Below are positions 1 to 64,000 of a stretch of DNA of 64,000 nt, in pieces; the stretch's first letter is position 1, and each line of letters starts with the position of its first letter. The notes beneath the pieces are model-generated. The model saw nothing but the letters and a program-made list of their open reading frames with translations. It was not told where the DNA came from and searched no databases. Origin of the DNA: Leucosporidium creatinivorum (taxonomy: Eukaryota > Basidiomycota > Microbotryomycetes > Leucosporidiales > Leucosporidiaceae); the NCBI GenBank assembly GCA_001600635.1, contig BCKL01000001.1, positions 1,799,556 through 1,863,555 on the forward strand. The letters are read 5' to 3'. The position numbers and the translations under genes are program-made.

Positions 1-2617
1 ACAAGCACTCCCCACATCGCTAGGCGCAGAACTACGATGATGATGAGTAGGATGCCCACGTATAAGCCCTCCGAGATGCCCGAGTAGCCGAGGTTCTGCG
101 CGAGGAGGAGCAAAGTCAGCGCCGAGCTCGGTCGAACCTTGCTCGCCACGGAACCTGAGGTGGATAGCTACTCACATCCAGGATATCGCTACCAGCTAGC
201 GCGCACTGCTGAGGGGTGAGCGAGCTGGGCATAGGACAGCTGCAGGCGCCGTTAACCGTCGGGCAGGGGAAGACGAGGCCGAGCAGGTCGTTCTTGACAA
301 GGATCTCGAAGGCGAAGGTTTGGAAGTCCTGTTGGGGTGTAGAAAAGTGTTCTGGTCAGTGATTGATTTTGCCCGAGCTATGCGAAGCCACAGCGGGCCA
401 GGAGAAGGGCTCGGCGCATGCTCGGCGAAGATCTGGCGAGCCAGAGACGGCGCATGCTCGGCGTAGATCTGGCGAGCCAGAGACGGCGAGAGTCGACTCA
501 CGATCCAGTGAACGCTGTAGTAAAGCCAGCGAGGCAGGCTGGAGGCACGGATGAAGTAACCCCCTACAACCATCCAAACACCGTTGGCAAATGCCGCGAG
601 GGCGAGGGCCGCGACGAAGATGGGCACGATGCTGGCGAGTAGGAGAGACTGCGACTCGGCGGCGAAGACTCCCAAGAAGAGGTAGATGAGGAACTTGAAG
701 AAATGGCCGGCGCCGGGGTGAAGACCGATGGCCCAGTAGCTAGGGGTAGAGAACGAGGTTGAGGTGAGTATGTTGTAGTTTTATATTAAAACAAGTGCGC
801 TCACCAGATGAGGGTGTACACGACCGTACAGGCGAAGAGGAAGGGGATCGAGACGAGGGTGTTGGCGAGGAGGTACGCGCCAGCGCCGTACAGGCCGTTC
901 CCGCGCTCTCGAATGAAGACTGATCGCTCCTCGAGGAATGCAGGGATGCCCGAGACCGACATGAATCCGAGGAAGGCGACCGAGAAGAAGCTGGCGAAGC
1001 GAGAAGTCAGCCTCGGCGTTCAGCTCGGCGCAGATTTGGAGGGACTCACTGGACTGAGAGACGGTCGTTGATCTTGTTACTGCTGGTGCCGAGGCGCATC
1101 CATGCGAGGGCGAGAAGTAGACCCATGCCAATGTACATGCCGAACCGGATCCCGTAGGCGAGCAGATTGCGGGAGTAGTTCTTAAGGTTGCGATCCGCTG
1201 TTGGTGAGGTGGGTCAGTTCAGAGACTCGGTCTATGCAGCTTGGATCACTCACACAGAATGATCGTCTTCCTCACTCCCTCACTGAGCACTTGACCCGCC
1301 GGCCTACGCTTCTCCTCCTCGATGGATCCCTTCTCCCAGCTCGAAGGTCGCTGGTTTCGGCTCTCGGCGTTGGAGTGCTCTTTCCAGCGAGCGACGAGCT
1401 GGTCGAGGTCCTGGTCCGCCGAAGGAGCGCCAACGCTCGAGGAGGAGTAGAACTCGGTGTTGACGAGGCCGATGGCGTGGTCTGCAGGGTTGCCGTGACG
1501 AGGGGTAGGGTGGCCGAGAGCGGTGAAGTACTCGTCAATGGTGAGTGTTGGGCCGTTGTAGACGATTTGGCCCTGAGCAAGGAGGAGGAGGTTGTCGAAG
1601 AGAACGAACGTCTCCCATGCCGGCTGATGGATGGTGGCGATGACGATGGTGTTGGTGTCGCGAGCGAGGCGTTTGACTATAGCGAGAAGGTTTTAGTAGT
1701 CGCTCTCGAGGCCCGAGAGGGAGATTCGGCGTACGAGACGAGATGACCTCCCGCGACGAAGCGGCGTCCAAGCCCGAGGTGGGCTCATCGAGCACAATTA
1801 TGCGAGGGCGAGCGACCATGGAGCAGGCGATGGTGACACGACGCTTCTGTCCTCCCGAGATGCCGCGGGAGATGGGCGTGCCAATGCGATTGTTGGCGAC
1901 GTCTTGAAGGCCGAGAGCGACGAGGGTTCGGTCGATGTGCTCCTCGATGTCGGGCGTGTTAGGTGGTAGGCTATGTAGAGATAGAAGTGGTTAGCAAAGA
2001 GTGCAAGAAGCTTGAACCGAGGTCGAAACTCACGAAAGACGAGCAGCGAAAGCGACAGTCTCGCGGACGGTGAGGACTCCGATGAGAGCGTCGTCCTGCT
2101 CGACAAAGCTGAACATCTCTCGGACACTGAAGTTGGGTGAACCATTAAGGAGGATCTGCGAGAGGTGTCGAAGGTCAGCAGAAGCTCGACGAAGCTTCCC
2201 GGAGCTCATCTCCTTCTCGGCGAGCAAAAGTGTAGCGCCTTCGCAGAGGAGACGGGCGCCGGAACACATTCGACATGACTGGGCTTACCTCGCCAGTAGG
2301 AGAGATTGCACGCTTGCAAACGACGTCCAAGAAAGACGACTTGCCGGCTCCAGAGGGTCCCATCACTGTCGACGAAGCAAGAGATCAGAGGGACGAAGCC
2401 TTCGGGAAGCGGTACAGGACTCACCAGCGAGCAGTTCACCGCTGTTGACGGATCCCGAGACGTTTTGAAGGATAGGGCGCTCGCGCCTGGGCACTTTGAA
2501 GCTCAAGTCGGACCAGGAGAGGGTGAAGTGAGGGGAGGAGAGGAGGGGAGTTGGGCCTTTCTCCTCGTCGGAGCTCTCGGGAGGATAGGAAGGGTAGGTG
2601 GTGCGGTTGGTAGACAT
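1..2617 (-). CDS. ABCG (WHITE-type) half-transporter, 3' partial
   Basis: ATP-driven membrane exporter of the ABCG family with a nucleotide-binding domain followed by a membrane domain. The start ATG at 2617 opens the first exon. Visible motifs in order are Walker A GPSGAGKSS (after the first intron), a Q-loop region FVEQDDALIGVLT, the signature GISGGQKRRVTIA and Walker B IIVLDEPTSGLD. Lower down come ABCG membrane-domain blocks, including FLGFMSVSGIPAFLEER and the helix around VPIFVAALALAAFANGVWM. The order NBD then TMD in one unit fits a half-size transporter that dimerises. Many short introns split the gene. The C-terminus lies beyond base 1. The substrate cannot be told from sequence. The intron near 350-500 carries a 36-bp tandem duplication. 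Confidence 0.9.
412..483. repeat. 36-bp tandem duplication inside an ABCG intron
   Basis: Two adjacent 36-bp units (412-447 and 448-483) are identical except for one base (a/t in the AGATCT-flanking position). Each contains the octamer GCTCGGCG. The array lies inside an intron of the transporter, between the donor after the VHWI codons and the acceptor near 342. Confidence 0.9.
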
Positions 2618-3105
2618 GGTCGGTAAAGCTGTGGCTGAGAGTGAAGTTGGAGGAGTGAGTGGAAGGAAGGCAAGAGACGAGCTCCGAATCCCTGGCCTTT
2701 TCTCGTCCTCCAGCCCCCGTGCTCTTTGAACGGGTACAGACAGATCTTCGCTCGGGGATCAAGGATGAAGGCGAGAATCGGACGTCCGGATGTGGGAATC
2801 CTGCGTTTGTACAGTAATGCGAGTGAGGAGGGAGAAGGGAGAGCGACGAGCGGCAATAGACGAGATACGAGAGGGGGGAGGGCCCCGTGGGGCGGATTGG
2901 TGCTCTCTCGCTGGCTCGATGAGTCGAGTTCGTCTTGAAGAGTCCTCGAGACTACTACGCTGCACTTTCTGCAGCAGCGTGAGTCGCAGCTCGACGGCTA
3001 GCGAACGGGTCAGCGAAGGTGGCGGTATCGAAGGGGGGCGTCGACTCGCGAGGCTCTCAACTCAACATGAACCGCTGCAGGCGATACGAAAGCTCAACTT
3101 ACATC
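2618..3105. other. Intergenic: ABCG promoter / NAT 3' side
   Basis: This 488-base stretch lies between the start of the minus-strand transporter and the stop of the minus-strand acetyltransferase. It should hold the transporter's promoter and 5' leader. I see no convincing gene, repeat or RNA in it. Open frames here are short and of low-complexity composition. Confidence 0.5.
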
Positions 3106-4327
3106 TCAAAACTTGTACCCAAACTCCTTGGTCAAGAACTCCCTCATCTCCACCGTCTCCATCTTCACCCACCTCACATCCCTTCCCTCCTCGCTTCCCT
3201 GGGCCTCCTCGCCGCCCGTCACATACACCTTGCACTTCTTCTCCTCGTCACCCTCTCTCTCGGTATACATCATCGACAGCCGAGATCCACCTCCGCCGGG
3301 GATGAGCTTGGTGATGAGCCAAAAGGCGGTGAAAGAGGCGAGGGGATGCGACGCCGAGTAGTGATGGTACAAGGCCATGTCAAGTACAGGGATGGAGATA
3401 GGAAGTGCATGGAAAAGTGGTGACCAGTAGGCGCCTGGAGTGGCAGTCTCGTCGATGGGAAGGGTGATGGGAGTGCCGGTTGGCGTGATTCGGCGATAGA
3501 GGGTCCAGCCGTCGATGGAGTCGATAGGCTTGGGCATGGCAGGTGACTGTGGCAGCGGCTCATGCAAGAGCTGGTAGGCCTCGAAGCGGTTAAGGCCTTG
3601 GATCGTCTCGCCATGGACCAGCTTGATGGGGATGGCGAGGTTCTGAGAGACGGAAGTCAGCCTCGGCGGAGAGGTCGGCCAAGAGGGAGAGCTCACCCAT
3701 GGACCCCACATCGCGTCGACGATATACCTATGCTCACTTCCAGGCCAGTCGACGATCAACACCTCGTGTGTGATGGATCCCCAAAGCCAGCCGGCCTCGT
3801 GGGTCCGAGGATCGTTGCCGAGCGCCTTGTATGCGCGCGAGCCGAGCTCGGATACCCTGTAGCCCAGGGTTCGGAGCAAGGTGGAGAAGACTGCGTTCAC
3901 AGCAAAGCAGAAAGCTCCCTACAGCGTTCGAAAGGGTCAGCATCGGCCTTCGCAATCGCCCGAGCCGACGGCGCACCTTGTTCTGCTTCACAATACGGTC
4001 GTAAGCCGCTGTGCCGATTGGCATACCGGGGAAGTTGGACGATAGCTTAATGGGCATGTTGGGACCGGCCCACTGCTCCTCGCTGACATGCAGAGGGGAC
4101 GTATCCTTTGGGACGTTCTCTAGGTGGGAGAGTTGAACTCGGGCGAGCTGCTCAAGCGAAGGCGATTCGTCCAGCAGGGATGCTGTAGTTTGAGCTGTCA
4201 GCGAGGCTCGGCGCCCGTGAGATCAGCGACGGGGCTCACTAGGGAGAGCGATCCGCTCTAGATACGCCGCCGCTTGAGAGCGGGTTAGCTGGGCCTCCGA
4301 GAAGGTGTTGGGAGGCGGGTAGGGCAT
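3106..4327 (-). CDS. Arylamine N-acetyltransferase (NAT family)
   Basis: Cytosolic acetyl-CoA-dependent N-acetyltransferase that modifies arylamines, hydrazines or related amines. The coding exons 4327-4240, 4182-3977, 3918-3697 and 3642-3106 join in frame to 350 residues, within the family's range. The N-terminus has YLERIALP, typical of NATs. The Cys-His-Asp catalytic triad is visible: Cys about 102 in GAFCFAVN, His about 149 in THEVLIVDW, Asp about 166 in YIVDAMWGPW. The Asp motif departs from the usual VDVGFG-like consensus. The introns have GTGAG or GTGCG donors and GCTGAC branch sites. Divergent from the gene starting at 4815, with 487 bases between. Substrate range not predictable. Confidence 0.9.
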
Positions 4328-4814
4328 TATATAGGGTTTTGGATCTGTGCGGCGATGTTGCTGCTGCGAGGCAACGAACGGACAAGAGCGGGAGAGCAAG
4401 AGTTGGATAGCGAGTCAACTTGAGGGCCGGCGGCGGAGAGGCGACAAGTAACGTAAGTACCGAGTCAAACAAGTAACGTAAGTACCGAGTCAAGTCAAGT
4501 AACGTAAGTACCGAGTCAAGTGAGCTACAGCACGGCTACAAGCGAGACCACCGCGGACGAGAGCGAAAAAATCTGGTCAAAGGGGGAGCTGCCTCGGCGC
4601 CCCCTTTCGGCGAGGCCATCGCCGAACCTCAGCTTCGGCCGAGCTGCATACCCTTTAATGACCGGACAAGCTACTTTCGACGCGAAACGGAAAGAAATCC
4701 CCGTCCCCGTTACTCCCTACCGAGCTACAACCTCGCACGCATCGCTCAACTCTCGGCTTGGCTCTCGCCACATCTTTCGTCTCGCTCTCGCTTCGAGTTC
4801 ACCTACAGGCCGGG
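4328..4814. promoter_or_regulatory. Divergent intergenic region with a triple repeat
   Basis: Shared upstream region of the minus-strand NAT gene and the plus-strand gene starting at 4815. It contains a three-copy tandem repeat at 4445-4519 close to the NAT side. No other element is recognised. Confidence 0.5.
4445..4519. repeat. Three-copy 25/26-bp tandem repeat
   Basis: The unit CAAGTAACGTAAGTACCGAG followed by TCAA(GT) occurs three times head to tail, starting at 4445, 4470 and 4496, nearly without change. Each copy carries the pseudo-palindromic ACGTAAGTAC core, which also matches a 5' splice-donor consensus. The array lies in the divergent promoter region. Confidence 0.92.
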
Positions 4815-7800
4815 ATGCAGCAAGAGCGCGCTCTCTCTCCTGCTTCCGAGTCTTCTGCAGGCGATTATGCAGCCTTCTCGTTGGGAGGAGCCGGCGCGCC
4901 TCGTGTTTGTCGGGCGCTCTTCGTTGAAGCCGAGGCTCACGAGACGGGAGTACGGACTACAGTCTACTGCAGAGTAAGTCTGTTGCTCCACACACCGCCT
5001 CGAGCTCGCTGCTGACCTGCAGAGCTACAGATTGCCTTACCGGCCTCGACTTCTGGACCAGCTCAGCTGCTGTCGCTCCCTCCTCTCTCGCACTTGCTGC
5101 ACCACTCTACCTACACCTTACCACTCGGCCCAGAGTCGCTCTCCTCCTCTTCCACCGAATGTCTACGAGCAGCTCGGCTCCTAGGCCTCACAGACGCGAC
5201 GACGTCTGTCGCCAGCGCGTCGAGTCGTAGGGACAACTCGCTATCGAACGGAGCAGGAGCATCACCAGCTGGTCGTCGACACAACCGAACGGTTAAGCTC
5301 GTGCAGCAGAACAAGGACCTCTCGCTCGTGCTGGAAGGAGTCGACTCGGCGACGGCTTCGCGCGCCATCTCGCCCGGCTCGTTCACCAGTCGACTCGCTA
5401 GCCCATCGCCAACGGGTCGTCCCTCGAGTCGCACCAGCTCCCACTCGAACGGAAGGAAGGAGCAGGCAGATCGCGTCAAGGAGGAGAAGCTCGAGTGGAT
5501 TCTCGTGCTGCGCCTGGAGAGCTCGTTCGGCGGGCTGCATGAGCCTCGCTTCGCCAACAGTGTGGGTGTAGATCCCTCGATAAGACTGCGCAAATCCCTT
5601 GCTCACCCGATGCCCATCTCACAGGTCACCATCCCCCTTCCTCCCTGCCTTCGCAACTCGCTCACCTTCACCCTCCCCACCTCCTCCGCCTCGACATCCA
5701 CCTCTCCACCACCGCAGTGGGATCTCGCCGTCAAACCTTCCCTTCGCTCCTCCTCTTCCTCCACCCCTCCCGGCGACTCGACCGGCCCCACCACCATCAC
5801 CGGCCGCTTCGCCTCCACCTCGGCGCTCTCGATTCGCTGGACTCCTCGCAAGTCGTACACCGTCGTCGTGCCCCACTCCCAGCTCGATGTCGGTTGGGGC
5901 ATTGGAGAGAACGGATGGGGCAGGGTCACCGTCAAGGGCGAGGCAGAGCTCGAGTACGCTGGGTTGAAGGACAAGGCGTGGGTCGAGCTGCAGGTCGACC
6001 ATGAAGGGGGAAGCTACATGGACAGCTCGACGAGGGCGTTCGAGATCCTTTCGCTCGAGGGGGAAGGCGTACTAGCGTGGGAAGTCGTTCGCGAGACGCC
6101 TCGCAAACCGGAACCCCCTCGACACCCTCGACTCGCTCGCGAACCGAGCAGCGAGTACACGACTCCGACACCTCGACCTCGGCCGGTGGCGAGCCATCTC
6201 CAAGAGTCTCGACCTCCCTCCTTCACCAACCTCTTCGACACCACCGCTCCCGAGGCGCCCGAGTTGGATCCCGCCGTCGTGGCCAAGATGGGCGAGCCGA
6301 GCTTACTGAGGCAGGCTGCTCCGTTCGAGGGAGATGGGTCGATGGATATGACGTTTGAGATGTCGTCTTCGGATGAGGAAGGGGAGGGGATCTCGGAGCA
6401 GTTGGCAAGGCTGGCAGAGGAGGAGCAGAGGTCGAACTCGGCCACGAGTAGTCCGGAAGCGCCAGAGGCCGACAGCGATATACCCGAGGCGGAACCAATA
6501 CACTTCTCGACTACAACGACTATTCGGCTGCAGCTCAGCCTCGTCACTCTTCTTCACGCCGGCAAGCTCCCCTCCCCGACCTTCTCCTTCGAGCTCAAGG
6601 CCGACTTTCCCACCATCACCCTCCGCTCCCTCTCGACCGCCTTCTACCCATCTTCCGACCCAACCTTCTTCCGCCTCGCTCTCCCGACCTTCTCCCTACC
6701 CGCTGCCGTTCATGAGCAATCGGTCGTCAGCGTCTCAGCAGGCGCAGGAGGATCCGTCGAGCTCCTCGCTAGCGATCCGATGATACGCTCAGCTGGAGCG
6801 ACCGACGAGACGGACTCGCCATTACCCGCGACGGGAGGACGAGCGCGCTGGAGAACTGAGAGGAGCCAGGATGACGGCAGCCATCGTCGGAGTAGGAGTT
6901 CGGCCGATCTGGTCGAGGTCGAGGTCTCGCTCCCGGCTTCTCGCCCTACCTCTCTCATTCAGTTGGACGAGCTAGCCGACTCGGACGGCTCCCCATCTCC
7001 TTCTCCTGCTGCACGCCCAACCTCCACCACCAACGCCCGCCATCTCCTCAATCGCCCCTCAGTCCAATCCCTTCGCTCCAAATCCTCCACACTGTCCCTC
7101 GGCCTCAACCTCGCTTCCCACACTTTCGGCCTTCAGCATCACCGCCAATCAGCAACTCTCGGCGTAGTCAAGCTTCGCATCACGCCCGTTCCTCCATCCT
7201 CCGGTGCCGGCGCCGACGCCGAGAAGCCCTGGCGACTCTTTACGCATCTCACGTTCCCTCGATCCTTCATTGGAGGGTTCGAGCTGCCCCTAAAGGATGG
7301 ACAGAGTGTCGTGGTGTGCGATTGTTGGAACGAGCGAGGAGAGCAAGCGGAGGTGGAGAGTGAGTTGCTTGAGGGCGTGGGCGGAGTGGGAAGGAGAATG
7401 AAGATCGAGACGGGCGCTTCGAGGAGAGGATCGCCTATGGTGTCGAGGATGGGAGAGGCTGTTGCGCTGGAGGATGAGGTGGAGGGTGTGAACGAAATGC
7501 TGTACTGCGTTTCTACGGTCGGGAGCGAGGGGAAAGTCGAGGTCGGCGATGTGCTGCCGAGGATGGAGATCAAGGTGTCGAGCATGGAGGTCGAGGTTCT
7601 GGCGGTTGCGGGTACGCTCGCTACTAGCTTAGGTGGATTCACTCGCTGACCCTTCTTCCACAGGCTACGACCTCCTCACCGACAAGCAAGCGTTCGACTC
7701 GGCCACTCCCTCACGCGACAGTCAATCGACTCTGTTCACTCGCTTCCAGATTAGCGCCTCGGAACCCTCGCGCCTTTCCGTCTTCCTCCAGCCCATCCCT

Positions 7801-8895
7801 CCTCCTAGTCTGCCGCCCTCGCCAGTCGTCGAGCGTGTCACTCCGCCTCGGGCGCCTTCGCCATCCCCCTCACCGCCCCGAGCACCTTCGCCTCCTCAAG
7901 CTCCCTCAGCCCCCCCAGCCCCCTCTACCCCCTCGCCAGAACTGGAGGCAGAGCTGGAGCCAGAGCCGATCGTTGCGCCTCCCCAGAAGCCCGAGGCAGC
8001 GCCCGAGCAGGCTACTGAGTCGAGCCCAGCGCCCGAGCAGCAATCGGAGCCGGAGGAGGTCGCGTCCACAGCTAAGACGGCAGCCGAGCCTGTAGTCGAA
8101 GCGAGTCCCGCGCCGACCCGCCGTGTCGAGATACTGGACGCCACTGCGCAACAGGCCGAGCCCGAGGTCGACCCCGAGCCGGTCTCGGTCGCCGAAGTCG
8201 AGCTTCCCGCCCCTGCCTCTCCTCCACCTTCTCTTGCCACTCGTACGCCACCCTCAGAGTCAGCGCCAGATATACTTTCACCCCTCAAGACGCCTCTATG
8301 GGCGACCATCCCACCCGTCTCGCCGGCTCCGACTCGCTCCCTTCGCTCCACCCTCCTCGCGCTCTCCCCCTTTCTCATCCTCCTCCTCGCCCTCGCCATC
8401 GCGCACTTTTCCGCCCTTAACGGCCTCAGCAGCCTCAACCCGCTTCATGAACTCATCGACGACACGAGCGGCGCCTGGCCTTCCTTCGACGCCGAGGGCG
8501 AGCTGGTTTTCGTGCAGAAGGAGACGGCGCAGCCAACGAAAGCGACAACGACCTCAGCTTCCACCATATCATTATCGATTCACACGACCACTACGACTCT
8601 AACGACCACCTCATCCTCCGCCGCCAAAGCGAGCAGCACTCCCCTTCCCACCTCATCGTCGCCGACCGTTCGCGTTCCTCCCTCCTCTACTCCTCCCTCA
8701 CCTCGCCAAACCTTCGTCGATCAACTCCCTCCTCCACCTCCGCCTCCCCAGCCCGCCGAGGCGGATCAGCAAGCAAGCCTCGAGCCAGCGGGCTTCCCGA
8801 GCGTGCTCGCCGAGATTGTGGCGAGCTGGAGAGTGTTTGAGAGTGAGCTGAAGGGTTGGGTAGGGTGGATATTTGGGTGGATGGGGATGAAGTAG
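4815..8895 (+). CDS. Uncharacterised large protein, C-terminal membrane anchor
   Basis: I do not recognise this family. A first exon 4815-4973 (start MQQERALSPASE) joins through a 57-base intron to the exon at 5031. A further intron lies at 7612-7663, and a 63-base in-frame segment ending at 5624 (AG acceptor) may also be spliced. All joins keep frame, giving about 1,300 residues (about 1,320 if the 63 bases are kept). The N-terminus is Ser/Arg-rich. A middle part has beta-rich blocks such as YTVVVPHSQLDVGWGIGENG. A long Pro/Glu/Ala-rich disordered stretch precedes one hydrophobic helix (STLLALSPFLILLLALAIAH) and a Thr/Ser/Pro-rich tail ending WVGWIFGWMGMK. Topology suggests a single-pass tail-region-anchored protein. 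Function unknown. Confidence 0.75.
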
Positions 8896-9120
8896 TGCTT
8901 TGTATGCTTGAGCGAGTGAGATTCATGTTGTTGCGCTATCATTTGAGGTTGAGAGGAGAGCGCCGAGCTCAAAGCCTTGCCTTCTTCGCGCCCGAATGGT
9001 CTCCCGCTCGACATCACACCCCACCGAGCCTTCGTCACTCAGTATTCGGTTTTCTCTGCCCTCTGTCTTCTCTTGACCCCACGCTTCCACGGCTGATCAC
9101 GACACAACCGTGCTCGGCGC

Positions 9121-9979
9121 TCACTTTCCACCCTCCAGCTGCACGCTACCCCTCGTCCTATGTCCCGGCCAGCTCCCACCTCCCGCCACTTTTCTCGCCC
9201 GATACCGCGAGTACACTCCCCAATCGAATGCAAAAAAGGGCTCCTTCCACATTGTGCCCGCCGAGCTGATTCCTGATCGCCGAGCTCGAGTTTGGTGGTA
9301 GATTGAGGCTGTGAGGAGCAGGGTGAAGAGGATGGCGAGGGTAAAGAAGAGCCTGTGAGTGATTCGGGGGTAGCTGAGGGTTAGCTTCAGCTTCCCTACA
9401 GCGCTCGGACCAAACTTCGGCGAAAGGACAACTTACACCCAGCTCACGGCGACGAGTCCCTGCAGTGCCAGACAGATTATGTAGCCTCTGCAGCTACTAA
9501 ACAACCCCGGCGTACTCGAGTGCAGCCTGCTCACACTCGCCAGCAGCAGAAGGCGGAAGACGCACAGCGAAGCCAGCTCGAATCGAAGTCCGAGCAAGAC
9601 CCGGCGCTTGGAGGGCGCTGAAGGAGGTGGGAGGGCGAAGAAGAATGAATGTGCTAGGATTAGACAAGCCGACACGAATATCTGTACGCGGAGAGAGAGG
9701 TCAGCAAAGCAGCCGCAGGAGGTCCGAGAGCACGCACGGCTGGAACGGGCTGTAGGACAGTCGTCAGCGCTTGCCAGAGCAGGGGTAGTTTATCAGAGCC
9801 GAATGCAGAACTCGACTTACCCTGTTGTAGCCGACAGTCTTAACCAGCTGAGTTATCAAAGTCCCAAGCGACAGCGCGAGCAGTCCGAGCGAGAGAAACG
9901 CGGCGAGAGCGTAGAGGATGAAGCGGACTGGTGGTAGAGGTCCAGCATTGGTAACTACAAATCGCTTGAGTGGTAGCAT
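9121..9979 (-). CDS. Four-helix membrane protein, MARVEL-like (paralogue 1)
   Basis: Small integral membrane protein. The exons 9979-9821, 9749-9738, 9681-9437 and 9352-9121 sum to 648 bases and encode 215 residues. The second exon is only 12 bases (PVPA). It is supported because the spliced text YNRPVPAIFVSACL aligns with YQRCLPAIIVIAVA in the gene at 14704-15650. Four hydrophobic segments are visible: near residues 15-45, 57-72, 85-105 and 120-150. The last ends in LFFTLAILFTLLLTASIY. Topology resembles MARVEL-type four-helix proteins of fungi, but I cannot confirm family membership. The C-terminal cytosolic tail is basic. Function unknown; a role at membrane domains is only a guess from topology. 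Confidence 0.78.
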
Positions 9980-10315
9980 GCTGCTGTTTCGACGAGTGAA
10001 GAGCGAAAAGCCGTCTGAGACGAAAGCGGAGGGACGTGCTGAGAAGGGGTCCCTGCGCGCTAGTCGTTAAAAAGATACATGTACGAGAGCAGGCTTGATA
10101 GCATCTCCGAATCTAAGACTAACATGAGCAGCTGGGACGTAGTCTTTGAAGCGAGAGAGCCAAGCTTGGGCTGATCACCGAAGTCCCTTTCGCCGAGAAT
10201 GGGCGAGCGAGAGACTTGTTGTAGGCGCGGGTACGCCTTCGCTGCAGCTCGTCCATAGGAGTACCACCTCGTGTCTGTATGCCATCCTGTCTCGTCTCTA
10301 CGCCTCCTCGCTCCT
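9980..10315. other. Intergenic, nothing recognised
   Basis: Upstream of paralogue 1 and downstream of the methyltransferase stop. It should hold the promoter of the gene starting at 9979. No gene, repeat or RNA is visible. Confidence 0.5.
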
Positions 10316-11777
10316 CTACACCTCCCTCGTGATCCTCACCAGCCGAACCTCCCCTTCTCCTTCCCATCCCTCCGCACCAATAATCCCACTCTGCCCGTCT
10401 GGCGTCTGAAGCTGCTCAGCAGTAACGGTAAGTCCCTGCTCTCGACAGCATGAGAGGAATAGCTCCCAGGTGGAGAGGTTGCGGATGGTGCCGGCGATGA
10501 GCGCTGTAGGGACGGTGGGTGCAGGGTCGGCTTGTGATGCGGTAGATTGGAGACTTCGGAGGAGATAGGCGAGCGTGGAGGCGAGTAGTGAGGCGAGGGA
10601 TGGATCGTAGACCTGCTCGGCGGGGAAGGGGGTGGACGAGGAGAGTCAGATGAGTCGGGTCAGCACTCTATGCATAGTTGCGGTAAAGCTTCCTTCCTCG
10701 AGCTCCAGTTCCTGTACTCACGATGTCGGCTCCCAAGATCAAGCTCGCCCTTCCTGCCTCGCCGAAAGCCTCCCGCTCCCACTCTTTCAGCTCTTCCGCC
10801 GCTGCTGGCTCATTCAGCCGCGATGCGAGCTCCCAATCGAGTTTCCTTGTCTTGACTTTGCCCTCTAGCCCATCTGCGAGAGTAGGCAGTCGTCAGCTTG
10901 ACGTCTCGGCGCTCGGCGCTTAGGAGTAAGGACGTACTCAGCTCTACGTTCTCCTCCAGCTGCTGCAGCACCTTCTCATCTACGTCGGTAGCCACTATCC
11001 GTGCGTCATCGGCTGCTAGTTGACCTGCGACGAGGGAGAGAAGACCGACGCCAGCGCCGAGCTCGAGGATGGTCGGTGGAGGCGCGGAAGCGGGCGGAGC
11101 CAGAAGCGAGGGCGAGGCGATGAGGTGGTTAGAGAGGGAGATGCAGGCTTGCCTGTTGGAGAGAGCTGTCAGCTCGCGGCAATAAATGAGGTGCAAGACG
11201 AGACAAACCATGTCCGAAGGCCAGTCGTGCCTTTAAAGCGAAGGGTCAGCTCAGCTTGTAGTACAGCACAGCAGCTCACTACTCACCTGCACTAATCATC
11301 CTGCCCTCCTCTGTCGTCTGCACTCTACTCCAGCCCTCGGCGCCAGGTTCCAGCGGTCCCCAAAAGTAGGTCCTCGCCAGCCGCTGCGAAGGCGCCGAGG
11401 AAGACGAAAGATGCTTAACAAGCTCCTCCAAAATAGTTTCGTGTACCTCCTGCTCAGGTCAAGCGTCAGCTGTAGCTCGCCCCGCTCAAAAGTAGCTTAG
11501 AACGCACCTCCTCCTCGACATCCTCGTCTCCCTCGCTCTTGCGCTGCTCAAAGCCCTCCTCGATGCCTTTCACAACTCGGCGCCAAAACACCTTCTTCCA
11601 TGCCTGCCCGCTCTGCTCCTCGCTGCTGTCCGCGAGCAAGTTATCGACGAGCCAAAGCTGAGTAGACGGTGCGGAGAGCTCGCGAGCGGTGGGAAAGGGC
11701 GGTGATGGGATGAGAGAGGCGGTAGTCGGCGAGAGAGCTGCGTAGTGGCGCTGCAAGATGTGGAGATCGAGCGACAT
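10316..11777 (-). CDS. FAM86/EFM3-type protein lysine methyltransferase
   Basis: S-adenosylmethionine-dependent class I methyltransferase of the group that methylates eukaryotic elongation factor 2 (yeast Efm3, human EEF2KMT). The start is MSLDLHILQRHYAAL at 11777 and the stop follows VRLVRITREV at 10318. Family marks are the short motif TTGLRTW before the Rossmann domain, the SAM motif I ILELGAGVGLLSLVAGQ, an acidic end of strand beta-2 (ATDVDE) and post-motif GADIVYDP. The N-terminal helical segment with VFWRRVVKGIEEG is typical. Several short introns interrupt the gene. eEF2 as substrate is inferred from family, not shown here. Confidence 0.82.
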
Positions 11778-12069
11778 GAGATGCAAGATGAAGTCGAAGG
11801 AACAAGAGTTTCGAAACGGCGAGCAAGGCGGAGGTAGGCAAACAGCGAGGGCAGCAGAGCCGGTTGTGAGTAGACACAACGTCCTATATTACTTTGGGCA
11901 ACTTATTGATGCTCTCAGAGCACGCGCCAGACGAGACAGCCTCGTAAAGTAATGCTCGGCGCCGAGTCTGGCATCGCCGAGCAGCCGCTCTCCTCTCTGG
12001 TTGTAAGCGAAACGAACAAAACAAGTAAACACCACTGCATCACAACGCAATATCTCAGTCCCCTGCCCA

Positions 12070-13964
12070 TCAGCCAGCGAAAGCAAAGGGACAACGACCC
12101 TTCGGCGCTCCTCCCACCGCGTAAGGACCCTCCAGACGTCCGCCATGAATCTCCTCAGCCAAGGCCTGTACGGCAGCGAGCTCTGTTCCCTCGCGTTTTG
12201 CTGGACCCTGTGTGAGGGGAGGAGAAGTGCGCAAAATATGGAGGAGAGCAAGCGGAAAGGCAAGCTCAGCGTCGGGCCCAGCAGAAGCGAGCTGGGAACA
12301 ACAAGAGACGACTCACCAGTGTCTCCAGCCTGTAGCCTTCGGGTCTGAAGCGTTTTCCCGGCGTTTGATCCTCGCCGGTGATCCTCAGAGCGAGGAGTAG
12401 CTTTGTCTTGAGGGCGCCGAGGCCAGTTGGCTCGGGCATGTACCTGCGACAGGGAGGCGTCAGCTAAGGTTCAAGCAGCTCAGAGAGAAGGGGAACGTAC
12501 CAAGGCTCCGTGTAGAACTGCTCAGGATGCGCAAGAGGCGCATACTTGGACTCCTCCTTCTTCGCTACCATCTCGGCGGGCTCCTCCTCTTCGGGAAGAG
12601 GCTCGTCGAGAGGGATGTAGCCTTCTGGAAAGGCTGGGTATTCTTCGGGGTCGGGCACTAGCTTCTCACCCTGCTCTTGACGGCGAGGGAGGAACAGATG
12701 GCAAATGACGAAAGCTCGGAAGCGGAGTGTTGAATGGACGAGGGTACGAAGGAGGGGCGGAGGGGCGGGAACGCTGTGGTTGATTGGAGGTCAGCAAGAG
12801 CAGAGTAAGGACGAAAATTAGCAGACGCACAGAATGGACTCGCGTAAGCGGTCGTAGAGCAAGGTCGCCACCACTTTCTCGGCGAAGGGGATGAGCCGCT
12901 TCGGCACCGAGAGAAGCAGCAAAAGGGTCGTAGCAGCGGCTACAGTGGCGCACGTTTGCGAAGGTAGCATATTGGCAGCTTCGTAGGCCTAGGAAAGAGA
13001 GTCAGCATCTTCAGGTCAACGTTTAAAGAAGGAGGGAGAGCTCACCTCGGCCCAATCCTTCAAGTCCTGCAACTCCTCCGGGATGTCGGTGATGCCCAGC
13101 CGCCTTCCCGTCTCCGAGAAGAACACATGGAAAGCCATTTCCTCGAGTGGAGTGAGCGGGCGCCAGTCAAAGGATGCAGCCCACTTTGCAGGCTCAAGGA
13201 TGAACGTGGAGAGGGTGTCTGCCGAGGCGAGAGGGTTAGTGAGGGAAGCGCGGGCGTAAAAAGCTACTCACAGAGCATATCATCGTTAGTGATCTTGTAG
13301 TGCGAGTGCAAGACGCGAGTCCTAGCGATGGCAATCGCCCCTCGGGGGTCGAGAGGCCCGTCGATCTCGGGCGCGCCAGATCCGGGACCAACGATGGGGT
13401 AGCGGACCCAGCTCATAATGAGGAGGGTAGTGTCGGTGTAGCTGTGAAATGGGGGTGGGTCAGTGAGGCTCTGCGAGGTATAGGTGCTCTGAGGACGCGC
13501 CCCAAGCCGAGAAGCTCACCGACGACCAGCCTTTTCGAGGTCCAAGAATTCTCGAGTTGACTCCAGAATCTCAGCTATAGACTCAATCCCGTAGGTCTGT
13601 GATAAGTAGCTCGTCAGCGATGTCTGCACCGCATTCTGGCGGATTGTCACGCTCGGCGACCTTGCAAAGAGGCCGAACTCACCAAGAAGAGAGCGAATTC
13701 GAACGCCTTCTGCATTAGAAATGGTTGCTCTAGTGCTAGAGTAGGGATTACGAAGAGCTCCTGCGCCTCTGCTGGAGTCATGGGCAGCTCAGCGCGTGTT
13801 GGAGCTCTTGATCCACCTGGACGAGTAAGCAGCGGCGCGGTGGAAAAGCCATGGCGCTGGGCGTAGGCTACATGGGCGGCTTTGATCCTTTGGTAGCGCC
13901 GTCTCCGCTGGTAGAGAAGGTAGGAGCTGAGGCCGACAACGAGAACGGCGAGAGAGGCTTTCAT
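12070..13964 (-). CDS. ER-bound oxygenase, mpaB-like (Lcp/DUF2236 family)
   Basis: Membrane-anchored haem-type oxygenase of the mpaB / latex-clearing-protein-like family. Relatives cleave isoprenoid side chains in fungi. The start ATG at 13964 is followed by one hydrophobic anchor (LAVLVVGLSSYLLY) and a basic stretch, as in mpaB. The conserved core includes ARTRVLHSHYKITNDDML and the block EMAFHVFFSETGRRLGI. The C-terminal exon joins as GPAKREGTEL and ends CPFAFAG, matching the family's typical ending. At least six introns are seen, the last with donor GTGAGTCG near 12317. The substrate is not predictable. No prenyl-polyketide cluster surrounds it, so a housekeeping or orphan role is likelier than mycophenolate-like synthesis. 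Confidence 0.8.
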
Positions 13965-14703
13965 CGAGAGTGGGGGGAAGGCAAAGGAGATTTGAAGTCG
14001 AAGGTTGGGAGGGGTTAGAAGGGGCTAGTAGTGAACTCAATTAATCCTGACTTGACAATTCGCTGCGGGTGTGATGAGAGAGTGTACTGCTGTAGAACAA
14101 GAGTGTCAACTGAGCGAAAACGAGCTATTTGAACGACCTCGATAGCTCATCGCCGAACCCCTACCTCTGGCGCCGAGAGGGTCCAGTGGCTCGAGAGAGA
14201 TCACGAAGGTTGCCTACGGCATTCGAGAGCGAAACCTAATTTGCAGCACAGCCTAACCCTTCCATCAACGCCCATCCTGCGGCTGAGGTGGTCGCCCACT
14301 GTTGCTCGGCCCCTCCATTCTTCATCGCCGAGCAGGTGGTGCGCTCAAGCTGTCGTGCAGGATTCCGTGGTGACTCTGCGCCAGCAAGAGTTTTCTGCAG
14401 TGCTTCATTCTGCCTTCTACAGGACGTTGGATTGAGCACTCCCTCTGAACTGCCTTCGCTGCTAACTTCGCTCGGCAGAGAGTCGCCGAGAATGAACACG
14501 GTGCTCTCAGAGCGTACTAGAGCGATTTTACACATCATCACGAGCATAACCGAACCTGCTGACGCCGTCGAATCGAAGCTGTAGGTTTTCAAGCCCCTCT
14601 CGCCCGCAGCGTCGCGTTCAAACGCGCTGGCTCCCAACTTTCTCGCTCTTCCCCCTTACAACTCGTCTCTTCCGCTCAGCAGCAGCTAATACACCTCTAA
14701 AAG
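13965..14703. promoter_or_regulatory. Divergent intergenic region
   Basis: This 739-base stretch separates the minus-strand mpaB-like gene from the plus-strand membrane protein gene. It is expected to hold both promoters and leaders. Several GCTCGGCG/CGCCGAGC copies occur. No convincing gene was found; a frame of about 130 codons on the minus strand has no recognisable content. Confidence 0.45.
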
Positions 14704-15650
14704 ATGCTCTCTACCGTCGTAGACAAGCTGGTACCGCTCCGCCGCGCTCTCATCTTCCTCGTCTCCCTCACTAGCCTGGCGCTCCTCGTCGCCTCTTCGT
14801 CGCTGCTGGGCTACCAGACGACCAAGACCAGCGGCTACCAGCGCTGTCTACCAGCCATCATCGTCATCGCAGTCGCTGGCACACTCTGCCCGCCGTACTT
14901 CCTCTACTGCCCGCCCATCGCCTTCCTCAAGAACGAGAAGCTCGCAAAGGGAGCCCGCTGCCTGGCGTTGGAATTGGCCGTGCTGGGGGGGATCGGCGCC
15001 TACTTATTGGTCGTGACGGCAGACCTCCACTCTGAGTACGGCCTCGTTTACAGAGAAGCGCGACCGAGCTAACGCGCTTTCTTGTTTGGCGATGACAGCA
15101 CACCAGGGTGAGTCTCCAGGGCCTGTAGCGCTGTATCAGCCGCGCAGTAGTACAGAGAAGATGTCGAGGCTCGCATTTGCAGAGCTGTGGCGGAGCACGA
15201 CGCTCAGCTCGGCGACGAGCTCGGCGATCCCAAGAGTTACGAGCTGACGCGCTTCTCTGCAGACTACTCTCCTCCTGCGGCGGCTTCGCTATGTGCAGGA
15301 TGCTCACCGCAACTCTGGCCCTCTGCTGGCTCACCTTCCTCTTCCTCGGCCTCCTCTTCTCTTCCCTCCTCGCTTCGACCATCTACCTCTCGGCGCGCCA
15401 ACACTCGGCCATCGCCGTCCTCACCACCTCGTTCGGCGAGGTCGACTGGTCCATCTACGTCTCACGCTCGGGCAGGCGCAAGGTTGGAGGAGCGGTTAAG
15501 ATGAATCAGCTCAAGGAGGCTAAGCTCGAGGAGGAGGAGCGCCGAAACAGGGCCGAGAGGGCGGGGAGGGATGAGGTGTTCGTGGTGATGGAGGATGATG
15601 GACAGGATGGAACGAGGAGGAGGGATAGTAGTATTGGAGGAGCGTATTGA
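14704..15650 (+). CDS. Four-helix membrane protein, MARVEL-like (paralogue 2)
   Basis: Integral membrane protein paralogous to the one at 9121-9979. The exons 14704-15035, 15099-15107 and 15263-15650 total 729 bases and encode 242 residues. The middle exon is only 9 bases. Its inclusion gives LHSDTPGLLSSCGGF, which matches LHSSTPGLFSSCRGY in paralogue 1, so the join is well supported. Four hydrophobic helices are visible: ALIFLVSLTSLALLVASSSL, IIVIAVAGTLCPPYFLY, LALELAVLGGIGAYLLVV and ALCWLTFLFLGLLFSSLLAS. The cytosolic tail is rich in Glu, Arg and Lys. The MARVEL-like label rests on topology only. The mpaB and methyltransferase genes lie between the paralogues, which are in opposite orientation. 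Confidence 0.8.
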
Positions 15651-15900
15651 GATGCAGGACGGTTTACATTTCTGGCTCGAGGCGCGTTCGAGGGAGCAGC
15701 ACGTGATCTCTGAGCTTCGGCGCTCGCAGTCTCCTGCAGCGGTCGCTGGTAGGGCGGCATGGCTTCCGTACAGCAGCGGGAGTCTTCGCCGTCACCTGCT
15801 GTGCTTGATTAGCCCGGCTCATAATCCGACTTGACTTCCCCTCATCAGCGCTCCGACTCCGGGCCGCTTCTCTTCTTCCTACTTGTCACTTCCCAGCGCG

Positions 15901-18261
15901 ATGTCGGCCTACAGAAACCCCATCAGTACGTCCCAGCGCTTCTTACAATCCTTCTCTCACTGACCCACTACTCTCCTACAGTCCCCGGCTTCTCCCCCGA
16001 CCCCAGTAAGCCTCGCCTTCTGTGCTCGCCGGCCTGGCTCCGGCGCTGACCCTCTCCTCCCTCCAGCCTGCATCCAAGTCAAAGGCATCTACTACCTCCT
16101 CAATTCCTCCTTCCTCTCCTTCCCCGGAATACCACTCTACACCTCCACCGACCTAATCCACTGGACTCACGTCAATAATGTCGTGCAGCGGAGGGAGCAA
16201 GTGCCGAGATTGAGCGAAGCGGGCGTGAGGTTCCCTATTGGAGGAGGATTATGGGCGCCGAGTTTGAGGTATAGGGAGGAAGAGGATATGTGGTATGTTA
16301 CGGTCACACTTGTGTTCCCTCAGACCGAGTATGGGGCGAAGGAGAGGTGGGAAAACGTGAGTCGTTTTGCTCGTCTCTATCGCTCCTCTACCGTTTCAAG
16401 GCGAGCGTCTCGCTGGTATCTTCTCCTCTGCATTTACTCCTCGCCCGCTTCTCGCTACTCCATACCGCTGCATCACCTTCCCGCCCTCGCCGACCTCCTT
16501 GCTATCGCCGAACCTCCTTCCTTCGGCGCCGACAGCTCCTCTTCAAGACTCGCGATCCCCTCGGCGACTGGGGCTTACCCGTCAAGTTCTCTTTCCCCGG
16601 CTACGATACCTCGCTCTCATGGGATGGAGACGGTCAAGCCTGGGTGCAGGGCGCTCACTACTGGCGGGTGAGTAGAGATCTCTCCTCTGTCACTGCCTTC
16701 TCTCTCGACGCCGCTAACCTTCTACGATTCGATACCCTCGTTCCGACATGACAGGTCCGCCCCGAGATCCTCTCCCTGCCCATCGACCTCTGGACAGGCA
16801 AGGCGCTCGGCGAACCAATCAAGATCTGGTCGGGTTTGGGAGGCAAGGCTCCCGAGGCGCCGCATGTGTGGGAAAAGGATGGGTGGTGGTGGATCATCAT
16901 TGCTGAAGGTGAGCGGCTGGTTTGAAGCTGCCGGCAAGATCTCGAGGACAGCGCTGACCCTGTTCTCTAACCCCCCCCCCCCCTCAGGCGGCACCGAATC
17001 TGGCCACTCCTCCACCATGGCTCGCTCTCATTCCCCAACTGCCCCTCCCGGAGTATGGGAGCCTCACCCTTCCAACCCCGTCCTCACCTCCCACTCCTCC
17101 GCCACTCCCTCGCCCGACCCAACTCATTTCACCACCATCGGCCACGCCGACCTCTTCCAATCTCCCGATGGGAAGTGGTGGGCTGTGGCGCTCGCTACGA
17201 GGGATGGAAGAGACGGGAGAGCGCCGATGGGGAGGGAGACGGTGCTGGTTCCGCTTGAGTGGGAGGAGGGAGGTTGGCCGACGTTTGGGAGGGTCGAGGG
17301 GGAGATGGAGGCTGTTCTGCCGGCCTCGAAGGGAGCGGAGGTGACAATGATGGAGGGAGATCTGGGAGTACCGATCTTGGAGGAGGGAGGGAAAGAGGAT
17401 CTGCTGTCCCTCTGCGCAGCTAGCGACGCTGCTGTTGAGGGAACGAGCTCGGCGATCCACCCTTGGCCTCTCCATCTCCTCTTCCTTCGCCTCCCCAATC
17501 TCGTCAACTACACCCTTACCACCTTGACTACCACCAAGCAAGTCGAACTCCTCCTCACTCCCTCGCCAACCACTCTCGCCCATCATCCCCTTGCACCCTT
17601 CACCGACGGCAACTCGGGTCAGCCTCCCTCACGCGCCAACTCCAACCTCCCTTCCTCCTCCACCAGCTCAATCCCCGAGGAATACTGGGGAACTACCACC
17701 TTCCTCTCGAGGCGACAGACCGACTTGGAAGGCGTCATGACCGCCACTTTCGCCGTTCCACTCGACGCCGAAGCACACGGCGTGGAGGCAGGCCTCGCGG
17801 TCTTCCTCGACGAGACGCACCACTTCCTACTGGGGATCTCATCTGCCTCGAACGTCAAGTCGTCGGCGTTGCAGGGCGAGTCGAAGAGCACCATCGTCTT
17901 CCTCCGCTCGACCACCGAGGGGGCTCAAGAGGTTTCGGCGCCTCTTCGTCCATCTTCCTCCACCATTCTGGCTGCCTCCGCCTCACCTTCGGATGAGATT
18001 CAAATCGATTTCCGCATTGAGTGGACGATGGCCACCTACACCTTCTCCTACCGCCCCTCCTCTCCCATCTCCGTCGCCGCCGAGCCAGCCGGCCAGTGGG
18101 TCCAGCTAGGCACTGGCGATTCCAAGGACGTCAGCGGTGGATTCACAGGAGTATTGCTGGGCGTTTGGGCTAGCAGGAAGGTAGGAGGAGGGGCAGAGCG
18201 AGGCTCGGCGGGGCAGGTCAGCGTGAGGGAGTGGAGCTATGAGAGTCGGAGGAGGTGGTAG
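15901..18261 (+). CDS. Glycoside hydrolase family 43 (beta-xylosidase-like)
   Basis: Five-bladed beta-propeller glycosidase acting on xylosides, arabinosides or related beta-linked sugars. The start MSAYRNPI at 15901 joins a 24-base exon (15982-16005, IPGFSPDP) that carries the catalytic base Asp. Then comes TCIQVKGIYYLLNSSF at 16067. Further marks are FPGIPLYTSTDLIHW, GGGLWAPSLRY, the probable general acid in EAPHVWEKDGWW, and the block IGHADLFQSPDGKWWAVALA. The C-terminal third looks like the extra beta-sandwich of the longer GH43 members. No signal peptide is visible at this start, so it may be intracellular or the start may be misplaced. A 13-base C run (16971-16983) forms the polypyrimidine tract of one intron. 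Exact specificity is not predictable. Confidence 0.85.
16971..16983 (+). repeat. Poly-C tract in a GH43 intron
   Basis: Thirteen consecutive C bases end three bases before the AG acceptor. They probably serve as a polypyrimidine tract. Confidence 0.9.
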
Positions 18262-18964
18262 AATGATAGAGGACTCGCTAAATGCATCTAGCTCTCTGTT
18301 GTGCTCGTAGCCCTGCGATGTGTCGGTATTGGGAGAGCGAGAACCCACCAGCGCCGAAGCGAACGCCGAGCCGAGCATGTAGAGGAGCCGCCGAAGTAAA
18401 GTAGACTGCTTACACGCAAGCAGGGACTAACTCCTCCGCGCCCTGCATCTACGCTAGGTCTGCACCTCCTCACCGCTCGCCCGCTCCTTCTTGTCTTCCT
18501 CCCTCTTCGTTCTGCTCTGCTTCGACTCGTCTCTCGCTGCTCTGCGTTACTGGTACAAGCTACAGGTGAGCAGTGCCCTGCTACTTTACAGCTTCTGCCT
18601 CCGCTGACGCCCACTCTTGCTCCCAGACAGCTCTCGACCGCGCCGCGCGCTCGCTTCTACAGCTCGACAGCCTTCGTACGACCTCGAAAAAGCTACTGGA
18701 CGACGAAGCTACCCCTTCCTGCTACCCACATCCCTCTCGTCGAGGACTGAAGTTGCTGCTGCTGAGCGCGATCCGAGATCTGTGAGTTGGGCGGCTGAAG
18801 CGGTACAGAACTGGCTTAAAAGCAGCTGAGCTGACATTCTACCTGTAGAAACTTCACCTCCCCCCCCCTCGCCTCTCCTCGACCTCCTCGAACCTCTACA
18901 CCTCCGCCGAGCCTCGCCCTCTCCTCCTACGCTCGCTCCCGAACCCCTCCGCCGACTCATCGCC
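18262..18964 (+). other. Leader of MATH/BTB-like copy 1, duplicated elsewhere
   Basis: From about 18490 to 18964 this stretch is similar base by base, with gaps, to the reverse complement of about 47592-48105, the leader of copy 2. The similarity includes two probable leader introns. One begins at GTGAGCAGTGCC after CTACAG and ends in TCCCAGACAG. The other begins GTGAGTTGGGCGG and ends CTACCTGTAG. Upstream of 18490 the similarity fades. No separate gene is seen. Confidence 0.7.
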
Positions 18965-20311
18965 ATGCCCGTCACCGAGACATCCGAAGAGACCTACTCA
19001 AAGACCTGGAAGCTCTCGTGGTCCTTCGAAGCGAATCTGAGGAAGGAGTCCAATGTCGACCTCGAATCGGAGCCGATCTTGCTCGACCTTCCGGAACATT
19101 GGACTCTGTACGGCGATCTTGAGGACGAGTCGTCGTCCGATGTTACTTTTGGCATTCGCTGGACGGGTGTGACACTTGGATGCCTCGGCTTGCGTCGGCC
19201 AATACTCTATCGCCTCGTAGCCGTGTACCCCGAGCGCACCAAGGTGGTCGTCGAGAGGAAACTCGAGGCGGACACCACTCGTGCATGGCCGCAACTTGTT
19301 TCGGGCTACAGCACACTCATCAGCGTCGGTGAAGCGTGGTGTCTTCGAGCGAAGTTGCGCTTGACGTACACCGCTCGTGGCGCATCGAAGTCGAGCTCAG
19401 CACGCCGGACATCACCCCCAAGAGTCTTTCCAGCAACGCTGACGCAGCTTCTTTCATTACAAGTCAGTGTCAGGCCCAGAGCCCACTCCTCTGAGTAATG
19501 CTGACCAGCGTTCTCCCCCAGCATCTCACGACCGCCTGCACACCAACAACGTCCGCCTCTACTTCCCCAAGACCGACCTCGAGCTCTGGACGACGTCTAC
19601 CACTCGGTCCGTCTCCCCCTTCTTTCGCGCTCTCTTTGACTCGGGCTTTGCGGAGGCTTCGACGACGACGGGCAAGCGCCGAAGGACCAAGGCGGCGGCC
19701 ACCCCAGAGAGCGTCGACGTTGGACAGGACGCCCTCGCATTCGAGGACTCAGACGACGAAGCCGATGAAGTTTATCTCGAGCAGGAGCGGTCATCCACCG
19801 ACCCATGCGAGGCCGAATATCGACATGGTCGGATCTCAGCGACGCCTTCTCGACATACCGCGCCGTCCTCACCTGGCTCAGCAGCGCCCGCATGGACTTT
19901 GCGGCACTCAATTCATCGTTCGGGACGGGCAACACCGCAGGGGCAGGCCGCAGTCAGAGGAGAGAAGATCTGAACGACTTCTTCGGGATTCAGCCGGACT
20001 TGCCTCTCCTTGTCTCTCCCAAATCCGTCTACCGCCTCGCCGACTTTCTTCAGCTACCCGACCTCAAGTCCCTCGCTCTACAGAACTACAAGTCACAGCT
20101 CGTCAAGGACACCATCGCCTACGAGCTCGTTTCGGACGTCTCCGCCGTCTTCGACGAGCTTCGCCTCGCAGCTCTCGAGGTCGCCGCCAAGGACCTCGCG
20201 TTCGTGAGGACGAGCTCGGCTATGAAGGAGGTGATCAGGTTGATGAAGGACGACGAGGCACTGAAGCAGAGGTTTGCCGATGCAATGGCTGAGCTGTTAG
20301 CGAGGGAGTAG
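18965..20311 (+). pseudogene. MATH/BTB-like gene, copy 1 (two frameshifts)
   Basis: Host gene copy related along its length to the intact gene at 46247-47591. It has the same start MPVTETSEETYSKTW, a MATH/TRAF-like N-terminal half and a BTB/POZ-like half (NNVRLYFPKTDLELWTT). Compared with copy 2, single-base losses shift the frame near 19366 (before HRSWRIEVELSTPDI) and near 19840 (between RISAT and FSTYRAVLTW). Exon 1 is 498 bases against 499 in copy 2. Exon 2 is 790, and restoring one base to each gives a multiple of three. The intron (19463-19521) is in the same place as in copy 2. Either this is a young pseudogene or two assembly errors. BTB proteins commonly act as Cullin-3 adaptors; that role is inference. 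Confidence 0.7.
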
Positions 20312-20557
20312 GGCTCTGCGAGGTGAGTCGTTGCCTGCTTCTCTCAGCGAGGTGATGGAAACTGATATCTACACTGCACAGGACATGCACCGCAAGGACG
20401 AGTAGTAGCGTAGCTTCATCGACTGCAAGCAGGCTTGTCAGATTCGGTCAGATTCGAACTCGGCGCTCGCAGCCTCAGGAAAGTCTCGGAGAAAGAGCAA
20501 AGTGAGGCGAAATACGCTTCAGTTCACACCTCTACCACTCCATCCTACATCAATCAT

Positions 20558-22898
20558 CTATTTCATCTGCTCGCCGACCAACCCAGGCAGCAGCTCGACC
20601 ATCTCGGGCCTCAGCTCCTTGATGCTGCGTGCGCCGAGAAGCTTCATGCCGGCCTCGATCTCGCCGGCGAGGACTGCGAGGAAGAGAAGACGAGTTCAAA
20701 AGCGTTCGAGAGGGTTTGGAGAGCTCGGCGACACCCTCGACAGCCATAGGAAACGACAGAAGAGCTAAGGCGCCGAACGACTCACTTTGCTTCGCCCGAG
20801 TGATGCCTGCGTCGCCGTAGCAGGTCTGTGGAGCGAGCCAGAGGTCAGTGAGCTGTCCTTAAGTAATGCAAAGAGAGTCAAAATCTTACCTGAGCATAGA
20901 GGAACGTCCGACCGAGGCCGACTCCCCTCGCGCCGAGACAGAGCGCCTTGAGAACGCTGTAGTGAAGAGCCGTCGAGGTTCAGTGAGCTACACACGGGAG
21001 TAAAGAGGAAAGGGAGCTGCTCACTCGGTACCTCGGTGTACACCACCGTCGATGAAGACGTCGAAACCCTCGTCCTGGAGCAGATCCGGCCGCTCCTTGC
21101 GAAGGCGAACGAGAGTGGCGATTGGAGGAGGTGTGTGGTCGAGTTGACGGCCCTGCGAGAGTCAAGCAAGACGTTGGCTAGCTCTTCAAGGTCGCGCGGA
21201 ACGAGGAGACAACTCACGCCGTGAGTCGAGAGAACCACACCTCGGGCGCCGTGCTGCTTGGCGAGGATGACATCGTCGACCGTATTGATGCCCTTGACGA
21301 GCACAGGGACTCCAGGAGCGTGCTTTTTGACCCAGTCGATGTCGGCCCAGCTCATGTTGGCTATGGAAAGAGCAAGATATCAGCTCGGCGTCTCGAAGAT
21401 TTCGGCTCGGCGCTCGTCTCGCCTCTTGTCCATCGCGCTTCCAGCGGTGGAGAAGGCTGGGAAGGAAGAAGAGTGGATCCAGACTCACCGTCAAAGACCT
21501 TGGAACCCGAAGCAGCCACTCCGCCGCTCAGCTTGCCCCTCGGCGCATCCGCCTCGCGCTTCCCAATGCTCGCGACGTCGACCGTGATGACAATCGCCTC
21601 CGCGCCACTCTCAGCCGCAATCTCAATCGACCGCTCACTCTCCTTCCGATCCTGCTTGATGTACAGCTGCCACCACAGCGGCGCCTTCCTCCTCCCCTCC
21701 TCCTTGACGAGCCGATCCCTCTCGGCCGCGAGGTCGGAGAAAGAGACGGAGGACATGGTGCTGACGACCTGAGGGATGCCCGAGAGGGAGGAAGCGCGAG
21801 TCATGTTGAGCTCGCCGTCGGGGTGGCCTGAGGCTGAGGCGCCGGTGGGGCAGATGATGAGAGGGAAGGGGATGGAAGTGGGGTTGCCGAGGTAGGTGGT
21901 GGAGGTGGAGATGTTGGCGACGGGAATGTTGATGCGAGGGAGGAAGCGGAGGAGGGAGAAGGACTCTTTGCTGGCTTTGTAGGCTGTGGAGGAGCGCGGT
22001 CAGAACTCAGCGAGCTCGGCCGAGCTGAGCGCCGAGGTATACTCACTGGCTCCATCGTCAGCGTAGCTGCTGAAGAACCTCCAGGCCCTCGAGTCCTCTC
22101 CCAGTACATGCTTTGCCATCGCCTCGAACTCGCCGAGGTTGATCACATACTCAGGCTCAGGCAAGGCGCTCCTCCTCGCCTCAATCTCGTCCTCGCCCTC
22201 GGCGGCGGGCACGACCTCAAGCACGCTAGCCGACTTCTTTGACAGCAGGCCGACGACTCCGAGCGAATCAATCGTCTTCTGTAGGACATCTGAGGCATGG
22301 ATGCGAGCAAAGATGGGGCTGATGTCCTTGCCGAGATGAGGCAGCAGCTGTTCCTCTCCACCCGGCTGTGAGCGGTGAAGCAGGTCAGTCAGAGGTTCGG
22401 AACTCGCCAGGAGCTAAGACCAAGATCTCACATGTCCTTCCAAGAACTCGGTAACGCTGCAATTCGTGCACAAGGTCAGCTGGGATCAGATCTCGGCCGC
22501 CGAGAACGAAGCTCACTCGAAGACCACGCCATCAATCACGACCCATGCCGAGTCCTTCGTATTATGCTTCTTGACCTCCTCGCCTTCGATTGTCGACAGC
22601 TTCCGCTTTGAGACGAGAGCAGGTGCATTTCGAGGTGTCTCGAGGGCCAGCGGGTCAGCCGTTGAGAGCTGTAGAAGAGCGATCAGCTCAGTTCGAAGCC
22701 TGAAAGCACAGCGGCAGTGCTTACAGATATGGCTGCTGCTACTGCTACCGCCCCTGCCGCCCATCCTACTCCGTAGAGCCTGGTTCGAGGTGCAGCGCCG
22801 GGTGTGGGGTGCGAAGCGGCGGATGAGAGATGCGCCCGCTTGGGAGCTCGGACAGCCTTGGTAGCCAAGCGAAGGCTGCTGTAGGTCGATTTGAGCAT
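20558..22898 (-). CDS. CYB2: Flavocytochrome b2, L-lactate dehydrogenase (cytochrome)
   Basis: Oxidises L-lactate to pyruvate and passes electrons to cytochrome c in the mitochondrial intermembrane space. The start at 22898 gives a basic, Ser/Ala-rich targeting peptide ([16 protein letters not shown]) followed by a hydrophobic stretch ([15 protein letters not shown]), a typical bipartite presequence. Next is a cytochrome b5 domain with haem ligands in HPGGEEQL and in ARIHASDVL. The FMN domain has the catalytic block VLSTHGGRQLD (His and Arg), [10 protein letters not shown] and VLVKGI (Lys). The C-terminus ends [11 protein letters not shown]. About eight introns interrupt it. It shares a 305-base divergent region with the Zn2Cys6 gene. 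A related 2-hydroxyacid substrate is possible, but the b5 fusion favours lactate. Confidence 0.88.
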
Positions 22899-23203
22899 TG
22901 TGACAGACGTTGAAGGCAGGAGGGAGAGCCGAGAAGCGACATCGGCACGGATGGACCTTTGACAGGCCGACTGCGCCGAGAGGGCGGGAGTTTTACCGAG
23001 GTGTCGAGTGCAGAGAGGGTGTGCTCGAAATCTGTAAGGGACCAGCTGGACTTTCGCTCTGTACCGCCTGACGGCCCCTAACGAACAGCTCCGGAGCCCC
23101 CTCATCTCCGTCCGGCGCCCTCCCACCTCGCTTTCCCTTCGACTTCATTCGTCACTTCTCGACAGCCTACAGAGGAGCAGAAGCGGATAGCTCGGTACTC
23201 AAG
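22899..23203. promoter_or_regulatory. Shared divergent promoter region
   Basis: This 305-base gap between the flavocytochrome b2 start (minus) and the Zn2Cys6 factor start (plus) must hold both promoters and leaders. No clear TATA box or known site is seen. Confidence 0.5.
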
Positions 23204-26200
23204 ATGGAAGCAGCTGTTGCCGGGATCAAGCAGGCAATTGCCAACATCGACGCCGCGCTCAAGGAAGCTCAATACATTCGACCAAGCCGTGTCAAGCCCG
23301 CAGCTGCTCCTACGACGGGGAGCTGTACTGAATGCAAGAAGCAGAAGCGCGCGTGCAAGGGAGAAGCGCCAGAGGCATGCCCCCCTTGTATAGCAGCAGG
23401 CCTTGCCGCGGGCTGCACCTACCCGGTTCAGGTGAGGGGTATCGCTGTTTCGAGCTCAGCCGACTTCAAGCTGACCTTCCACTTCACAAGGCTCGACCTG
23501 GTCGCAAGCAAGGTGTGAACAAGCGGAGCGTGCTCCTCAACGACGCCCGAGCCGAGCTGGTCCGAGTGCTGCAGCTGCTCGATCCGACGGCCTCTGCCGA
23601 CGCCGAGACGTCGCCAACAGTGTCCATCTCATCAGCTACCCCCACAGCACCTCCACCGCTGCCTCTCCCTCCATTTCCGACCATCCCTAGCCTGCCAACC
23701 GCGGCAGCACCGCTCGGCTCGGCTCAAGCTTCCTCATCGAAGCTCACCCTGGACGATCCCATCTCCATTCCATCTCTCTTACACTTTCAACCACCTAGCA
23801 TCGACGCGCCTAAGCCTTCGCTCACGCCCCTCCTCTCGAGCTACCAACAATCCTCGGCGCCCGCCGGTCCCGTCCTCGAGAACGACGCCCTCGATGGCAT
23901 CGACAATCCGCTCGCTGTTCTAGCACATGTTAGTCTGGCTGATAAGGATACCAAGGACGACGACTTTACCTACGCCATGCAGGAAGAGTCGGATCTCATC
24001 GACCGCGCCGAGCGCTACTACTCGACGGGTCTCTACACGGCTATCGATGATACGGAGGGCGAGTTGGATCCTGTTAGCATGGGATTGCTTACGGAGCGAG
24101 ATCTGAGACGCCTCGTAACCCTGTGAGTAGCTGCTGTCGATATCTCGGAGCTCGAGCTGACCATTCCCGCATCGCAGCTACTTCACTCGACTTCGCCCGT
24201 TCTTTTACCACTTCAGCATCGAGCTACACACCCCCGACTTCTTCCGCAACGTCTCCCCCTTCCTCTGCACCTCCTTCGCCTACATTTGCGCCACCTACTG
24301 TCCTCAATCGGCCCACCTCGTCGAACCGCTTCGCAAGCACGTCGAGCGCCTGTCGACTCGAGTGCTCGCAGATGGGTACAAGAGCCCCGAGATTGTGCAG
24401 GGATACCTTCTGCTGAGCCACTGGGCTCCGGCGGCGGAGACCTGGTGCCAAGATCGCTCGTGGATGTGGCTCGGTGAAGCGCTGTGAGTCGAGATGCGCT
24501 CCGAGCTCGAATCCTCGCCTTCTCGGTGCCCATTCGCTGACCTCGAAACGTCCGCAGTCGAATCGCCACCGAGATCAACATGAGCAAAGAGCTCAGCGAC
24601 GAACGGCTGAATGACTACCGAGCTCGGACGCCCCTCACGCCGAAGATGGTTGACGCTCTGCGTGAGTCGTGCATGCGAACGTGGCACCTGCTATGGTCAG
24701 GCAACCTCATGTATGTCTGAAGACTATCATCGAGCTCTCCGGCCGAGCTGACCCTTTCCCTTCGCAGGCTTGCCGTGCACAGCGGTCGAATCATCGGCAA
24801 GAGCTTCATCGGCGGTAAGGTCTCGCTTTCCGGCTCTGCTCGATCTGTCGGGAGCTTACAAACTTATGGTCAAACAGGTTTACGCTCCACGCTACCACTC
24901 GTTGAGCCTTCACATCCCAACTACGCGTTCTCGGCGAACGAACGTAAGCTTCGATTCTCGCTCGGAGGCGGTTTGAGCTGACGCTATCTATGCACGCAGT
25001 CCTAAACCGCATCTTTGTGCGCCTCCTGCTGCACCTTCGACTGCTCGACGAGATCTCACGGCTAACCTCCCCTCTCCACTCGACAGGCGAACGGCCTCAA
25101 CCTCGCTTCTCGTCTCGAGGACAAGCCACTACCCGACTCTTACGGCCTCTTCAACCGCTCCTGGCGCCTCGAGCTCGAGCAATGGTGTCGAGACTGGCCT
25201 GCTATCAGTGAGCTCCTCCCTTCCTCTTCCTCTATGAACTCGGCTCACCTCCCTCCCTCCAACGTGCAGATCACTTCCTCTGGATCCGCTACTGGAACGT
25301 CCGCATCATGCTCCTCTCGCTTTCGCTCAAGTTTGGCCCGCCGACCAAGCCTGTACTTGAGGAGGTCTCGGGAGCAGCGCTGGCTACGCTGGGCAAGGTG
25401 CACGAGTGGGCTGCTCAAGGAGAGTCGATCATCTACGCTTCTAACTCTGCTGTAAGTCCCATAGCTCTCCATATTGCGCTGGAATAGCTAGGTTGCTGCT
25501 TCCATGCGGTCGCTCGCTGTCTAACGAAACCTCGCTGACCGTTCGCTCGGCTTTCAGATCACCAACATCGCGTGCGTCAAGCTATCTCACACTCGACGAT
25601 GAAGGACTGACACATACCGTACTTTTCACAGATATGGCGCTACACTGCTTCTCAAGGCGAGCTCGCTTCAGTCGGAGAGCCTCAGCGTCTAGAACTGACT
25701 TGCTTCGCCGAGCACTGCAGATCATCAGCTCGTCGGATCCCACTCGAGACCCCAATCTCAAGACCGTCGTATTAGATCTCTGCTCGAAGGTCGTAGATAC
25801 CCTGTTCCGCATCGGAGACGGTCGAGCGAACAGGTGAGTCTGAGTCTCAGCACCCGCTGCTCTCACCCGCCTCGGTCGCCGAGAACTGATCACTTTCCCT
25901 TCCTCGCAGCCCGTCAATGGCAACACTACAAGCAGCTCGAATGCAGTCTCTCCTACGTACCATCAACCCCATCCCCACTCCCGCTCCCGTCCAGCTCGAC
26001 TCCCAGCCCCTCGCCCTTCCTTTCAACTTTCCCTCTCCCTCCGCAACAACGCCGAACCTCGGCTTCGAGTTCACCGCCGGCGACTTTCAGTTTAACAGCG
26101 ACACAAGCAACTTCTTCGAGGACTTCTCGTCAAGTGGACTGTTGAGCATGATGGGGCAGCAGCAGCAGGATCAGCCGATGGCGAGTTGGGGAGGGTGGGA

Positions 26201-26255
26201 TCAGGAGGGGTCTTGGCCGTTGGATGGGTCGTTTGACTTTGGTAGGGCGGGTTGA
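23204..26255 (+). CDS. Zn(II)2Cys6 transcription factor
   Basis: Nuclear fungal regulator. The start MEAAVAGIKQ is at 23204. The binuclear zinc cluster lies at about residues 45-75 with spacing C-x2-C-x6-C-x7-C-x2-C-x8-C, beginning CTECKKQKRAC. After an intron comes a Pro/Ser-rich linker, then a fungal middle homology region recognisable from YFTRLRPFFYHFSIELHTP and SWMWLGEALRIATEIN. The C-terminus is Gln/Trp/Phe-rich, a plausible activation region (ending GSWPLDGSFDFGRAG, stop 26255). More than eight introns are present. It is divergent from flavocytochrome b2 across 305 bases and upstream of an alcohol dehydrogenase, so a role in carbon-source control is possible but is only inference from position. 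Confidence 0.85.
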
Positions 26256-26264
26256 AGTAGTGTA

Positions 26265-26558
26265 TGGGTGGGTTGCATTGCTGTTCAGCGCCCCGAACTC
26301 GGTCTGGGGAGCTGCACTTCGACTCGGAGGATTGGGATGACCTCTCGGCCGAAGGGGCTCATCGTTACGAAGTCGAGAATCTCGCTGCTGCTGAATGCTC
26401 CTGCACTCCCGCAAAACTCTCGTAATTCGGCCTCTACAGACCCGAGCCCCCCCCCCCCCCCCCCCCACATGAGCTCCCTCCCCACACAGTCGGCTGCTGA
26501 TTCCACTTCTCTTTCTCTCTCCTGCGCTTCACTCTTCGGAACTACAACACTTCGACAA
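26265..26558. other. Intergenic with a 20-base C run
   Basis: Between the Zn2Cys6 stop and the alcohol dehydrogenase start. A run of 20 C bases lies at 26447-26466, about 90 bases before the dehydrogenase start. Nothing else is recognised. Confidence 0.6.
26447..26466 (+). repeat. Poly-C run
   Basis: Twenty consecutive C bases upstream of the alcohol dehydrogenase gene. Length is likely to vary between strains and to be error-prone in sequencing. Confidence 0.9.
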
Positions 26559-28264
26559 TGGTGGAAATTCCTACCGTCGGACGCGCTTGTGTGACTGTCA
26601 ACCCTGGACCAAACTACACCAATGAGCTACGAGAGGTGAGTGCTTCTCGTCGGGCTCCGAACGATGTTGAGAGACCTTTCGCTCGAGTTTGAGGTCGCTG
26701 AAGGCGTCCGGTGTTGATCTTGTGACAGTTGAGACGTGCTCTGAAACCTCGCATGAGCTGCAGGCTGACCTCAGACTCGCAAAACTCTGCAGGACTATCC
26801 GATTCCCTCGCCGAAGCGTGGAGAGCTGTTGCTTAAGCTCAATATGACTGGGATCTGCCTCAGCGATATTCACGGTCAGCTACAGGACCTCGGAGCGCCG
26901 ATGACATGTCAAGCTTCCGGTCACGAAGGAGCAGGAGTAGTCGTGGCGCTCGGCGAAGGCGTAGGGGACTGGACAGTCGGCGATCGAGCGGGGGTCAAGC
27001 CAATCTTTGATACTTGTCATCAGTGCATGTATTGTCGGTCAGTTTTTTTTAAGTCTTCCCCTCGGTGCTGCCACCGGCTCTCCGGAGCTCTAGCTTCGCC
27101 GGGGCTCGGCGCAGGTTCGGCGCAGGGTTGGCGCTCGCTCAAAAGCTCGGCGCGAGCTCGTTCGTTTGCCGAGTAATATCTGCTGACTTCAAATATGTGC
27201 AGAGAGGGATCCGAGACGAACTGCCCTTCCATCAAGCCGACTGGGGTCGTTGTCGACGGATCCTACGCCCAGTACATTGTCTCGCCAGCTCGTTACACTT
27301 CTCGAATCCCCGACGGCGTCGAGGACAAGTTTGCGGCTCCTCTCAGTTCGTCTTTTGCCGTCGCGCTTGCCCCTTGCACTGGCCACTTCCTCAACTGACC
27401 TCTCGCTCTTCTCGACAGTGTGTTCGGGCGCCACCATCTACACGGCGCTAAAGAGCTCGGGAGCGCGTGCAGGACAATGGGTGGTGGTGCCAGGCGGCGG
27501 AGGAGGTGTGGGACACTGGTCTTTGTCGTTCGGACGGGCTCTCGGCCTCCGAATCCTCGCCATCGACACTGGCGAGGAAAAACGGAAGATGTGTCTGGAG
27601 CTCGGAGCGGAGGCTTTCATCGACTTCAAGACTTGCGAGGATGTCACGGCCGAGGTGAGTGGACTCTATCAACCCCTGACACTCGCCGACAGTCGATGAT
27701 CCAGGCGCCCGCTCGAGCTGCCGGAGCGGCTGAGCCTTCGCCGAGCAGGCGTCGAGCTTCCGCTTCTCCCCCAGTACTCGACCACTGACTGCTCTCCTCG
27801 TTGTTGACAGGCGCACAAGATTACCGGAGGAGGAGGACACGCTGTCATCTGCACCGGAGGAACAGCTGCAGCCTACAAGTCGGCGCCGACCTTCCTCAGG
27901 AAAGGAGGGACGATGGTAGCGATCGGTCTGCCACCAGCTGGGACAGCCATCGCAGGCGTCGACCCCCTTGCCATGATCTTCAACAAGTTGACGATCAAGG
28001 GCTCCCTCACCGGCAACATGGCGGACGTCGACGAGGCGATTGACTTTGTTCGAAGGGGAATCGTCAAGCCCGTCGTCACGGTTCTTCCCTTCTCCCAGTT
28101 CAAGGAAGGTTTGGCTCAGCTGGTGAGTGATTTGCGCATCGTCGAGGCTCGACAGCGCCTCTTCGAGCATCAGCAGCACCATCGCCGAACTTCGCTGACC
28201 TTGTCTTCCATTGCAGGCCGCTTCCAAGGTAGCCGGTCGTCTCGTAGTCGACTTCAACGCCTAG
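26559..28264 (+). CDS. Zinc-dependent alcohol dehydrogenase (ADH1-like)
   Basis: Medium-chain NAD(P)-dependent dehydrogenase that interconverts primary alcohols and aldehydes, probably cytosolic. The start MVEIPTVGRACVTV is at 26559 and the stop after RLVVDFNA ends at 28264. Catalytic zinc ligands are Cys in TGICLSDIHG, His in ASGHEGAG and Cys in VCSGATIYTALK. The structural zinc lobe has DTCHQCMYC joined by splicing to REGSETNC. The cofactor motif is VVPGGGGGVGHWSLSFG, with an acidic residue at the next strand end (LAIDTGEE) favouring NAD. At least five introns are present; the one inside the zinc lobe is rich in CGGCGC motifs. The lack of a targeting peptide fits a cytosolic fermentative or oxidative ADH. 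Confidence 0.9.
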
Positions 28265-28560
28265 CAAATGATCTGTTTTGTTCTTCTGTGCTGTAGGAAA
28301 CTAGCCTGCCCGCGAGAGAGAGGTCCGAGAGCATCTCCGCCGAGCAAGCCGAGAAAAGGGGGCTCGGCGGCTCCAAAGTCTCGCCCAATGCTCCGAAAGT
28401 CGTACGAAAGCTCCGTTTGAATATTTCTGTGTCTTTTGCGCCTCGTCCTGAACATCTGCTCCGCTGCCCCACACGCGCCTCCGCCGGCGGTTTCGACTCT
28501 CTCCCTCTCTCCCTCTCTCCCTTCTTCGCTCTTTGCGCATCACCCTACAGCAGCAGCAAT

Positions 28561-30225
28561 ATGGCCGCGGTCAAAGTCGAACGTCCTACTTACCCCATTG
28601 TCCCCTTCTCGGACGATACGCCTACACACCCGCTGCTCGTGGTCGACTTCGAGGAAGTGAAAGCGGGCAACGAGGAAGCGATTGAGACGCTGTACAAGGC
28701 CTGCTCTAACCTGGGGTTCTTCTGTATGTCTCTTTAGAGTCTTGCCGTGCTTGCCGAGTTGCTCACGACCTTTCTACAGACCTCAAGAACCACGGTGTCG
28801 AGCCGGAGCCTATCTTCGCTATTGGAGAAGACACTTTCGATCTACCCGAGGAGGAGCTGATGAAATTCGAGCAAGGAGATGGAGGGATGAGTGCTGGGTT
28901 TAAGAAGGCAGGCTCTACGAACGTCGACAAGGAGGGCAACACCGACACAGGTGCGCCGATCCGGGCTCTTTCAGGCGGCGCTGAGCCTCGCTGACACCTT
29001 TTTACATATCTAGCCTACTTTATCAACGTCGCTAAGGTGAAGAGACTCGTTCCATAGCTCTCGGCGTCCCATCTGACCCTTCTCGCTCGCCGAAGGACGA
29101 TGCTCTCCACTTCCCGACAGTCCGCCAGCGAACCTACCCTCAGCCTTGCATGGACAATATGGAGACCTATACCCATTTCACTCGCACAGCCGACGAGGTG
29201 CGTACAGCCTGTCCTTCTCTGGGGCTACCGCCTCAGATCCCTCATCACCGAGCTTTCGCTGACTTTCGCCATGCAGGTCCTCCAAACGCTCATGGATGCT
29301 CTCGAGGCTCCTCTAGGACTTCCATCTGGCACCTTCCGCAAGCTGCATCCCGATGACCAGCTCAGTGGAAGCGAGACGAGGGTGATCCGCAAGCCGGCCG
29401 AGGGCGAGAAGGGTTTCGTGGTGGAGGGGAAGAATGGTGGAGTACAGGGAGCTTCGATCGGCGCTCACACCGACTTCGGCAGCTGTGAGTAGGGTCGAGC
29501 TGATGGTCTCGAGCACGGGGAGCTGATCTCCTTCTCAGTCTCGATGCTCCATGGTCGCGGAACTGGTGGCCTCCAAGTCCTTCCTCCTGGCACAACCGAG
29601 TGGCAGTACATCAAGCCTTTGAAGGGTCATGCCGTCTGCAATGTTGGAGATACGCTTGGTGAGCCGCTCCGTCTCTTTTCGACTGCTCGGCGCCAAGTGC
29701 TGATCCTTACTCTCGCGCCTGCAGCCGTGTACTCGGGAGGCATCTTGTACGTTCTCCGAGAAGTTGACGCTAATACAGAGCCTCGCTGACGCCACTCGTA
29801 TCCCCTCTGTAGCAATTCCAACATCCACCGCGTCGTTCCTCCCCCTCCCCCTCAAGACGTCCACACTCGCTGGTCGCTCGTCTACTTCATTCGCCCTGCC
29901 TTCGACGCCGCGCTCTTCCCTCTGAGGTAATCACCTCTTGCTTTCTACCTCCGCGTCTCCGCCGCTAACCCTGCACCCTCTACAGCGACCTCTCGCCCAA
30001 GATCGCCGAGGCCGCCTCGAAACACCCTGTGATGAGCAAGATGGAGGAGGGAGTGACCGCTGGACAGTGGTTCAAGAGACGAATTGCGGGGCAGCGTGCG
30101 GCGAATAGAAAGGGTCCCGAGAGCTGGGGACAGTCGAGGGGAACGGAGCGTGAGCTTTGACTTCCGCCGAGAGGTGCGCATGAGCTGATTATGTGACCTT
30201 CGCAGATAACCCTGATGCTGCATAA
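28561..30225 (+). CDS. 2-oxoglutarate/Fe(II) oxygenase, IPNS-like (tandem copy 1)
   Basis: Non-haem iron oxygenase of the isopenicillin N synthase / flavanone-hydroxylase-like superfamily. It oxidises an unknown small molecule using 2-oxoglutarate and oxygen. The start MAAVKVERPTYPIV is at 28561 and the stop after NPDAA ends at 30225. The N-terminal half has LLVVDFEEVKAG and YLKNHGVEPEPIFA, typical of the DIOX_N region. The iron triad is His and Asp in GAHTDFGS and His in NSNIHRVVP. The 2-oxoglutarate-binding Arg is probably in the RWSLVYFIRP region. About eight introns occur, several at the same codons as in the next gene. Copy 2 follows 743 bases downstream on the same strand. Confidence 0.88.
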
Positions 30226-30968
30226 GCAGTCGTGTGGCTACGTAGCAGCTTGTTAATGATTATTCCGTAGTCATCACGCCGGCCCGTGACCAGTCTCGAG
30301 CTTTTTCATCCGAGCGGGTTCGAAGCTCGGCGAGGCATCGTCCGAAGAGGGCTTGGTGAGCTCTTCGCCGTCTGCGAGCCTGCTCTTCTGGAATATTGCC
30401 TGATCCTCCACCAACGCCTGCTGAAGAGATTAGGCCGACCAGCGCCCGAGAGCCCCCTCGGCGCGGCCACAAGCTCGGCGGGAGCGTTTGCGTCGGTGCT
30501 CGTACATACTCCCACACAGGCTGTCCGTTTCTGACCTCGACCAAAGCGCGAATCGCCCGTGTACGTCGATAGGCCGGAAGAGTTCTGTTGGCCTTCGGCG
30601 ATGAGTTCTGCAGCTGAATGACATTGCTCCGCGCCGCCGAGCCTTCTTACTTCCTTGCTACATCCTTTCGAGGCTTTCTTACTTCAATTCGGGCAAGATA
30701 AGCCTTCAATTCAAGCGCCTAACAACGTTTCAACCCTTTCCCTTGCCGGAGGATAGGCTCGCCTTTCGCAGCAAAGGGGGGTCACCTGCTGGCCGAGGCG
30801 GCCAACGTTGCTTCAGTTCGTTAGCTGCCGCACGCTGTGCCGAGCTGCACCATAAAACAAGACTACACCCCGCAGCAAGGCTCAAAAGCGCGGAGGCTCC
30901 ATTCTCTCCCTCTTTCTTCCCTCCACACCTCTCGACACCACTTCAAAGTTCTGCACCTCAAACGAATC
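30226..30968. other. Intergenic between tandem oxygenases
   Basis: This 743-base stretch holds the promoter of oxygenase copy 2. Several GCTCGGCG-like words occur near 30326 and 30475. No gene or RNA is recognised. Confidence 0.5.
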
Positions 30969-32641
30969 ATGCCAGGACTCAAGTCAAACCGCCCTTCATA
31001 CCCCATCGTGCCCTTCTCGGACGACACTCCGACTCACCCTCTGCTCGTCGTCGACTTTGAGGAGGTCAAGGCTGGCAAGCAAGAGGCGATCGATACTCTG
31101 TACAGCGCGTGCTCGAACCTGGGATTCTTCTGTACGCTTGCAACCCTGTCCGAGCCTTTACGCCGCTGACTGAGCTCTCTTCGCAGACCTCAAGAACCAT
31201 GGCGTCGAGCCCGAGCCTGTCTTTGCCATTGGAGAGGACACCTTTGATCTGCCTGAGGAGGAGTTGATGAAGTTTGAGCAGGGCGACTCGGGAATGAGCG
31301 CTGGATTTAAGAAGGCGGGCTTGAACAATGTCGACGCCGCAGGAAACCTCGATACTGGTGAGTAGGAAGGCTATCAGGCTACAACGAGTGAGCGAGTACT
31401 AACTTGCTTCCCTTCCACTCCCGCAGCCTACTTCATCAACATTGCCAAGGTGAGTTTCGAGCCTCGAAACGACCTCTCGGCGATCGCTGACTGGACTTCC
31501 GCCTCTCTTCCCTCGCTACAGGACGACGCCTTCCACTACCCTACAGTCCGGCAGCGCACCTACCCCGACACCTGTATGGAGAACATGGGCACTCTCACCA
31601 ACTTCGCGCGCACCGCGGACGAGGTGAGTCTTTCGCCGGTCGAACGAACGCCGAGGGCCCGACTAAACTCTCCCCCTCCGTACGCAGGTCCTCCAAACGT
31701 TGATGGACTCGCTCGAGGCACCATTGGGACTCCCTGCTGGAACTTTCCGCAAGCTGCACCCCGAGGATCAGCTCAGCGGGAGTGAGACGAGGGTTATTCG
31801 CAAGCCGGCCGAGGGCGAGGCTGGCCACATTGGCGAGGGCAACAAGGGTGGCATCAAGGGAGCCTCGATCGGCGCTCACACCGATTTCGGTAGCTGTGAG
31901 TCGAGTTTAGTTGCTGCTCTGAAGTCTCGGGAGCTGACCTACTGATCTTGCCCAGTCTCGATGCTCCACGGTCGCGGCACTGGAGGACTCCAAGTCCTTC
32001 CTCCTGGCACAACCGAATGGCAGTACATCAAGCCGCTGAAGGGCCACGCCGTATGCAACGTCGGAGACACTCTCGGTGAGTCCTTCTCCTTCCTGCGACT
32101 GCTCGGCGCCGAACGCTGACCTTGCTCTCCGCCGACAGCCGTCTACTCGGGAGGAATCTTGTACATTCTTTGAGTAGTCAACTCTGATGCAGAGCCTCGC
32201 TGACGCCACTCTCAATCCACCTTCAGCAACTCCAACATTCACCGTGTCGTTCCTCCTCCCGCGCCTCAAGACGTCCACACTCGCTGGTCGCTCGTCTACT
32301 TCATCCGTCCCGCTTTCGACGCCGCGTTGACCCCTCTGAGGTAGCTACTTATTTCTTTCTCGCTGAGTCCTACTCCGCTCACCCTTTCCCCATGCAGCGA
32401 CCTCTCGCCCAAGATCGCCGAGGCTGCCTCCAAGCACCCTACTATCAGCAAGATGGACCAAGGCATCACTGCTGGACAGTGGTACAAGCGCCGCATCGCT
32501 GGACAGCGCGTCGCCAACAGGAAAGGACCCGAGAGTTGGGCTCAGTCCCGTGGAACTGAGCGTAAGCTTCGACTTCGACGACCAGCGCCGAGCGCTTGCT
32601 GATCCTCTCTTGCGCGCGCAGACAACCCCACTGCTGTTTGA
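30969..32641 (+). CDS. 2-oxoglutarate/Fe(II) oxygenase, IPNS-like (tandem copy 2)
   Basis: Close tandem paralogue of the gene at 28561-30225. The start MPGLKSNRPSYPIV is at 30969 and the stop after NPTAV ends at 32641. Long blocks are identical to copy 1, for example YPIVPFSDDTPTHPLLVVDF. Changes cluster at the N-terminus, in the region after EAGHIGEGNKGG and at the C-terminus. Iron ligands GAHTDFGS and NSNIHRVVP are kept, so both copies should be active. Intron positions match copy 1 but intron sequences differ, which means the duplication is not very recent. Shared or divided substrate roles cannot be told. Confidence 0.88.
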
Positions 32642-32871
32642 GAGGCTTGGTCGTTTCGTATAACTCAGCTCGGAATGATACGAAGAAGTGATCTGTGATT
32701 CTGGTAGCTCGCCGAAAAACTGAGCTCGAGCTGTCGGCAGAGCTTCGCCGCTCCGCTGCTCCCTCAGTCGACATCAACAGCGAACAGCCAAAGAACCAGC
32801 TTTAACGAAAGAAGATCACACTACGCAAACCAAGTCTAATAACCTTATAGCAAATCGCTCGCACCTCCGCT

Positions 32872-35444
32872 CTACAAACTCGGCACCCTCTCCATCGCCT
32901 CACTACTTCCCCTCCTCTCATCAGCGGGAGGCGCATCCGGCGAGTCGGTCAGAATGGGAGGGGATTTGGGCGATTCGAGAGGAAAGCCGATGTCTGCTTC
33001 TTCGGGTGTGTGAGGGGTGGCTGGGGAGCGAGGAGGGAGGGAAGGGGGCGTGGAGGGGGGGGGAGGGACCGCGCGCGGGGGGAGGGAGGGTGGGGGGTTG
33101 GTTGGTGACTGTGTGAGGTAGTGAGAGAGGATGTTAGCGAGCTGCGGCTGTAGCGGGGGACGATCGAGCGACCAACTCCTCACCTTGCCCTTCGCCGACG
33201 CCCCAATATCTCCGCCCTCTTCCTCATCCCTGATCCTCTCGGCCTCCTGCTGTGCCTCCCTCTCCTCACTCGTCATCTCCCTCTGCGCCGCCTCCCTCGC
33301 AGCAGCCTTCTGCGCCTCCGCCTCCCTCTCATCCTCATCCACATCCTCGCCGCCGTTCTGCGAATCGATCCCGGCGGCGGCTTCCGAGTCGAGGGTGGAA
33401 ATGTCGGGGATGGGGGCGGGTTTAGTGAACTGTAGGAATGAGCGCAGCGCGCGGAGGATAATCAGTCTTTGAACTCTCGAAGCGGGGGAAAGCGCTATGG
33501 TCGAGTCGCCCTTCTCGAACTCACCTTGACCAAACCCTCCCACCAACCCCCCAGCTCCTCCCAGCTCTTAGCCCTCAACACATGTTTCGTGCCCCCCTGA
33601 TCCTCAATCGTGAACATCGCCTCCAATTGCCTTCCCTTCGTCGACGCCTCGGGAGTGGGCATCGGACCAAGAGTGCAATGCGGGAGGTAGAGGGAGGTGG
33701 AGGGGGAGGGGAGCGGGGAGGAGGAAGTGGGGTAGGTGTGTAGGTGGCCTGAGGGGGTGAGGAGGTAGTAGCCTGCGTTTGAGTTCGGTCGGGGTCAGCG
33801 AAGCCGAGCGCGAGAGGCTGGTGGAAGATGATGAGGGATAGAGAGGCGCACCCGTAGTCCAACTCTTCATGATCCTCTTCTGCCTCTCCAGCATGCCCTC
33901 CTTGAGCGGTACAGTCATGGGATCCTCGTGCCCGGGAAAGTCGAGATTCTCGATGGACCGAGCGGGAGTGGAGGCGGGAATGACGTGGTTGAGGGTGAGG
34001 AAGTGGTTCCATTCGGTCTGTAGAGTGCGAAGACGGGTAAGGCGAGGGCGGGAAAGAGTGCCAAGGTAAGTCAGCGGAGCCGAGCCGACCTCAAAGGATG
34101 GGGAAGGATGAGACGTACATCGGGTCCTACGCAGTCGACGCCGGCGCTGAGGAGCATCGAGCGTTGCTGGTTGCCGAGAAGCATGTTGGAGCTGTAGTCG
34201 GCGAAGGGTGTGAGAGCGAAAGTCGCGTCGGATAGGTGGAGAAGGGGAAAGGGCAGCGCGAGGTCAGCCTGAGCTCTCAGCAGCAACGAGGAGTACTCAG
34301 CACTCACTTGGCCTGCTCCCAAACGGTCCAACACCTATTCACCTCGGCCCAAACAGCCTGCTCCTTCGTCTGAGTCTTCTCGGTCCACAGCTTAACGGCA
34401 GCGAGCAGATCATTCTCCTTGGCGATCTGAACCTTCAGCTGCGTCTCAGCCGCCGAGCGAAGGAGGACTGGATCAGAGGTGGCGGTAGGAGCGACGGGGC
34501 CGTGGGAGGAGGGAGGGGCGGGTCCGGTGGAGGGAGAGAGGGAGGTGGTGAGGGCTGTTAGGTGGGTGAGGGAGATATCGCTGTGGGTGTTGAGTTTGTT
34601 AGCGAGATGGACAGGGGTCGTACGTGAGGGGAAAGGACGAACCGCTCCTTGAGAACAGCCTCGGCGAGCTTGCTGACCTCCTTGTCAAGGTTGCCGATGT
34701 GCGCCTTCATCTCGCCGCGCTGTCGAGGGAAACGCGGCGGTCAGCGAGCAGTCATTACATCCCTCGATATCTAGGACTCACCAGCTTCCTCAACGGCACG
34801 ACTACATCCTTGCTCAAGATCTTAGCCAACTCGGCATGACTCTCCGCGACATTCTTGTTCGTCTCCTTGGTTTGCACCAACAGCTCTGCCCATCCTCCAC
34901 CACCGGTTCCAGGCGTACCGACTCCAGCGGCCGTACTTGTAGTAGAAGCAGCCGGGATGAACAGCGAGCTCTCGGGCAAGGGGGTTTGGATGATGCTGGG
35001 CGCCGAGAGCTTGGCGAGCACAAGGGAGTGCGAGTGATGTGCTTGTGCGAGGCCTGTAGACGTAGGGAGGTTGGTGAGCTACAGATCTGAGGTGAAAGAG
35101 CCAAGGAAGTGGACGGGAACGCCGACTCACCATCGAAGTACGACGCGAGGGATTTGGTGATGCGCTTAATCTGTAGGCGAGCAGCTTTGAGTCAGCCAAG
35201 CCCTGCCAAAGCTCTCAGCTAATCGCCTGCAGAGCTCTCCGGCGCTTCGTCGCGACCGCGCAGCTCTTTCGTGTTTAAAGGCTGTGAGAAAGCTCACCTC
35301 ATGACAGCGATTGATGAGAATGTCGTGAGGGCGGGTTCCTTGAGCTGGGAGCGGTTCTGTAGGTGGTTGAGCCCCTGGTGCTGGTGAGGACGGCGCGGGA
35401 GATTGAGCCTTGGGAATGGACGAGCTGGAGCTCCATCGCATCAT
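32872..35444 (-). CDS. Slm1/Slm2-like PH-domain protein
   Basis: Plasma-membrane phosphoinositide-binding protein of the Slm type, which in yeast links PI(4,5)P2 and sphingolipid stress to TORC2. The start MMRWSSSSSIPKAQ is at 35444 (the next codon is also ATG). The N-terminal third is Pro/Ser-rich. A helical F-BAR-like region runs through ETNKNVAESHAELAKILSKD and EKTQTKEQAVWAEVNRCW. A PH domain follows with GYYLLTPSGHLHTYP and the terminal helix around KSWEELGGWWEGLVKF. The tail is an acidic/charged coil (ESEEREAQQEAERIRDEEE-like) and a Pro-rich end. At least seven introns. Divergent from the MYST gene with 738 bases between. The function is inferred from domain order. Confidence 0.83.
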
Positions 35445-36182
35445 CTTGTAGGGTATTAGAAGGCTGCAATAGCCTACGCGTAGCTAGTTTTTAGTGCTGA
35501 ACAAGCTGTAGGACGATATAGCCGAGAAACGCGAGCGAAACGAGCGAAGAAGCGGAGGGCAAGCCAGAGCGGGCTCGTCCAAGTCCAAGTCGAACCAGGA
35601 AGAGCTACAGCGGGGTTGGCTTTTACCCGCTTACTGAACCATTTATCGTCCTACAGATCTCGATTAAACGTCCGCCCTTTACGGCCAGCGCCGCCTACGC
35701 CCTAGCTTGGTCTCCCTCCTCCACTTGGTCGTCTCTCATCAGCTCGCCTCGTCCGCCTGGTTCTTCGTCTCGTTCTCGTCGCTCGCTCGACGTACAAGGA
35801 TACAGGACTCATCTACGTACAGCTACAGGCCTACCCTATCAGCTGCTCGAAGCTCGCAACCGCTGAGTCACTGCTGAGCTCGTAAACGAGGGAAGCAGCA
35901 GCCACTCGCGCTACAGGTGAGTGAGGGCTTCTGCTCTAGTACAGGCGGACTCAGAGGCGTTATTAGACTCTACCTGACACTTCTACACCTTTCTAGAAGC
36001 CCTGCAGGTCTCAGCCGGCGAGCAGCAGCCTAGCAACGCGTTTCTCCCCTTTTCCAGTAAGTTGCAGCGACTCAAGCGGTACAAAAGTTATTGTACCGTG
36101 TTCGGCCATTCTACAGCTCCCCGCTGACGTTACTACCACCTCAACAGACGGGACCTTTCCCGCTCGACGCGTCTCGACAAAC
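35445..36182. promoter_or_regulatory. Divergent region with probable spliced leader of the MYST gene
   Basis: This 738-base region serves the Slm1-like gene (minus) and the acetyltransferase (plus). Towards the plus gene, a donor (CTACAGGTGAGTGAGG near 35918) and acceptors (CTAG near 35995 and CAACAG near 36148) suggest one or two introns in an untranslated leader. No open frame of note is present. Confidence 0.45.
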
Positions 36183-41135
<4,953 letters not shown>

Positions 41136-41343
41136 GATGGACAGCAGAAAGAGCATCATGTAGCCCAGATTAAAGACGTAGCATTCACCTCAACTCCATC
41201 TCATTCGTCCGTCTCGCGAAGCTGCTCGGCGCTCGGCTCTCGGCTCTCGTTTCCTTCTCTCGCTTCTCTCGTACTCCTGCGATCGAGACTACGACAACAG
41301 CATACTAGTATGACAAGGTGCACCTCTGTTCTACCGGAACACC

Positions 41344-43002
41344 CTACTCCAACTTGATACACGCTTCCTCGCTCGGCGGATCCGCCGCTTCCCTCATTCT
41401 CCGCCTCGCCTCCACCACACCCTTCTTCAGCAACAGCGTCGACATCTTGGGCACTCCTCTCTCCGCCAGCAGATTGATGTATCTGTTCAGATTGTCCTCC
41501 GAAAGTGAGAGGAAGAAGACGAGCCGGTCAATCGAGTCGAGCCCGTGAGTGAGGAGGAGGGGCGCGGTCGAAACGAGGGAGGAGGAGGTCGAGATGGAGG
41601 CGAGGAAGAGTTTGAGAGTGGGTGTGAAGGGGTGTGGTAAGGCTGGCTGGGAGGTGGGTGAGGTCGAGCGGAGGTGTTGAGCGCTGGGGGAGGGTACGCC
41701 GAGAAACGAGGATGAGCGAGAAGATGGGGTGAGAAGCATGGGGTGTGGCTCGGCCGCTCGTCGAGGTTGATGGTGTTGATGAGAAGAGATGCCGGTGGAG
41801 AAGGAGGGTGTAGAGTGCTGTCGGGGAGTAGAGGCTACCGCCGAGCGAGACGCCTGCTGAGCCCACGGGCCCAACCAGGCTGCTGACGGAGGGTGTAGCG
41901 GATGATTATGCCTCAGCTCCGACCGGACTATGCACCAGCGCCCATGCTGCAGTTGCGCCTTGAGAAATGCTCCACAGAGCCGGCGACCTTCCTCCTTCGT
42001 GCTCGAGTGGGCCATCTTGCAGCTCATCGTGTAGTAGCGCCCACTTGCACGCTCCTGGTTGTTCATGTGGCTGCCTAGTAGCGCGAGGTCCCATCCTTGC
42101 TGCTTGGCGGCGGCACTGGCGATGATGCGAAGCTCGGTGTGGGAGGCGGCCGAGATACCATTGTCGGGGGTGGGGAGCTCGACGGGACCAGACTGCAGGT
42201 TGGGGTTGATCAGCGCATGCTTAGAAAGTGTTTATGATTAGCTCACTTGAGCGAGCTGGTCGATATCGTCCATGATCCTACTGATCCTTGGATGCACCAG
42301 CACCGAAATCCTCGGCTTCTTGCGCTGGCCTGACTGCTGGAGCAAGTCCTCCTCGGCTGCCTCCGTGTTGGCGACAAAATCCTCGTCGTGCTTGGTGTCC
42401 ATCACCAGCGCGTCCTCCGTAGCCGGCAGCGCAAGCGATTCCTCGACGACCGAGCGTGGCCTCGTTCGGCGGCCCTCCGTCGCTTCCTCCCCATCTGACG
42501 AGTCCAGCTGATCGCATTGGTCGTCCTCTTCCGAGTCCTCTCGATCCTGCTGCCCACACGGTCTTCCTTGAATGCCGAACTCCGCCTCCTCCGCCTGGAG
42601 AGCTTCAAGCCTCCGAAGTCCCCGAGCTCTAGCCAGCCGCACGGACTTGAGGTCCATGTCGAGTCTGCAGCTATGCTGCGGGTCGGATTGACGGACTATC
42701 CATTCGTCCTGTCCTGCTTTGAGAGTGCAGCGGATCGTGCACGAGCAACAGAGGTCGCGCGGGGTGGATTTCTCGACGCCCAGCATGCAGCGGAAGGTGA
42801 TGGCGGAGGGCGTAGAGGCGACGGTGGTGAGCCAGATGGAGTTGCTGACTGTCACATGACATGCAATGTCAGCGAAGAGGCCACACAGCTTCCAAGAGAG
42901 CGAGCACGGACGGCAAATGCGGGAGATTTCGAGCTGAGCCGCAAGCTTCGACTCGTAGGCCGTCCCGAGCACAGGCATAAGTTCTGGAGCGAGTGTCGAC
43001 AT
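41344..43002 (-). CDS. FAR1/WRKY-GCM1-like zinc-module protein A
   Basis: First of three same-strand paralogues (see 43338-45559 and 48523-50078). The exons 43002-42912, 42848-42247 and 42192-41344 join in frame to 513 residues. Module 1 starts with LGTAYESKLAAQL and ends in DPQHSCRLD. An acidic linker and VHPRISRIMDDIDQLAQ lead, across an intron, to module 2. That module starts LPTPDNGISAASHTELR and has RRLCGAFLKAQLQHG and SELRHNHPLHP. A Ser/Pro/His-rich spacer precedes the shared C-terminal domain (FTPTLKLFLAS, then GLDSIDRLVFFLSLSEDN). The Cys/His arrangement ending in HNHP resembles FAR1-type DNA-binding domains. DNA binding is inferred. It may derive from an old DNA-transposon regulator, but no transposase core or terminal repeats are visible. 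Confidence 0.75.
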
Positions 43003-43337
43003 GTTACAGATGTGCAGTCTAGCTTGGAGCGAGGTGAGATGAGAAGCGAGCGAAACGCACGAGCGCAAGGGCCATCTTGCGGAGGGTGAGATAACAAAGG
43101 CGGGGGCGGGTCGATTCTCAACAGCTCGTGTACAAGTACAGAACTTGTAGCTCAGCGTTGAGCATGAACTGAGCTTGGCACCTCTTCCCTGCTCTTCGAA
43201 GGGCCCGCTTGCTGTGTTCAAGGGGCCGAGCGAACGCCGAGCAGGCCACTTCCTCGACTACAAGGTCGGTTAGCCACTGGGATAGTATATCAACAAGAAC
43301 AAGCAAGTACTAAACACGACTATCCTTCTGCCCCAGC
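43003..43337. other. Intergenic between zinc-module genes A and B
   Basis: This 335-base stretch is the upstream region of gene A and the 3' side of gene B. The frame of gene A stays open upstream of 43002 to about 43221, but the alignment to genes B and C supports the ATG at 43002. Nothing else is recognised. Confidence 0.5.
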
Positions 43338-45559
43338 CTACGCCTCTCCCGACCTCTCCTCGAGGGCGCCCTCACCCACCTCCAACGCCATCTTCCTCGC
43401 CCCTCCCACCGCCTTCTTCAGTAAAGCCCTCTGCAACCTCGGCAACCCCTTCTTCTCTCCCAGCTCCTCATCCACAAACTTCTCCAGCATTTCGGGGCTC
43501 AGACTCAGCAGCATCATGAGCCGCTCGGCGCTGTCGATGCCTCCTCCTTGAGGTGTTGGTGCGAGGAGGAGGGGAGCGTGAGGGAGGAGAGAGGGAGATG
43601 CGTTGATCGAGCGGAGGAAGGTGAGGAGGGTGGGGTAGAAGGGATGGGATTGGGCGACGAAGGGCGCTGGAGGAGGAGAGGCGGCGACGGAGGCGGTGGG
43701 GAGGGTATTGGGGTGGGTGGCGTAGGGTGAGGGAGGTTGGTGAGAGGTATGGAATGGTGAAGGAGAATGAGAGTGGGTGTGTTGGCGAGCGGATGTCGAA
43801 GGAGCGGGCACGGGCGACCGAGAGCGAGCCCGCTTCTCCTTCTTCGGCGGAGGGCGAGAGAAGGGTCCGTCGACGTTGGTGGAAGTCGAGGTACGATGTC
43901 GCTTGCCGACCTTTACGCTCGTTGATTGGCTATCGAACTGGATCCCTGGGACCAAGCGATGCGTATGGGACAGGCTCTCCCTCACCACCTTCCACCTTCC
44001 ATCCTCGCCCCGACCGAGCACCACGTGCATCTTGCACTTCCCTCCCTCCTTGTCGTTTATCCTCGAGTGCCCGTTTGAGCACATAAGGCCAAAGTGATCG
44101 TTTCGGATTTCGGAGGAGGAGCACATACGACTGTCGAGGAAGAGATTGAAGCCTTGCTGAGCGGCGGCGGCGAGGAGGTGCGTGCGGAGAGCCGTGTGCG
44201 TGTCGAAGGTGAGGTTGCTGGATGAGGTAGGGAAGGAGAGAGGTGCCCTCTGCAGAGGAGTGAGGTCAGCGGGCCGTCGGCCAGCGAGGAGCGAGGCAAG
44301 CGAGGACCGGCCTACGGATGCGAGCTTGTCCACTTCGGTCCTGATAGCGTTGATATGCGGGTGTTCGAGAGTACCGCGTCTTCGAATGGCCGGTTTCCAC
44401 TGCTTCTGCCGAGCGACCGACGTCTCGGGAGAGGAGCGTTTGACCTCAGCGTCGTCCTCCTCCGAGAACGACTCGTCATCATCGCTCCCGTCCTCACTTT
44501 CCGTCTCGAACTTCCGCTCCTTGACCTTCGGACTCTCCCTCTTCCACCCCTCCTTCGACGCCCGCACCTTCCCGCCCGACGTACTCCTCGTCTCATGATT
44601 ATGCCCCAACTCGGACTCGGTGACCCTCCACCTCCCCTGCTTTTCCTCAATCTTGACCCTGAACGGGCAGAGACCTTTCGGATCGTGGCGAAAGCGGTCG
44701 TGGGCGAGGGAGCAGAGGAGAAGAGCCGAGGTGGAGGTGGTCGTGCCGCCGTAGCGGTAGATGGAGAAGCCTCGTTGGGTGCAGCAGGCGTAGAGGATGA
44801 CGAGGAGGTCGTGAGCGGAGGGGAAATTGTCGGTAGGAGAGGGAAAGGAGAGAGGGCCGATCTGGACAGAGGCGAAAGGGTCAGCGAAGGCCGAAAGTGC
44901 TGCCGCTGTTCGATGGAGGCAGGGTACACGATGAGAGAACCACAAAAGCTCACTGATGACATCTGCCGACTCTCCGTCTGCACTCCTCGCGCGGAAGGGT
45001 ACAGGCTTTCCCATCGACCTCCCGTAACTCGGCGACCGTCCTCGTCCTCGCTCGAACTGCCGTCGTCGCTGTCCGAGTCGTCCTCCTCACTATCGCTATC
45101 CTCCTCCTCGCTGCTCTGCTGCACTGCCTTGGCCTTCCCCGGGCCCTTACTTGCTCTCATCTCCTCCTTCAACTTCGCTAGCCGTCCGGCAATCTTCTGC
45201 CTAGCCTTGATCCGGTTTGCGTCGAGTCGCTCCTTGCCGCAATCATGTCCTTCCGTACTTCTTACGACTTCGAACGTCTCCGTCGTCCTTGCCTGCAGCT
45301 TACAGTCGATGCCGCAAGAGCAGATGCCGTTCCCCGCGAGCGAGCAGTTCATATAGACATGATTGCTAGGGACTGATTGGGTGATAGCGAGGTTGATGCT
45401 TGCCTTCACTGTCGTTGGCGTGAGAAAGCGTCAGCTGCAGAACGCGGCGGTAAGGCCCTCCGGAAAGAACGCACAGCAGCGCTCGTAGATGTCTCGCTTG
45501 AAGGCCTCGAGCGAGCTGTAGCTCGTCCCTACTGGTGGTAGTATCCTTGGAGCGGCCAT
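43338..45559 (-). CDS. FAR1/WRKY-GCM1-like zinc-module protein B (three modules)
   Basis: Largest paralogue. The exons 45559-45475, 45408-44954, 44861-44316 and 44249-43338 join in frame to 665 residues. Module 1 starts VGTSYSSLEAFKRDIYERC and ends EGHDCGKERLD. Module 2 has GLCPFRVKIEEKQGRWRV and SELGHNHETR. Module 3 has GGKCKMHVVLGRGEDGRW and SLSHTHRLVPG. Modules are separated by very acidic Ser/Asp/Glu linkers and by EHPHINAIRTEVDKLAS, the same helix as in A and C. The C-terminal domain (FYPTLLTFLRSINASPSLL, then LSPEMLEKFVDEEL) matches A and C. Every module junction coincides with an intron, so modules look exon-shuffled. Nuclear, probably DNA-binding, by inference. Confidence 0.75.
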
Positions 45560-46246
45560 GCGCCGATAGGCGACCGACGAGGCGAGCGAAGAGACGAGCA
45601 AGATGAGGACGGAGATCAACCTGTGCGAGCTGGCTCGAGCGAAGGGGAAGCAGTTGAGTGGATACAAAGGGGTGCACTAAAAGCTTTTCATATCTTCGTA
45701 CATTGCTGCTAGCGCTCTACAAGCTCTCCGCGGAGCTCCCTGAGGCTCTGCTCAGACACCAGCTCGGCGCCGAGCAGGTCGTTTGCTTCTGGGCCGCCTG
45801 AACACGCAGTCTGGGAGCGCTCGAAGCCCTCAAGAGCTGCAGTAGCAGCTCCAAAAGCATGCCATCTCTCACTTAACCTCGTAGGCGTCTTGCTCGTCTC
45901 CAGCAGCAGCTCGGCGCCTCCTTCGAGGCCGTCTCGCCGCTCGATTCTCACTAGCGCTGAGCGAGAGCGCAATGAAGACGATCAGAGCAGATGTGCAGCG
46001 CATCAGGGTGATTGCAGGTATCTGTACCGAGTTCTCAGGGCCTCGCAGATCCTCGTCCAACTCTGGTCGACCATCGTCGAGCTCGCGCCTGTTCGCCAAA
46101 GCCTCTTGAACGGTGGAAAGCAAAGCTAGCTTGCAGCGAGCAGAGACACGTAGCCCTTAGCAACTCTCGCTCCCTGCAATAGTATAGTAACAGTCAGCCT
46201 CGACGCACTCCACCGCAACGAGGCAAGAGAACTCACCTCCCCTCGG
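45560..46246. other. Intergenic with a possible tiny secreted-peptide frame
   Basis: This 687-base stretch is upstream of gene B and downstream of MATH/BTB copy 2. On the minus strand an ATG at 46003 opens a 44-codon frame to 45869. It starts with a signal-like stretch (MRCTSALIVFIALSLSAS) and continues very basic. It could be a chance frame. Nothing else is recognised. Confidence 0.3.
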
Positions 46247-47591
46247 TCACGGTCTCGCGAAAAGCTCAGCCATCACGTTGGCGAACCTCTTCCTCAGCTC
46301 ATCGTCGTTCTTCATCGCCCTTGTCACCTCCTGCATGGCCGCGCCACCCTTGATACTATCGAAGTCCTGGGCGGCGAGGTCGATGGCGGCGCTCCGAAGC
46401 TCATCGTACTCGGCCGAGACGTCCGAAGTGAGCTCGTATGCGACAGTGTCATCGTCGAGTCGAAGCTTGTAGGCGTCGAGGGCGAGGGCTTGGAGGACGG
46501 GCAGTTCGAGGAAACGGGCGAGGCGGTAGACGGATTTCGGCGAGACGGGGAGTGGCAGGTCGGGCTGCAACGAGTGATAGTCGCGCAGACCTTGCCGCCT
46601 TCGAGCCTGGTCTGCACCGGCGGCGTTGCCCGGCTTGTAATCGGAAGCTAAGGGAGCGAAGGTGATGTGCGAGGTCGTGAGCCAAGTGAGAAGGGCGCGG
46701 TAGGTCGAGCAAGCCGTTGCCGAGATGCGGATATCTCGATAGCTGGCGTCGCTAGAGTCGATCGATGCTTGCTTTGACCCGAGGTAGAGATCGTCGGCTT
46801 CGTCATCCGAGTCCTCGAATGCGGGATCGTCTGCGCCGACATTGACGCTCTCGAGGGATGCTGACGACTCGGTCCTTGGTCGCTTCTGAGGCTTCGAGTC
46901 CTCGACAAACCTCGAAGCAAACAGCGTGCGAAAGACTGGCGAGATGGAAAGCAAGTCGGAGGTAGTCCACAGCTCGAGGTCCGTCTTGGGGAAGTAGAGG
47001 CGCACGTTGTTTGAGACGAGGCGCTCTTGCGAAGCTTGAGAACGGCAGGTCATCAGCGAGGCCAAAGGCGGGCGAGAAGTGCGAGAGCTCACGGGCGATG
47101 TAAAGGGCAGCCTTTGCGACCTGTTCTCGCTTCACGACGTCGATGTCGAGAGTGCTGATCTCGACTTCGAGCCGCCACGAGTGTCGAGTGTCGGCAAAGA
47201 TCTCCAGTTCGATGAGTCGGAAGTAGGCGACGCTCAGAAGCCCAGTACTCCCCGACACATATCCAGGCCATACACACTGCGCTTCGTCTTGCGTATTCTC
47301 GTCAACGAGGGTGCTGCCTCCTGGGCCTTCGGCGTAAAGACGGCATACGCTTGTCATGCCACTAGAGCTCAAGCAGCCTATCGCGACACCTTTCCAGCGA
47401 AGTCCAAGGCCGAACTCTGTGGGGGAAGGGTTGGCTGGGGCGCAGTAGAGCACCCACATCCCCGGGAGGTCCAGCAAGACGGGGTCAGACCTCAGCTCGG
47501 GTAGGGCTTCCTCCCCCATGTCGGCTTCGAACGTCCACGAGAGCTTCCAAGTCTTGGAGTAGGTCTCTTCGGAAGTCTCGGTGACGGGCAT
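46247..47591 (-). CDS. MATH/BTB-like protein, copy 2 (intact)
   Basis: Two exons, 47591-47093 and 47034-46247, give 1,287 bases and 428 residues. The start MPVTETSEETYSKTWKL equals that of copy 1 at 18965. The N-terminal 150 residues form a MATH/TRAF-like beta domain (SKTWKLSWTFEAD, then RHSWRLEVEISTLDI). The next 110 resemble BTB/POZ (NNVRLYFPKTDLELWTTS, SISPVFRTLFASRFVE), with an acidic insert (DDPAFEDSDDEADDLY). The rest, from SPKSVYRLARFLELP, looks like the helical tail that follows many BTB domains. The intron uses GTGAGCTCTC and ends TCTCAAG. MATH-BTB proteins often recruit substrates to Cullin-3 ligases; that is inference. It sits between zinc-module genes B and C. Confidence 0.78.
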
Positions 47592-48522
47592 GAGCGCTGA
47601 GTCGGTGAGGGAGATGAGAGCGAGCGTAGGAGGATGGGGCGAAGCTCGGCGGAGGTCGAGAGGGTCGACGAGGTCGAGGAGAGGTGAGGAGGGGTCGGGG
47701 GCAGCTTCTGTAGGTAAGTGAACGTCAGCTAAGCCGCGTCTATGCCACTCCTATACCTCTTGAGCCGGCCAACTCACAGATCTCGAGTCGCGTCGACGCT
47801 CTCAGACTGCTCTCAGCAGCAGCTGCTTCAATCTTCGACGAGAAGGATGTCGGTAGCAGGAAGGGATAGCTTAGTCGTCCAAAAGCTTCCACGGAGTCGT
47901 ACGAGGGCTGTCGAGTGCAGCTGGCGGGCTGTAGCGCAGCGAGCTAGCGACGCGATCCGTTCGAGAGCTGTTTGGAAGCAAGAGCAGGCGTCAGCGGTGT
48001 CGAGCGCTGTAGTAAGGTAGAGCGGTACTCACCTGTAGCTTGCAAGAGTGTCGCAGAGCAGCGAGAGACGAGTCGAAGTAGAGCAGACGAAGAGGGAGGA
48101 AGACAAGGAGTGAAAGGTGCTGCAAGGAGGAGGTCGAGCGAGCGGTATGAGCTGTAGTCGTCTCCAAGCTCGGTCAGTACACTTCAAGCTAGGCTTCGAG
48201 TCTGTGCTTCAGCTCGAGCCTCCCCTCGGCGACTCTCTGCAGCTGCTCGGCGCCCGCTTGAGACCCCGCTGGCCGCTCGCTGCTCGCTGAGGACATACAA
48301 CAGGCTCTGCAGAATACCTCGAACAGGTGAAAGGTATCTGGAGAGCCGCGCTGGGTTGTCGCTGAGCCGCAGAGGCTTTCCTCACCGCTCTCAGTCAGCG
48401 CCGAGCTTTCGCCAGCCAGTCGAGACGGGTCTTGGTAAATCTTGCAGGGCCTTGAAAGCGTCAGGTACATCCCATCAGATCCTCAAAGCTCTGATCCCGC
48501 TTCCCAGCCTCCAAGTCACCCC
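47592..48522 (-). other. Leader of MATH/BTB-like copy 2 and 3' side of gene C
   Basis: From 47592 to about 48105 the reverse strand matches the leader of copy 1 (about 18490-18964) including two probable leader introns (GTGAGTTGGCCGG to CTACAG, and GTGAGTACCGC to CCAAACAG). The remaining 48106-48522 shows no recognised gene. Confidence 0.65.
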
Positions 48523-50078
48523 TCACAACTCCATCTTGATCGCTCCCTCCCCCTCACCCTCCCTCACCATCGCCCTCCTCTTCGCATCCTTGACCACGTT
48601 CCTCAGCAACGCCTGCTGAATCTTCGGCAACCCAATTCTCTCGCCTAGGTCTCCAACATATTGATTCACCGACTCGTCTTCGAGCGAGAGGAGGAACACG
48701 AGTTTCTCGGTCGAGTCGAGGCCGGCTTGGAGGAGGGAGGGGGCGTAGGCGAGGAGGGTGGGGGAGGTGGTGAGGGAGTGGAGGAAGAGGGTGAGAGTGG
48801 GGACGAAGGCGTGGTTGGTGGGGGGAGGAGGAGGGATCGAGATGGAAGGGGTGAGGCGCTTCGGAGGGGGAGGAGCGAGGAAAGGCTCGTCGTAGAGGGT
48901 GGGAGAGGATGAGCGGGAGGACGAGGAGGAATAGCGGCGCTTGTTCGAGCTGGAGGATGGCGAGTCTGAAGTGGAGGGCACCCATTCATCGTCCTGCGCA
49001 TGTCCCTTCTTCGTCGGCGCCGAGATCTTGAGGGAGGCCTTCAGCTCCTTCATCTTCTCCTTCGAAGGCCACGCCGTCATCCTCCCTCCGAGAGGGTGGT
49101 TATGCTTCTCAATAATCTTTCCCACCTCCCAATCCCCATCCTCCTTCTTCTGGATCTTCAAATACGCTCCGCAGACCTCGCTACGCTTGCCGAGCTTGGG
49201 CGTTCCGCACGCGCAGCGTAGAGTGAAGGCCGTGCCCTGGTTCATCTCGGCATGGGTGAGGTGAATGGGAAGAACGAGGAGGGCGTATCCTCTTTGTAGA
49301 GCAGCGGCGGTAGCTTGAACGCGGAGGGCGATGTAGGACGAGGAGGAAAGGCCGTTCGAGGGAGTAGGGAGGTCGACGTCGCCGGTCTGCAGGGCTCGGT
49401 GAGGTCAGTGTGTGAGAAGCAAAGATACCAGGAATTACTGGCGTACCTCCGCGAGCCGGTTGATCCGAGGGATGAGACTGCTGACCTGGGGATGAACGAG
49501 AGCGCGAGCTGCGCCGAGCTTCTTCTCGGCGCTCCCTCCTGCCTCGGCGCTCCCTCCTCCTGCCTCCCCCGAGTCGAAAGCTTCGTCGTCTACCTCTTCA
49601 TCGCTACTGTCATCATCATCCGACCTATCGCCGTCGCTCCCCGATCCACCGGATCTCCTCCCGCTCGCCCTCCCTTGCTCCATCGCCGCTTTCACCCTCT
49701 CGCACTGCAGCGCCATTCGCTTGCGAGCATAGTCCTGACTCGTCGCCTCGCTCTCCTTGCCACACGAGTGTCTTGCTTCCCTCTGGGTGACGACGAAGCT
49801 CTCTCGGCGATTCGAGCACGCGATGCGGAAACTGCAGCCGTTCGGTTTGCGATGTCGACAGCGGAAGTCGATGTAGTTCGAGCTGGAGGATGTGATGGAA
49901 GCGTAGACCGAGCTGGATACTGTGATAGAAGGGTACATGTGAGCTTTAGGCCGCCGAGAAAGAAGCGAGAGAGACGAGTCATACCACACCACTCGTAGAG
50001 CGCCACTTTGAAGCTGTTGAGCGAGTCCCAGGAGCTTCCTAGGGCAGGGAGAGCAGGTGCAGAGGACGAAGAAGCCAT
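48523..50078 (-). CDS. FAR1/WRKY-GCM1-like zinc-module protein C
   Basis: Third paralogue. The exons 50078-49985, 49919-49447 and 49386-48523 join in frame to 476 residues. Module 1 starts LGSSWDSLNSFKVALYEWC, continues SSSSNYIDFRCRHRKPNG and ends EARHSCGKESE. An acidic linker and VHPQVSSLIPRINRLAE follow. Module 2 starts LPTPSNGLSSSSYIALRV and has TLRCACGTPKLGKRSEVCG and IIEKHNHPLGG. The C-terminal domain (FVPTLTLFLHSLTTSPTLL, GLDSTEKLVFLLSLEDES) closes the protein near IKMEL. The same intron phases and positions as in gene A show common descent. Predicted nuclear and DNA-binding by analogy only. Confidence 0.75.
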
Positions 50079-50384
50079 CTCGTACAGCCGCAACGAGGCG
50101 GGGGCGATGAGACGAGAAGCGAGCGAGGGTAGAAGGGAGAGGTACGAGGGGTCGTTTCGAGCGCCTTTCGATCTTGACGAGGGGTCCAGCTCGCTCTCAA
50201 GAGCAGTGGTGACGCTCAAAGGCTGCTTTACTACACTCTGTAGAAAGCTGTGGAGCATACTTAGCTCGTCTCAGCTTCTGCAGCTCAGTTCCTCCGTCTC
50301 CGACGGCCCTCTCGCTGCTCCTCGGCGCTGCTCGACTGTACTGGTGACAACAATCCGCAATCCTACTGCCTACGACCCCCATCC
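50079..50384. other. Intergenic, nothing recognised
   Basis: About 300 bases between the start of zinc-module gene C and the stop of the cyclin gene, both on the minus strand. It should hold the promoter of gene C. No other feature is seen. Confidence 0.5.
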
Positions 50385-52314
50385 TCAATCCAACTTGATC
50401 TTCTTCTCCTCCGATCCCTCTCCCTCAGCCACAAGCCCATCACCGAGCTCCCCGAACGGCCTCTTCAACGACCCCGCCTCATCCCTCTGCGAAATCACAA
50501 ACTGCTCCGCCTCGGTAACAATCAACCCCGGCTCCTGCGTAACGATCAACTCCTCCTGACTCTCCCCACCAGTAGCAGCAGCTTCGCCAACGGGGGTGAT
50601 GCTGAGCTGCTGCTCCGGCTCGGTGGGTGGGAGGGGAGCTGGCGGTGGTGGGGGAGGTGGGGGTGCTCGGTAGCCGTATAGCTGCGATGGCGAGGGTGGG
50701 AGTGGTGCTGAAGGGAGAGGTGCTTGAGGCTGAGGTGCGGAATGGTGAGCGAACAGGGGAGGATGAGGAGCTGCGACCGGTTCGGCGGAGGGGAGGGGAG
50801 GTGGTGCGGCTGGCGGGGGCGGTGGGGGAGTGTAGGTGGAAGAATTCGGAGCCGCGAGCGACGGCATTCGGAAGAGGTCGCTTAGAGGCTCTGCCATGTT
50901 AGTCGAGGGTGCGAGAGGAGGAGCGAGGGGAGCGGGAAGTGGAGGAGCGTCGAGGGGGACTTCGGCGGAGCGAGGAGTAGGCTCGACAGCCATGGCCGCA
51001 GGAGGAGGTGTGGGAAGAGGGATGGGAGCGGGCTCGATCTTCGAGGCTGCGGCGAGGGCTTTGGGGACGAGCTGAGGATAGCGAAGGGCGTGAGCGAGGC
51101 GGAGGCGCGAGATGAGGGCAGAAGGGCGAACCTTTGCTGCTTCCTCGTACACAAACGGGTCCACAGCACACTTGTAGACCTCCAGGATCATCTTGACCGC
51201 ATCTGTGTAGAGGTTCGGCCGGGTCAGCCGAGCTCGGCGACGTCGAAGTGAAACGGAGCGCGACTCACCCTGCACCTCCTCGACCTTGACATCAAACAGC
51301 TCCAGCCAGTAAGGCTCCTCTTCGGGCTCTTCTCCCTCCTCTGCATCTTGATCCATCCCGCCTCCCTCGCGCGCTTCGGCCTTGTTCGGCGTCGGTATGG
51401 AAACGACGAGCTGCTCGCAGGCGATGACGATGGCAGCGGCGGCGATGACGTTGGGACGATGTACGAGGACGATGGTAGTAGGGAGACTGTTTGTGATGTA
51501 GCAGGGAGGAAGGGACGTCAGCTCGGCGCTACTTTCTCGAGAGTGCGAGGCGACTCACGTATCATTCACGACGACCCAAGCTGCCCTCGCCACCTGTTCT
51601 GCAGTAACTCCATCTCCCTTCCACATGCGCTTCACCCCATTCGTGATCGCAGGGTAAGGCAATCGCACCGTCAAGTCAAAGCACAACGCGCGAAGCATCG
51701 TCTCCTCGCAATGCAACACCGCCTGCTTGAACTTGATGAACCCACGATCCTTCTCGTCGACCTTGACTCGCATTTGTCTATCCAGCGCGACGAAGCCATT
51801 ATGCCGTTCCGCCTCGAGAGCGCATCCGAGGATTGTCCTCAGCGAGCGGGGCTTCTCTTCGACTTTGCTGGCGAGGAAGCAGGCGGCTGCTGCTGTTACC
51901 TGTAGGTAAGCGCAGAAGGTCAGCTTGTCCACTCGAGTGTTCGGCGTAGGCGGAACGAGCGACGAACCTCTGGCGGGAACTGCTGAATCGTCTCGCGCAT
52001 GTAGAAGCGGTGTACAAAGGTCGAGGCGGTACCGATAACGAGCGTAGGTCTGTACGAGTGTGTGTGTGTAGAGCAACAACAGCTCTGGTCAGCTCTACGC
52101 CCTCTCCGACCGGCTCAAACGCCAGCACTCACAGCTTGATCGCATTCTTGATCTCCCACAGCCTCCTCACGACCTTAGCCCGAGCATACCGCTCCTTCTC
52201 CAGCGACAAAGGGTTCTCCGCTCGTACAGAAGGCGGCCGAGCGAGCTCCTTGGGCGAGAAGAACCATTGCGCGTCGGCTAGCGAGGTGGGCGCGGAGATG
52301 AGGGTCGGCGCCAT
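50385..52314 (-). CDS. Cyclin K/T-type (CTDK-I / P-TEFb-like) cyclin
   Basis: Regulatory subunit of a transcription-elongation kinase that phosphorylates the RNA polymerase II tail, by family. The start MAPTLISAPTSLADAQWFF is at 52314. The first cyclin fold has QWFFSPKELARPPSV, RPTLVIGTASTFVHRFYMRE and AAACFLASKVEEKPRSL, which are hallmarks of cyclins C/K/T. The second fold has FKQAVLHCEETMLRALCFDL and continues through several introns to DAVKMILEVYKCA. The C-terminal 250 residues are a Pro/Ala-rich disordered tail with runs of Pro, ending EGSEEKKIKLD. Ctk2-like and Bur2/cyclin-T-like roles cannot be separated by eye. Confidence 0.83.
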
Positions 52315-52756
52315 GCTGGTGAAGAGCTGTAGGGCTGTAGGAGATGTAGCGAGGTATCTCCTGCTAGCGCTGGTCTGGCTGAGCGCGGAGAGCTAGCTGC
52401 TTGTCGGCGAGTCGAGAGGGGGAGCGTCGAGACGTGCTGGAGCTCGACGAGAAGGTGCTGGAGGTGTGTAGGAAGGTGCAGCAGGCGTCTTGAGATCCCC
52501 TCGGCGATGTATGGCGACAGCAAGCAGACAAGGAGAAATGAAGAAGGAGGAAAAGCCCAGCTTGGCCAGCTCGCGAGCAAGTCGAGCGATTAGAAGTCCG
52601 AAATGAAAGGTTGAATTAGGTCATTAGAGGTCGTTAGAATGTGAATGAGTGATATGTACTTGAATGAAATGGGGGGTATCAAAAGCGATGCGCTAAGTAG
52701 AAAAAAAGGGAAAGAGAGTGTGTATGGGTATCAAAAACGAGCGCCGAGCCGCCTCC
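52315..52756. other. Intergenic between cyclin and C2H2 gene
   Basis: About 440 bases. The side near 52315 holds the cyclin promoter. Around 52600-52720 the sequence becomes A/G-rich and AT-richer than its surroundings, likely the 3' UTR and end of the C2H2 gene. No gene is seen. Confidence 0.5.
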
Positions 52757-54679
52757 TCAAACGAACACTCCGACCGAGCCATCGTCCAGCAGCTCCTGGT
52801 CCATCTTATCAATAGTCGCGCTCATAAAGTTGCTGTACCCTCCTCCCAGCGCCAGAGCCCTCACTCCCCTCGTAGGACTCATCATCGTGCTCGCTCCGGC
52901 CGCGCCGAACTCAGCCTCCTCCGCGCCAGAAGCCTCCGAGAACCTCCTCGAGTGCATCATGGCATGGTGCACGCCATCGCTGCTGGGCACCTCGTCCTCG
53001 GCGGCGGGAGAGAGGGTGATGCCGAGTCCGGTGTGGCCCGAGGCCGAGTGAGAAGGGAAGAAGACGTCCTGCTCGGCCGAGTGGTGGAGCGAGGTGGTCG
53101 AGGTGCGGCGAGAGGGAGGCGAGCTGTAGGTGGGTAGAGGGGCGGTACGGTATCCTTGGTGTTGGTGAGATGGGTGAGGAGCCGAGTGATGTTGCTGTTG
53201 CTGAGGGTGGAAGTACTCGAACTCCTGCGAAGGGAGCGGGACCGACCAAGTTTGGCCGTAGTGTTGAGCGGCGACGGCGGGAGGGTAGGCGGGGTGAGGA
53301 TGAGGAGTGGAGGGGACCGAGTGGGAGGTATGTGGAGTGCCGGAGTAGGTGGTCGCTGGTGTAGGGAGGTAGTGAGGGTGGGGAACGGGCGCCGCCGAGA
53401 ATTGCTGCTGGTTGGCGGGAGGCGACTGGAAGGCGCCGGGGTATTGCTGCTGCTGTTGCTGTTGGTGATGAGCCTGAGCGTACTGCTCCCTGTGCTCGTA
53501 GGCATGCGCTTGCTGTCCATGCGAGTAGTAGACGTCCTGCATGTGCCGAGGGTGCTGAGGAGGGGGAGTAGCGTAGGCGGTGGGAACGGCCTCGTGCTCC
53601 TCGAGGTGCTGACGAATCCGAGCGTGCTCCATCTGAGCGACGGGAGGAGACCATCCTCCTACCAATCCCGTGGCGCGCGACGAGGACTGGCGAGTCGTCC
53701 GCTGAGACTGAGGAGTAGGGCCCGCCGAGAGGAAGCGCGAATCGACCTCGGCCTGCTGATGGTGCTGGGGGTCGTAGGTCTGGTGCCGCTCGTCCGAAGT
53801 GTAGAACTGTTGCTCGGCTACCTCGCACTCGGGGGAGAGAGAGGTGGGAGGCGAAGTCTCGGGCGAGTAGGGCTCCTCGTATTGGGTCTGGAGCGTCCCG
53901 CGCGAGTCGAAGCTGCCATGCGAGAAGTGGGGCGAAGAGGGGTGGTTCTTCTTGATGTGCTTGGTGAGGGTGGTCTTGCGACAGAAGCTGTTGAACAAAA
54001 GCGAGAACGTCAGCTCAGTTTCCCCTTCCCACCTCGCTCGATCGCCGTCCTCCCTTTCAACGGCTCATCAAGACAAAAAGGGTGCAGAGAGCTCGACTCA
54101 CGTCTTTCCGCAGAGGTAGTCGGGACATTTGTAGGGACGCTTGCCGGTATGAATCTAATTGAGGCGGACGCGGCGATTGATTAGCCTCTGAAGGGGGAGC
54201 GCCGAGCTGGTCGAAGTCGAACTCACCCTACGATGCCTCGCCAAGGAGCTCGAGTCGCTGAAGGCCTTGTCGCATCCATCGTACTCGCACTTGTGAGGGC
54301 GTTCACCGGTACTGAAGGTGGGGAAGAAGCCGACAAGGTCAGTGTGTTGGTCCGCCGATCGCGAGCCGGGAGAAAGGAAGGGTCGAAGCTCACTGCACTC
54401 GGGTATGAACAGTGAGAGCACTCCGCTGGATGAAGTCGCGGTTACATCCTGGCCATTCGCAGATCCATGGCCTGTGTGGAGGGAGGCAGAGCTTGTCAAC
54501 ACACATCGCCGACATCGCCGAGCCCACCGATGTCGGACTTACCTCTCGTTCGAGTGGATGCGCATGTGGCGTACGAGGTCGCTTCGTCGAGCGAAAGCTT
54601 TGTAGCATCCTGAGTCTTGACAGGCGAATGGTCGGCTAGCCGACGAGCGGTCTTCGTGTACGAGCTCGAGGATGTCCAT
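52757..54679 (-). CDS. C2H2 zinc-finger transcription factor
   Basis: Nuclear DNA-binding protein with four C2H2 fingers in the first 150 residues. The start MDILELVHEDRSSAS is at 54679; the same frame stays open upstream without an ATG. Finger 1 is CQDSGCYKAFARRSD...HMRIH, finger 2 CEWPGCNRDFIQRSA...HTRVH, finger 3 CEYDGCDKAFSDSSS...RHRR followed by IH, finger 4 CPDYLCGKTFCRKTT...KKNH. Linkers such as TGERPHK and TGKRPYK are classical. Introns fall between or inside fingers. The remaining 400 residues are His/Gln/Pro/Ser-rich and disordered, ending DDGSVGVFV (stop 52757). The finger set with CxxxxC spacing resembles fungal regulators such as those of the Zap/Azf or Gli types, but target sites are unknown. 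Confidence 0.85.
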
Positions 54680-56287
54680 TTGCGAATGAGGGAGAAGGGC
54701 GAGAAGACGGGTGGTGGCGTGGGGCGTCGGGAGGGAACTGGGGTGCTGAGGTGGTACTGCTGAATGCTGGTGGAGAAGAAGAGAGAGTTGCGAATGCGGT
54801 GGCGAGGGAGAAAGATGCAAAGAGAAAGGTGGAGGAGATGTCTGAGCGAGTAACGGGAGCGCCGAGGCGGTGAGGGCGAGACAGAGTTCGTGGGTCAGCA
54901 CGGTGCGTTGATGAGCAAGGGAAGCGAGCACTGACCTTTCACCCGGACGTAAATGAGCGGAAGGGGGAGACGTACAAGGCTGATTGGGAGGCGGACGAAG
55001 GTGACGAGATCCGTGCGCTCGGGCGAGGCTCGAAGCGCGGTCGAAAGGGAGAGGGCGACAATGGGAAGGTGGAAGAGAGAGAAAGAGAGACGTCAAAGTA
55101 GAGGGAGCAGCACGACGAGGACAGCGAAGACGACGCCAGAAAGGTTCAAGCTCGCTCCATCCCTTTTCAGACAAGGAAGGAAGCCTCGGGGGCTACCAGC
55201 GAAGGGCTGCTAACGATCGCTTGTTGTGTGGCTTGATAGCGACCCGCTTTGCCTCTCCCAGTCCACGCGGGGAAGGCGAGGAAGACCGGAAGAAAGGGAG
55301 GCGCGACCTGATCGCCCGCCTACTCCCTCCCAAGTGTCTCAGCGATTAAGCGACGGCTGCTCTCGTACAGCACCAAGCCACACCAGGCTAAGTGAGAGCT
55401 TTCTTATAGCTCTCACCTGTCCTCACCAGCACATCATCAACCCAGCATGTCAAGGCGCCAGGCGCTGCCCTTCCGAGACGGCAAACGCCGAGATGAAGCG
55501 AGCGAGCGAGCGCTGAGCGAAGGCCCTACCGCTGCCTCCTCAACTATGGAAGCCCGCCCGGCAGAGCTGGTAGCATACAGTAGTCGAGACTAGTAGCTTT
55601 GAGCTCGCCACGAGCACTCGGTCTCTGTGACAAGCGCTGACGACCTTCGGCGAAGTCGGTCTCTGCCTTCCGGCAAACCCTGAGCTCTGAGCCGAACGTG
55701 TGCAGTCCTGCCTCAGTCTACAGCCGTGCTCCCATTCACTCCGTCATCCTCGTGTCGTCGGGAAGTCGCCCCGTCGTCGCGGTTGTTGGTTAAAGAGAAG
55801 CGAAGTCCCCCTGCTCCGAGTCGTCCGACTCCGAGCGAGCGCTGAGCTGAGCGCTGCAGGCCGTGGGCAGCTTCATTGCCTCGCTTCACCTCCGCATGGG
55901 TTATGAAGCGTTATCTACTCCGCACCCTGCGAGCTACCAGCCTTTTTGGCGATCACCGAGCGAAGCCTGACCAGACAGGCAAAGCGCCGTTTGGCTGAGC
56001 GAAATCTCTGCTCGACTGCGCAGGGTGTGGCTACAGAGCGCATGGGAGACCATCGGCAAGGGATCTACAGAACGTTGTAGCAGCTGAGAAGCAAGCAGAA
56101 ACGTCAAGGTCGGCGGATGCGAGCAGCGAGAAGTGGAACGAGGAGAAGAGAGAGCTCAGCCGATTTCCAAGCTTGTCTGCTGCGCAGAGGGGCTCGCTGT
56201 AGTGCTACAGCTCGCAAGATGTTGCCGTGATGCTGCTTGAATGTTTCTGCACATACTCGCCTGCTCCAACGACTCGCAGACAGCTCC
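54680..56287. promoter_or_regulatory. Long divergent intergenic region
   Basis: About 1.6 kb between the minus-strand C2H2 gene and the plus-strand M50B gene, the longest gap in the window. The part near 54680-55150 is probably the leader of the C2H2 gene. No coding region is convincing. CGAGCGAG-type and CTCGGCG-type words are common near 55480-55650 and 55850-56010. Long leaders and introns are likely. Confidence 0.45.
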
Positions 56288-59123
56288 ATGCGCTCGGATT
56301 TGATCGCACCCCTCTTTTTTCCTCGTGCTCGGCGCCGACGGAGCTGGGCCCAGCGGTCTTCGGCGCACGTTCGGATGGGTCCGCTGCTCTTGCAGGGTGG
56401 GCTTCCGTTTGCTGAAGCCTGTAAAGCTGCAACTTCGGCGGAAGAGAGACCCCTGACGCCGAGCGAGCGGGGGAGGGACGTTGAGACGACGGACGTCAAG
56501 TTGAGAGAAAGGTCTACTCTCGCCCTTGACGAGCCCTCGATGTCGCTGCAAGATTCCTCGGTACCAACGGCAGCAGCACAAGGCTTTACTGCAGGAGCAG
56601 CCGCCACAGCGACCTTCGCTCTCCCCCTCGCTCGGCCGCCAGCTCTCGCACCGCTGAACGAGAGGGGACGCATCCTGGCGGAAGCTGTAGCTAGCTCGAA
56701 TCATTATGCTACAGCAGCAGCGACCTGGTCAACCGAACGACATAGCAGCAGCACCCCTACGCCGAACCCCTCACTCGACGAGCTCGATGGCCTATCGCTT
56801 TCCTGGTCGCCGACGACGCAGATTCCATTGTCAACGCTGGCGCCTCGGTATGGCGAAGATAATCAACTATCTAGGCGTGCGGTGGGAGAGGGAGATATGC
56901 AACTGCAGCGGCGACAAGGACAGGACTTGGACTTCGGCCCAGGCGACTATGGTTGGGGTGAGATGGCTCTTCCGCTCTTCTGCGCGCCGTGCAAGCTGAC
57001 TAGAGCTGTACTACAGGTACCGACGTCACTACCGAGATCGTGACTGTCCATGCGTGAGCTTTAGCTCTCGAGTTACGCAAGCGCCGAGCAGCTGACTCCC
57101 GACTTCTCTCGAAAGGACCAACTACGTCCCAGGCTATGACACCGTCTACACCACCTACGGCGTGCCAGTTCCAACCGTTGTTCGAGGAGGTTATGTCACC
57201 ATCTCGGTCTACGAGGGTGCGTGGAACGATTGAGAGACTCCGCTCGGCGATGAGCTGACCTGTCTTCTCGCTCCACAGGCGCTTCTACAACGGTGACGCT
57301 CACGCCAAACGTCGTAACCTACACCCTCTACCCTACCACAACTTCTTTCGACACCTCGACCGTCACCGAGGCCATCACTCTCGTCCAAACGCACACCGAC
57401 ACGGTCATCTCCAACGCCGAGACGACCTTGGTACAAGTCCAGACGACTACATTCGTCGAGGAGCCTTCGCCTACCACTACCACCATCTTCGACGGCCCGC
57501 CCGAGATCGCAACGACGACGTTCAGCAATGAATGGCCGACAAGCACTCGGTGGAGCGATCCTGGCCGCCCGCCTTGGGCTTCTCGCGATACGCAGTCGAG
57601 GTGCTGGAGAGGCGACGACAAGGAGAGAGTGCGAGGCGTTTTGCGGTTGACACCAGATCAGAAGATCACCCTCTGTGAGCTAGGCCGTGGGGCTCCGAGC
57701 TTCGGCGACGAGGCTGACCTTTTTCCTCTTCATCCCTCTCGCTTATTAAACCGGCTCTTCTCTTCCTCAGATGTGATCGGGATCTGTCAGTATCGCGCTC
57801 GCCCTTTCGGTCAAAGAGCTTAACGCTTGCTGACGTTCCGACTCGCCGCTCTCCCTTCCTCCCCTTGCCGAAACGAACAGACATAGCCGGCATCACTCTC
57901 TGCTGGAACCTCTTCTTCGTTCGATGGCTGCTATATCCTTTCAAGACGCTCACAGTCGCTTACCACGAGTTTGGGTGAGCTGAGCTCTTCCTTTGCTTGC
58001 TTCGGCGCCGAGCTTATTTCGTCTCGTTCTTGTAGACACGTTGTCGGCATCTTCATCGCTCGTCTACCACTCTACGCCTTCACTATTGATCCAAACCGAG
58101 GCGGAGGAACCTTCACTGTACGCTTGCTGCTCTCCTCAGTCTTTGGCAGCTCGACCCAAGCCGAGCTTTTTGTCCCTCGCAGATCCCCGGCCTTTACCAA
58201 CCACCACTGGTACTCTTCCTTGGCCAAGTCAGCAGCATCATCCTCGGCGGAGTCCTCATCTTCTGCGGCTTCGACACCCTAGCGTCCAAGTACGCTTCCT
58301 TCGTGAGTCGTCGGCCGCAGCGTGTCGCCGAGCTCGGCGCTAATGCTCCTTGCAGGTGGTCGGCGTGACTTGGTTTCCCGTCGTACATTTCCAGAGCTCG
58401 ATTTTGACTCAGGTCATTGTCGCTTGCGGTGGCTTGATCATCGTAAGCCCGCCGACCAGGCAGAGTAACATCGCCGAGCAGGCTGACCTTGTCTCCTGCC
58501 CTCTCATAGATCGGCCTGTGGTTTCTCGAGCACTCAACAGGACTTCGATACTACATACTTTTCATCGGCGGTACGCTCGCGGCTCGTAGCGCACAGTTTG
58601 TAGGGCGCTCGGCTGACTTGATTCCGCTCGCCAGTGCTCAGCTCGTTCTACATGTTGGTCGAGGCTTCCTAGCATGCACCTGATCCTCTCGTTGACACTC
58701 ATCTTTCTCGTCTTGCATCTGCAGCCTCTGGGATACCATGGTAAGCTCTTCACCTCTCCCGCCAGCTCGGCGATGCTGACCCTCACCCATCGCAGGACGA
58801 CTTCCTACACCGAAAGGAGAACGCCTGCTGCGTCATCGTCATGGAAACTAACATTCCACGCTCAACAGCGCGGAGCAAGCCTTTCTCTTTGCCTCCAGCT
58901 CTGTATCCAGCTGACCTCGGCGCTCGCCTTCGCACAGGATGGTTCGCTATCTGGCTCCTCGCCTCACTCCTTGTCGCAGCCGGATGTATCGTCGCCGCGC
59001 TGGTAACTTGGCGAGCTACACCTCACGCCATGTATGTTGAAGGTCTACGGCGCCTGGCCACCTTGTCGCTAATGTCGCTGAGCTCGCAGGTACTGCCGAG
59101 GGCAAAGTTTCCTGCCGACGTAG
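56288..59123 (+). CDS. M50B-like membrane metalloprotease with Thr-rich N-terminal region
   Basis: Multi-pass membrane protein with the zinc-peptidase motif YHEFG joined by splicing to HVVG (HExxH-type, HEFGH). Core blocks are YIAGITLCWNLFFVRWLLYP, YAFTIDPNRGGGTFT and PPLVLFLGQVSSIILGG, typical of fungal M50B-like proteins. Before it lies a long N-terminal region. It has a low-complexity part, then Thr/Val/Tyr-rich text such as NYVPGYDTVYTTYGVPVPT and TYTLYPTTTSFDTST. The last exon ends FLPT with the stop at 59121-59123. The start is uncertain: ATGs at 56288 and 56375 both fit. About twelve introns. The N-terminal part could be a separate upstream gene, but the frames splice through. Confidence 0.7.
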
Positions 59124-59212
59124 GCGATGAGGGAAGACGAAGTTTTGCACATACATAGCTACGGTACATCTTGCTACTACTGAACGAACGACTATGCTAT
59201 GCGATATACTCA

Positions 59213-60678
59213 TTAGTTGCTGCTCCCTCCCTCGGCGCACTTGCGAATCCCTTCCGCTCCCCTCTCCTCTAACATCGTCTTCCAGCTCTCTACGATTCGT
59301 CGATCGAGCTCATAGTACTTTGGTAGTCGACTGAGCGGCTTCGGGTCTAGGTCGATGGCTTTGACGCTTGCGGTGAAGGTAGGGGAGGGCGAAGAGCCGG
59401 CGCCGCTCGAAGGTTGAGGAGCGAGGCGGATGAAGATGGAGCAGTCTTTGAAGGTCGCAGAAAGGAGGTAGGATAGGAGGATGTGTCGAGAGTCGGTGCT
59501 GGTGGTGGGATCTGTTGCCTCGCGAGCAGCGAGCCAGGCGACCCATTCTTGCAGAGTCGGCTGGGAGGCGAGCTGAGGCGAAGGTGACTGCGAGTCGTCG
59601 TCGAGGTGGAGCCCGAGCTGAGAAGAGACTCCTTCGATGTCTAAGGCGTCGAGCGAGGCTTGTAGGGTTGCGAGTGTGGGAAGTAGGGGCGATGCGAGGA
59701 GGATGGGAACGAGGACCGAGGTGAGGAGGGAGAGGGTGTCGGGCGAGGTGGTGAAGGGAAGTGCTCCGGCCGTTGGTGAGTTGGATGATGATGGGAGGGG
59801 CGACATGCTCGTGAGGGACGAGTGTAACTGAGCAATCGTGGCGAGCTGCGAAGGCGAGGGGAGGGTTAGCTGAGCGCCGACCGAGCGAAACACGACGACT
59901 TACATCGCCGGGCTCTCCTCGTACCCCCTGATAGAAGAAGCGCAGATTGTTCGCCGCTCCTTCGCTCAACTCCCATGCCCTCCACAACGCCTCAATAGCT
60001 CGACCGATCCGCCTCTCGTCGCCCGAGTAGAGCTCCAGCGGGCAGTAGCCTTGTTGATGCTCTTCGGAGGCTCGCGTAGGGTCGTCCTTGGCCTTCTTCA
60101 TGTAGGAGTGCATGCAGAATCGGCAGTAGATAGTCTTGATGTCGCGTGAGGTCGGCGAAAGGTGGGTCGGCGAAGGGAGGAAGCCCCATTTCGGCTAAGA
60201 AGGCGGGTGGAGGAGGGTAAAGAAATCAGCGGTATATCACTGAAGATGTACAGAGTATTGAGCGCACCTTGATCTCGATGGCCAACACTCCTTTGCCGTG
60301 CACCAGATCCTCCGCCAGCACAACAACCCCCGCATCCTCGTCCACCTCATCCTCTGCAGCTCGGTGAGCAGGCCTCGCCCCACTGATATCCAACGCTGCC
60401 TTCAACCCGACGAGCCAGTCCTTCGAGACGGCGATCCGCTCCATCTCGACCACTTGCTCCTTGCCCAGCAGCGGCGTGATGATCCGGCGGCCAAACTCGA
60501 CGTCCACCTCGTCCGGGATGGATCCTGTAGCATACGTGAGCTTCTTCTTGCGTAGGCGGAGCAGCTTGCCGGTGAATGGACCGTGAGCGCTGACGAACGA
60601 GAGCACGAGGTTGGCGCCTCCCTCTGCGGTGTAGCTCCAGTCTAGTGGTGTAGTCGATTCGAGCGCTGGGGATGCCAT
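59213..60678 (-). CDS. IPK1: Inositol-pentakisphosphate 2-kinase (Ipk1)
   Basis: Phosphorylates the 2-position of inositol pentakisphosphate to give phytic acid (InsP6), needed for mRNA export and signalling. The start MASPALESTTPLDW is at 60678 and the stop after EGGSSN is at 59213. Family signatures are YTAEGGANLVLSFVS, LLRLRKKKLTY, VVVLAEDLVHGKGVLAIEIK and, after splicing, PKWGFLPSP, then CRFCMHSYMKKAKDD, where Cys and His are probably zinc ligands. A later conserved part has NNLRFFYQGVRG. The C-terminal half is longer and Ser/Pro-rich, with DCSIFIRLAP near the end. Two introns are evident. The symbol follows the fungal orthologue. Confidence 0.85.
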
Positions 60679-62105
60679 GCCGTAGGCTGTATTTGTGCTG
60701 GTTGAGAAGCTCGAGCTCGGCCGAGAAGAGACGGGACGTGCTTGAGAGGCGCGAAGAGGGAGGAGCAAGAGCCTCGCTGAGCCCGAGCGTCGGTGGTCGT
60801 GCAATCCGGTGCGTGCGCTTTAGGGAATGCTCGAGCTCGTACAACTGTGCTGCAGTACTGTCTGAGCTGCCTGCTCACGCCCCTCGCCGAATCCGACGTC
60901 TGGCTCGGCGCTAGCCCCTGGCTTCGGCGCCGGCTCTTTCGCCTCTCGCCCTCGCTTACGTACCCGGCTCTGTAGTTAGTGATGCGCCCTAGATGATAAA
61001 TTGCCAGCAGATACCATCTCGCGCCCTCCCTGGCAGGCGGGGAGGACGGAGAGAGAGGTGCCCGCCGCGAGAAGCTCTCTTCTGCCTTGAGGCGCAGCCA
61101 GAAGCTCGCTTCGTCGGGCGAATGGGAGTCTTCCGAGCTGATCCCGAAGGGTAGACATCTCTTCCCATGCATCTACATAGGGACTTTGAGCACCTCGCGT
61201 AGTCGAGAAGGCGATAGCTTTGATGAAAGAAGCCAGCGCCGAAGGGCGAGCGAGTGCGAAGTGCGTGACTTCTGCAGTAGTCGAGGTTCGGAATCAATTC
61301 CAAGGATAGACCTGAAGCCCTGACAACCTCAAAGTGTCGTTGAGTCGTGCGTGGAAGCGTCGACATCAGGCTCGGCGATGGGGACTCGGAGCGGTGCGAA
61401 ATCCGGGGAGATGGGCCGGTCTGGGAGTTGTGTGGGTGCAGATGTATGTGAGAGTAGGAAATTAGCACAGTCTTGACCCTCATACAAACAGGATGGGGTG
61501 TCAAGGCGATAAACCCAGGAGATGGAACGGAGAGCGCTGGAACCATCGCCGAGCAGGCTGAGCTGGGCGACGGCTGAGCAGGGCATTCGCTCATCTGAGG
61601 GATGTCTGAGAGGTAATGGCGGGAAAAATGATAGATGCTTCGACACAGCATTCACCCCTTCAACGCTGCTCAGAAAGGTATCCCAACGACTCGAACAGGT
61701 GATTGTCGAGCCCTTCCCCTACGCCGACTCTGGCCTTTCATAGCAGATCTTGTAGCTTGTCGGGTGGAGTACAGTACAGCACTTTGGAAGCTTGCTGCAG
61801 CGCGCCTGAGAGTGAGCTGAAGGGAGAGAGAAGGAGAAACTGTCGTTGGCAAACCGAGCGATATCTTAAGCCGAGCTGAGGGACTGGGGCTACTCGACTA
61901 CAGGTGGCTGTGATGTCAACGCTGTAGCCAGACCTTGACTGTACCATATCGGCCTTTTCCTTGTAGTGATGTGCAGCTGCAAAGACTGCAAAAAGCAGCG
62001 CCGAGCCCTCCTCCGACTCTGCTCGGCGAACGCTGGTCCCCCAGGGAAGCTGCAGACGACCTGTGAGAATATGCTTCAGGTAAAATCGACNGGACCAGCA
62101 AAAAA
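60679..62105. other. Intergenic, no gene recognised
   Basis: About 1.4 kb between the Ipk1 start and the tRNA. It holds the Ipk1 promoter. A 220-codon minus-strand frame (60989-61651) has no domain, odd composition and no intron signals, so I do not call it. One undetermined base lies at 62091. Confidence 0.45.
62100..62105 (-). terminator. Pol III T-run terminator of tRNA-Leu
   Basis: Six T bases on the transcribed strand directly after the tRNA 3' end. Confidence 0.85.
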
Positions 62106-62111
62106 TGAAGC

Positions 62112-62145
<34 letters not shown>

Positions 62146-62207
62146 CGGACATAGAATGAATTCTAACGACCTTAAGCTGGCGCCTTAGACCGCTCGGCCA
62201 AAGCTCC
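62106..62207 (-). tRNA. tRNA-Leu(AAG), intron-containing
   Basis: Reading the minus strand from 62207: acceptor GGAGCTT, D-arm GCCGAGCGGTCTAAGGC, anticodon stem CCAGC/GCTGG, loop starting TTAAGG (anticodon AAG), an intron of about 22 bases after position 37, a class II variable arm TCCGAAAGGGC, T-arm GTGGGTTCAAATCCCAC, acceptor AGGCTTC and discriminator A. The acceptor stem pairs with two G-U pairs. It reads CTT and, with inosine, CTC. Internal A and B box promoters are in the D and T arms. A T6 terminator follows at 62105-62100. Confidence 0.93.
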
Positions 62208-62854
62208 TGTTTTTTTTTTGTGTGGACCAGCGTACGGCAAATATAATCCACAGACCCACAACACTACTGATTTTTCCGTGCTCCCCTCCGCTCCGCAACC
62301 TCGACCGACTTGGGCGCTGACTCGGCGTTCCCATGGCTTCCTTCCGCTGCTTCCTAAGTTGGCCTTGCTTAGCCTCGGGCAGGGGTTCTCCTGCTTATTG
62401 GAGCGCTCCTGCTGATGTTTTGACCCAGCAAGACTTGCTCTTGCGTGTGGAAAAGGAGATTTCGACGGAAGTGAGCGCCGAGCCTTGGCCGAGACCAAGA
62501 AGCTGCCATCGCAGTAGCCGATCTGTCGGCTTCCAGGTTCGCTAATACGCACTGCAACCACTTCGGCTCCAGTCGCGCCATGCATCCCGCCGCACTGTCG
62601 CAATGCTGAGGAGGGAGAGTGATCGGCGAAGAGTCGGGTTCGGCGACGATTGAAACCGCCCTTCGCTAGACAAGACGGCAGATATGTGGCTCAGGGAGAG
62701 GGAAAGGCTCGTTTAGTCTAGCTTGCGGTACAACACTGTGCAGTAGGGATGTGAGCTGAGTCGAAACTACACCTCTTGCCGCCGCTCGCCCTCTTCGACT
62801 CTCTTCCTCCTGCCACCCACTGCTCGTTCGCCTCGTCTTCTCAGCTCGCCGTCG
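62208..62854. other. Intergenic, nothing recognised
   Basis: Between the tRNA and the last gene. A run of ten T (62210-62219) lies directly upstream of the tRNA. The stretch from about 62750 is the leader of the plus-strand gene. No other feature is visible. Confidence 0.5.
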
Positions 62855-64000
62855 ATGGACTCCAAGGACAGGTGGAAGCGATCCTTTGAGCCTACAGTAC
62901 AAGCAGGTCCGGCTCGACGCGCCTCCTACTCGCCTACAGCTCCAAGCGCAGCGCCAGCGTCCGTCGTGCACCGACCTTCACCTCTCCCACAACAACAAGC
63001 TCGCCCAGCTTCTCTTGTTCCGACTGCAACGCTACAGCAGCAAAGACCTCGTGCTTGGTCAATGGATCAGTCGCCTGCAGTACAGCCCCAAGCGACGACG
63101 CGCGAGGGGCGCGAGACGAGGGGGGAAGCGGGGACAACGGGCGGGGTGAGTGGTGAAGCTCGTGGTCACCTTGAGCCTCGCTAACGGGCTACAATGCACC
63201 AGACGCTTGACCTGGATGTGGATCGCTGGCTGGAAGATGCTTGTCGGGGACCCAGCGCGAGAGGACAGCCCGACGCGTCGAGCTCGACGACGCTTGTAGC
63301 AGGAGAGGGCGTCAGGCCATCGCTCGATGCAAGTTCTGAAGTAGGGCGTAGTCGCTTTCACGTATCGAGCTGAATAAGCTGACCTCGCCCTTGCCCAGGC
63401 CAATCGACGTCCCATGCCGTTCAAGCCTCGCCTTCCTCCGCTTCCTGCACCTGTTCCGGTGAGTCGTGCATGCCCCTTCTTGTCTGATCGCTCGAGGCTC
63501 TTACGTGTTCTCTTTGTGCCCCCAGGCAGCACGAGCGAAGCCCTCAGCAGCCGCGTTCAAGTCTCGTCTTCCTTCCTCGACCTCGGCGCCGACCACTTCA
63601 CCCTCGGTGAGCTCGTTGCAGCGCTTCTCATCTCTCATTAAAAGCTTACATGGAATCAATCTCACGCTGTAGAGCTCAGCGCAGCCGCTCGCCTCTTGTG
63701 CGCAGCGTCTCCCTTCATCGGCCGAACCCACCATCGCCGAGCCTGGTCTGGCCAAGCGTACCGAGCACTCAGGTCTGCCTACACCAGCCAAGGTAGATCT
63801 ACCCTCTTCAAATCTCTTCGCTAGACATGCACTGACCCTGCTCTGTCGGCAGATTCCCTGCAAGCCCGCCGTCGCCGTCTCGCATGTGCTTGACCTTCCT
63901 CTGCCTCAGACGCACGAGGTCGGTAGCATAGCTGCTTATCACGAAGCACTACTTTGCTGACAAAGCTCCGCAGGCAGCCCTCCGAGAAGGTCGATACCAT
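62855..64000 (+). CDS. Uncharacterised protein, 5' part
   Basis: I do not recognise this gene. The start MDSKDRWKRSFEPT at 62855 begins a Ser/Pro/Gln-rich, disordered sequence. Introns are suggested by donors GTGAGTGG near 63147, GTAGGGCG near 63342 and GTGAGTCG near 63461. The acceptors give joined text such as TLDLDVDRWLEDACRG, then ANRRPMPFKPRLPPLP and AARAKPSAAAFKSRLP. No domain is visible. The gene continues beyond the window. Confidence 0.5.

Follow-up and report, generated by a model that had tools for sequence, protein, structure and literature searches.

The window, a 64,000-nucleotide stretch of the Leucosporidium creatinivorum genome, carries three genes on its minus strand, here called A, B and C, each of which encodes two or three zinc modules ahead of a common C-terminal domain. 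The introns were picked by hand from sequence and homology, and the gene models are predictions from DNA alone. All seven predicted introns are GT-AG and 54–92 nt long. The features are as follows, with bit scores from the held-out profiles described below unless otherwise stated.

43002-42912 / 42848-42247 / 42192-41344, minus: gene A, 513 aa; splice model, with two modules and the C-terminal domain placed by profile
42911-42849 and 42246-42193, minus: introns of gene A, GT-AG
42664..42975, minus: gene A zinc module 1, H.C type, split by intron 42911-42849; 16.4 bits
41899..42168, minus: gene A zinc module 2, HNH type; 32.9 bits, FAR1 E 0.005
41395..41628, minus: gene A C-terminal helical domain; 67.5 bits
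45559-45475 / 45408-44954 / 44861-44316 / 44249-43338, minus: gene B, 665 aa; splice model, with three modules placed by profile
45474-45409, 44953-44862 and 44315-44250, minus: introns of gene B, GT-AG
45239..45541, minus: gene B zinc module 1, H.C type, split by intron 45474-45409; 12.2 bits, the lowest of the seven
44592..44846, minus: gene B zinc module 2, HNH type; 56.3 bits, structure predicted, AFT2 match
43956..44216, minus: gene B zinc module 3, HTH type; 37.7 bits
43386..43640, minus: gene B C-terminal helical domain; 58.7 bits
46247..48090, minus: neighbour gene between B and C; no convincing Pfam match, exon limits approximate
50078-49985 / 49919-49447 / 49386-48523, minus: gene C, 476 aa; splice model with profile matches
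49984-49920 and 49446-49387, minus: introns of gene C, GT-AG
49762..50051, minus: gene C zinc module 1, H.C type, split by intron 49984-49920; 20.7 bits
49093..49362, minus: gene C zinc module 2, HNH type; 50.4 bits, Pfam FAR1 24.6 bits in the genome search
48568..48807, minus: gene C C-terminal helical domain; 92.7 bits, structure predicted

Intron 1 is in phase 1 in A, B and C and all later introns are in phase 0; the agreement that the preliminary description had noted between A and C is therefore real, but its restriction to that pair is not, as B conforms too. The third intron of gene B (44315-44250) is 66 nt long and stop-free, so that, judging by the reading frame, it could be retained.

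The common plan was recovered with profiles made wholly from sequences outside the window. An HMM built from 23 modules recovered exactly two modules each from A and C and three from B. All seven outscored the top shuffle of 900 (9.1 bits), with the second and third modules at 32.9–56.3 bits and the first modules weaker (16.4, 12.2 and 20.7 bits in A, B and C); the additional module that had been proposed for B is thereby confirmed. A C-terminal profile of 15 sequences scored 67.5, 58.7 and 92.7 bits in A, B and C vs. 3.9 bits for the best shuffle. The helix described ahead of an intron is seen in A (VHPRISRIMDDIDQLA), C (VHPQVSSLIPRINRLA) and B (EHPHINAIRTEVDKLA), whilst two details of the first module do not hold for A, where the ending given as H.CGK reads HSCRL and the LGTSY..SLE pattern is retained in part. 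The first modules of all three genes have an H.C variant of the zinc site. In a hand-chosen set of 13 aligned second and third modules, C57, C71, H94 and H96 are invariant in 13 of 13; a Trp is likewise invariant in the 13, yet not universal beyond them, and outside the zinc core the modules are highly divergent (18–57% identity to the first of the set).

The assignment of the modules to the FAR1/WRKY-GCM1 kind was supported both by Pfam and by the predicted fold of one module. The Pfam FAR1 profile (PF03101) matched nine of the 13 modules, covering its second half only in A and C and positions 29–88 of 90 in B, and the spliced proteins scored 18.0 (A), 25.3 (B) and 21.7 bits (C), below the curated cut-off of 28.1. 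A genome search with the FAR1 family returned two places only, one of them above the cut-off; the paralogue at C37:187235 (contig C37) reaches 29.1 bits with its neighbours included in frame. Pfam AFT gave weak matches in two of the 13 modules (best E 0.0035). In the predicted structure of gene B module 2, a helix accompanies four strands and a C-C-H-H zinc site. Of the marks of the WRKY-GCM1 superfamily, the four-stranded sheet that bears the zinc site is present in this model, and the C-C-H-H or C-C-H-C ligand set in the modules. The solved fold nearest to the model is yeast AFT2 (PDB 4lmg), which is also the sole PDB-sequence match of the module, with FLYWCH and WRKY folds ranked lower.

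No MULE transposase core was found in spliced A, B or C (Pfam, E up to 1), and one Pfam model of the MULE transposase domain had no match in the whole genome; as a control, the same model had matches in three of 14 genomes. Since A, B and C lie below the FAR1 cut-off and the nearest solved fold is AFT2, ‘FAR1 protein’ in the sense used for plants, which includes a MULE core, would be the wrong label. The likeness to plant FAR1/FHY3 and to the FAR1 domain of MULE transposases lies in the nine profile matches, but here there is no MULE core, the scores are below cut-off, the modules stand in tandem and a C-terminal domain is added. The yeast iron regulators Aft1 and Aft2, which carry an iron-sulphur CDC motif, share the helix, four strands and C-C-H-H site with the module, but differ from the tandem modules, large family and common C-terminal helical domain seen here. 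FLYWCH1 and group I WRKY proteins hold several modules of the same superfamily each, though of another sequence subfamily than these. The title of PDB 2rpr names a fifth FLYWCH domain.

Members of the WRKY-GCM1 superfamily are mainly DNA-binding, and from this and the AFT2 match we infer that the modules would bind DNA. Their strong divergence outside the zinc core and the H.C variants of the first modules would also suit scaffolds for protein or RNA, with the C-terminal domain as the active part; we regard this as improbable, as the best solved relative, AFT2, is a DNA complex and the superfamily points the same way.

The C-terminal segment, which had been called unrecognised, remained so in our searches. 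Among 18 C-terminal domains, Pfam returned only DUF2250 (E 0.056) and FeoB_C (E 0.093), in one member each; the PDB-sequence search gave no believable match, and comparison of the predicted gene C domain with solved folds gave no clear one. None of the 18 matched SAM_1, which in the genome matched three places (on contigs C2, C18 and C7), none at family genes. On the predicted model this appears to be a small helical domain, which we could match to no catalogued family.

The family itself is much larger than the three members first proposed, as the same C-terminal domain occurs in 20 further genes on C37. Against the 27.7-Mb genome, the last exon of gene C matched 27 places at E up to 1, of which 20 lie on C37 or at the end of C1 and seven elsewhere (E 0.004 to 0.44). 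A C-terminal domain from C37 used as genome query matched 23 places (E up to 1), all on C37 or at the C1 end, and a profile of 18 such domains, run on the member loci, the window and the surroundings of weak matches, found 24 places, again all on C37 or at the C1 end, with nothing at the weak places on C13, C29, C17, C43, C35 and C14. As one of the 24 occurs on both of two overlapping contigs, we count 23 distinct members (three in the window and 20 on C37); were the overlap a genuine duplicate, the number would be 24. C37:63603, which had not gone into the profile, was matched at E 7.7e-10. Such counts are lower bounds because the genome searches score best candidates only. Queries with other members also matched C2:627283 (E 1.4e-9), where one module but no C-terminal domain was seen, C3:627914 (E 3.3e-5), through query residues 108-235 that are mostly linker, and several further places off the cluster at E above 0.003. 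Two module queries from the group that we call subfamily III matched 15 and 16 places; apart from one on C36 (E 0.25), these lie on C37 or C1.

The ends of C1 and C37 have 4,701 bp in common at 99.94% identity in opposite orientation, from which C37 probably continues C1, although the join is not proven, as the final 141 bp of C37 have no match in C1 and inverted repeats flank the overlap. CCCTAA-type repeats open C37, with three copies in its first 40 bases, and degenerate repeats of the TTAGGG type close another contig, C13, so that C37, on this repeat evidence, most likely reaches a telomere; if the two contigs are joined, the family spans ~240 kb adjoining a chromosome end. Inverted duplicates lie within C37, at 83.4-86.7 kb vs. 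92.1-95.3 kb (93.5% over 2,464 bp) and at 157.4-160.6 kb vs. 176.2-179.5 kb (95.6% over 3,242 bp). Part of the neighbour gene at 46247..48090 is duplicated jointly with gene C: positions 47461-49191 match the C37 locus L004 (85%) and 47520-48808 match the C37 locus L005 (77%).

A large, fast-diverging region rich in inverted repeats could also be a locus for mating type or incompatibility, in which recognition between individuals maintains the diversity. This is very improbable, as STE3 pheromone-receptor matches lie on C25 and the sole Homeobox_KN match on C24, with none on C1 or C37.

Across the family, 21 of the 23 members have at least one module ahead of the C-terminal domain and 17 have at least two (two or three; profile, E up to 0.05), a tally that is a count and not independent proof since the profile contains 31 family modules. 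Further module matches lie farther out in two members (C37:158.9 and 177.7 kb), at C37:59401, perhaps as part of the member located at 61.6 kb, and weakly at C37:187892 (E 0.095); counting these four, the two-module members would reach 21. The members at C37:23870 and C37:63603 have no module by profile. By eye, a module-like stretch is present at C37:63603.

In a tree of the 31 modules, 10 of 28 inner branches are well supported. The second modules of subfamily III (C37:43-45 and 81-95 kb, and 158/178 kb) fall into a single clade (95/95). Its first modules make up another (94/92, short of the mark), which also takes in a first module from outside the subfamily, that of C37:214 kb. In A, B and C, the first modules stand together as a separate clade (100/98), whilst B module 3 is joined by the second modules of A and C (96/91). 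B module 2 sits basally in the second-module clade, which suggests that the extra module of gene B is probably an older duplicate.

We compared 15 chosen segment pairs in 18 dN/dS comparisons (one pair was also split in three), using locally aligned open frames that may include intron ends and share members, so that the values are rough and non-independent. Averaged over segments, dN/dS ranged from 0.15 to 0.73 and was below 1 in 15 of 15 pairs; the comparison of C with its nearest paralogue gave 0.37 for the module, 0.42 for the linker and 0.29 for the C-terminal domain, and the top value, in the module pair L038m1/L039m1, rests on few changes. The chosen paralogues are conserved coding sequences that diverge quickly under purifying selection.

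These values bear on two other explanations. Plant FAR1-type proteins are described as derived from MULE transposases, and the copies here sit in a duplicated chromosome end, as might be expected if the modules were DNA-binding N-termini of MULE transposases that had lost the core and the copies were remnants or hitch-hikers. We consider this unlikely: the one Pfam MULE model used, which found matches in three of the 14 control genomes, has none in this one, the copies have preserved their reading frames, the order of their modules and the C-terminal domain, dN/dS is under 1 for all 15 chosen pairs, and the duplications carry neighbouring sequence along. KRAB zinc-finger clusters diversify to bind and silence transposons, and a comparable role in defence of the genome, with modules diversifying to bind and silence transposons or chromosome-end repeats, would fit the many fast-diverging copies in one chromosome-end block, their multi-module layout and the fairly high L038m1/L039m1 value. 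It is rather unlikely, however, as average dN/dS stays below 1 in all tested pairs, including that one with its few changes, and none of the three proteins has a Pfam match to a domain of silencing type.

Building on the architecture, family size and location computed here and on the predicted fold class of one module, we think it fairly probable that A, B and C encode nuclear sequence-reading regulators from a family that grew at a chromosome end. Each of the two or three WRKY-GCM1-type (AFT/FAR1-like) modules would contact DNA as AFT2 does, the acidic and Ser/Pro linkers would serve as spacers and may also be activation segments, and the C-terminal helical bundle would be a shared module for protein-protein contact, through which the proteins dimerise or dock a co-factor. 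Tandem and inverted duplication beside one chromosome end would have expanded the family to ~23 members, yielding many paralogues in which the modules diverge and the C-terminal domain stays common.

A system that works in a comparable way, by analogy only, is the TLO family of Candida albicans, in which genes for transcription regulators have expanded near chromosome ends in a lineage-specific manner. Its 14 members in strain SC5314 (13 telomeric and one centromeric) code for a Mediator subunit that contains a Med2-like domain (PMC4335505), whereas the genes described here crowd at a single end and have zinc modules. More tentatively, and with some doubt, the family, known here from one genome, might form a lineage-specific, chromosome-end set of ~23 combinatorial regulators in which tandem AFT/FAR1-type modules diverge according to their position and the orphan helical domain mediates pairing or binds a common partner, a TLO-like switchable set with its own DNA-reading domains.

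No paper on such a family stood among the matches listed for FAR1/WRKY-GCM1 families in fungi or for zinc-finger expansions at chromosome ends, a result that covers those matches, drawn largely from outside the subscription literature, and not print as a whole. Large FAR1-type families are described in plants. Table 3 of PMC4469406, a paper on a Microbotryum genome, gives no Pfam FAR1 proteins in three Microbotryomycetes (M. lychnidis-dioicae, S. roseus and R. glutinis), one in Mixia, 14 in Melampsora (a rust) and four in P. graminis; the Pfam threshold, which A, B and C miss as well, may account for such low counts. In the accessible sections, a survey of fungal transcription factors lists WRKY and GCM-like families and never ‘FAR1’ (PMC5415576), PMC5604158 holds nothing relevant to such a family and PMC4161868 only cites the review of the superfamily (Babu et al. 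2006). FAR1 surveys of Microbotryomycetes, the class of L. creatinivorum, could miss such a family, because A, B and C are below threshold and the genome search with FAR1 found two places, one above cut-off. The orphan C-terminal domain is a target for structure work, and the ~23 paralogues offer a natural set with which to study DNA reading by tandem WRKY-GCM1 modules and the reasons for regulator amplification at chromosome ends.

The neighbour gene between B and C had been read by eye as BTB/MATH, a reading that was dropped, Pfam giving only DUF3862 (E 0.061). The same gene has a paralogue at 18830-20308.

The gene lying between B and C belongs to an unnamed family with at least four copies or part-copies, two in the window and the others on contig C37, which probably continues contig C1:

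46247-48090, minus strand, window: copy or part-copy between genes B and C
18441-20308, plus strand, window: copy or part-copy
C37, locus L004: copy or part-copy
C37, locus L005: copy or part-copy

Pfam gave no convincing match for this family. Three of the copies or part-copies directly adjoin gene-C-like genes, so a two-gene unit, comprising the unnamed gene and its gene-C-like neighbour, seems to have been duplicated.

Scattered N occur within recent C37 duplicates (23 in locus L040, 19 in L041), and L044, within C37:60119-63349, holds one long stretch of 710 N; these may be assembly gaps.

Contigs C1 and C37 both terminate in, or adjoining, the arms of an inverted repeat sharing 98.7% identity over 1,260 bp, and the arms flank the next zinc-module family member, just past the window edge:

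61388-62647, window: repeat arm
C37:212831-214089: repeat arm

Outside the C1/C37 cluster, a locus on contig C2 (L066, C2:627283-627687) encodes a single N-terminal zinc module of the A/B/C type, and the family's C-terminal domain was not seen in this gene, which is a candidate outgroup or founder.

Elsewhere in the window, a stretch upstream of gene A (37046-38941, plus strand) encodes a PHD finger (E 2.3e-9) together with the beginning of a MOZ/SAS domain, whose match (E 1.9e-4) does not reach the cut-off; it is possibly a histone acetyltransferase gene. A local tandem duplication spans 28297-32773, where paired ORFs share 47-82% identity across 55-131 aa. One ORF there has a weak similarity to the non-haem dioxygenase N-terminal region (DIOX_N), at an E value of 0.043 that misses the cut-off. 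A glycosyl hydrolase family 43 enzyme is encoded at 16672-18258 (plus strand, E 1.7e-17).
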